From Bacteroidales bacterium (lineage in GTDB: Bacteria; Bacteroidota; Bacteroidia; Bacteroidales; UBA7960), in NCBI GenBank assembly GCA_003552075.1, contig PUOJ01000172.1, forward strand, positions 1-37,857: a stretch of DNA of 37,857 nucleotides, written 5' to 3'. Below the pieces are notes generated by a model that saw nothing but the letters and a program-made list of their open reading frames with translations, was not told the DNA's origin and ran no database searches. The translations under genes and the position numbers were made by a program. Every line of letters begins with the position of its first letter. The first letter of the stretch is position 1. Shown piece by piece: positions 1 to 37,857 of the stretch.

Positions 1-2
1 GC

Positions 3-107
3 GTCTCTGTTTTTGACAAAACACCTTTAAATGAGCTACTTACAAACTTTTCAAAGAGCGGTGAAATCAAAGAAAAATATAATCAACTGAATATGTTCGA
101 ATTATAA
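3..107 (+). CDS. C-terminal end of an unrecognised protein (5' truncated)
   Basis: A reading frame enters from the left edge and stays open for 34 codons to a TAA at 105-107. The composition looks protein-like, rich in Lys, Asn, Glu and Leu. The last residues read QLNMFEL, in which QLNMF resembles the sliding-clamp binding pentapeptide (QL[SD]LF) found in some DNA-processing proteins. That resemblance is only suggestive. The stretch is clearly more AT-rich than cysS, which starts 24 bases downstream in the same direction. I do not recognise the family. It could also be a chance open frame. Confidence 0.4.
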   Translation, partial: VSVFDKTPLNELLTNFSKSGEIKEKYNQLNMFEL

Positions 108-130
108 CGCAACACTAATGACTTGAAATC

Positions 131-1612
131 ATGAACGCACCGCTTTACATTCACAACACGCTTTCGCGGAAAAAAGAGTTGTTTGAGCCCCTGAACCCAC
201 CTTTTACGGGGCTTTACGTGTGTGGTCCTACAGTATATGGCGATGCCCACCTGGGCCATGCCAGGCCGGCGGTCACCTTTGACCTGGTATACCGTTACCT
301 CAAACACCTGGGCTATAAGGTCCGGTATGTCCGCAACATCACCGATGTGGGGCACCTGGAAAACGATGCGGATGAAGGGGAAGACAAAATCGCCAAGAAG
401 GCCCGGCTGGAGCGGCTTGAACCCATGGAGGTGGTACAATATTATACGGATCGCTACCACGAGGACATGGACCAGCTGAATGTACTTAAGCCCAGCATTG
501 AGCCCCGCGCTTCCGGGCACATCATCGAGCAGATCGAAATGGTAAAGGCCATCCTGGATGCGGGCCTGGCCTATGAAGTAAATGGTTCGGTGTATTTTGA
601 CGTACAGAAATACAACGAAAAATATCAGTACGGCAAGCTCAGTGGCCGCGCCGTGGAAGACATGCAGGCGGGCAGCAGGGAGCTGGACGGACAGGGAGAG
701 AAACGCCATCCGGCAGATTTTGCCCTTTGGAAAAAAGCGGCACCGCAACACATCATGCGCTGGCCATCACCATGGGGCGAAGGGTTTCCCGGCTGGCACC
801 TCGAGTGCTCGGCCATGAGCGCCAAATACCTGGGTGATCAGTTCGACATACACGGTGGGGGCATGGATTTGCTATTCCCACACCACGAATGCGAGATTGC
901 CCAGTCGAATGCCACATACGGCAAGGAGGCGGTCCGCTATTGGATGCACAACAACATGATCACCATCCATGGGCAGAAGATGGGTAAATCCCTGGGCAAC
1001 TTCATCACCCTGCGGGAGTTTTTCGATGGCTCCCACCACTCGCTCGACAGGGCCTACGATCCCATGACCATCCGCTTCTTCATCTTGCAGGCCCACTACC
1101 GCAGCACGCTCGATTTCAGCAACGAGGCGCTTGACGCTGCGGAAAAAGGCTTGAAACGCCTGTTGCAGGCGCACGACACCCTGAAGAAGTTGCATCCGTC
1201 AGATACCTCAGATGCCGACCACGGCGACCTGGCCGAAAAATGCCACGCCGCCCTCCTCGACGACTTTAACAGTCCGGTGGCCATTGCGCATCTCTTTGAT
1301 ACCGTAAAAACCATCAATGCCGCCAAAGACGGGAAAGCAAAACTGAATAAGGCAGACCTGCAGAGGCTTCAAGAGGTGTTCAATACCTTTGTGGATGAGA
1401 TCTTTGGGCTGCGGGATACATTGTCTAGGCCGGAAGACACAGGCCAAAAAACGATTTATGGCTTGATGGACCTCATCCTGGAGTTGCGGCAGGAGGCGCG
1501 CAAGAATAAAGACTGGGATACCGCCGACAAACTCCGCGACCGGCTTAAAGAAGTGAACATTGCCATAAAGGATGGAAAGGATGGTGCTACCTGGGAGTAT
1601 GCAAACAATTAG
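131..1612 (+). CDS. cysS: Cysteinyl-tRNA synthetase
   Basis: Class I aminoacyl-tRNA synthetase that charges tRNA-Cys with cysteine in the cytoplasm. The 493 residues are near the usual length. The HIGH motif is HLGH at residues 40-43 and the KMSKS motif is KMGKS at 283-287. The zinc site that selects cysteine is visible as C31 (in CGPTVYG), C226 (in WHLECSAM), H251 and E255 (in HHECEIAQ). A DALR-type helical C-terminal domain follows. The ATG at 131 gives the standard N-terminus, with CGPTVY about 30 residues in. The gene converges on the efflux operon, whose last stop is at 1686. I see no T-tailed hairpin in between, only a short hexamer-like run. Confidence 0.97.
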
Positions 1613-1651
1613 CTACGTGGATAATCAACAGGAATCCGCTTAACACTGTAA

Positions 1652-1684
1652 CTCCTCAACCTCAGCCTTAACCTTAACCTCACG
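1652..1684 (+). repeat. Short hexamer-like repeat (CCTTAA/CCTCAA)
   Basis: Imperfect tandem units of the kind CCTCAA, CCTTAA, CCTTAA, CCTCAC fill the gap between the convergent ends of cysS and the TolC-like gene. It is short and degenerate. It may belong with the other low-complexity arrays of this window, or may be chance. Confidence 0.4.
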
Positions 1685-1685
1685 G

Positions 1686-3017
1686 TTAGAGGTATTCCAT
1701 AATTCTTCCTGATATATGCTTCAGGGATATTTCGGCAAGTTTGGTCTGGTATTGTATCGACACCAGTCGCTCTTCGGCTTCCAGGAGGTTTTTTTGCACT
1801 TCACGCAGCTCAATGCCGGAAAGCTCGCCCAGCCGGTATCTTTCCAGTGCAATGTCGAGCGTTTCGTAAGCCACGCTTAGGTTTTGCGACTCCATTTCCA
1901 CCAGCCGCAAGTTATTCAGATACACATCGTAGGTAGCAATGAGGTCTGCCATCAGGCTGTTTTCGGTATCTTCAAGCCGGAGCCTGCTGTTGTCCAGTGC
2001 GATGGTCGCATTATCCACCCGCCGTCGCTGGTTAAACCCGTCAAAAATATTGATGCCCACGGTAATGCCATAGTTCATCCCATAGGTTTGCTGTTCGCTG
2101 AAGGTGCCAGACTGAAAGGTATTGTGGGAAGCCGAATAAGCAGAACTCAGATTCACAAAGGGATATGCCGTGGAGCGGGCAATCCGCTTGTCATATTCGG
2201 AAATGTGGATGTCCTGCCTGGCCAGCTCCATCTGTACGTTATTTTCCATGGCCGAGGCTTCCAGACTTTCGTATATCAGGATGTCATTGACGGGGATGAC
2301 GGTATCTGAGGGCTGCAGGTTAAACCGGAGATTCTCCTTTGCCATCAATTCGTTGAGCTTGATGCGCGACGCCCTGACCACCTCTTCCTGGCGGGTCATC
2401 CTAGAACTGTCGGCATTCAGGAACACTTCTGCCTGGAGAAGTTGCAACTTGGACCCGGAACCCAGCAAGAACCTTTCTTCGTCAATTCGCATCCTTTCCC
2501 GTGAAAGTTCCACGGCAAACTTCAGGTTGTTCAGCAAACGCTGTTGCTGGATCAGGTTAAAATACTCTGCTGTGATGTTGGCCACCAGGTTTTCAATTGA
2601 CAGGCGCGTGTTCAGCTCGCCCATCTGTTTCAGTGCGCCTAGCTTCTCGTAGGTGGTCTGCACGCGGAACCCGTCAAAGAGGGTCCAACCCAGGCCAATC
2701 TCGGCATTCGTCACCGTGTTGTGTATGTTGCGCAGGGAGCTTTCGGCTCCGTCGAAATCAGTCCGGTCGGTGGTGCGGTAGCTTCCACTGTGGCCGGCAC
2801 GCACGTCGAGGGATGGCAGAAAGCCCGCATTGCCCCGCGTGAAGTTGTTGATGCTGACCTGTTCCTGCTTGCGGGCGATGCGGATCGAGTAATTGTTTTC
2901 CAATCCGGTGGCAATCACTTCCTGCAGGGTCATCTGCTGAGGCTGTGCCTGAATTCCGGCAGCAAGCAGCAGCAGGACGATGTTACACGTCATCCTTAAA
3001 TTCATCTTCATCGTCAT
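1686..3017 (-). CDS. TolC-family outer-membrane efflux channel protein
   Basis: Outer-membrane component of a tripartite efflux pump. It trimerises into a barrel plus periplasmic helical tunnel that docks onto the adaptor. About 443 residues with a signal peptide (MTMKMNLRMTCNIVLLLLAA, cleavage near GIQAQ). It has the duplicated OEP layout, with two long helical hairpins each followed by a strand segment of the type GLGWTLFDG and GITVGINIFDG. Possible starts are ATG at 3017, 3011 and 3005. All lie upstream of the pump's stop at 2983, so the two genes overlap by 20-35 bases, which argues for translational coupling. It is the third gene of the operon adaptor-pump-channel. Substrate cannot be read from the sequence. 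Confidence 0.92.
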   Translation of the reverse strand: MTMKMNLRMTCNIVLLLLAAGIQAQPQQMTLQEVIATGLENNYSIRIARKQEQVSINNFTRGNAGFLPSLDVRAGHSGSYRTTDRTDFDGAESSLRNIHNTVTNAEIGLGWTLFDGFRVQTTYEKLGALKQMGELNTRLSIENLVANITAEYFNLIQQQRLLNNLKFAVELSRERMRIDEERFLLGSGSKLQLLQAEVFLNADSSRMTRQEEVVRASRIKLNELMAKENLRFNLQPSDTVIPVNDILIYESLEASAMENNVQMELARQDIHISEYDKRIARSTAYPFVNLSSAYSASHNTFQSGTFSEQQTYGMNYGITVGINIFDGFNQRRRVDNATIALDNSRLRLEDTENSLMADLIATYDVYLNNLRLVEMESQNLSVAYETLDIALERYRLGELSGIELREVQKNLLEAEERLVSIQYQTKLAEISLKHISGRIMEYL

Positions 3018-6000
3018 GTAGTATGTTTTTCGTATCTGTAGAAATGTAGGTATACACTGCCGGCACCACAAAGAGCGTCAGGAAGGTCGAGAGAATCAGT
3101 CCGCCGATCACTGCCACACCCATGGCCATCCGTCCTTCGGCGCCTTCGCCCAGGCCGAGGGTGAGTGGCATCACACCCAGGATGGTCGACAAGCTCGTCA
3201 TCAGGATGGGACGAAAGCGTGCTGCTGCAGCGTATTTGATGGCTTCTATCTTTTGCATGCCGGCCTGTTTACGCTGGTTGGCAAATTCCACCAGCAGGAT
3301 GCCGTTTTTAGACACCAGTCCGATCAGCATGATGATCCCGATCTGGCTGAATATGTTCATGGTGATGCCAAAATACCACATGAACACCAGGGCCCCGGTG
3401 ATGGCGAGCGGAACCGTCATCATCACAATGAAAGGATCCTTGAAGCTCTCAAACTGTGCTGAGAGCACCAGGAAAATCAACACGATGGCCAGCACGAAGG
3501 CATACACCAGGCTGGATGAACTTTCCTGGTAATCTTTGGAGTCTCCTGCCAATGCCGTTCTGAATGTGTCATCCAGGACCTCATCAGCGATCTTGTCCAT
3601 CTCAGCAATGCCTTCGCTGATCGTATAGCCGGGGGCGAGGTTTGCTGACACCGTGGCTGAGACAAATCGGTTGTAACGGAACAGTTGTGGCGGCGCTGTG
3701 CGTTCCTGCAGCGTAACCAGGTTATCGAGCTGCACCATGTCCCCGTTGTTGCTTCTTACGAACAAGGACCTGAGGTCCAGGGGGGTATTCCTGTCCTCAC
3801 GCCGGAGTTCACCAAGCACCTGGTATTGCTTGCCGTGCATGAAGAAGTAGCCGAAACGTTGTCCGCTGAGCGCGAGCTGCAGGGTTTGCCCGATGTTTTG
3901 CGTGGACACCCCGAGCGCGTTGGCCTTGTCACGGTCGATGTGGATTTGCATTTCGGGCAGGTTGAAGCGCAGGTTAACGTCAGCCATCTGCAGGATGGGG
4001 TTGTCGTTGGCCTGTTCCATGAAGGTGGGGAGGACTTCCCGCAGGTTTTCGATGCTTTGCGCCTGCAACACATATTGCACCGGTCTTCCAGAACGTCTGC
4101 CGCCAAAAGTGGATTGTTGGTTCACGAAGGCCACAGCCCGCGTTTTGTCGCGCAAGGCAACCGACAGCCGGTCGGCGATCTCCTGTTGCGAGGCCTGTCT
4201 TTCTCCGGGGTCCTTCAACACGACACGCACGTTGGACCAGCCGCCGAACACCATGGAGGTGATCGCTTCCCTTTCGGGGACAAGGTTTTCGGCGAGCTCG
4301 GTAACCTCATCAATGTAATCGCGGATAAACTCGTATGTCGTACCTTCCGGCGCCCTGGCATTGATGGTCAACATGGACCGGTCTTCAAGGGGTGCCATCT
4401 CGCCGGGGATGTTGCTATATAGCAATACCACGAGGCCCACGGCGCCTGCCAGGATGACCAGTGCAAGCCAGCGCCGCGCAAGCAGCCGGCCAAGGGCGTT
4501 GCTGTACCAGTCATTCATCTGCTTGAAAAAACCTTCGGTGTGCCGATAAAAACGTCCTTTTACCCTTCGCTGTTTCAGGATCTTGGTAGAGATCATCGGG
4601 GTAAAGCTGAGTGCCACAAACGACGAGATCAGCACCGCTCCGGCGATCACGATGCTGAACTCCCGGAACAGCCTGCCGGTCATCCCCTCCAGGAATACGA
4701 TGGGGAAGAATACTGCCACCAGGGTGATGGTGGTGGCAATAATGGCAAAGAATATTTCTTTGGACCCCGCCAGGCCTGCCTGCACCGGGGTCATGCCCTT
4801 CTCGATCTTCACATAGATGTTTTCCATCATCACGATGGCATCATCCACCACCAGGCCGATGGCGAGCACGATGGCCAGAAGGGTAAGCACGTTGATGCTA
4901 AAGTCTGCCAGGTACATCACGAAGAATGACCCGACCAGTGACACGGGGATGACCAGCACCGGAATGATGGTGGTTCGCCAGTCGCGCAAAAACAGGAAGA
5001 TGATGACGACTACGAGTGAGAAGGCAATGAAGATGGTATTCCTGACTTCCCGGATAGAGGAGCGGATATACTCCGTATTGTCGAAGCCGATGTTCAGGGT
5101 GACGTCATCCGGGATGTCGCGCTCGATCATGGCGAGTCTCCGGTATACTTCATCGACGATTTCAATGTGGTTAGAGCCCGGTTGCGGCACAATGGCATTT
5201 CCTACAAGGGGCACGCCATCCCGGCGCACCATGCCCTGCAGTTGCTCCGGACCCAGTTCGGCCCTGCCGACATCCCGGAAGCGAACCACGTTACCATTAT
5301 CCTCGCTGATGATCATGTTATTAAACTCATCCGGTGTCGACATCAAACCCAGGGTGCGGATGGTAAGCTCCATCTTGTTTCCCTCGATCTTGCCGGAAGG
5401 AAACTCCACATTTTCCCGCTGGAGTGCATTTCTGACATCCATCGGGGTCAGTCCGTAACCAGCCATTTTTTCCGGGTCCAACCACAAGCGCATCGCATAG
5501 CGTTTCTGACCCCAGATCAGGATTCCGCTCACCCCGTCGATGGTCTGCAGGCGTTCACTGAGCGTCAGCTCAGCGATCTCTGAAAGCTCCAGCAGGTTCC
5601 TGGTTTCACTTTCCACCGTCACAAACATGATGGGGCTCGCATCGGCGTCGGCCTTGGAGACAATGGGCGGATCCACGTCCCTCGGAAGCCGCCGCTGGGC
5701 TTGCGCCACCTTGTCGCGGACATCGTTGGCTGCCGTCTCCATGTCGACACTCAACTCAAACTCCACGGTGATCCGGCTGCTGCCCTGCCGGCTTACGCTG
5801 GTAAGGGTGCGGATGCCAGGCACTGCATTGATGGCTTGTTCGAGTGGCTCGGTGATCTGCGTCTCAATCACATCCGAATTGGCACCCGGATAAGAGGTGT
5901 TTACAGAGATGATCGGCGGATCCACGCTGGGGAACTCCCGCACCCCCAGAAAGGTCATGCCCACAAACCCCAGCAGCAGAATGGTAATGGTAAATACTGA

Positions 6001-6042
6001 GGCCAGTACCGGGCGTTTTATACTTAATGATGATAGGCTCAT
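2983..6042 (-). CDS. RND-family efflux pump, inner-membrane transporter (AcrB/HAE1 type)
   Basis: Proton-driven transporter that moves drugs, detergents or other small molecules from the periplasm or inner leaflet into the outer-membrane channel. The 1019 residues match the family length of about 1020-1050. The N-terminus MSLSSLSIKRPV is the classical RND start. The frame is open for 34 more codons upstream, but that stretch is not conserved-looking. TM4 carries the proton-relay pair D400/D401 (GLVVDDAIVMMENI), and TM10 carries K912 (GLVSKNGILLVEFA), equivalent to AcrB Asp407/Asp408/Lys940. TM clusters lie near residues 10-30, 335-540 and 860-1000, with the large periplasmic loops between. 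The gap to the adaptor upstream is 117 bases, and it overlaps the channel gene downstream. Confidence 0.96.
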   Translation of the reverse strand: MSLSSLSIKRPVLASVFTITILLLGFVGMTFLGVREFPSVDPPIISVNTSYPGANSDVIETQITEPLEQAINAVPGIRTLTSVSRQGSSRITVEFELSVDMETAANDVRDKVAQAQRRLPRDVDPPIVSKADADASPIMFVTVESETRNLLELSEIAELTLSERLQTIDGVSGILIWGQKRYAMRLWLDPEKMAGYGLTPMDVRNALQRENVEFPSGKIEGNKMELTIRTLGLMSTPDEFNNMIISEDNGNVVRFRDVGRAELGPEQLQGMVRRDGVPLVGNAIVPQPGSNHIEIVDEVYRRLAMIERDIPDDVTLNIGFDNTEYIRSSIREVRNTIFIAFSLVVVIIFLFLRDWRTTIIPVLVIPVSLVGSFFVMYLADFSINVLTLLAIVLAIGLVVDDAIVMMENIYVKIEKGMTPVQAGLAGSKEIFFAIIATTITLVAVFFPIVFLEGMTGRLFREFSIVIAGAVLISSFVALSFTPMISTKILKQRRVKGRFYRHTEGFFKQMNDWYSNALGRLLARRWLALVILAGAVGLVVLLYSNIPGEMAPLEDRSMLTINARAPEGTTYEFIRDYIDEVTELAENLVPEREAITSMVFGGWSNVRVVLKDPGERQASQQEIADRLSVALRDKTRAVAFVNQQSTFGGRRSGRPVQYVLQAQSIENLREVLPTFMEQANDNPILQMADVNLRFNLPEMQIHIDRDKANALGVSTQNIGQTLQLALSGQRFGYFFMHGKQYQVLGELRREDRNTPLDLRSLFVRSNNGDMVQLDNLVTLQERTAPPQLFRYNRFVSATVSANLAPGYTISEGIAEMDKIADEVLDDTFRTALAGDSKDYQESSSSLVYAFVLAIVLIFLVLSAQFESFKDPFIVMMTVPLAITGALVFMWYFGITMNIFSQIGIIMLIGLVSKNGILLVEFANQRKQAGMQKIEAIKYAAAARFRPILMTSLSTILGVMPLTLGLGEGAEGRMAMGVAVIGGLILSTFLTLFVVPAVYTYISTDTKNILHDDEDEFKDDV

Positions 6043-6159
6043 GTTTTTTTTGTTATCAGCAATCCACTTGCGGAACTTGCTTAAATTTAACCTGCCGGAA
6101 GGGAAAGCACCGTTTGGAGGCGCTACACCACGGTTTCCGGCCACCCGTGGCGACAGTTA

Positions 6160-7299
6160 TTAATCATGATGCACGGGCTGCAGTTCGACTTCCTCTGCAT
6201 CCGCAAATTCATAGTCCTGGAGATCACCCACATTATCAAGCTCCACGGGCAAGCCATGCCTGAGCTGCAGTACCCCTGTGGTCAGCAGGGTATCGCCGAA
6301 GGAGAGTCCTTCGAGTATCTGTACGCGATCTTCGGTACGGATGCCGGTGGTCACATAGACGGCTTCGGCTTGGCCTGAGCGGTATACAAACACCCTGTCG
6401 CCTTCCATCTCTGGGATCAGGGCCTCTGAGGGAATGGCGATGGCATCGGGTGTATCGGAAAGCTGCATGTTCACCGAGGCAAACCGGCCGGGCATCAGCA
6501 ATCCATTGTCGTTATCATACAGCGCCCGTACCCTGATGGTTCGCGTCCTGTCGTCCACCGAAGGGCTCACGGCATACACCTCGGCGTGTTTCGGCTCGAG
6601 GAATCCATCGACCCGAAAGTGAATGGGGAAGCCCGGGGTGATCTCTCCGGAATACCTTTCCGGCACTGAAAACTCCAGTTTCAGGGGATTGTTTCTTACG
6701 AGCCTGGCCAGCCGGGTGCTTGGTGAAGCATAGCTTCCTTCGCTCAGGTAGCGGAGTCCCACCACGCCATCAAAGGGAGCCCTGACTTCTGTCTCGGCGA
6801 TCCGGGCAAGCAACAGCTCGATGTCGGCTTCCAGCGTTTCCAGCTCCGTAACGGCCTGGTCATAAGCTTCCTGGCTGATCGCATCCCGTTCAAGTAGGCT
6901 GCGTTGGCGGAATTCACGTTCAACCACAAGCCGTTGCTGGGCCTGTAGCTTTTCCAGCTGGGCCTGAAGGTGTCTGTCGTTCATCTTTGCCAGGAGGTCT
7001 CCTTCTTCCACGAAAGTACCTTCTTCAAAGTAAATCCCTACCACCTTTCCACTCGTCTCAAAGGCCAGATCCACCTCCTCATCAGGCAACAAGTTACCCG
7101 TGCTCCGGACCATCTCCTGCACAGGAACTGGTGAAAGCACATAGCCGCTCACCTGCAGGGCCCGCCGCTGCTGAGGCTGAAAAGAAGCGTCCGCAGAAGA
7201 GTCGCCAAAAAGAAAGGGTTGGACTTTGGGGTAAGCAATGATCCCTACCAATAGGGTTAAAATGGCCAGGTTAACAAAAAATCGCGCTTGTTTATTCAT
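6160..7299 (-). CDS. Periplasmic adaptor subunit of RND efflux pump (membrane fusion protein)
   Basis: Links the RND pump to the outer-membrane channel. About 379 residues from the ATG at 7299 (MNKQARFFVNLAILTL), with an N-terminal membrane anchor. The order is a lipoyl half-motif (VDLAFETSGKVVGIYFEEG), a coiled-coil hairpin rich in Gln, Glu and Leu (about residues 105-160), the second lipoyl half (ETEVRAPFDGVVGLRYLSEG), then beta-barrel and membrane-proximal domains. A TTG at 7317 is an alternative start, but the ATG gives a cleaner anchor. It is the first gene of the operon. A promoter-like element lies at 7455-7485, so the leader would be about 150 bases and would contain a heptamer and an octamer array. 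Confidence 0.94.
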   Translation of the reverse strand: MNKQARFFVNLAILTLLVGIIAYPKVQPFLFGDSSADASFQPQQRRALQVSGYVLSPVPVQEMVRSTGNLLPDEEVDLAFETSGKVVGIYFEEGTFVEEGDLLAKMNDRHLQAQLEKLQAQQRLVVEREFRQRSLLERDAISQEAYDQAVTELETLEADIELLLARIAETEVRAPFDGVVGLRYLSEGSYASPSTRLARLVRNNPLKLEFSVPERYSGEITPGFPIHFRVDGFLEPKHAEVYAVSPSVDDRTRTIRVRALYDNDNGLLMPGRFASVNMQLSDTPDAIAIPSEALIPEMEGDRVFVYRSGQAEAVYVTTGIRTEDRVQILEGLSFGDTLLTTGVLQLRHGLPVELDNVGDLQDYEFADAEEVELQPVHHD

Positions 7300-7313
7300 T
7301 GATTCAGTATTTG

Positions 7314-7361
7314 TCAAAAAGTCGAAATGTCAGAAGGTTGAAATGTCGGGTCTTGAATGGG
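7314..7361 (-). repeat. Octamer array, family A (consensus CCTTTYGW on the sense strand), adaptor leader
   Basis: On the plus strand the units read TCAAAAAG, TCGAAATG, TCAGAAGG, TTGAAATG, TCGGGTCT, TGAATGGG, which is six degenerate 8-base units. On the sense strand of the adaptor gene this is the pyrimidine-rich CCTTTCGA-type unit. The array lies 15 bases upstream of the adaptor ATG, inside the inferred 5' leader. Confidence 0.6.
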
Positions 7362-7412
7362 CTGTTGGCTATTGGCTTTTAGCTTTTGGCCTTTGGCTTT
7401 TAGTTGTTGAAA
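7361..7412 (-). repeat. Heptamer array, family B (CCAATAG/CCAAAAG), adaptor leader
   Basis: On the minus (sense) strand the units read CTAAAAG, CCAAAGG, CCAAAAG, CTAAAAG, CCAATAG, CCAACAG, so about six 7-base units. It abuts the octamer array on the start-codon side and lies downstream of the inferred efflux promoter, so it would be transcribed. Confidence 0.7.
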
Positions 7413-7454
7413 GAACTGTGCTTTTCGTGACCAATGATGGAATCCGAGTATTGG

Positions 7455-7485
7455 CGAACATAGTTTGATTGCAAAAAAACGCAAA
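7455..7485 (-). promoter_or_regulatory. Promoter of the efflux operon (Bacteroidota type)
   Basis: Reading the minus strand, TTTG (7485-7482) is followed by exactly 19 bases and then TATGTTCG (7462-7455). This is the -33 TTTG / -7 TAnnTTTG pattern with one mismatch. It faces the adaptor gene, with a start of transcription expected near 7449. Confidence 0.5.
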
Positions 7486-7655
7486 GGTTTAATGGGGCAT
7501 CAAAAGTCTTGCCGAAAAACAATAAGTAAACAGTTTTTAATTGAAAATGTTTTATAATGACTGGATTCGCAAAGCATTAAAGGCGTTGGGCAAATCTGCA
7601 AAATAATCGTTCAGCGCAAAGAACCGGAATGTAGTCGGAGCAAATTCAGGGCAGG

Positions 7656-7687
7656 TTTGCAAATCAGTCAGGCATTTTGTTTCTTTG
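7656..7687 (+). promoter_or_regulatory. Candidate promoter of the lipid cassette
   Basis: TTTG (7656-7659), 20 bases, then TTTCTTTG (7680-7687). The spacing fits the Bacteroidota sigma-factor pattern, and the -7 element differs from TAnnTTTG at one base. It lies about 60 bases upstream of the GTG start at 7746. It is divergent from the efflux promoter about 170 bases away. The DNA between the two promoters (7486-7655) shows nothing else I can name. Confidence 0.4.
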
Positions 7688-7745
7688 CAAATTATTTTTC
7701 GCTTTTATTTAATGCGAGCGGTCTGGAACCAATACAATTTATAAG

Positions 7746-8327
7746 GTGCAGCACAAAGACAAACTCAACATTCCGAACGCCCTGTCGTTTTATCGCCTGC
7801 TGGCGTTTCCCGTCATCCTCTACCTCGCCATAGCTGGTCATGCTCAAGCCTTTGCCGTGCTCATCGTGATCAACCTGATCACCGACGTGCTGGATGGCTT
7901 ACTGGCCAGGCTATTTAAGCAACAAACCGAATTTGGTGCCAAAATCGATTCCATCGCGGACATGGGCACTTATTTTCTTGTTTTCCTGGGTATTGGGCTT
8001 TTCAAGTGGGATGATTTTGCCCCGCACATCCTGAGTTTTGGTACGTTTATTGGGTTACTGATTGCCTCCCTCACCCTTTCGGTGATCAAATTCGGGAGGT
8101 TCCCGAGCCTGCACCTCTATTCTTGGAAAATTGGCGGTTACATCCAGGGCACCTTCTTCTTCATCTTATTTACTTTTGGATTTTTCACCCCTTTTTACTA
8201 TTTCATGATCATCTGGGGCATCCTGGCTTTCCTGGAGCACATCATCATCCAGCTGATCATCCCGGAGATGCGCTCGAATGCGAAGGGCCTGTATTGGGTA
8301 CTTAGGGAAGGAAGAAGTAGGAAGTAG
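7746..8327 (+). CDS. CDP-alcohol phosphatidyltransferase family protein
   Basis: Integral membrane enzyme family that transfers a CDP-activated phosphatidyl (or similar) group onto an alcohol such as glycerol phosphate, serine or inositol phosphate, releasing CMP. The diagnostic signature D-x2-DG-x2-AR-x8-G-x3-D-x3-D is complete, with D47, D50, G51, A54, R55, G64, D68 and D72. Length is 193 residues with several hydrophobic segments. I take the GTG at 7746 because no ATG lies before the first conserved region (LNIPNALSFYRLLAFP). The last codons and the TAG stop (8325-8327) lie inside a heptamer array. It is the first gene of a cassette with two further lipid-activation genes. The alcohol acceptor cannot be told from the sequence. 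Confidence 0.93.
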   Translation: MQHKDKLNIPNALSFYRLLAFPVILYLAIAGHAQAFAVLIVINLITDVLDGLLARLFKQQTEFGAKIDSIADMGTYFLVFLGIGLFKWDDFAPHILSFGTFIGLLIASLTLSVIKFGRFPSLHLYSWKIGGYIQGTFFFILFTFGFFTPFYYFMIIWGILAFLEHIIIQLIIPEMRSNAKGLYWVLREGRSRK

Positions 8328-8364
8328 GAAGTAAGAAGTAAGAAGTAAGCAGTAAGCAGCAGGA
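8316..8364 (+). repeat. Heptamer array, family C (AGTAAGA), over the stop codon at 8325-8327
   Basis: Seven 7-base units: AGTAGGA, AGTAGGA, AGTAAGA, AGTAAGA, AGTAAGC, AGTAAGC, AGCAGGA. The stop codon of the phosphatidyltransferase is part of the second unit, so the protein's last residues are repeat-encoded. The same family recurs at 18292-18333 in the same orientation relative to the flanking genes. Confidence 0.85.
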
Positions 8365-8483
8365 GTAATCCACAAATAAACACAAATGGTGCACAAATGC
8401 AAACAAATGCCTCAGGTAACTTCAAACTTAAAAGTTCAACCTTAATAAAAACCCATTGACCCCTTAAACCAACAACCTCCTAA
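8365..8483 (+). repeat. Degenerate low-complexity intergenic sequence
   Basis: Between arrays C and A the sequence holds several ACAAAT(G) words (CACAAAT, ACACAAATGG, GCACAAATG, AACAAATG) and then C/A-rich text without clear periodicity. No gene, terminator or promoter was recognised. The whole stretch 8316-8627 is therefore composite repeat DNA. Confidence 0.4.
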
Positions 8484-8627
8484 CTTAATGATTTATAGAC
8501 ACTTTGACGTTATGACCTTTCAACCTTGCGACTTTTAGACATTTTGTCCTTTCGTCCTTTTGTCCTTTTGTCCTTTTGTCTTTTTTCCTTTCGTCTTTTT
8601 GTCCTTTTGTCTTTTTGTCTTTGCTTT
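8484..8627 (+). repeat. Octamer array, family A (CCTTTYGW), directly upstream of the cdsA-like start
   Basis: Roughly 17 units of 8 bases run up to the ATG at 8628. The 3' part is nearly regular (CCTTTCGT, CCTTTTGT three times, CTTTTTGT and so on). The 5' part is degenerate (CACTTTGA, CGTTATGA, CCTTTCAA, CCTTGCGA, CTTTTAGA). One unit near 8585 seems to have lost a base. The downstream reading frame stays open back into the array without an ATG. Confidence 0.85.
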
Positions 8628-9353
8628 ATGGAACGCCTGATATACATCATCATCCTGATTTATTTTGTCCTGGGGGCCATGGCTTTTGCGTGGATCAGCA
8701 GAAACAAGCGCAGGGAGAGAAAGCGGGAGATCTGGGCCAAGTTTGGCACCTATTTTCTGATCATTCACGTGTTGTTTGGCAGCATTTATTTCGGGCCGCC
8801 TTATTTCAGCGTGGTTGCCTTGTTGCTGGTAGCTGCAGGTTACACGGAGCTCACGCGCGTGCATTTGCATCGTCCATTAAAAAGCAGCGGTTTTTTCCTG
8901 GCTGCCCTGGGGATATTCACCCTGCTGGCCCTGCCATTTATATCGTTCAGCTTCATGGCGAAGCCCTATTTGTACTTTGTATTTGTGGTGGTATCTGTAT
9001 TTGATGCGTTCAGCCAGATCAGCGGCCAGATCATGGGGGGTAAGCGCCTGATGCCATCTGTAAGTCCGAAGAAAACCATTTCTGGATTTATTGGCGGGAC
9101 GGCGCTGGCCGTAACAACTGCACTGCTGATCAGGGGCCTGATCGATGCTTCCTGGACACAGGCTTTGTTTTATTCGATTAATATCACTATCTTTGCATTA
9201 TTGGGGGATCTTTTGGCTTCTTATTTCAAGAGGCGACATGAGATAAAAGATTTCAGCAACCTGCTGCCCGGACACGGGGGGTTCCTCGACAGATTTGACA
9301 GCCTGATCCCTGGTGGTGCCGCCATGTTTATCATTAACATCATCCCATTATGA
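8628..9353 (+). CDS. Phosphatidate cytidylyltransferase (CDP-diglyceride synthase)-like protein
   Basis: Membrane enzyme family that makes CDP-diacylglycerol (or a related CDP-lipid) from phosphatidate and CTP. The 241 residues contain about six hydrophobic segments. The full CdsA signature is present at residues 198-224: S-x-F-K-R-R, then KD, then LLPGHGG and DRFD. SPKKTISGFIGG at 146-157 is the other conserved block. The ATG at 8628 is chosen because upstream codons are only octamer repeat. It overlaps the next gene by four bases (ATGA). With its neighbours it would supply the CDP-activated donor for the phosphatidyltransferase. A second, housekeeping cdsA may exist elsewhere in the genome, so I leave the gene symbol open. 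Confidence 0.9.
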   Translation: MERLIYIIILIYFVLGAMAFAWISRNKRRERKREIWAKFGTYFLIIHVLFGSIYFGPPYFSVVALLLVAAGYTELTRVHLHRPLKSSGFFLAALGIFTLLALPFISFSFMAKPYLYFVFVVVSVFDAFSQISGQIMGGKRLMPSVSPKKTISGFIGGTALAVTTALLIRGLIDASWTQALFYSINITIFALLGDLLASYFKRRHEIKDFSNLLPGHGGFLDRFDSLIPGGAAMFIINIIPL

Positions 9354-10033
9354 GCACCGAACTTTTATTTACCATTCTCTATACTTTCGCCTTTGGTGCC
9401 ATTCTTGCCACGGGTGAGATCCTGCACACCATCCTCAAGGTAAAAACCGAATACACCAGGAAATTCTCACACAGTGCGGCATCCCTGCTTTCATTAACCT
9501 TTCCCCTGGTCTACAGCTCATATGTCTACGTGCTTGTGATGGGCATCATCTTTTTCTTTGTCCTTCTCTTCGCGCAACACAAAGACCTGCTGCGGTCCAT
9601 CAATGACGTGGCCCGCAAAACTTATGGTGGTGTGCTTTTGCCTGTAGCGATCTGCGGCACATTTGTAATTTCCGTGTGGATGAATGACGCCAAGCTGTTC
9701 ATCATCCCCGTGCTCCTGCTGGGGGTTAGCGATTCCCTTGCCGGCATCACAGGGGTAGCGTTTGGATCAAAGGTCAGGAAGATCATCATCCATAACCTGC
9801 GCCTGAAAAAGACCTACCTGGGCAGCTCGGTGTTTTTTGTCTCTTCACTCCTGATATCGATTTACACCCTGCATTGGTTTGTTGGAAATTTCAGCACACA
9901 GACCATCATGGCTGCCATTTCGGTGGCCCTGGGGGCAGCCATCGTAGAGGCATTCAGCTCCAGGGGTCTTGATAACTTTACGGTTCCTTTCACAGCCCTG
10001 GTTCTGTTAGCCATGTTTAATGCGGCATTGTGA
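9350..10033 (+). CDS. Diacylglycerol/polyprenol (dolichol/phytol) kinase-like membrane protein
   Basis: The 227 residues are mostly hydrophobic, with about six or seven membrane segments. The region LGVSDSLAGITGVAFGSKV, followed by KKTYLGSSVFF, matches the CTP-dependent lipid-alcohol kinase family (yeast Dgk1 and Sec59, plant VTE5), which is distantly related to CdsA. Such enzymes phosphorylate diacylglycerol, dolichol or phytol using CTP. The start codon overlaps the stop of the CDP-diglyceride synthase gene (ATGA, 9350-9353), so translation is probably coupled. Together the three genes could phosphorylate a lipid alcohol, activate it with CTP and attach a head group. The substrate is unknown. 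The 137 bases to the next gene show no terminator. Confidence 0.8.
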   Translation: MSTELLFTILYTFAFGAILATGEILHTILKVKTEYTRKFSHSAASLLSLTFPLVYSSYVYVLVMGIIFFFVLLFAQHKDLLRSINDVARKTYGGVLLPVAICGTFVISVWMNDAKLFIIPVLLLGVSDSLAGITGVAFGSKVRKIIIHNLRLKKTYLGSSVFFVSSLLISIYTLHWFVGNFSTQTIMAAISVALGAAIVEAFSSRGLDNFTVPFTALVLLAMFNAAL

Positions 10034-10170
10034 TGACCCCTCCCCTGTTGCCCCGACCTTTTTCAGCCAGTAATCATTGCCTGAATCTGCAGGGAAAGGG
10101 ATATATGAGGCTTCATCCCCAGTGTGGCTGACAGACAAACAGCAACCCGCTGAAAAAAAAATCAAGATTT

Positions 10171-13100
10171 ATGTATATACACAAGGGTCAACGCAGCGCC
10201 TACCATATTTCTCCTGACCTCTTTTCTGACGATGGCCGTTTGCAGTTTGCCAATTACAAAGCCATCCGCGACCTTGTTTACCGGATCAACAGGCAGCGAA
10301 GCACTGAAAAACATATTTTTCCAGGCGAGATGCGTGCTGCATCATTGATACAGGAAGCAGCACTGCTTATCATCGAGGCTTATGAGGATGAGCTGGGCGA
10401 AAAGCTTTTTGAAAAAGCCTCAGCGCACCTGGAAAGTCGCACAGGCAAGGCCATGCTGTATTCCGTGGCAGAAGAGTTTGTTGATCATTTCCCGCCTGTA
10501 AGCGTATATATGGGTCAAGTGGGTGCCAGGCAGTATCTGCAGGAATCCAGCCACGGAGAACAACACCTGCATCAGGCCATCCGCCATGCGATGATGCTTT
10601 CCCTGGCAAACGAAAATCCGGCAAACAGGAAGCAGCGCATATTGTTCGACAAGACATATCTGGGCAACCAGCAAGGTTTCGACCAGCTCTTGGGTGAGCT
10701 GGAAGCATATGTCAGCCAGCTGCCCCCCTTCGGCCCGGATCATCAGGACCTTTTCACTTTTCTGCGTGCGCCTTTCCGGCATGCCCCCGATGATTTTTTT
10801 GCGCAGTTGGACTACATGCTCGTCCATTGGAAAAAATACCTCCCTGCTGCTTTTTTTGATCAGCTCCTGCAGGGCAAGGACCTGATGAAAGAGGACATCA
10901 TCCTCCAGGGTGGGCATGGCGGAGCTCCCCCGACTTTTGCACCGGATTACCTCGGCAAGCGGGGCGAGGGAGGCATGTTTCTGGGCAAATCCGGTTATGA
11001 TGCCACACAGGATGCAGCCATCGACTATGCAGAGTCAGAGCGCTTCACCGAAGACATCCATTGGATGCCCAGGGTGGTGCTGATTGCCAAGAACACCTAC
11101 GTATGGCTCGATCAGCTGTCGAAGAACTACCAGCGCGACATCCGGCGACTGGATCAAATCCCCGACGAGGAGCTTGACCGGCTGGCAGCAAGGAATTTCA
11201 ATGGGTTGTGGCTGATCGGACTCTGGGAAAGAAGCACGGCATCACGCAAGATCAAACACCTGATGGGAAACCCGGATGCCATCTCTTCTGCCTATGCGCT
11301 TTTCGATTACGAAGTGGCACAAGACCTTGGCGGAGATGAGGCCTACCAGGACCTGGACAGGCGTGCCAGGGCGCGTGGCATCCGGCTGGCCTCCGATATG
11401 GTGCCCAACCATACCGGGATCTACTCCAAATGGGTCATTGAACACCCGGATTATTTCATACAATCAGCCGCCCCCCCTTTTCCTGGCTACTCATTTACTG
11501 GGGAAAACCTGTCGGAAGACCCCCATGTGGAGATACGCATCGAAGACGGTTATTACAACAAAACTGATGCTGCAGTGGTGTTTCAGCGGGTGGACAGGCG
11601 AACCAATGATGTACGCTACATCTATCACGGCAATGATGGCACCATGATGCCCTGGAACGACACAGCGCAGCTCGACATGCTCAAGGCCGAAGTGCGTGAG
11701 GCCGTGATGCAGAAGATCTTTCATGTGGCCCGCAGGTTCAGCATCATCCGGTTTGATGCCGCCATGACCCTGGCAAAAAAGCATTTTGCGCGCCTCTGGT
11801 ACCCCAGGCCAGGCACCGGTGGAGACATCCCCTCACGTGCCGAACATGCGATGACCAGGCAAGCCTTTGACAGGCTTTTCCCTGAAGAGTTCTGGCGGGA
11901 GGTAGTCGACCGCATCAATGAAGAACTCCCGGAAACCCTGCTGCTGGCAGAGGCATTCTGGTTTATGGAAGGCTATTTCGTCCGCACGCTGGGCATGCAC
12001 CGCGTGTACAACTCCGCCTTCATGCATATGCTGAAAAACGAGGAAAACGAGAAATACCGCGACCTCATCACCAACACGCTGGAGTTTGAACCAGAGATCC
12101 TCAAGCGCTACGTCAACTTCATGAGCAACCCGGATGAGGAAACAGCCATCCAGCAGTTTGGCACGGGCGACAAATATTTTGGGATCTGTGTGATGATGAA
12201 CACCCTTCCGGGCCTGCCCATGTTCGCGCACGGCCAGGTTGAAGGGTTCACCGAGAAATATTGCATGGAGTATCAACGGGCTTATTATCATGAAGAACCC
12301 AATGCGTGGCTCATTGAAAAACACGAAAAGGAAATCTTTCCGCTAACCGCCAAGCGCTATCTCTTTAGCGAAGTCATGCACTTTCATCTTTATGACTTCC
12401 TCAACCGCGACGGGCACGTCAATGAAAACGTCTTTGCCTTCACCAACAGACACCACCAGGAAAAAGCACTGGTGTTGTTTAACAACAAGTACGACCAGTG
12501 CGAGGGGTGGATCAAACACTCGGCCCCGCGCCTTCCCGGTGACCGCCAGTCGAAAACGCTGATCACCTCCACCATTGCACATGAGCTGGGACTGAAAAAC
12601 GATGCCAGGATGTATTACAAGGTACGTGAACAGACCTCCGGCATGGAACATCTATGGAATGGCAAAGACATCCACGAAAGCGGACTTTATCACCACTTGC
12701 AGGGATTTGCCTATCGCGTGTACCTTGACTTTGAAGAGCTCTATGATGTGGATGGCCGCATCCAGGAGCTGTACGCACAGTCCGTTGGACAGGAGGTCCA
12801 TGATCTGCAGCTTGCCCTTGACCTGCAACGCATGCAACCCTTGCATCAGGCCTTTCAACGAGTGTTTGACATGCAAAGGGTGCATCATTTTTCTGAGCAA
12901 GTGGTCAGACAAGGAATGCTGGAAAAACATCAACAGGTTTCACAGCTTTTCCGCGACGACTTTCTTGCCTTTGCAGGACAGCTTGCCGGGACAGGGCTGA
13001 CAGGCATTGAAGCCGAAAAAGCATTTAAGGAGTTTGCCATTCGCATGCAAGGCGTTGCGGAAGGCATCCATTTTCTGAAGCTGGGAGATGCACGGATACA

Positions 13101-13761
13101 ACAATTGCTGATACAGTTGGAGGCAGACTCAGCAGAAGACCTGCTATTGCTTTCTCCACGCCACAGCTATCGCGAAAACAGCCTGATTTTGCTGGTCTTC
13201 CATGCCCTTGGTGCAGCAGGCAATACCAGCCAGGATGCTGATGCGCTGTTTTTTGACCAATTGCTTTTCTCTCATGCCCTTGATGAGGTGCTCAGCCAAA
13301 CCGGGCACAGCCAGTCAGACCAGCAAAAGTACAAAGTCCTCATCCGGATCTTACTTCGTCATGAGAAAGATGTATTCGATTTTCACGGCAAGCCTTTGCC
13401 TCGTGGTCGGACAGCCACCACGCTGCGCGATGACCCCGTCATCCGGGAGCAAAAGAAAAAGCTCGGGACAATGATGCAGGACCCACTGGTAAGGGAATAC
13501 CTGGGTGTTAACTTACACGACGGCATTTGGTATTACAGCAAAGAGTCGTTCGAACAGCTTTGCCGCTGGTTTTATGCCATTTCCTCTTTCTCGGTTTTCA
13601 TGCACGGCAAAAGAGATAGAAAAGGAGGCGCAAGGGCATCATCAAGCACACAAGGCGGGGCTGTACGCCGCGCCATCAAAATGCTCACGGAGGTTACGGA
13701 GCTGTCCGACCAATCGGGCTACCAGCTGGAAACACTGCTAAAAAACCTGCAAGAGGAATAA
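10171..13761 (+). CDS. Very large glycoside hydrolase family 13-type (alpha-amylase superfamily) protein
   Basis: Probable alpha-glucan-acting enzyme of 1196 residues. No signal peptide is visible, so a cytoplasmic location is likely. The TIM-barrel motifs are: region I DMVPNH (D409, H414), region II RFDAAM (nucleophile D529), region III LLAEAF (acid/base E594) and region IV FMSNPDEE (D655). In region IV the usual His before Asp is Pro654. The barrel spans about residues 290-720. The N-terminal 290 residues and the C-terminal 400 or so (helical, Gln/His/Leu-rich) resemble no domain I can name. It stands alone on the plus strand and ends 3 bases before the convergent stop of the next lipoprotein gene. 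It could be a hydrolase, a transglycosidase or a maltosyltransferase-like enzyme. No glycogen genes are nearby. Confidence 0.85.
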   Translation: MYIHKGQRSAYHISPDLFSDDGRLQFANYKAIRDLVYRINRQRSTEKHIFPGEMRAASLIQEAALLIIEAYEDELGEKLFEKASAHLESRTGKAMLYSVAEEFVDHFPPVSVYMGQVGARQYLQESSHGEQHLHQAIRHAMMLSLANENPANRKQRILFDKTYLGNQQGFDQLLGELEAYVSQLPPFGPDHQDLFTFLRAPFRHAPDDFFAQLDYMLVHWKKYLPAAFFDQLLQGKDLMKEDIILQGGHGGAPPTFAPDYLGKRGEGGMFLGKSGYDATQDAAIDYAESERFTEDIHWMPRVVLIAKNTYVWLDQLSKNYQRDIRRLDQIPDEELDRLAARNFNGLWLIGLWERSTASRKIKHLMGNPDAISSAYALFDYEVAQDLGGDEAYQDLDRRARARGIRLASDMVPNHTGIYSKWVIEHPDYFIQSAAPPFPGYSFTGENLSEDPHVEIRIEDGYYNKTDAAVVFQRVDRRTNDVRYIYHGNDGTMMPWNDTAQLDMLKAEVREAVMQKIFHVARRFSIIRFDAAMTLAKKHFARLWYPRPGTGGDIPSRAEHAMTRQAFDRLFPEEFWREVVDRINEELPETLLLAEAFWFMEGYFVRTLGMHRVYNSAFMHMLKNEENEKYRDLITNTLEFEPEILKRYVNFMSNPDEETAIQQFGTGDKYFGICVMMNTLPGLPMFAHGQVEGFTEKYCMEYQRAYYHEEPNAWLIEKHEKEIFPLTAKRYLFSEVMHFHLYDFLNRDGHVNENVFAFTNRHHQEKALVLFNNKYDQCEGWIKHSAPRLPGDRQSKTLITSTIAHELGLKNDARMYYKVREQTSGMEHLWNGKDIHESGLYHHLQGFAYRVYLDFEELYDVDGRIQELYAQSVGQEVHDLQLALDLQRMQPLHQAFQRVFDMQRVHHFSEQVVRQGMLEKHQQVSQLFRDDFLAFAGQLAGTGLTGIEAEKAFKEFAIRMQGVAEGIHFLKLGDARIQQLLIQLEADSAEDLLLLSPRHSYRENSLILLVFHALGAAGNTSQDADALFFDQLLFSHALDEVLSQTGHSQSDQQKYKVLIRILLRHEKDVFDFHGKPLPRGRTATTLRDDPVIREQKKKLGTMMQDPLVREYLGVNLHDGIWYYSKESFEQLCRWFYAISSFSVFMHGKRDRKGGARASSSTQGGAVRRAIKMLTEVTELSDQSGYQLETLLKNLQEE

Positions 13762-13764
13762 CCC

Positions 13765-14379
13765 CTACAGCGGTTCAGTAAGGTCAAAGTCGGCCTGGAA
13801 AACCACTTCGCCGTCATAGAGCAGGCGATAAGAGTAGGTGGTCATCTCCTCATCCATCACCACGCGCCATTCCCGTCCGAAATAATCTTCCAGGAGTTCA
13901 CGCGAATAGTCATCCTTTGGAAAGTGCTGCGCATAGGCAGTTCCTTTACCATCGGCGTAGCCACCATACATTGTTTTCTCTTCCGGCGTGCCGTCGGGAT
14001 ACCTGTGGTCATGACGGAAGCGCAGGCGGCCGTCTTCCACAAGGAACATCCAGGTGCGCGAGGTATCCTCTCCGACATGGAAAGGGATATGCACCTCATC
14101 TTCTTCGCATTTGGTCACGTGCATCACGAAAGGATCGTCGGCCCAGCTTTCACGACCTTCTGCCAGGTACACTTCCTCACCAGGAAATGATTGTCCACAT
14201 AAACTGGCCAGGTTATCCATAAACGCACGTTCTTCCGGTGTCAATCCGCCCTGTTCCAGACGGTCTGCCTCACGAGCCTCCACCTGCACCTCTTCTTCTC
14301 TCTCAGTTTGTTGTTCAGGAGCCTGTCCGCAGGCAAAAAACACCACCGCCATCGCGGCAATCAAAAAATGCTTGTACAT
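13765..14379 (-). CDS. Putative lipoprotein of unknown function (paralogue of 18349-19050)
   Basis: The 204 residues start with MYKHFLIAAMAVVFFAC, a lipoprotein signal peptide with Cys17 as the acylation site, followed by a Glu/Gln-rich linker to about residue 45. The conserved domain carries NLASLCGQSF (C61), a second Cys in KCEEDE (C91), HVGEDTSRTWMFLVEDG, RHDHRYPDGTPEE (H123, H125) and a C-terminal DFDLTEPL. The two Cys may form a disulphide and the His/Asp cluster could bind a metal, but both are guesses. The same blocks occur in the lipoprotein about 4.5 kb downstream. I do not recognise a named family. Its end converges on the GH13 gene with a 3-base gap. Confidence 0.85.
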   Translation of the reverse strand: MYKHFLIAAMAVVFFACGQAPEQQTEREEEVQVEAREADRLEQGGLTPEERAFMDNLASLCGQSFPGEEVYLAEGRESWADDPFVMHVTKCEEDEVHIPFHVGEDTSRTWMFLVEDGRLRFRHDHRYPDGTPEEKTMYGGYADGKGTAYAQHFPKDDYSRELLEDYFGREWRVVMDEEMTTYSYRLLYDGEVVFQADFDLTEPL

Positions 14380-14528
14380 CGTTGTTGTTTTAAGTGAATA
14401 ACAGGATTACGCTGCAAAAATGAAAAAAAATATCCGTTCAGGACAAAAATAATTAAAAAACAAGCATCCATGCTGTAACTTTTTGCATTCACACCACGTC
14501 CTATTATCGAAACCACAAAAAATTCCTG

Positions 14529-14576
14529 ATTTTTCAACCTTCTGGCCTGTGACTTTTTGACCACAATTACAGACAT
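14529..14576 (+). repeat. Degenerate octamer array, family A, upstream of the GIN-domain gene
   Basis: Units read TTTTTCAA, CCTTCTGG, CCTGTGAC, TTTTTGAC, CACAATTA, CAGACATA. The first four resemble CCTTTCGA and have the same sense orientation, relative to the gene at 14633, as the other family A arrays. The rest of the 253-base gap (14380-14632) is AT-rich, with no clear promoter. Confidence 0.4.
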
Positions 14577-14632
14577 AAAACGACCAAATCATCCTGCAAC
14601 CATAAAACAAGAACCCTTAAATCTTTATCATC

Positions 14633-16093
14633 ATGAAAACAAGCACTTTTTTAACACTCATCATCACATTATTTTGTTGCACACCTGCTTGGGCGGCCTC
14701 GGAAATTATTACTGAGCAAAGAGAAGTCAGTGATTTTACCGGTGTGGAAGTCACCGGTGTGTTCGAGGTGTATGTCACGCAGGGCGACACCTACGCGCTT
14801 GAGGTGGAGGCCCCTGAGTCCCACCTGGAACATATCGAAACCGTGATTGAAGACCAGGTGTTGTACATCAATTACACGAGGCGTGCACGAAACCTCCGTG
14901 ATCTTACTGTGCGCATCACCGCGCCGGATTTTTCCTATCTGAATGCCAGCGGCGCCTCATCCATCCAGGGCACCAATAAGATTCAGGCACCTGCATTGCG
15001 CCTGAAGGTATCAGGAGCATCCGACATGGAGCTTTCGCTGCACACGGATCACCTGTCCACCGGCATCAGTGGTGCCAGCAGCATCAACCTGTCGGGTGTA
15101 GCCACCAGACATGACCTCCAGGTAAGTGGTGTGTCCAGGGTAAGGGCCTATGACCTGGAAACCCTGGTAACGGACGCAACTTCATCAGGCACGTCAAATG
15201 TGCGCATCAGGGTTACCGAAAGGCTGGAGGCGAGGGCCAGTGGCACCTCTGCCATCATTGTACGCGGAAACCCGCCCGTGGCCAATTACAGCACATCCGG
15301 AACCGCCAGCGTACGAGGCGTAAATCACGCTGACAAAGCCAATGCCCTGGAAGTCTCGCCGGAGAAGGACACCACTGTGGTCAGGGTAGGCGAAAGGGAG
15401 GTTGTGATAACCGAAGGAGAGCGCCCGACGGTGAGAAGAAGGCCACACACCAGCTGGCGAAACAATTGGAGTGGACTGTATCTCGGCCTAAACGGATACT
15501 TTGGTGACAATAACAGCATCAGCCTGCCGGAGGAGACCAATTTCATGGACCTGGACTACAACAAGTCGCTGCAGGTGAACCTGAACTTTCTTCATCAGAA
15601 CCATGTGCTGGCCCGCGGTGATAACAGACTTTTCGGTTTGTCGAGCGGGATGGGCATCCAGTGGACGAACTACCACCTGTCGAATGACGTGATTTTACAA
15701 CATGGCAGTAACGAGCTGGAAAAGGAAGCGGTTGATTTTAACTTGCGCACCAACAGGCTTCGTGTTTTTCAGTTAAACGTTCCCTTGATGATGGAGTTGC
15801 AGCTGCAGGATCCGAATACCTGGAGCCGCTTCTATTTTTCTGCCGGCATCCAGGCAGGGTTCCGGCTTAGAAGCCATACCAAGGTGGAATATCGCGATGC
15901 CGATGACAACAGGCAGACCGATCGTGCGCGTGAGGACTTTCACCTGGTTCCCATAAGGGTGGACGCCATAGGCCAGATTGGCTGGGGTCGCCTGAACTTT
16001 TTTGCCACTTATGCCCTCAACCCGATGTTCAAGGATGACAGGGGGCCTGAGCTCAGCCCATTCAGCATCGGCATACGCCTGATAGGCGGATAA
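14633..16093 (+). CDS. GIN-domain (DUF2807) adhesin-like protein fused to an outer-membrane beta-barrel
   Basis: The 486 residues begin with a Sec signal peptide (MKTSTFLTLIITLFCCTPAWAA). Residues about 25-235 are a putative auto-transporter adhesin head (GIN, DUF2807) domain. It begins with REVSDFTGVEVTGVFEVYVTQG and has repeated SGAS/SGTS turns typical of its beta-helix. After a charged linker (about 240-275, ending RRRPHTSWRN), residues about 280-486 look like an outer-membrane beta-barrel of alternating aromatic strands, ending GIRLIGG. Most GIN proteins I know of are shorter and lack the barrel. Function is unknown, probably at the cell surface or facing the periplasm. A strong terminator follows at 16131. 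Confidence 0.88.
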   Translation: MKTSTFLTLIITLFCCTPAWAASEIITEQREVSDFTGVEVTGVFEVYVTQGDTYALEVEAPESHLEHIETVIEDQVLYINYTRRARNLRDLTVRITAPDFSYLNASGASSIQGTNKIQAPALRLKVSGASDMELSLHTDHLSTGISGASSINLSGVATRHDLQVSGVSRVRAYDLETLVTDATSSGTSNVRIRVTERLEARASGTSAIIVRGNPPVANYSTSGTASVRGVNHADKANALEVSPEKDTTVVRVGEREVVITEGERPTVRRRPHTSWRNNWSGLYLGLNGYFGDNNSISLPEETNFMDLDYNKSLQVNLNFLHQNHVLARGDNRLFGLSSGMGIQWTNYHLSNDVILQHGSNELEKEAVDFNLRTNRLRVFQLNVPLMMELQLQDPNTWSRFYFSAGIQAGFRLRSHTKVEYRDADDNRQTDRAREDFHLVPIRVDAIGQIGWGRLNFFATYALNPMFKDDRGPELSPFSIGIRLIGG

Positions 16094-16130
16094 TGCTTCA
16101 TTGGCAAAACTTCATGTTGTTGGTTTTGGA

Positions 16131-16161
16131 AGCAGCTGGCATGATGCCGGCTGCTTTTTTT
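16131..16161 (+). terminator. Rho-independent terminator after the GIN-domain gene
   Basis: An 11-base stem AGCAGCTGGCA (16131-16141) pairs with TGCCGGCTGCT (16145-16155) across a three-base loop with one G-T pair, then six T. It lies 37 bases past the stop. Confidence 0.85.
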
Positions 16162-16184
16162 ATCCCCCAAAAATTAAAAGTGTG

Positions 16185-16192
16185 TATTTTTG
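16185..16192 (+). promoter_or_regulatory. -7 element of the yebC promoter
   Basis: TATTTTTG matches the Bacteroidota TAnnTTTG -7 element, 17 bases upstream of the yebC ATG and just after the terminator of the preceding gene. The -33 region is only T-rich. Confidence 0.45.
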
Positions 16193-16209
16193 TAAAAACG
16201 GCTAAAGAT

Positions 16210-16965
16210 ATGTCAGGACACAGCAAATGGTCAACAATCAAGCGCAAGAAAGGCGCCCTGGACGCCAAGCGTTCGAAGATCTTTTCCAGGGTAATCAAGG
16301 AAATTAACGTGGCAGTGAAGGAAGGCGGCAACGAGCCGGAAGGCAACCCGCGGCTGCGTCTGGCCATTGCCAATGCCAAGGGAGTAAACATGCCCAAGGA
16401 CAACATCCAGCGGGCGATCTCCAAGGCAGGTGACAAGAATGCCGCCGACTTCCAGGAGGTCACCTATGAAGCATACGGAAACTTTGGCGTGGCCATTTAC
16501 ATTGAATGCCTTACCGACAACCTTCAGCGCACCGTATCTGCTGTCCGTTCCATTTTAAACAAACACGAAGGCAAGCTGGAAACCAAGGGGGCACTGAGCT
16601 TTCTTTTTGATCGGAAAGGGGTGTTCACCATTCCGGAAAAAGTTGTGAAAGAGAAGGGCATGGAAGAAGATGATTTCCTCATGGAAGTCATTGATGCCGG
16701 GGCGGAAGAAGCCGAAAACGAAGAGGGCTTTTACACCATATATACCGCGATGGAGGACTTCGGCAGCATGATGAAAAAGCTGGAAGAAATGGGCGTGGAA
16801 GCTGAAAATGCCGAGCTTCAGCGAATTCCAAAGACAACGGTCAAGCTCGACAAGGAATCCGCACAGAAAATCCTGAAAATGATTGACGCCCTGGAAGATG
16901 AGGATGACATCCAGCACGTGTTTCACAACATGGAACTCACCGAAGAGCTCATGGCATCCATGTAG
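16210..16965 (+). CDS. yebC: YebC/PmpR-family DNA-binding regulatory protein
   Basis: Conserved cytoplasmic protein family. In other bacteria members act as transcriptional regulators, and recent work links some to relief of ribosome stalling. Length is 251 residues. The N-terminus MSGHSKWSTIKRKKGALDAK is the family hallmark, which fixes the start at 16210 although the frame is open back to 16093. KLETKGALSFLFDRKGVF and the acidic C-terminal domain are also typical. The start lies 17 bases behind a TATTTTTG -7 element, so the leader is very short. It converges on queD. Confidence 0.95.
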   Translation: MSGHSKWSTIKRKKGALDAKRSKIFSRVIKEINVAVKEGGNEPEGNPRLRLAIANAKGVNMPKDNIQRAISKAGDKNAADFQEVTYEAYGNFGVAIYIECLTDNLQRTVSAVRSILNKHEGKLETKGALSFLFDRKGVFTIPEKVVKEKGMEEDDFLMEVIDAGAEEAENEEGFYTIYTAMEDFGSMMKKLEEMGVEAENAELQRIPKTTVKLDKESAQKILKMIDALEDEDDIQHVFHNMELTEELMASM

Positions 16966-17056
16966 GACTGCCCCGAGAGGGATTATCAGGAGCGAGCTCA
17001 CCAATGACCGCCTGCAACAGGGCAGGGATTATCCGAAAGATTCATCCCGGTAAATC

Positions 17057-17095
17057 AACCCTGGCTTCAAAATAAACCCTGGCTTCATTCCAGGG
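17057..17095 (+). repeat. Short direct repeat and hairpin downstream of yebC
   Basis: AACCCTGGCTTCA occurs at 17057-17069 and again at 17075-17087. The second copy is followed by CCAGGG (17090-17095), which can pair with CCCTGG (17077-17082). There is no T-run. It sits between the convergent yebC and queD genes and could end either transcript. Confidence 0.4.
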
Positions 17096-17106
17096 AGTCA
17101 TCCCGG

Positions 17107-17206
17107 GATATCATCCCGCCACCATGTGCTATCAGACCTCCCGGAAGTGATATGTCCGTTCTTCTTGTCATAAAGTGATATCATCCCACCACCATATCCT
17201 ATCAGA
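17107..17206. repeat. Pair of 30-base direct repeats between yebC and queD
   Basis: The 30-base segments at 17107-17136 and 17177-17206 share all but three positions. They begin GATATCATCCC and end CTATCAGA, and are offset by 70 bases. The word TCATCCC also occurs at 17042 and 17099. No reading frame or known element explains them. The rest of 16966-17212 holds nothing else I can name. Confidence 0.7.
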
Positions 17207-17212
17207 GCCTGC

Positions 17213-17671
17213 TCAGGCATTATCTTCAGCAAACCATTCTGCATAGGATGTGGTTGTTTCATGGAGTCGCAGGGAGTGCAGCGAAACACCTTCGGGCAAT
17301 GCGTCCCTGATCTTATGAGCAAAATCGTGGATCATGTGCTCACAGGTTGGCTGATAAGGCACGGCAACCACTTTTCCAAGCAGGTCCGATTGCTCCATCA
17401 TCTCCTTGTGTGGTGTGTTGGCATTGACCATCAGGGCGTGATCCAGCGGATCAACGATCAGCGAATGCACGATCTGCTTAAGCATCCCAAAATCCATCAC
17501 CATGCCATGCTTTGGATCCGCAGGGTCTTCCAGCGGACGTCCCTTCACCGTAACATAAAGCAGGTAACTGTGACCGTGGATGTTTTTACACGGTCCATCA
17601 TAATTGTAGAGTGCATGTGCAGCTTCGAAACGAAACTGCTTGGTCAGGCGTACCACGGGCGTGTTGGTCAT
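17213..17671 (-). CDS. queD: 6-carboxytetrahydropterin synthase (QueD/PTPS family)
   Basis: Converts dihydroneopterin triphosphate to 6-carboxy-tetrahydropterin in queuosine (7-deazaguanine) synthesis. Length is 152 residues. Zinc ligands are H19 (FEAAH), H32 and H34 (NIHGHSY). The catalytic Cys is C28 (GPCKN), with D77/H78 (LDHAL) and H137/E138 (LHETT). PTCEHM at 108-113 is the substrate-binding PTxE motif. CxxxHGH is the QueD type rather than the eukaryotic PTPS type. No other que gene is in the window. The start at 17671 is the only ATG before the conserved Phe/His region. Its upstream gap carries two oppositely oriented heptamer arrays. Confidence 0.93.
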   Translation of the reverse strand: MTNTPVVRLTKQFRFEAAHALYNYDGPCKNIHGHSYLLYVTVKGRPLEDPADPKHGMVMDFGMLKQIVHSLIVDPLDHALMVNANTPHKEMMEQSDLLGKVVAVPYQPTCEHMIHDFAHKIRDALPEGVSLHSLRLHETTTSYAEWFAEDNA

Positions 17672-17713
17672 AAGCTTGTATTAGTTTGGAATGACAAAAA
17701 GATGAAAGCTTTT

Positions 17714-17748
17714 CCGTTGGCTGTTGGCTATTGGCTATTAGCTTTTGG
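17714..17748 (-). repeat. Heptamer array, family B, upstream of queD
   Basis: On the sense (minus) strand there are five units: CCAAAAG, CTAATAG, CCAATAG, CCAACAG, CCAACGG. The orientation relative to queD is the same as in the adaptor leader. It is complementary to the array at 17792-17819 and can form a long imperfect stem with it. Confidence 0.8.
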
Positions 17749-17791
17749 CAAACAGAGCAGGTGAATCAAAACAATCCGCAAAACTTTCTCG

Positions 17792-17819
17792 CCAACAGCC
17801 AAAAGCTAAAAGCCAACAG
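17792..17819 (+). repeat. Heptamer array, family B, inverted copy behind the TonB_C gene
   Basis: On the plus strand there are four units: CCAACAG, CCAAAAG, CTAAAAG, CCAACAG. It lies 19 bases past the stop of the gene at 17839 and is inverted relative to 17714-17748, with 43 bases between them. A transcript reading through would fold into a large hairpin, but no T-tract follows. Confidence 0.8.
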
Positions 17820-17838
17820 CCTAACTGCTTCTCCGAAA

Positions 17839-18291
17839 TCAGTACTTAATGGTGTACGTATAAACGGCCGGCTTTTTATCCTGCTTTGAAGCCTCTTTGG
17901 TTTCCACTTGCTTACCGGTGGCTTTCTTTGCCGCATCCGCCGGCTTATAGGTCATGGATATCTTTTGTTTCTTTTGCTTTTTGATCCTGAAAGGGATTTT
18001 GACTTTATTGTTGGTGGTCACGCGCACCCCCCGGTTTTTTACCGATTGGTACTGCAACATCTTTACCAGCCGGATGGCTTCTTCGTCGCAGCCATGGCCG
18101 ATTCCCTTATGTATCTCGGGTTGTATGACCTCCCCTTTTCCCGTTACCTTAAACTTCACGATGACATCCCCCTCCACTCCCTTTTCCAGGGCTTCCTCCG
18201 GGTACACCAGGTTGTCCTTTATGAACTCCTTAAGCAACTCGCGCCCCCCGTCGAGGTGCGGCAATTTCAGGAACTTCTTCTCTCTTTTCAT
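17839..18291 (-). CDS. TonB C-terminal-domain protein lacking a membrane anchor
   Basis: The 150 residues hold one TonB_C-like domain at about 15-103: LVYPEEALEKGVEGDVIVKF, then VTGKGEVIQPEI, then GCDEEAIRLVKMLQ. In ordinary TonB this domain contacts outer-membrane receptors. Here there is no N-terminal membrane helix, no signal peptide and no proline-rich spacer. The protein starts MKREKKFLKLPHLDGG and ends in a Lys-rich tail. It may be a truncated or specialised TonB, or its start may lie elsewhere, but the heptamer array directly upstream offers no other start. No ExbB or ExbD gene is near. Its stop is followed by a family B array. Confidence 0.8.
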   Translation of the reverse strand: MKREKKFLKLPHLDGGRELLKEFIKDNLVYPEEALEKGVEGDVIVKFKVTGKGEVIQPEIHKGIGHGCDEEAIRLVKMLQYQSVKNRGVRVTTNNKVKIPFRIKKQKKQKISMTYKPADAAKKATGKQVETKEASKQDKKPAVYTYTIKY

Positions 18292-18333
18292 TACTTCTTA
18301 CTTCTTACTGCCTACTTCTTACTTCTTACTTCC
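18292..18333 (-). repeat. Heptamer array, family C (AGAAGTA), abutting the ATG at 18291
   Basis: Six 7-base units on the sense strand run directly into the start codon with no spacer: GGAAGTA, AGAAGTA, AGAAGTA, GGCAGTA, AGAAGTA, AGAAGTA, then ATG. They replace any conventional ribosome binding site. Being purine-rich on the sense strand, they may themselves serve initiation. Confidence 0.9.
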
Positions 18334-18348
18334 TCCCAGCCAGGCAAC

Positions 18349-19050
18349 CTAAAGCGGCTCAGTAAGGTCAAAATCAACCCGGAGACGCTTCTCCCCATCC
18401 CGCTCCAGCCGGTAGGTAAACGTGGTCATGGCCTCATCCAGGCGAATGGTCCACACGTTGCCTTCTCCCCCATCGATCAATTCTGCAGTAAAATCATCCG
18501 CATGAAAATGCTGTTCAAATGCCGTTCCGGCATCATCGGCATAGCCTCCATACAGGCTCTCTTCTTCGGGGGTCCCATCGGGGTAACGATGGTCGTGACG
18601 CAATCGCAGCTGGCCTTCTTCCACCAGGAACATCCAGGTACGCGACTCGTCATCACCTACACGGAATGGGATCAGTATGCGGTCTTCCTCACATACGTCC
18701 ACGTGCATCACCATCTCATAGTCTTCCCAGCCTGAGGCGTGGTGGCTGCGGTAGATCTGCTCGCCTTCAAAAGACTGACCACACAAGCTGGCCAGGTTGT
18801 TAAAAAATTCCTGGTGCGTTTCCGAGACCAGCAAGCCCCTTGCCGGGTCATAAGGTGTTTCTTCTACAAGTACGTCTGTGGGTTCATCCACATCGCGTGC
18901 AGGCTCGTGCCTGGGGCCGCAGGCCGCCATCACCATCATGGCCACCAGTCCGCTGCAAATGATCAGTGTTTTTTTCGTAATGTAAAAAAGTTTAAATGTC
19001 GAAAGGACAAAAGGACAAAAGGACAAAAGGTCGAAAGATCGAAAGGTCAT
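18349..19050 (-). CDS. Putative lipoprotein (paralogue of 13765-14379) with repeat-encoded or non-ATG start
   Basis: The mature part shows the same blocks as its paralogue: NLASLCGQSF, CEEDRILIPF, RTWMFLVEEG, RHDHRYPDGTPEE, YGGYADD and DFDLTEPL. Before it is a lipoprotein signal peptide, KKTLIICSGLVAMMVMAAC. No ATG precedes that signal peptide. The codon where Met is expected (18978-18976) is ACG, preceded by ATT. The only in-frame ATG (19050) lies at the outer end of an octamer array, so initiation there adds about 37 repeat-encoded residues. True initiation is therefore uncertain: ATG 19050 through the array, or a rare ATT/ACG start near 18980. Function unknown. A spacer rich in Asp, Glu and Pro follows the lipobox. 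Confidence 0.75.
   Translation of the reverse strand: MTFRSFDLLSFCPFVLSTFKLFYITKKTLIICSGLVAMMVMAACGPRHEPARDVDEPTDVLVEETPYDPARGLLVSETHQEFFNNLASLCGQSFEGEQIYRSHHASGWEDYEMVMHVDVCEEDRILIPFRVGDDESRTWMFLVEEGQLRLRHDHRYPDGTPEEESLYGGYADDAGTAFEQHFHADDFTAELIDGGEGNVWTIRLDEAMTTFTYRLERDGEKRLRVDFDLTEPL
18995..19050 (-). repeat. Octamer array, family A (CCTTTYGW), at the lipoprotein start
   Basis: On the sense strand, after ATGA, the units are CCTTTCGA, TCTTTCGA, CCTTTTGT three times, CCTTTCGA and CATTTAAA. These are seven 8-base units, mostly regular. The array separates the only in-frame ATG from the signal peptide. Confidence 0.9.
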
Positions 19051-19160
19051 GGAATGCGATGGCTTCAAGTTGATTTGTAAAAACCCCAAATCCCGAATCG
19101 TAACCTCTCGGGACTTCGCTTGCGCTCAGCCTCAAACCCAGTAACCCCTTATCTTCCTTG

Positions 19161-19216
19161 CCAACAGCCAAAAGCCAAAAGCCAATAGCCAATAGCCAAT
19201 AGCTAACAGCCAATAG
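19161..19216 (+). repeat. Heptamer array, family B (CCAATAG), upstream of the ABC ATPase gene
   Basis: Eight exact 7-base units on the plus strand: CCAACAG, CCAAAAG, CCAAAAG, CCAATAG three times, CTAACAG, CCAATAG. The sense orientation relative to the gene at 19387 is the same as in the adaptor and queD upstream regions. It lies before the candidate -7 element at 19270, so it is probably not transcribed with the gene. Confidence 0.92.
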
Positions 19217-19269
19217 CCTTCTCCTATACAAAGATAATGTTTCCTGCAACACTTTGCACCAGATATCCT

Positions 19270-19277
19270 TATCTTTG
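19270..19277 (+). promoter_or_regulatory. -7 element upstream of the double ABC ATPase gene
   Basis: TATCTTTG fits TAnnTTTG exactly. A TTTG at 19253-19256 is only 13 bases away, which is too close for a standard -33 element, so support rests on the -7 box alone. Confidence 0.4.
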
Positions 19278-19280
19278 TGG

Positions 19281-19350
19281 TGCCCTGACGTGGTGCGCCC
19301 ACACACGGGCGACAAACCCGAACCGGCGCAAAAGCGCTGACCAGGGTGAT
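19281..19350 (+). ncRNA. Candidate structured 5' leader RNA
   Basis: Directly after the -7 box, the segment can fold as a three-way junction. CCCTG (about 19283) pairs with CAGGG (about 19346). Inside are a hairpin CGCCC-ACACAC-GGGCG and a hairpin GCGC-AAAA-GCGC. It matches no riboswitch or RNA class I know. It could be a leader controlling the downstream ABC gene, or a chance fold in GC-rich DNA. Confidence 0.25.
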
Positions 19351-19386
19351 TCTGCAGACACGCCATTGACCCGTTGATCATTACCT

Positions 19387-21105
19387 ATGGCAACAGACAG
19401 ACCCATACTCAGCGTGAAAGATCTTTCCGTGGATTTTACCACGGAAGAAGGTTTGGTACATGCGGTAAGTCATGTGGGCTTTGACTTGTTTCCCGGAAAG
19501 ACCCATGGGCTGGTCGGCGAATCCGGTTCCGGCAAGTCGGTCACGGCCCTGGCCATGATGCGTCTGCTCAGCCGCAGCGCCTCCCGGGTCCGTTCAGGGA
19601 AAATTATTTTTACCTTGCCCGGCCGGGGCGATACCAACTTGCTGGAGCTTTCGGCCCGGGAAATGCAGCATGTAAGAGGCAACCACCTATCGATGGTGTT
19701 TCAGGAGCCGATGACCTCACTGAACCCTGTACAGCGCTGCGGGCATCAGTTAACAGAGGTATTGCTGTGGCACAGAAAGGCTACCCGGCACCAGGCGGAT
19801 CAAATGGCGTTTCATCTTTTCGGTGAAGTGCGCCTGCCTGAGCCTGGACGGATCATGCGCGCCTGGCCACACGAGTTGAGTGGCGGACAGAAGCAACGCG
19901 TCATGATTGCCATGGCAATGGCCTGCAGGCCTTCTGTGCTGATTGCCGATGAGCCCACCACGGCACTGGACGTAACCGTTCAGAAAAGCATCCTCACGCT
20001 CATGCAGCAATTGCGCGAGCAGCATCAGATGGCCGTATTGTTTATTTCGCATGACCTTGGTGTGATCCGTGAGGTGGCAGATACGGCATCTGTGATGCAG
20101 AACGGCGAGGTAACAGAAACCGGCGAAATCCATAGCCTTTTCAGCAAGCCACGGCATCCCTATACCAAAGCCCTTATTGCCTGCCGTCCTTCTTTGCATG
20201 CACGCCCTGAAAAACTGGCCACTGTCAACGACTTTTTGACCGAAACACATAAAAAGCAGTCTGGTGGAGTCATTAAAGCCAGCTCAGGCCCGCATCCCTG
20301 GCAGCACCATGATAAAAAAGCCCCTCCCATCCTTGAAGTCCATAAACTGCACACCCATTTTGTGACGAAAAGGAGCTTTTGGGGCAAGCCAAAGGCGTAT
20401 CACAAGGCCGTGGAAGACATCAGCTTCGAGGTGTACCCGGGAGAGACACTGGGACTGGTTGGCGAGTCAGGCTGCGGGAAAACCACCCTCGGGCGCAGCA
20501 TCATGCGCCTGATCGACTCCCGATCAGGCCAGGTCATATATCGCGGCAAGAACCTGGCTACCATGTCGCGGAGCGACCTGCGAAAGCTCCGGCCTAAGTT
20601 TCAGATCATCTTTCAGGATCCCTATGCCTCGCTGACACCCGGCATCAGCATCGGCAAGGCCATCATGGAGCCCATGCAGGTGCACGGTGTATTGCCCAGC
20701 AACAAGGCAAGGAAGGAGCACATCATCATGCTGCTTGAAAAAGTGGGGCTGAAAGAGGCGCACTATTACCGGTACCCCCATGAGTTTTCCGGCGGACAAC
20801 GTCAGCGGGTCGCTATCGCCAGGGCCCTGGCGCTGAACCCCGAGTTCCTGGTGTGCGACGAATCGGTATCCGCCCTGGATGTGTCGGTGCAGGCGCAGGT
20901 GCTCAACCTGCTTAACGAGCTGAAAACAGCTTTCGGACTGACATATGTCTTCATTTCCCACGACCTGTCTGTGGTTAAATATATGTCAGACCGCATCATG
21001 GTCATGCAGGAAGGCAGAATGGCAGAGCTGGCCGATGCCGACACGCTTTATGCAAACCCCGGGAGCCAACACACCAGGGAGCTCATCAAGGCCATCCCCG
21101 GTTAA
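19387..21105 (+). CDS. Fused double ATP-binding subunit of an oligopeptide-type ABC importer
   Basis: The 572 residues hold two complete nucleotide-binding domains, as in GsiA/YejF or a DppD-DppF fusion, powering uptake of peptides or similar solutes at the inner membrane. Domain 1 has Walker A GESGSGKS (44-51), Q106, signature LSGGQKQR (164-171) and Walker B LIADEP (185-190). Domain 2 has Walker [10 protein letters not shown] (359-367), signature FSGGQRQR (467-474) and Walker B FLVCDES (487-493), where Ser replaces the usual Pro after the catalytic Glu. The RHPYTKAL segment of the peptide-transporter family follows domain 1. No permease or binding-protein gene is adjacent. Its stop overlaps the convergent stop of the next gene in TTAA. 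Confidence 0.93.
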
Positions 21106-23513
21106 AACATGAACCCATAACTCAGGCGGAGGGTGTAATTGTCCCTGAATCGGGGAAAGGCGTATGGTCCATACCTATAGGAGAACTCCACGCCAAGACT
21201 GGAGAATCCCGTCCCGACCAGGTCCAGGATGGCCACACCCGATTCGAAAAAGCCTTTTTCCATCGTGTCCCAGGGTGCATGCAGGTGGGCGTCACGGTCG
21301 CGCAGGTCGCCAATACCGATTCGGGTCAGCACGACGAATTGGGGGTTGAAGTTTTCGCCTCTGTAAAGCAGGTTTTCAAAATGGTGGTGCCAGAAGAGGG
21401 CAAGGTATCTGTCGCTCACAAATTCATCCACACGCATCGTGGAAAAGGTGTTCAGGGTGGTTATGCTAAAGCGGCGATAGGATGCCGGGGCAGCAAAACG
21501 TTTTTGCCAGGGGGCGTCCCCACTGAAATACCCTGCCTGTAAAGTCCATTGCTGCCTGCCCAGCATGCGGATCCGTAAACTCCGCTGGTAGCGGCCTTCG
21601 ATGCGCCAATAAGCATGCGCACCTTCGAGCACACCATCCAGTCCCCTCGCCACATTGAGGTGAATCACCGGATGATCACCAGCCAGTATCATGATCTGCT
21701 GCGGAGAATAGAGCATTCGTTCACCATAAGCCAGTCGCAGCTGCAGGCCGGCTTCTACGAAGCGGCTTTGCACATCCGCTGCGTTTTCATCCTGCCCGGG
21801 AAGGAAGCGGTAATTGTCCAGGAATTCCACATCTTCCACCGAGGCGTATGGTCTTATTGTCAAAAAGTTGCGAAAGGTGCGGAATTGCAGCCAGGCCTGG
21901 TGTGTTTCTTGAAGGTCCATGGTTTCCACAAAGAATTGCCTGAGCAGTGCAGGTGCAAACAGCCCCGCTCTTTGAAGGAATTCCGATCCGCCACGCTCGG
22001 ATGTGTCATAGCTGTAATCATAACCTATGCGCAGGTCGCTGGGTCTGTCGAGCAGTACGCTTGCTCCTCCGCCATATTTCAGCGTCTTGTCGCCAAACCC
22101 ATATCCAGCCATCCCCTTCAGCCGAAACCTCTGGCTAAGCCTGTCGTTGGTGCGCATGGCCACTCCGGGCCTGAACCCCTCATGCGGGTTATAGCGGATC
22201 AGGCTGTTTGCCTCCACATCGAAGGGGCCCGTCCTCAGCTGACCACCAAAGAGGGTTTCCATCCATTCGACACGCCGGTTCAGGTTGTGTTCATCTGCCA
22301 CGCTATCGAGGTAATGATAGGTGTTCCTCTCTCTTCTGGTGAGCGCATCAGGCCGGAAATCATCCCAGAACACATCATCCTCGACCATGGTTTCGGGCGA
22401 AAACTCCAAATGGAAGGCAGAAAAGTCCCTTCGTCGCAAAGTTGGGGCTATCCGGATGTCCTGCAGGTAGGTCCGGCCCGTACCCACGATAGTCAATCCG
22501 GGCATCCCGAAAAGCTCAAAGTCGGTGTTCAGCTGCACGGGAAACCATTGGCGGTCATCCACATATTCATAGTTTTGCTGGATACGGATGCGGGCATCTT
22601 CATTGGTATGGGCAGGTTCTGCGATGACCGACTGCAGGGCCCATCCCCTTGTGCTGAGATACATCACGCCCTTCATCCCATCAAAGTTGCGCCCCTGGAA
22701 GGGCCGGTAGGAGATCACAAACACCGTATCCTGCTCGGTGTAGGTAGTGTCTTCCAGTTGATAGGCATATCTGCGCAAGCTGCCGGGGGCCAGCGGGCTG
22801 AGGTAGCGTTCTCCCAGGATGGCGATATGGTCATCATAAAAGGAAAAGGATTGCATCTGCGACATCAGCAGGGCGAACATCGGGTGTTGGATACCGGATA
22901 TCCGCGAGGCGAGCACATTTTCGTTGCTTCTGTTTGGGGCGCGAAACTTACGTTCAGTGACCGTTTCCATAAGGAAGAAATGGCGTTGTTCGAGGAATTC
23001 CGAGATGTTTTGCAGGGCTGTGTCGCCGGCAAGCGTATCCGGATCAGTGGCCGGATCATCTAGTTCACCTGTAAAGATGAATTTGTTATAGGCTTTGTAT
23101 GCAAAAGAAGAGAGTTTATCGGGGTTATGCTGATCGCGGTGGGCGATTGCATTGGCAATGATACGGTGGGCAGGGTTAATGCCGGGCACAACCACCACCT
23201 CCTGCAGTTCGATCGCTTGTTGCTGCATGGTGATGAGGTGATCATCCTGCTCCTGGTCAGGATAATAGGTTTTTTGAAGATAGCCCACATAGCTGAGTCG
23301 CAATTTTTCCACAGGGCTGTGATGGCGCAGGTGAAAGAAGCCATCAATGTCAGTCAGGCCGCCATGCCGTGTGTCATCAATTACCAGGTGCACGAAGGCC
23401 AGGGGCTCGCCGGTAGCGGCATCTACGACGCGGCCGCGCACCACGTGTTCAGCGGCAGCTGTCCAGAAAAACCCGGGCAGCAACAGGAAAAACAGGAGGC
23501 GCAAAAGGTGCAT
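21102..23513 (-). CDS. DUF5686 / carboxypeptidase-regulatory-like domain outer-membrane protein
   Basis: About 803 residues from the ATG at 23513 (MHLLRLLFFLLLPGFFWTAAA), a Sec signal peptide; an ATG two codons upstream (23519) is equally possible. Residues about 25-110 are a CarboxypepD_reg-like beta-sandwich (VVRGRVVDAATGEPLAFVHL, then GGLTDIDGFFHL). This is followed by the DUF5686 region, starting near VVVPGINPAHRIIANAIAHR. The C-terminal 400 or so residues are barrel-like and end in GFMF with a terminal Phe, as usual for outer-membrane barrels. The family is common in Bacteroidota and has no firmly known function. The last four bases overlap the convergent ABC ATPase gene. Confidence 0.9.
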   Translation of the reverse strand: MHLLRLLFFLLLPGFFWTAAAEHVVRGRVVDAATGEPLAFVHLVIDDTRHGGLTDIDGFFHLRHHSPVEKLRLSYVGYLQKTYYPDQEQDDHLITMQQQAIELQEVVVVPGINPAHRIIANAIAHRDQHNPDKLSSFAYKAYNKFIFTGELDDPATDPDTLAGDTALQNISEFLEQRHFFLMETVTERKFRAPNRSNENVLASRISGIQHPMFALLMSQMQSFSFYDDHIAILGERYLSPLAPGSLRRYAYQLEDTTYTEQDTVFVISYRPFQGRNFDGMKGVMYLSTRGWALQSVIAEPAHTNEDARIRIQQNYEYVDDRQWFPVQLNTDFELFGMPGLTIVGTGRTYLQDIRIAPTLRRRDFSAFHLEFSPETMVEDDVFWDDFRPDALTRRERNTYHYLDSVADEHNLNRRVEWMETLFGGQLRTGPFDVEANSLIRYNPHEGFRPGVAMRTNDRLSQRFRLKGMAGYGFGDKTLKYGGGASVLLDRPSDLRIGYDYSYDTSERGGSEFLQRAGLFAPALLRQFFVETMDLQETHQAWLQFRTFRNFLTIRPYASVEDVEFLDNYRFLPGQDENAADVQSRFVEAGLQLRLAYGERMLYSPQQIMILAGDHPVIHLNVARGLDGVLEGAHAYWRIEGRYQRSLRIRMLGRQQWTLQAGYFSGDAPWQKRFAAPASYRRFSITTLNTFSTMRVDEFVSDRYLALFWHHHFENLLYRGENFNPQFVVLTRIGIGDLRDRDAHLHAPWDTMEKGFFESGVAILDLVGTGFSSLGVEFSYRYGPYAFPRFRDNYTLRLSYGFMF

Positions 23514-23594
23514 AATCATTCATCAAAAATAACATTTTACGCTGATAGCTTGGCATGGACCCGGGCCTGGTTTTTCTTTCCAGTTTAAATTGCG

Positions 23595-23602
23595 TATTTT
23601 TG
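23595..23602 (+). promoter_or_regulatory. -7 element of the gldE promoter
   Basis: TATTTTTG is followed by CA, with a T-run (23571-23575) about 20 bases upstream in the -33 position. If used, transcription starts near 23608. That is downstream of the ATG at 23555, which would leave the TTG at 23621 as the start codon of gldE. Confidence 0.5.
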
Positions 23603-23620
23603 CAACAAATTGAGAAGACC

Positions 23621-24949
23621 TTGGAAGAATCACCCGACGCGTACTCGTGTTTCATAAGCCTTTGGAGCACCGGATTGCCCGCCCTATCCACAGAGACTTT
23701 CTTTGGCCTTATCGCCATGTTGTTCCTGTTGTTTTTTTCCGCCATGGTGTCCGGGTCTGAAATTGCCTTCTTTTCGCTTACCCACAACCACATCGACCAT
23801 TTTAAGAAGCGACAGAAGCCTGCTGACAAGAAGATCCTTTCGCTGCTTGAAAAGCCGAATCGTCTGCTCGCCACCATCTTGATTGCCAACAATGTGATCA
23901 ACATCGCGATCATCGTGCTCTCCACCCTGGTTTTCCGTAGCTTTTATGAGATGCAGCTTCACCCGGTGGTGGCTTTCCTGTTGCAGGTTGCCCTGGTCAC
24001 CTTTCTCATCCTGCTTTTCGCAGAAGTCTTGCCCAAGGTGTATGCTTCCCGTTATCCCGAGAAGTTTTCCAGCACCATGTCAGGGCCACTGCTGATCCTC
24101 AGGAGCGCTTTCAACCCCCTGAGCGCGCTGCTTGTAAAAACCACCCGCCTGATTGACAAGCGGATGGAGAAAAAGCGGCCAAACCTGAGCATGGACGAAC
24201 TGTCGCATGCGCTTGAGATCACGGTGGATGAGCACACCGATGAAGAAGACAAAAAGCTGTTACGCGGAATCATCAGCTTTGGCAACACCTATGTGCGTGA
24301 GATCATGAAGTCGCGCGTAGATGTGGTGGCTGTGGAGTATCACACACCATTTCAAAAACTGATCAAAACCATTCAGAAGGCCGGTTACAGCCGTATCCCG
24401 GTATATCATAACAGTTTCGACAACGTGGCTGGCATTTTATACATCAAAGACCTGCTGCCACACCTTAACAAAGACGAAGATTTTCATTGGCAGGAGTTCC
24501 TGCGGGATGCCTTTTTCGTTCCGGAGAGCAAACGGATCAACGACCTTCTTAAGGAGTTTCAGGAGAAAAAGATTCACCTGGCCATTGTGGTGGATGAATA
24601 TGGTGGCACATCAGGCCTGGTCACCCTTGAAGACATCCTGGAGGAGATCGTTGGCGAGATCAATGATGAGTTTGACATGGTAGAAGCCACCTATTCGAGG
24701 ATAGACGCCAACACCTTCATTTTTGAAGGCAAAACCCTGCTCAAGGATTTTTGCAAGATCGTGGGTGCCGAAGATGATGTGTTCAATGAGGTGAAGGGTG
24801 AGGCCGATACACTTGCGGGGCTTATCCTGGAGATCAAACAGGAGATTCCTTACAGGGGGGCCAAAATAAAATACAAGCAATTTGAGTTTGAAATAGAAGG
24901 GGTGGATAAAAGACGTATCAAGCGGATCAAGGTGAAGGTAAGAAAATGA
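23621..24949 (+). CDS. gldE: Gliding motility-associated protein GldE (CNNM/CorC-like membrane protein)
   Basis: The layout is a DUF21 membrane domain (start GLIAMLFLLFFSAMVSGSEIAFFSLT), then a CBS-domain pair (about YVREIMKSRVDVVAV through HLAIVVDEYGGTSGLVTLED) and a CorC/HlyC C-terminal domain. GldE works with GldD in gliding or type IX secretion-related functions in Bacteroidota. I place the start at TTG 23621, giving about 442 residues, because a good -7 element lies at 23595-23602. The in-frame ATG at 23555 (MDPGLVFL) gives 464 residues and cannot be excluded. The TGA stop is inside a heptamer repeat. gldD follows in the same direction. Confidence 0.9.
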   Translation: MEESPDAYSCFISLWSTGLPALSTETFFGLIAMLFLLFFSAMVSGSEIAFFSLTHNHIDHFKKRQKPADKKILSLLEKPNRLLATILIANNVINIAIIVLSTLVFRSFYEMQLHPVVAFLLQVALVTFLILLFAEVLPKVYASRYPEKFSSTMSGPLLILRSAFNPLSALLVKTTRLIDKRMEKKRPNLSMDELSHALEITVDEHTDEEDKKLLRGIISFGNTYVREIMKSRVDVVAVEYHTPFQKLIKTIQKAGYSRIPVYHNSFDNVAGILYIKDLLPHLNKDEDFHWQEFLRDAFFVPESKRINDLLKEFQEKKIHLAIVVDEYGGTSGLVTLEDILEEIVGEINDEFDMVEATYSRIDANTFIFEGKTLLKDFCKIVGAEDDVFNEVKGEADTLAGLILEIKQEIPYRGAKIKYKQFEFEIEGVDKRRIKRIKVKVRK

Positions 24950-24973
24950 AAAATGAAAAATGAAAAATGAAAA
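24946..24973 (+). repeat. Heptamer array, family D (ATGAAAA), over the gldE stop codon
   Basis: Four exact ATGAAAA units. The TGA of the first unit is the gldE stop (24947-24949). Each unit also supplies an ATG, so a slip of the array would change the reading frame right at the stop. The remaining gldE-gldD gap (24974-25150) shows no other element. Confidence 0.9.
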
Positions 24974-25150
24974 ATCACCCAGCTCCAGAACGATGTCTCG
25001 TCCTGAAATAGGTTTACACTTTTTGTAAATAAAGATCAGGATTATGAGACCAGCCCCTTGCTTTGTTGAAAGGAGTTGTTGGGATATCACCTCGACTGCG
25101 ATTCGAAACACAAATACTTAAAACAGAAGAAAGACAAAGGAAATAGCCTG

Positions 25151-25750
25151 ATGAGGTCAGTTATTTTTCGGTTTTTTTTACTAAGTTTTTTCCCAGCGGT
25201 GATTGGCCTGCTCATTGCTTGTGGCGGCGACCCGGGGTCGCCCAAGCCCAGGGCATACCCAAGGATCGCCCTGCCGGAGAAATCCTACCAGGCCTTCGAC
25301 TCCGTTTTCCCCTACCGGTTGGAATATCCGGCTTATGCAGCATTTGTGCCTGATGAGCGCGAAAGTGCCGAGCCTTACTGGGCCGACATCGTTTTTCCGG
25401 AATTCAGCGGAAGGATCCACCTGAGCTATAAAGCCATCAACCATCCTGGAGAGCTTGCCGAATACCTTGAAGATTCAAGGAATTTTGTGCACCGGCACAT
25501 TCCCAAAGCCACAGCCATTGATGAAGAGATTTTTCTGCGGCCCGAATATGACGTGTATGGAACGCTTTACCGTATACGGGGAAAAGAAGCCGCCTCACCA
25601 TTGCAGTTTTTTGCCACAGACAGCGTGGATCATTTCCTTCGCGGAGCACTCTACTTCGAGGTTCGTCCAAACAATGATTCGCTGGCACCTGTCATCCAGT
25701 TTGTTGAAGAAGACATCCGGCACCTGTTCCATAGCCTGAGGTGGGAATAG
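25151..25750 (+). CDS. gldD: Gliding motility lipoprotein GldD
   Basis: A lipoprotein of 199 residues. The signal peptide MRSVIFRFFLLSFFPAVIGL is followed by lipobox LIAC with Cys24. Just after it is the family hallmark PKPRAYPRIALPEK (usually PKPRGY.RI..P). The adjacency to gldE is conserved in Bacteroidota and confirms the call. In Flavobacterium johnsoniae GldD is needed for gliding. The frame is open upstream to 25076, but the signal peptide fixes the start at 25151. No terminator hairpin was seen in 25751-25985, where I find nothing else. Confidence 0.92.
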   Translation: MRSVIFRFFLLSFFPAVIGLLIACGGDPGSPKPRAYPRIALPEKSYQAFDSVFPYRLEYPAYAAFVPDERESAEPYWADIVFPEFSGRIHLSYKAINHPGELAEYLEDSRNFVHRHIPKATAIDEEIFLRPEYDVYGTLYRIRGKEAASPLQFFATDSVDHFLRGALYFEVRPNNDSLAPVIQFVEEDIRHLFHSLRWE

Positions 25751-25985
25751 GGAATCTCCTCTATCCGTATGCCCTGTCCGGGCCGCAAGGTGCACAACAG
25801 GCATGTTGACCCCCTTTCCCACGGAATCGGCATCAATCACTTACAACAATTTCTTTGCACTCAGGAATAATACAGGTTAAACCCCATGCAGATGAAATCC
25901 CGTACTGCCAGAAAGGCGCATAAACACCCCGCGCTTACCCTGCAGGTGGCTCAATGCCCCGTTTAGCTGCGATATCCCGGGGGCT

Positions 25986-27407
25986 TCAGTCATTCTGATC
26001 GGAAAGCATGTTTTTCGCCGTGCTGATTTCCACAAATGAGGGTCCGGCTTTTTTCCCGAAATTACCAGCTAGAACGACGATCAGGTCATCCTGTGTAATC
26101 TCATCCCGATCGATTAGCCTGGAGAGCGTGGCTTTGATAAAAGATTTTTTGGACTGTTCCACATCCAGGAAGTCGGCCATCACGCCATAATTCAGGGCCA
26201 GTTCACGCATGACGCGAGTGTCATAGCATTGGGCATAAATCGGGGTCCTGCCCCTGAACGCTGACAGATATCGCGCGGTTTTGCCTGTATCGGTATCGGT
26301 TATGATGGCTTTTGTGTTGAGTTTCTGGATGGACCGCACTGCGGCTTTCGAGAGAAAAACGGATATCTGGTTGTCGTGTGGCATCACCTTGGAGTCAAGG
26401 GCGAATTCCATGCTGTTTTCTGCCTCCTTTACCGTGCGGGTCATCATCTGAACTGATTCAACCGGATATTTTCCAAAGGTGGTTTCTCCACTGAGCATCA
26501 CAGCGTCGGTGCCGGAAAACACGGCTGTTGCGATGTCACTTACTTCCGCGCGTGTAGGCCTGGGGTTTTTGATCATGCTGTGCAGCATCTGGGTGGCCAC
26601 AATCACCGATTTCTTTCGTCGCACGCACTTTTTGATGATGGCGTTCTGGATACCTGGAATTTTTTCGGCCGGCACCTCAATGGCCAGGTCACCCCTGGCG
26701 ATCATGATGCCATGCGCGTAATCCAGGATCTCGTCAATATGATCCACACCCTGTTGGTTTTCAATTTTGGCAATGATCTTGATCTTGCTGTCATGGGCAT
26801 CCAAAATCTCCTGGATGGCCAGCACGTCCTCCTTGTTTCGCACAAATGAGTGCGCGATAAATTCCAGGTCGTGGGCAATGGCAAAGTCAATATACTCCAG
26901 GTCTTTTTCATTGAGTGAAGGCAGGTCAATGGGAATTCCGGGAAAGTTCACGCTTTTGCGCGATTTGATCAGCCCTTTATTCTCCACGCGGCAGACCAGG
27001 TAGTTGTCGTGCTTTTCTGTAACAGTCAGGGCCACGTCTCCGTCATCAACCAGGATCTTTTTTCCTGTCTCAAGCTGACGGACGATATCCGGGTAATTTA
27101 CATAGAGGCAAGTGTTGTCTGAGCCTTTGGTGAGGTCGCCGGCCAGCCGGATAAATTGTCCCTCTTCCACTTCCACATCATGGTCAGATGCATTGGTACG
27201 TATTTCCGGACCTTTGGTGTCCACTATGATGGGGATTTTGCTGTTTACTGCCCGCACGTGATCCACAATGGTTTTGCTGTCCACGGGAGTCTGATGCGCC
27301 GTATTGATACGCACCACATCCATTCCATTTGCATACATCTCACTGATGAATTCCGGGTCACATTTGCGGTCCGATATCGTAGCCACTATTTTTGTAAGCT
27401 TTTCCAT
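25986..27407 (-). CDS. pyk: Pyruvate kinase
   Basis: Final ATP-forming step of glycolysis: phosphoenolpyruvate plus ADP to pyruvate plus ATP. The 473 residues match bacterial enzymes. Visible sites are R33 and N35 (VVRINTAH), the strand KGPEIRT (64-70) leading into the B domain (about 70-165), the catalytic K213 and metal-binding E215 (AKIENQQG), D239 (ARGDLA), and VATQMLHSMIKNPRPTRAE. The C-terminal effector domain is complete. The ATG at 27407 gives the standard start MEKLTKIVAT. It lies downstream of the permease gene at 27459 on the same strand with a 51-base gap, so read-through is possible. Confidence 0.96.
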   Translation of the reverse strand: MEKLTKIVATISDRKCDPEFISEMYANGMDVVRINTAHQTPVDSKTIVDHVRAVNSKIPIIVDTKGPEIRTNASDHDVEVEEGQFIRLAGDLTKGSDNTCLYVNYPDIVRQLETGKKILVDDGDVALTVTEKHDNYLVCRVENKGLIKSRKSVNFPGIPIDLPSLNEKDLEYIDFAIAHDLEFIAHSFVRNKEDVLAIQEILDAHDSKIKIIAKIENQQGVDHIDEILDYAHGIMIARGDLAIEVPAEKIPGIQNAIIKKCVRRKKSVIVATQMLHSMIKNPRPTRAEVSDIATAVFSGTDAVMLSGETTFGKYPVESVQMMTRTVKEAENSMEFALDSKVMPHDNQISVFLSKAAVRSIQKLNTKAIITDTDTGKTARYLSAFRGRTPIYAQCYDTRVMRELALNYGVMADFLDVEQSKKSFIKATLSRLIDRDEITQDDLIVVLAGNFGKKAGPSFVEISTAKNMLSDQND

Positions 27408-27458
27408 AACAATTAATTTTAATAAGATAAACCAGGGTTTGCAGAGTTCTATCGACCC

Positions 27459-28703
27459 TTATTCATAGCGCAGGGATTCGATCGGGTCGAGTTGTGAAGC
27501 TTTCGCGGCAGGATAATAACCAGCCACGACGCCAACGCCAAAGCACAGCACTACCCCACCCATCACCCACATCCATGGGATGATGAAGGGGCTTCCCACG
27601 ATCACGGATATGCCATTTCCGGCGATCACCCCAAGGAAGATGCCAACAGCACCACCGATCTGGCATATCAGGATCGCTTCAGACAGAAACTGCTGACGGA
27701 TGACAGCCTTTGTGGCGCCGAGGGCTTTCCTGATGCCGATTTCGCGTGTCCTTTCGGTCACCGACACCAGCATGATGTTCATCAGCCCTATGGCTGCCCC
27801 TGCCAGGGTGATCATGCCGATGATGGTGGCTGCAAGGGTGACGAACTGGATGTTTTCAATGAGGGCCTGGGCTATATTATCGCTTTTGGCGATGTCAAAG
27901 CTGTCCGGATCGCCGAAGCGGTCTCCGCGAATGATGCGAAACAGGCCGGTGGCTTCACCAATGGCGTCTTCCAGGGTCTCCATCTCGTATGTGCTTACAT
28001 TGATGGTATAGTTCATGTTGGGCCGCGAAAAGTTCTGGCGCAAGGTCATGAAAGGGATCACACAGTTGAGGTCGTCGGAGAAACCAAATCCGGCGCCTTG
28101 TCTTTCCAGGACGCCGATGACCATATATCTCTGGTTTGCGATGGTAACAATGGCCCCGAGGGGGTCTGACTCTCCAGGGAAAAGCGTGTTTGCCACTTCG
28201 TATCCCAGGAGCACGACGTGGGCGCCATATTGCAATTCGGCAGAGGAAAAGTTTCTGCCTGATGCCAGTTGTGCACCGGATGTGACCAGGAAATTTTCAT
28301 CGCTACCCATCACCCGGATGTTGGGATTGGTTTCCTGTGAACGGTACCTTGCCGTGGCGCCGCCTGTGCCGTGCACCGACATGGAAACATAGGCAGGGAA
28401 GTCAAACTGCTCCTTGAAGGCAAGGGCCTCGTCATAGGAAATGCGTTCAAAGACTTGCGTGGAGCCACTACCCGGTTGCACGCGCATTTCGCGGTTTCTT
28501 ACCGAAAAGCTGTTAGCCCCCAACCTGGCGAAGTTTTCCGTGATCGACAGCCTGATGGAGTCGATGGCCGTGAGGATCCCAACAAGGGCCATGATGCCGA
28601 AAGCAATGATGAGCACGGTAATGACAGCCCGCAACAGGTGGCTGCGGATCGACCCCAGGGCCAGCTTCAGGTTCTCAAAAAATACGGTGGTCAACAGACG
28701 CAT
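27459..28703 (-). CDS. ABC transporter permease (MacB/FtsX type)
   Basis: The 414 residues have one N-terminal membrane helix (about 25-45), a large periplasmic MacB-PCD domain, and three C-terminal helices. The cytoplasmic coupling segment SVTERTREIGIRKALGATK is diagnostic of the family. These permeases transmit ATPase motion to the periplasm (efflux, lipoprotein release or signalling) rather than forming a channel. No ATPase gene is next to it. It starts 14 bases after the stop of upp on the same strand, which suggests one transcript although the functions are unrelated. Confidence 0.92.
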   Translation of the reverse strand: MRLLTTVFFENLKLALGSIRSHLLRAVITVLIIAFGIMALVGILTAIDSIRLSITENFARLGANSFSVRNREMRVQPGSGSTQVFERISYDEALAFKEQFDFPAYVSMSVHGTGGATARYRSQETNPNIRVMGSDENFLVTSGAQLASGRNFSSAELQYGAHVVLLGYEVANTLFPGESDPLGAIVTIANQRYMVIGVLERQGAGFGFSDDLNCVIPFMTLRQNFSRPNMNYTINVSTYEMETLEDAIGEATGLFRIIRGDRFGDPDSFDIAKSDNIAQALIENIQFVTLAATIIGMITLAGAAIGLMNIMLVSVTERTREIGIRKALGATKAVIRQQFLSEAILICQIGGAVGIFLGVIAGNGISVIVGSPFIIPWMWVMGGVVLCFGVGVVAGYYPAAKASQLDPIESLRYE

Positions 28704-28717
28704 GTCATTCAGAAATT

Positions 28718-29380
28718 TTATAGTTTGCTGCCAAACGCCAGGTCGCCGGCATCTCCCAGTCCGGGCACAATGTAGGCCTTTGCAGTAAGTTCATCATCTA
28801 CTGCACCGAGCCAAAGGGTGTAATCGTCGGTGGGCATGTTCTTTTTCACATATTCCACACCCTGGTTGCTGGCCAGGATGGATGCCAGGTGCGTATGCGC
28901 AGGCTGGCCCTTACGAAGCAACTCCTTAAAGCTCAAAATCATGGAAGCACCGGTGGCCAGCATGGGATCCGTCAGGATCAAGATTTTGTCCTGGAGTCCC
29001 GGGCTGGACACGTATTCTACCTGGATGTCAAACCTTCCATCTTTACGGTGTTTGCGATATGCCGAAATGAAGGCATTGCCAGCTTTATCATAGCAATTGA
29101 GCAGGCCCTGGTGAAAAGGCAGGCCCGCCCTCAGTATGGTGGCTATCACAGGCTGCTCGGCCATCACTTCACAATTGGCCACACCCAGTGTCGTGACCAC
29201 CTCCTGCTCCTTCCAGGCCAGCTCCTTACTGATTTCATAGGCAAATATCTCACCAAGCCGCTCCATGTTGCGCCTGAAACGCAGACTGTCCAGCTGAACT
29301 TCGGCATCCCGAAGCTCTGCAATGTATTGGTTCATTAAGGACGACGTATTTCCCAGCATTCGAATCATTGGCTCTTCCAT
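28718..29380 (-). CDS. upp: Uracil phosphoribosyltransferase
   Basis: Salvages uracil: uracil plus PRPP to UMP plus diphosphate. From the ATG at 29380 (MEEPMIRMLGNTSS) the protein has 220 residues. The PRPP loop ILTDPMLATGAS and the C-terminal uracil-binding stretch YIVPGLGDAGDLAFG are intact. The frame opens further upstream (29416), but the added Cys-rich residues are not family-like, and ATG 29368 is another option. It is the first gene before the MacB-like permease. The 151 bases upstream hold no recognised promoter. Confidence 0.93.
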   Translation of the reverse strand: MEEPMIRMLGNTSSLMNQYIAELRDAEVQLDSLRFRRNMERLGEIFAYEISKELAWKEQEVVTTLGVANCEVMAEQPVIATILRAGLPFHQGLLNCYDKAGNAFISAYRKHRKDGRFDIQVEYVSSPGLQDKILILTDPMLATGASMILSFKELLRKGQPAHTHLASILASNQGVEYVKKNMPTDDYTLWLGAVDDELTAKAYIVPGLGDAGDLAFGSKL

Positions 29381-29531
29381 TTTGTATGTTTCGGTAGCGC
29401 AGCACGCGGGCTGCATTTACTGTGTAATGCTTGCTCAACCTTTTTCGCAGCCCGGGAACTGCAGCTGCTGGTTCTTTCTTGCTTCCAGCGCACAGTGTAC
29501 AACGATCAGGCAGCTGTAGATCAGGATCGCG

Positions 29532-30491
29532 TCATGGCATGGTACGTTTAGTTGCTTTTCGCAGATAAAGATACATGTTTATCATCGGTTTAAGCAATAC
29601 AGGCAAACGGTTTTTCCGGATGCGTAAAAATACACATTCTTCTGATCCGAACCCCCTGTAAAATCTTGCAAGGTTAGGATCTGAAGATCCCTCAAAGTCA
29701 AGTACCATTTCCTTGCCCGCATGTTCGCGGATGAAGTCATCCACCAGCATCGCCATGGCCCCGTTCTGACGCGCCTCAGGTGTAGCCCCTGAAAACAGCC
29801 AGACCGCCTTTTTATGGCTCTTATAAAAAACTATGCCCGCACAAAAATTATTGTCGGCAGTATAGGCACACTTCAGCGAGACCATCCGCTTATGCATCCC
29901 CGCGTATATCAGGTGCTTCAGCACCCGGTAGTCCTCATCCCTGAATGGCACCCCCCGTGCCCCTCGGTTTTGCCTGAATGCATGAATAATATCTTCTGGC
30001 CGGCCATGCGGAGTCAGAAAAAGGCCGTTTTTCTCAGCTTTCTTCAGGTTGCGCATGGTATTGCCGGAATAGTTTGCACGCAGCTGCTCATAGGGGGCGA
30101 TCAGGTCCAGCTCATAGGTCACCTGGCGGCCGGCCACAAGCGGATGGTCGGCCGGCAAGACATTGTAGGTGTTGAGGTTGTAATCCAGGTAACGAATGGA
30201 CTTGGGGATGGCATCCAGAAAGCGCCTGGTGACCTCAGCGCTCAGGCCATGCCTGCTGAACACACCAAGCTGTTGCACAAAAAAAGGCTGAAACAGGTAC
30301 CGTATCCCTCCTTTTGCTTTGACAGGCAAGGGCATCACGGCACGGTAATCATCTTCCACCAGTGCATCCCAGGTGCGCGCACACATGTCGAGATACCAGG
30401 AATAACCGTAAAATATTCCATTGATGGCATCATCCATACAGGAATCCCACTTCTCAAAGTCGATTTCGTTATGTTTGAGATATCTGATCAT
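29532..30491 (-). CDS. FemAB/GNAT-like acyltransferase family protein
   Basis: 319 residues. The N-terminal part (FEKWDSCMDDAINGIFYGYSWYLDM) and the central block MRNLKKAEKNGL, then a C-terminal AGIVFYKSHKKAVWLFSGATPEAR and VLDFEGSSDPNLARFYRGFG, resemble GNAT/FemAB-like N-acyltransferases, which transfer amino-acyl or acetyl groups to cell-wall or polysaccharide precursors. No signal peptide is seen, so it is cytoplasmic. It starts 25 bases after the polysaccharide-deacetylase-like gene on the same strand, so the two probably act together on a surface glycan. The substrate is unknown. Confidence 0.75.
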   Translation of the reverse strand: MIRYLKHNEIDFEKWDSCMDDAINGIFYGYSWYLDMCARTWDALVEDDYRAVMPLPVKAKGGIRYLFQPFFVQQLGVFSRHGLSAEVTRRFLDAIPKSIRYLDYNLNTYNVLPADHPLVAGRQVTYELDLIAPYEQLRANYSGNTMRNLKKAEKNGLFLTPHGRPEDIIHAFRQNRGARGVPFRDEDYRVLKHLIYAGMHKRMVSLKCAYTADNNFCAGIVFYKSHKKAVWLFSGATPEARQNGAMAMLVDDFIREHAGKEMVLDFEGSSDPNLARFYRGFGSEECVFLRIRKNRLPVLLKPMINMYLYLRKATKRTMP

Positions 30492-30516
30492 TAAAAAAAC
30501 GCAGGTTTAGTGATCT

Positions 30517-31860
30517 TTATGCTTTTGACCCTGCGCGGGCCTGGTGATGCTTCTTGGCAGCCCGGGCATGGGTTTTCAGGTACACCTGGCGCCATCCCTG
30601 CCACGTATCCTGGTCGGCAAGCGCATCATTATGCCAAAGGGTCGTCATGCTTCCATTGACCTGTATGATTTCATCCATCAGTTTTTTTACGAGCTTCCAT
30701 GCTTCGTCGGGCGTAAGCCCCAGGTAGTCGTGCAAGGTTCCATCCATTAAAACCAGTGGGACAATGGTAAGCGGGGTTTCTTGCTCTTCTGAAAGGTCAT
30801 AGAAGGGATATGGTCGGGAGATTCCGGCTCTGAAGCCTGGCTGGGAGGCGTATCCCATGGTAAAATCGTAGCCAATATTGTGCTTCAGGAGTTCCCGGTA
30901 GGTCTTCGGAAGCTGCAGGCGCAGATAATGCTGCCGGCTGTATTGGATGTCGTCATTGGTGATTCCTGAAAGCCTGCGAAGCTCATTTTCCAGCTCACCG
31001 GGCTCATCATGAGAAGCATAGCTTGGATGAATCCCTATATGGGCATAATCTCCCAGTTTTTTGATAAGCAGAAAAAACTGCCGGGAGAAAAACGCCACAT
31101 TGCGGTCATAGGGGCCATAATCTCCGCAGAGGAAAAAATAATATGCCTTGATGCCTGTTTTCTTATAAAGCTCCAGTTGGAGATCATAGGTGTCATAAGG
31201 GTCTTTTTCCCGATCAAGGATGACACGAACGCGTTGGAACAGGGAATAAAAGTCGAGTTTTGAGAGGCTGCGCAGGCTGCCCAACACGTTACGGAACATG
31301 GTGCGTCCTTTAAAGGCAAAAGCCACGTCCACATCGTAAGTGGGGATAAAGGTGAACTTCTGCCGGGGTATCTCCAGCGCTGGATATTTTTCCACAAGGA
31401 CGTCCCGAAGCATCAGGGCGTAATGGTCTACCACGGGTTTATGCAAAAAACCATGTTTCCAAGCAAAGGACTGGTTGGCTTCAAACCGGCCGTGCCTGTC
31501 CTTTTCATGCGGAAGATATTCTTCATATCTGCTCAACAGGTAGAAAGATGCGGCAAAAGGGTCAAAGCCAAGTGCACCATTGTCTTCTATATCGGGGAAC
31601 AGCAACGGAATCCTTTTTTGCTTGTTGATCTCCGGCTCAAACGGACTGACGCCGCGCTGTTGCAGGAAGCCGCTTGCCGGGATAAATATCCCGCCACGGT
31701 GCAGGGGACGACTGCTGTAATTGATCTTCGGGCCATTATAGACGGTAAAACTGTCTTCGTCCCGGGTAAGCTTGTGGTCAAGGCCCAGCATCCGGTTCAA
31801 CAGCAAAGCAGTAATGTATTCCGTCCGGCTTGAGATATGCGGGCTGTATACGAGGACCAT
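30517..31860 (-). CDS. Polysaccharide deacetylase-family protein
   Basis: The 447 residues include a NodB-like fold with a metal-site motif TYDVD (D176, D178) and GIHPSY (H278, S280, Y281), and a late TLWHND motif. These match the catalytic blocks of carbohydrate esterase family 4, which removes acetyl groups from glycans. The N-terminal 165 residues, including FDPFAASFYLLSRYEEY, form the extra domain usual for the Bacteroidota subgroup. No signal peptide is visible. It probably forms an operon with the FemAB/GNAT-like gene 25 bases downstream. The 81-base gap to radC carries a TACCTTTA box that loosely resembles a -7 element. Confidence 0.85.
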   Translation of the reverse strand: MVLVYSPHISSRTEYITALLLNRMLGLDHKLTRDEDSFTVYNGPKINYSSRPLHRGGIFIPASGFLQQRGVSPFEPEINKQKRIPLLFPDIEDNGALGFDPFAASFYLLSRYEEYLPHEKDRHGRFEANQSFAWKHGFLHKPVVDHYALMLRDVLVEKYPALEIPRQKFTFIPTYDVDVAFAFKGRTMFRNVLGSLRSLSKLDFYSLFQRVRVILDREKDPYDTYDLQLELYKKTGIKAYYFFLCGDYGPYDRNVAFFSRQFFLLIKKLGDYAHIGIHPSYASHDEPGELENELRRLSGITNDDIQYSRQHYLRLQLPKTYRELLKHNIGYDFTMGYASQPGFRAGISRPYPFYDLSEEQETPLTIVPLVLMDGTLHDYLGLTPDEAWKLVKKLMDEIIQVNGSMTTLWHNDALADQDTWQGWRQVYLKTHARAAKKHHQARAGSKA

Positions 31861-31941
31861 CTGCGCTTTAAGAATTTAAAATGCAGTGTAAAGGTAAGCT
31901 TAAATTTTGGTTTGAAAAAAAACTGGCATATAAGATGTATA

Positions 31942-32661
31942 TCACAGCAGGCCTTCATCGGCAAAGCTGAAATACTTATGATTGACCACAATGATATGGT
32001 CAATGACTGGCACATCCAGGAAGGCTCCGGCCTCTTTGCATTTCCTGGTAAGGCGCTGATCAGCCATGCTTGGGTTTACTTGTCCGCTTGGGTGGTTATG
32101 ACACAACACCACGCCGGAGGCATGGTGATCGAGTGCCATTTTAAATATCTTTTTTGGATCTGCTACGGTTCCGGCCACGCTGCCTTCACTTACAGGCAGC
32201 AAGCGTTGTACCCTGCTGCCTCTGTTCATCAATATAATCCAGAATGCTTCATAGGTGAGGTCGCCTATGATGGGGGCCATGATCTCGAAGGCGTCCCGGC
32301 TACTGGCAATTACCTGTTTGCTAAGCCCCTCCGAAAGTCTGTGTCTGCGGCCCAGTTCAAGTGCAGCAGTGATATTGCTGGCTTTGGCTTCGCCAATACC
32401 CCGGAAACGCATCATTTCGGCAATGTTCAGCTTGCCCAGTTCAGTAAGGTTGTTGGAGACGGAGGTCAGGATGTCACGCGCAAGTTCCACGGCAGATTGT
32501 GTGGCATTGCCGGAACCAATGATGATGGCCAGCAACTCGACATCCGACAGGGCCTTTTTGCTTTTCATCAACAGCTTTTCCCGCGGCCTGTCATCTTCTG
32601 CCCAGCTTTTGATGCCACGCAACCTGGTCACAGCATATTTAGATTCAGCTTTTGGATTCAT
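31942..32661 (-). CDS. radC: RadC-family JAB-domain protein
   Basis: The 239 residues have an N-terminal UPF0758 helical region with a helix-hairpin-helix (RFRGIGEAKASNI, about 85-97). The C-terminal JAB/MPN domain has the metal motif HNHPSG (H188, H190) and D201. Despite the name, a role in repair is not established. JAB domains are usually metallopeptidases, here of unknown target. The start at 32661 sits three bases inside an 11-base inverted repeat that overlaps its own -7 element. Confidence 0.93.
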   Translation of the reverse strand: MNPKAESKYAVTRLRGIKSWAEDDRPREKLLMKSKKALSDVELLAIIIGSGNATQSAVELARDILTSVSNNLTELGKLNIAEMMRFRGIGEAKASNITAALELGRRHRLSEGLSKQVIASSRDAFEIMAPIIGDLTYEAFWIILMNRGSRVQRLLPVSEGSVAGTVADPKKIFKMALDHHASGVVLCHNHPSGQVNPSMADQRLTRKCKEAGAFLDVPVIDHIIVVNHKYFSFADEGLL

Positions 32662-32663
32662 AT

Positions 32664-32700
32664 GATATTTTTGTGTTTTGAGCTAAATTACAAAAATATC
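32664..32700 (-). promoter_or_regulatory. Inverted repeat (possible operator) overlapping the radC promoter
   Basis: GATATTTTTGT (32664-32674) and its perfect complement ACAAAAATATC (32690-32700) are separated by 15 bases. Read on the minus strand, the distal arm contains TATTTTTG (32698-32691), a TAnnTTTG -7 element for radC. The proximal arm ends two bases before the radC ATG. The symmetry also creates a -7-like box in the plus direction. Confidence 0.5.
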
Positions 32701-32707
32701 AAACATA

Positions 32708-32739
32708 AAAAAAGACCTTTCTGCCGAAAGGTCTTTTTT
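32708..32739 (-). terminator. Rho-independent terminator after the tRNA-rpsT-tRNA operon
   Basis: AAAGACCTTT (32711-32720) pairs perfectly with AAAGGTCTTT (32727-32736) across CTGCCG, with A- and T-tracts on both sides extending the stem. It lies one base past the second tRNA-Glu and would work in both directions. Confidence 0.9.
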
Positions 32740-32740
32740 G

Positions 32741-32812
32741 TAGCCCGTAGGGGATTCGAACCCCTGCTACCAGGATGAAAACCTGGCGTCCTAACCCCTA
32801 GACGAACGGGCC
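32741..32812 (-). tRNA. tRNA-Glu (anticodon TTC), distal copy
   Basis: The minus strand folds into a 72-base cloverleaf. The anticodon stem CCAGG/CCTGG holds the loop TTTTCAT (anticodon TTC), the T-arm is AGGGGTTCGAATCCCCT, and the acceptor is GGCCCGT/ACGGGCT with a G-U first pair and discriminator A. CCA is not encoded. It is identical to the copy at 33170-33241. Confidence 0.97.
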
Positions 32813-32872
32813 ATTATTGATGATGCAAAAATATACTTTATTTCAAAAACTGCAAAAGACGATGGTGATCAG

Positions 32873-33127
32873 CTATTGTATGCTGTTCACATGCTTGGTA
32901 AGACTCGACTTCAGGTTTGCAGCCTTGTTTTTATGAATGACAGATTTTTTCGCCAGCCGGTCTATCAGGGATACGACACGGGGTAAATTTTCCTGTGCTT
33001 CACTCTTTTCCTGGGTGTTGCGCAACCTTTTCACTGCATTGCGTGTGGTCTTGGCATAATAACGGTTTCTGAGCCTTTTGGCATTATCCGAACGGATTCT
33101 CTTTTTTGCTGATTGATGGTTTGCCAT
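32873..33127 (-). CDS. rpsT: 30S ribosomal protein S20
   Basis: A primary 16S rRNA-binding protein of the small subunit, 84 residues, highly basic. The start MANHQSAKKRIRSDNAKRLR and the later SVIHKNKAANLKSSLTKHV are typical of the family. It lies between two identical tRNA-Glu genes on the same strand, with gaps of 60 and 42 bases. The promoter upstream of the first tRNA probably drives all three, with RNA processing separating the mRNA from the tRNAs. Confidence 0.97.
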   Translation of the reverse strand: MANHQSAKKRIRSDNAKRLRNRYYAKTTRNAVKRLRNTQEKSEAQENLPRVVSLIDRLAKKSVIHKNKAANLKSSLTKHVNSIQ

Positions 33128-33169
33128 AATAAGCCGTAATGTTTTAACAATGAATACTTTTATTGCTTG

Positions 33170-33241
33170 TAGCCCGTAGGGGATTCGAACCCCTGCTACC
33201 AGGATGAAAACCTGGCGTCCTAACCCCTAGACGAACGGGCC
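33170..33241 (-). tRNA. tRNA-Glu (anticodon TTC), promoter-proximal copy
   Basis: Base-for-base the same 72-base cloverleaf as at 32741-32812. The flanking identity is only three bases on the 3' side of the tRNA and a few on the 5' side, so just the tRNA itself is duplicated. Confidence 0.97.
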
Positions 33242-33270
33242 ATCACGATGGATTGCTCCAAAAAGGAGTG

Positions 33271-33302
33271 CAAATGTAAAATAAAATTTCTTTTCCACAA
33301 AA
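33271..33302 (-). promoter_or_regulatory. Promoter of the tRNA-Glu / rpsT / tRNA-Glu operon
   Basis: On the minus strand, TTTTG (33302-33298) is followed by exactly 19 bases and then TACATTTG (33278-33271). This is a full match to the Bacteroidota -33/-7 pattern. Transcription should begin near 33265, about 25 bases before the first tRNA. Confidence 0.75.
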
Positions 33303-33332
33303 TAGTTTTGCAAAATCCATGCTTTTTGTTCT

Positions 33333-33340
33333 TATATTTG
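33333..33340 (+). promoter_or_regulatory. Candidate upstream promoter of the TPR lipoprotein gene
   Basis: TATATTTG fits the -7 consensus, with TTTTG (33306-33310) 22 bases upstream, slightly long. It diverges from the tRNA operon promoter, whose -33 element is only a few bases away. Confidence 0.4.
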
Positions 33341-33406
33341 CCTTCGCAAAAAAACGTTGTTTGCAGAAAATAAACGTGATTGGCCTGCTTGCTAATTAGT
33401 TTTTTT

Positions 33407-33414
33407 TATATTTG
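33407..33414 (+). promoter_or_regulatory. Candidate proximal -7 element of the TPR lipoprotein gene
   Basis: A second TATATTTG, 66 bases upstream of the ATG at 33481. TTG words upstream are spaced 15 or 24 bases away, so the -33 element is unclear. The pair suggests tandem promoters. Confidence 0.4.
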
Positions 33415-33480
33415 TAACATCTAACAGACAGGAATATCATTTCAATCTCAATTCAGATTAACCAATACAAAGCTATCATT

Positions 33481-35202
33481 ATGAAAAAAATCAACTTTAA
33501 GCTAATTGCTGTATTGCTTGTTACAGCAGGATTGTTTGCCAGCTGTGGAGTGAACAGGATGGTAAGAAACTACGATGAGGGGCTCAGGTACACCCCGGAA
33601 ACCAACCCGCTTGAGAACCATGGTGGCCAGGTGGCTGCCAATGTGGATGGCAGGATTGCGGAAGGTTATTTCCAGCGCAATGCTGTGATGGAGCTTACTC
33701 CCGTGCTGAAGCACGCAGATGGTGAGCTTGAACTCGAGACTGTTGTGCTGCGCGGAAGCAGGACATCAACCACCGGCACGATGATCAATCGCGACCAGGC
33801 CACAAGCGTTGAGCTTTACAACACGATGGATTATGCACCAGACATGCTGGCATCCGAGCTTTATATCCGCGGTATCGTGTATCGCGAGGGCAGGAGAGAC
33901 AATGCCAGTGAGCTGCCGGAAAGAAAGGTGGCCGATGGGGTCATCGTGACTTCCCAGCGCGTGAAAAAAGACCACAAGGTGGCCATTGCACCGCACGAAT
34001 ATGAGGAAGAAGTGATCATCTCCAAGACGGCAAATATCTATTTTGCCTACATGCGCCACAACCTGAACTGGCGTCTGGACCTCAACCGTGCAGATGAAGC
34101 GCAGGAGGCGATTGAGGCGGTGGAAGAATTCATCCAGCGCGGATGGGAGCTGAAAGGTGTGGATGTGCACGCCTGGGCTTCTCCTGAAGGAGAGATTGCG
34201 TTCAACATGGAGCTTTCAGAAAACCGCGCATCTACAGGTGAAGATTATGTAAAAGACCTTTTTGACAGCAAAGACGTTGAGTTGCCGGAGCTTCAGGTAG
34301 AAGCCAAAGGCGAGGACTTTGACGGCTTCATGACCAAGCTTGAGGCTTCTGACCTGCCTGACAAGCAAGCGATTGCCAACGTGGTCAATTCGCAGCTTGC
34401 CCCTGCCGAAAGGGAAAGAAGGATCAAGGACATGACCCTGATCTATGAGGAAATCGAAAAGATTCTTGAGCCGCTGCGTCGTGCCGAGATTACTGTGCAC
34501 GCCTATGAGCCCAAGTTGACCCATGAAGAGCTTGCAACCTATGCCATCGAAGACCCCACCCAGCTTGACGAGAAGGAGTTGCTTTTTGCCGCTACCCTGA
34601 CCGACGACAAAGCTACCCAGCTCACCATATATCGTACGGCCATTGAGCAATTCCCTGACAGCTACAAAGGCTTTAACAATGCAGCAGCCATTCTGCTTGA
34701 GATGGACGAAGTGGAAGAGGCGGCCAGCCTCCTGGAGCAAGCCAATCAGCTGGCACCCGGAAACGGATACGTCCAGAACAACCTGGGTGTAATTGCGGCC
34801 TGGGAATATGACGATGAGAACGCTGTGTCTATGTTTGAGGCAGCACGCGCGCAAGGCCTGGATGCCGATTACAACCTCGGTATCATGCATATCAGGGGTG
34901 GCGACTACGACAGCGCCCTCAGCAACTTTGCCAATTACACTTGCAAATACAATGTAGCACTAGCACAGCTTATGGCCGGCAACGAGAGCAACGCCGTGAA
35001 CACCCTGAACTGCGCCCCCGAATGTGGCCATGTGGCATACCTGAAAGCCGTGATCGCGGCAAGAAACAATGATGACATTGCGCTTTACAGCAACCTGCGC
35101 CGCGCCATCGAGCTCAACTCCGCCATGTTGCAAATCGCCAGAGAAGACAGGGAGTTTATTGAGTACTTTGGTGAAAGTGAGTTCCAGGACATCGTCCTGT
35201 AG
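33481..35202 (+). CDS. Lipoprotein with OmpA-like segment and TPR repeats
   Basis: The 573 residues begin with a lipoprotein signal peptide, MKKINFKLIAVLLVTAGLFA, with Cys22 in ASCG. Residues about 186-262 read like an OmpA-type peptidoglycan-binding domain (VDVHAWASPEGEIAFNMELSENRA). This is followed by a charged helical insert. From about 385 onwards there are tetratricopeptide repeats (YKGFNNAAAILLEMDEVEEA, then GNGYVQNNLGVIAAWEYDDE). It is probably a periplasmic scaffold anchored in the outer membrane. I do not know a named homologue. The start is preceded by two TATATTTG boxes, and a strong terminator follows. Confidence 0.85.
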   Translation: MKKINFKLIAVLLVTAGLFASCGVNRMVRNYDEGLRYTPETNPLENHGGQVAANVDGRIAEGYFQRNAVMELTPVLKHADGELELETVVLRGSRTSTTGTMINRDQATSVELYNTMDYAPDMLASELYIRGIVYREGRRDNASELPERKVADGVIVTSQRVKKDHKVAIAPHEYEEEVIISKTANIYFAYMRHNLNWRLDLNRADEAQEAIEAVEEFIQRGWELKGVDVHAWASPEGEIAFNMELSENRASTGEDYVKDLFDSKDVELPELQVEAKGEDFDGFMTKLEASDLPDKQAIANVVNSQLAPAERERRIKDMTLIYEEIEKILEPLRRAEITVHAYEPKLTHEELATYAIEDPTQLDEKELLFAATLTDDKATQLTIYRTAIEQFPDSYKGFNNAAAILLEMDEVEEAASLLEQANQLAPGNGYVQNNLGVIAAWEYDDENAVSMFEAARAQGLDADYNLGIMHIRGGDYDSALSNFANYTCKYNVALAQLMAGNESNAVNTLNCAPECGHVAYLKAVIAARNNDDIALYSNLRRAIELNSAMLQIAREDREFIEYFGESEFQDIVL

Positions 35203-35222
35203 CAGCATCACATAGCAGATAT

Positions 35223-35255
35223 AAAAAAAGCGGGTTTTTAGCCCGCTTTTTTTTT
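35223..35255. terminator. Bidirectional rho-independent terminator
   Basis: AAAAAAAGCGGG pairs with CCCGCTTTTTTT across TTTTTAG, flanked by A- and T-runs. It lies between the convergent ends of the TPR lipoprotein gene (35202) and the deoxynucleoside kinase gene (35277) and can serve both. Confidence 0.92.
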
Positions 35256-35276
35256 GCCCTGCCAGCCCCAGGTGAT

Positions 35277-35915
35277 TTACACACCAAGCCTGATATTGGT
35301 CATCCCCCTGGGATAGTCCTGGTTAATGGCCTCCAATACAAGCTCAAGGTGCGAGGGATATGCCACAAAGTCTATGGCGTTGGTGTCGAGCAACAGAATA
35401 CGCAACTCCGGCTGCTGTTTCAGGTAGTTGAAATAGCTGTCCTGGATCTTTTCGAGGTATTCATCGGCAATTTTTTGTTCATACGCCCTTCCGCGACTCC
35501 GTATGTTTTGCTGCAGGCGGCTGGTTTTTACATAGAGGTGCACCAGCAGGTCCGGCCGGGGCAAATTGGCGTTCATGATGTTAAAAAGCGTCATGAAGAG
35601 TTGGTACTCATCATCATTCAAGGTCTTACGCGCAAAAATGAGCGACTTGTTCAGAAAATAATCAGAAATCGTAAAGTCGGTAAAAAGATCCTGTTGCGAC
35701 AATTCCCTTTTCAGTTGCTGATAACGATCGGCAAGAAAGGACAGCTCCAACGGAAAGGCATATTTTTCCTGGTTCTCATAGAATTTGGCCAGAAAAGGGT
35801 TCTCTTCAAACTGCTCGAGGATGAGCTTGCCGTTGTAACGCCGGGCGATCCTGTTGGCGAGTGAGGTTTTGCCTGCACCGATGTTTCCCTCTATGGCGAT
35901 GTAGTTGTATCTCAT
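35277..35915 (-). CDS. Deoxynucleoside kinase
   Basis: Phosphorylates deoxynucleosides (deoxyadenosine, deoxyguanosine or deoxycytidine type) for DNA precursor salvage. From the ATG at 35915 (MRYNYIAIEGNIGAGKTSLA) the protein has 212 residues, with the P-loop GNIGAGKTS at 10-18. Other family features are EQFEENPFLAKFYEN, an RSRGRAYEQ lid segment, and DLLVHLYVKTS. The frame is open upstream to 36017, but those residues overlap folK and are not family-like. folK ends at 35986, 70 bases upstream on the same strand, so the two may be co-transcribed. Confidence 0.92.
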   Translation of the reverse strand: MRYNYIAIEGNIGAGKTSLANRIARRYNGKLILEQFEENPFLAKFYENQEKYAFPLELSFLADRYQQLKRELSQQDLFTDFTISDYFLNKSLIFARKTLNDDEYQLFMTLFNIMNANLPRPDLLVHLYVKTSRLQQNIRSRGRAYEQKIADEYLEKIQDSYFNYLKQQPELRILLLDTNAIDFVAYPSHLELVLEAINQDYPRGMTNIRLGV

Positions 35916-35985
35916 GACGTAATGGGTATGCATGGCATGAAGTGTGGGGTAAAGATACACATTCACGCGCGAAAGTTGACATCCT

Positions 35986-36492
35986 TTATTCCTGTTCTTT
36001 CCCTTTATCTGCAACACGCTCTACCAGCAAAGGATCCTTACAGGCTTCCAGGAGACCGGATATTGTTTCCCCGCGAATGGGGTGCCTGAGTGACGGGGCA
36101 ATGTCGGCCAACGGGACAAGCACAAAGCGTCTTTCATGCATCCTTGGATGGGGAATCTGTAGCTCCGGCGTGTCCACGATCAAGGCATCATACAAGAGGA
36201 TGTCAATGTCAAGGGGGCGAGCCTCGATGACGCCCGCCCGACGTTTTCGGCCGGCTGCCGACTCCACCGAAAGTATGACATGCAGGAGCTGATGTGGCTG
36301 TAGTTCGGTCTCCACCTCAACAGCCTGGTTATAGAAAAAATCTGCACCAGGCATGCCCCAGGGCTCGGTGCGGTATAATGGGCTTAAGCGCCCGATGCGC
36401 ACCCCGTTGCCCGACAGCTGCTGCAAGGCGGTCCGGAACGTTGCAGGCACCACACCCTGATTGCCTCCGAGTAAAAGATAAGCATGTGGCAT
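35986..36492 (-). CDS. folK: 2-amino-4-hydroxy-6-hydroxymethyldihydropteridine diphosphokinase
   Basis: Folate synthesis enzyme that transfers diphosphate from ATP to 6-hydroxymethyl-dihydropterin. From the ATG at 36492 (MPHAYLLLGGNQG) it has 168 residues. Diagnostic blocks are SPLYRTEPWGMPGADFFYNQ, the metal-binding ARPLDIDILLYD (two catalytic Asp) and IPHPRMHERRFVLVPLADIA. The frame extends 12 codons further upstream without family similarity. It is divergent from sppA, with 139 bases between them. Confidence 0.95.
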   Translation of the reverse strand: MPHAYLLLGGNQGVVPATFRTALQQLSGNGVRIGRLSPLYRTEPWGMPGADFFYNQAVEVETELQPHQLLHVILSVESAAGRKRRAGVIEARPLDIDILLYDALIVDTPELQIPHPRMHERRFVLVPLADIAPSLRHPIRGETISGLLEACKDPLLVERVADKGKEQE

Positions 36493-36631
36493 GATGTAAC
36501 GTGTATTGTTTGGTTGAACAAAAATCAATAAAAATAATGGGGTGGCAAAACCGTTGGCAGCAATGCCAAAATAATTTTAATTTTTTTTACCTTTATCCCG
36601 TAATTGGTATTCATCATTAATTCAACAAACC

Positions 36632-37857
36632 ATGAAACAATTTTTCAAATTTATGTTTGCGTCGATGTTGGGATTTTTCCTGACATTCGTGATTTTGCTT
36701 TTCATCATGATAGGTGTGATTGCCAGCATGGCAAGCAGGGACCCGGTAAGGGTGGCCGACCAGTCGGTGCTGCACCTCACCCTCACCACTGAAATTGTCG
36801 ACCGTGGTGGCGGCAGCCCATTTGAGTCCTTCGACTTCATGTCTTTTTCCCCAAGCCGCGCCATCGGGCTTAATGATATCCTTAGCGCCCTGGAGAAGGC
36901 AGCTGATGACGATAAGATCGAAGGGGTTTTCCTTGACCTGAGCATTGTGGCTGGTGGCTGGAGCACCATCGACGAGATCCGGCAGGCCATCAATACATTC
37001 AAAGAAGAATCAGGCAAGTTTGTGGTCAGCTATGGGGAGATGTACATGCAAAACGCCTATTACCTGGGCAGTGTGGCTGATGAACTTTATCTGCATCCCG
37101 AAGGGGCCATCGACTTCCGGGGCATCAACTCTGAGCTGGCTTTTCTGAAAAACATGCTCGACAAACTGGGCATTGATCCCCAGGTGATCCGTTACGGCGA
37201 ATACAAGAGCGCAGGTGAGCCGCTTTTCCGCGAAGACATGAGTGAAGAGAACCGCGAACAGATCCGTTCCTACATCAATGCCATCTGGAACAACGTGACT
37301 GCTGACATTGCCTCTTCAAGGGGGCTGACGATCAACCATGTAGACGAAGCAGCCGATAATCTCTGGACACGCAACGCGGAGTTGGCGCTGGAACACCAGA
37401 TGATTGACGGGCTGCTATACCGCGATGAATTGTATGATGTCCTGCGCGATCATATCGGTCTCGAGGAAGATGACGACATCGAGTTCATCACCCTTGGAAG
37501 CTACATTGAAGCGCCTGACCCTGTGGACTTCATCCGTTCTGATGCCGACGAGAAGATCGCCATTGTATATGCCACCGGCAACATCATTTCGGGGCAGGGT
37601 GGTGACCGTACCATTGGTTCAGACCGTATTGCAAAAGCCTTGCGCCAGGCTCGCCTGGATGAGGATGTCAAGGCCATCGTATTTCGTATCAACTCTCCAG
37701 GCGGAAGTGCCCTGGCATCGGATGTAATCCTCCGCGAAGTGGCGCTGGCAGCGCAGGAGAAGCCCGTAGTGGCCTCCATGGGCGATGTAGCAGCTTCAGG
37801 CGGATATTACATTGCATGTGCTGCTGACTACATTATGGCCAGTCCAAACACGATCAC
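36632..37857 (+). CDS. sppA: Signal peptide peptidase SppA, long form (3' truncated by window)
   Basis: Membrane-bound serine protease that degrades cleaved signal peptides. The first 408 codons are present and the frame is still open at the window end. An N-terminal membrane helix (MKQFFKFMFASMLGFFLTFV and onward) is followed by a first S49 domain carrying the general-base Lys192 in GEYKSAGEP. The second domain has NSPGGSALASD and the nucleophile Ser389 in VAASGGYY. This matches the Lys/Ser dyad of the 67-kDa type, in which the two residues lie in separate halves. A TACCTTTA box at 36589-36596 may be a weak -7 element. No ribosome binding site stands out. Confidence 0.95.
   Translation, partial: MKQFFKFMFASMLGFFLTFVILLFIMIGVIASMASRDPVRVADQSVLHLTLTTEIVDRGGGSPFESFDFMSFSPSRAIGLNDILSALEKAADDDKIEGVFLDLSIVAGGWSTIDEIRQAINTFKEESGKFVVSYGEMYMQNAYYLGSVADELYLHPEGAIDFRGINSELAFLKNMLDKLGIDPQVIRYGEYKSAGEPLFREDMSEENREQIRSYINAIWNNVTADIASSRGLTINHVDEAADNLWTRNAELALEHQMIDGLLYRDELYDVLRDHIGLEEDDDIEFITLGSYIEAPDPVDFIRSDADEKIAIVYATGNIISGQGGDRTIGSDRIAKALRQARLDEDVKAIVFRINSPGGSALASDVILREVALAAQEKPVVASMGDVAASGGYYIACAADYIMASPNTI

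Follow-up and report, generated by a model that had tools for sequence, protein, structure and literature searches.

Tandem heptamer and octamer arrays at gene boundaries of a Bacteroidales genome, with a composite gap upstream of a cdsA-like gene

Dispersed tandem heptamers are known from Cyanobacteria as STRRs. The arrays described here, from a Bacteroidales genome of the lineage UBA7960, resemble these repeats as dispersed tandem heptamers but differ from them in units and host. Heptamers are the commonest class of long repeat units in most genomes, and slippage has been proposed for their formation (LSSRs; Mrazek 2007, as summarized by MacGregor 2015, PMC4679880, and Rehm 2015, PMC4692102; these and all further papers are cited from excerpts). 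Longer tandem repeats are generally represented at normal levels, and a strong intergenic excess of units of 6-11 nt has been described for few genomes (Mrazek and Huang 2014, PMC4060949). LSSRs (5-11 nt) and the arrays considered here are alike in the heptamer class and in the proposed slippage; the placement and strand of arrays with respect to stop codons and the order of octamers in two blocks, as reported below, are not described for LSSRs in the summaries by which they are known here.

The nearest published case is that of the TAACTGA repeats, which occur in marine Beggiatoaceae, some Cyanobacteria and five Bacteroidetes and lie mostly before start codons in the main genome of that study (MacGregor 2015, PMC4679880). 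The claim in the initial annotation, that no described equivalent with this set of units is known in Bacteroidota, was therefore too strong for heptamer arrays as such. Going by the excerpts of that study, the likeness extends to the intergenic position of heptamers, a bias in orientation at gene boundaries, sense-strand stops in each of the three frames, overlap with stop codons in some cases and a sporadic phylogenetic distribution. In contrast to TAACTGA, the units in the present genome are GAAGTAR and GACNTTTN/GTCYTTTT, the GAAGTAR arrays lie mostly after stop codons while only octamers precede starts, and several families with differing boundary preferences, octamers and composite gaps are found. 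GGGAATC-type heptamers of Xanthomonas and Nostoc are likewise intergenic and vary in length and sequence between close relatives, but their units form G-quadruplexes (Rehm 2015, PMC4692102), whereas no unit described here contains a run of three Gs. Many sites of one genome are also occupied by (GATAGRA)n and further satellites derived from heptamers, and a boundary rule is not described in the excerpts of the respective paper (PMC6749651).

The positions of heptamers, known as an over-represented class, are described per unit and per genome in this literature as excerpted. The array class as such is known (STRR/LSSR). For the tendency of GAAGTAA arrays to follow stop codons, and for the octamer family, a partial literature search found no published match, which is weak evidence for their novelty.

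Composition of the gap

The window, i.e. the whole analyzed stretch of 37,857 nt (assembly GCA_003552075.1, contig PUOJ01000172.1), contains a phosphatidyltransferase gene and a cdsA-like gene with a spacer of 300 nt between them. The following features belong to this part of the window (7746-9353):

7746-8327, + strand: upstream gene of the CDP-alcohol phosphatidyltransferase family (PF01066, Pfam E-value 3.3e-19; open reading frame)
8306-8368, + strand: heptamer array of family A (GAAGTAR), overlapping the 3' end of the phosphatidyltransferase reading frame (TRF, sequence reading, open reading frame)
8367-8388, + strand: dispersed linker AATCCACAAATAAACACAAATG (23 copies in the genome at no more than 2 mismatches, reversed control 0)
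8498-8545, + strand: 5' block of the octamer array, six units of the GACNTTTN type, of which three are imperfect (sequence reading)
8546-8624, + strand: 3' block of the octamer array, ten GTCYTTTT-type units, one of them of 7 nt at 8586-8592 (sequence reading, TRF)
8628-9353, + strand: downstream cytidylyltransferase gene, cdsA-like (PF01148, Pfam E-value 2e-42)

TRF reports the heptamers at 8307-8356 (period 7, 7.1 copies, 90% match) and, as period 14, at 8306-8368. As had been noticed in the initial annotation, they begin inside the phosphatidyltransferase gene and include its stop codon; the TAG at 8325-8327 lies within the second GAAGTAG unit, and the array's first TAG is not in frame. For the octamers, TRF gives 8542-8619 (period 8, 9.9 copies), or 8524-8622 over all rows. 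They had been described as about 17 units reaching up to the base before the ATG. The array indeed lies just 5' of the start codon, but read by eye it consists of 16 units at 8498-8624 and ends three bases before the ATG at 8628. Its units had also been seen as regular at the 3' end and degenerate at the 5' end; the direction is right and the 5' units are less uniform, but they mostly represent a second recurring unit type, GACNTTTN. Both arrays are real according to TRF and by eye, but a gap made almost entirely of 7-mers and 8-mers is an overstatement, because the two arrays cover about 180 of 312 bases and the middle part (about 8369-8497, ~130 nt) consists of neither. The linker is located at the start of this middle part and is followed by decamer-like repeats, ACACAAATG/ACAAATGC.

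The same succession of heptamers, linker and octamers is found at a second locus (L049). The whole gap could be regarded as one copy of an intergenic element that is composite and mobile, consisting of heptamers, linker, middle part and octamers and spread by transposition or recombination. The 23 copies of the linker, a common sequence upstream of octamers and their common two-block order point in this direction, as do the five gaps that hold both an array of family A and one of the octamer family C, among 15 period-7 arrays of family A, where order and strand are shared. However, a C array is missing from the gap in 10 of the 15 cases of A arrays, linkers vary and module content is variable, while the order of A before C already follows from the boundary preference of each module. 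Exact sharing of 16-mers, considered as proof of a dispersed element, was rejected as such: 16-mers common to at least three intergenic pieces cover 1605 of 106816 bp with tandem repeats masked. A mobile composite element is thus decidedly improbable. The gap is probably one instance of arrays of the STRR/LSSR class that occur throughout the genome, are born by slippage and expand at gene boundaries in a preferred orientation.

Abundance, position and orientation of arrays in the genome

Searching the 2.39-Mb assembly yielded 127 matches of the heptamer pattern GAAGTANGAAGTANGAAGTA and 2 of the reversed pattern; the octamer pattern has 69 matches and its control 0. Arrays were also located by TRF (score of at least 45) in a sample of 61 stretches from 61 of the 198 contigs, comprising 651,461 bases including the window. 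The sample contains 44 period-7 arrays (38 intergenic, 6 across a gene edge, 0 genic), 35 period-8 arrays (32 intergenic, 3 genic) and 12 period-6 arrays (8 intergenic, 1 mixed, 3 genic). Thus, 76 of 79 arrays of periods 7 and 8 lie outside called genes, although 83% of these 651 kb are coding according to our own caller; genes were called by simple codon scores or as longest open frames instead of by a standard annotator, and start codons are therefore uncertain. Genic arrays are rare, and an equal frequency of arrays inside genes, which would have spoken against the initial annotation, does not apply. Five dinucleotide shuffles of 365 intergenic pieces (105 kb) contained no TRF array of period 6, 7 or 8, whereas the same pieces unshuffled contain 8, 40 and 32, respectively. 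Tandem units of 5-11 nt beyond chance at many, mainly intergenic loci, as in STRRs and LSSRs, were hence found in this genome, and the kinship with heptameric STRR-like repeats that had been suggested is supported by the location of the arrays outside genes.

The position of arrays relative to start and stop codons was evaluated by sorting families automatically by unit sequence and permuting positions within their own gaps with random orientation (2000 permutations). A stop codon was counted on the 5' side within -30 to 25 nt and a start codon on the 3' side within -5 to 40 nt; two C and two D arrays lying inside genes were left out. Heptamers of family A are located at stop codons and octamers of family C before start codons, both far above the permutations. 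The GAAGTAR arrays are purine-rich, carry stops in three frames and lie in sense orientation on or just after stop codons: of 22 arrays, 14 have a stop on their 5' side (expected 3.6; 0 of 2000 permutations as high), one has a stop on its 3' side, and two have a start codon on their 3' side (expected 2.2). These 22 arrays comprise 15 period-7 arrays of the sample, six from pattern-match loci and the period-16 row L045, which is not a true member; neither is the period-18 array at 17052 of the window in family B, and both were kept and scored as misses. The octamers of family C are pyrimidine-rich, with the T-rich strand as sense, and lie just before start codons: of 32 arrays, 17 have a start on their 3' side (expected 3.05; 0 of 2000) and none has one on its 5' side. 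The second octamer family F, AGCACATT, is represented by two arrays (L116, 168-230, and L136, 15516-15564), both of them 1-2 nt before starts (17 of 2000). Among the other heptamers, five of six arrays of family E (sense unit TTTTTCA, so TGAAAAA after stops) follow the preference (3 of 2000), while it is weaker in family D (4/15; 49 of 2000) and in family B (TTGGCTA; 55 of 2000), which follows stop codons in sense in 8 of 38 arrays versus one.

The units GAAGTAA, TTAGTAA, GTAGTAG, AATGATG, TAACTGA and TGAAAAA have stops in all three sense frames, whereas TTGGCTA has stops on the antisense strand only. A universal law, by which the stop-bearing strand determines the orientation, was rejected because family B lies in sense orientation after stop codons despite its antisense stops.

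The location of octamers in sense before starts, with 17 of 32 arrays and none of the 2000 permutations as high, is what would be expected if they were candidate regulatory 5' leaders or rheostats. T-rich octamers might bind an S1-like or Csp-like protein and replace a Shine-Dalgarno sequence, and their copy number might tune expression of cdsA and other genes. Post-transcriptional regulators of such kinds have been proposed for TAACTGA (MacGregor 2015, PMC4679880, in the excerpts used), and an A+T-rich stretch is often seen by eye between the octamer array and the ATG. However, 16 of the 20 orthologous gaps in the genus are without array (see below), and six of 32 octamer arrays are followed on the 3' side by the stop codon of an opposite gene (expected 2.95; this number was reached in 114 of 2000 permutations). 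In its structure, the predicted leader RNA does not differ from its shuffles (z -0.25), which is neutral. A regulatory role of this kind is unlikely, and expansion at gene boundaries is preferred also for the octamers.

Further arrays of the window are located as follows:

7312-7347, - strand: octamer array of the GAC type, followed after 12 nt by a - strand start (TRF, period 16)
18291-18334, - strand: second heptamer array of family A, 14 nt past a stop and reaching the ATG of the next gene (TRF)
18994-19049, - strand: octamer array at the 5' end of ORF 18349-19089 (-) (TRF)
24943-24975, + strand: heptamer array of family E, AAAATGA, overlapping the stop of ORF 23555-24949 (TRF, open reading frame)

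In the array at 18291-18334, the last unit is where the ATG of the next - strand gene arises. The TTG that opens ORF 18349-19089 (-) lies within its octamer array or upstream of it, and a lipoprotein-like signal, KKTLIICSGLVAMMVMAACG (by eye), begins past this array near an ATT codon; the start of this ORF is therefore doubtful.

TTGGCTA/GCCAAAA heptamer arrays occur as an inverted pair at 17717-17749 and 17791-17821 of the window, between two genes, and 17700-17840 is predicted to form a long hairpin (-45.6 kcal/mol, z -4.66); nine more inverted pairs of the TTGGCTA family no more than 120 nt apart are present in the sample. Contigs C10, C78 and C84 have heptamer arrays no more than 100 bases from an end, which suggests that the assembly was broken by arrays and that true copy numbers may be larger. 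One stretch of the sample (L044, contig C135) contains several GC-rich repeats of long period (40, 41, 61, 63, 65 and 70 nt), unlike the other stretches, and this contig is possibly foreign or contaminating DNA.

Unit order in octamers and distribution among relatives and phyla

Within octamer arrays, two types of units follow each other in a preferred order. The fraction of GTC units (versus GAC) by array fifths is 0.11, 0.39, 0.68, 0.80 and 0.73 in 27 chained arrays, which include one chain twice (L135). Among the matches listed for the own genome, on contigs C3-C97, GAC precedes GTC toward the 3' side in 15 of 16 neighbouring blocks, and the blocks of the exception are ~50 nt apart. The GTC units of an array are also more alike (0.825) than the GAC units (0.718; p 1.2e-5 by Mann-Whitney test on 21 and 25 arrays). 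Arrays of the GAC type are present in 9 of 21 genomes of the genus; matches of the GTC type number 144 in the own genome and 439 in G005, and no further genome has more than 5. In the simplest reading of these sequences, the GAC block of the octamers is the older one, and the GTC block is younger and grew beside the start codon, since GTC is nearly confined to two genomes, start-proximal and more uniform. The claim that arrays grow near the start and decay away from it thereby survives for the octamers in a modified form, as GTC versus GAC, but the heptamers have no decay gradient. A candidate gradient, in which the identity of adjacent heptamer units fell from 0.91 to 0.77, was rejected because a comparison of halves did not confirm it.

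The orthologous gap was compared in 20 of the 21 genus genomes including the own one, as the assembly of G003 has no ortholog; absence of arrays was judged by eye. The own gap of 300 nt is the longest. In G007, a gap of 80 nt contains three degenerate heptamers on the stop codon and a short GAC-type octamer array reaching the ATG. In G018 (95 nt; locus L060) and G004 (160 nt; locus L072), another heptamer, TTAGTAA, lies on the same phosphatidyltransferase stop, which would be either unit turnover or independent origin at one site. The gap of G005, the closest relative according to the phosphatidyltransferase protein (76%), has 89 nt and neither array. In the other 15 genomes no array was seen by eye in gaps of about 7-133 nt (31 nt in G006); the starts in G015, G008 and G011 are uncertain. 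Altogether, 16 of 20 orthologous gaps are without array, and the presence of an array at this gap is thus not conserved. The C-terminal tails of the phosphatidyltransferase orthologs vary freely, from 3 to 14 residues past a YWVL motif in most.

The relatives also differ in array content at large: a sample of G018 (184 kb) contains six period-7 arrays, all of them TTAGTAA, and one period-8 array, a sample of G005 (148 kb) contains 3, 6 and 2 arrays of periods 7, 8 and 6, and a sample of G002 (290 kb) no period-7 and two period-8 arrays. Loss of mismatch repair was rejected as cause of array abundance: mutS1 has matches in 21 of 21 genus genomes, above the cut-off in 18, and the own copy is above the cut-off though cut by a contig end.

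Four KWAGTAR units in tandem are present in 20 of 395 genomes drawn from the phylum, the own genome included. The octamer pattern is found in the own genome and absent from the 394 others of this set, and has been seen only in this genus. GAAGTAA, in contrast, is a unit shared beyond Bacteroidota: exact (GAAGTAA)x4 occurs on at least 111 named contig stretches (112 arrays) in many phyla. The matches listed come from Cyanobacteria, Patescibacteria, Bacteroidota, Vibrionaceae, Planctomycetota, Nitrospinota, Chloroflexota and others, with taxon groups assigned from record titles. The position of these arrays was evaluated with stops within -30 to 40 nt of the array and ORFs of at least 120 amino acids. 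In the first 80 listed loci (81 arrays), a stop lies on the 5' side in 33 and on the 3' side in 3 cases; 31 further listed loci, previously unused, gave 11 versus 2 (p 0.02). All 111 listed loci (112 arrays) together gave 44 versus 5, a count that includes several contigs of the same genomes (Okeania, Richelia and Mastigocoleus among them) without thinning. Since a sense heptamer array ends any sense frame entering it, stops inside the array are favoured in such counts; among the matches listed, stops 0-40 nt outside the array alone gave 23 versus 3. Fifteen (GAAGTAA)x4 arrays among the matches listed lie in an antisense ORF, and one such ORF ends within 40 nt of the array.

In sense orientation, GAAGTAA thus tends to come after stop codons in Bacteroidota (16 versus 2, of 31 arrays), in Patescibacteria (4 versus 0, of 10) and in the other phyla together (18 versus 1, of 41), and weakly in Cyanobacteria (6 versus 2, of 30), all among the matches listed. 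KWAGTAR arrays in other genomes of the phylum have a stop on the 5' side in 8 cases and on the 3' side in one, of 19, and the TTAGTAR arrays of the G018 stretches and locus L060 in 5 versus 0, of 5. RATGAWK arrays gave 10 versus 2, of 28, but only 4 versus 2 for stops outside the array. As a separate observation, AATGATG/AATGAAG heptamer arrays (L350-L379) occur in 27 of the 395 genomes of the phylum, the own genome not among them, and lean 10 versus 2.

With a period of 7 giving stops in three frames, such heptamers might act as fail-safe translation terminators against read-through and frameshifts. Six of the heptamer units stop all sense frames, and GAAGTAA (44 versus 5 among the matches listed), KWAGTAR and, less so for outside stops, RATGAWK are found in sense after stop codons. 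On the other hand, no selection for additional stop codons was found in eubacteria (Ho and Hurst 2019, PMC6764699, as excerpted), and family B (TTGGCTA) goes against this function. Intragenic sense arrays would be purged anyway, and part of the pattern thus arises without any function. A role in termination is therefore very improbable, and slippage with expansion at gene boundaries is favoured for these heptamers as well.

Formation of the arrays and its meaning

Position, orientation, unit order and distribution of the arrays can be read directly from the genomes. According to the preferred reading, arrays would be born and enlarged by slipped-strand duplication of short sequences at gene boundaries, with changes in copy number, and selection would clear them from coding DNA. 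A sense heptamer array might stand in for a dispensable C-terminal tail, and would be tolerated there because the array supplies its own stop. Composite gaps would accumulate with time, and linkers would be copied between loci by recombination. The octamers seem to grow mainly on the start-proximal side, where the derived and most uniform GTC units are located. For the present locus the outcome would be a spacer of 300 nt where relatives have about 7-160 nt; should the octamers be transcribed, cdsA would also be preceded by a T-rich leader. The data can be explained without assigning a specific function to the array.

Some observations do not fit easily with this reading. The abutment on gene boundaries, the preferred orientation and the shared order of GAC before GTC are not predicted by slippage alone, and the shared block order and the linkers imply that sequence was copied from locus to locus. 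Stops 0-40 nt outside the array are not clearly in register with it (8 of 31 cases, expected 4.4), so that the stop codon is at most a candidate seed; of the stops overlapping the array, 16 of 25 are in register, which is partly forced. Family B, with antisense-only stops, nevertheless follows stops in sense (8/38 versus 1), the heptamers lack a decay gradient and the rule is weak in Cyanobacteria. Furthermore, mismatch repair is present, so that the abundance does not result from MutS loss.

Alternatively, a boundary-directed process acting across many phyla might lay arrays at gene ends and starts. The boundary would set strand and unit, with purine-rich, stop-bearing heptamers running from stop codons and, within the genus, octamers rich in pyrimidines that extend up to start codons, where new units would be added. 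Such a process is quite unlikely; if it exists, the birth of arrays would be coupled to boundaries of translation or transcription instead of being random slippage filtered by selection.

A practical consequence concerns annotation, as a gene touched by a sense heptamer array can have its C-terminus determined by this array. With the GAAGTAA stop rule and the apparent time order in the octamers, the questions of why heptamers are used and why they are located there become countable in any genome and accessible to laboratory tests.
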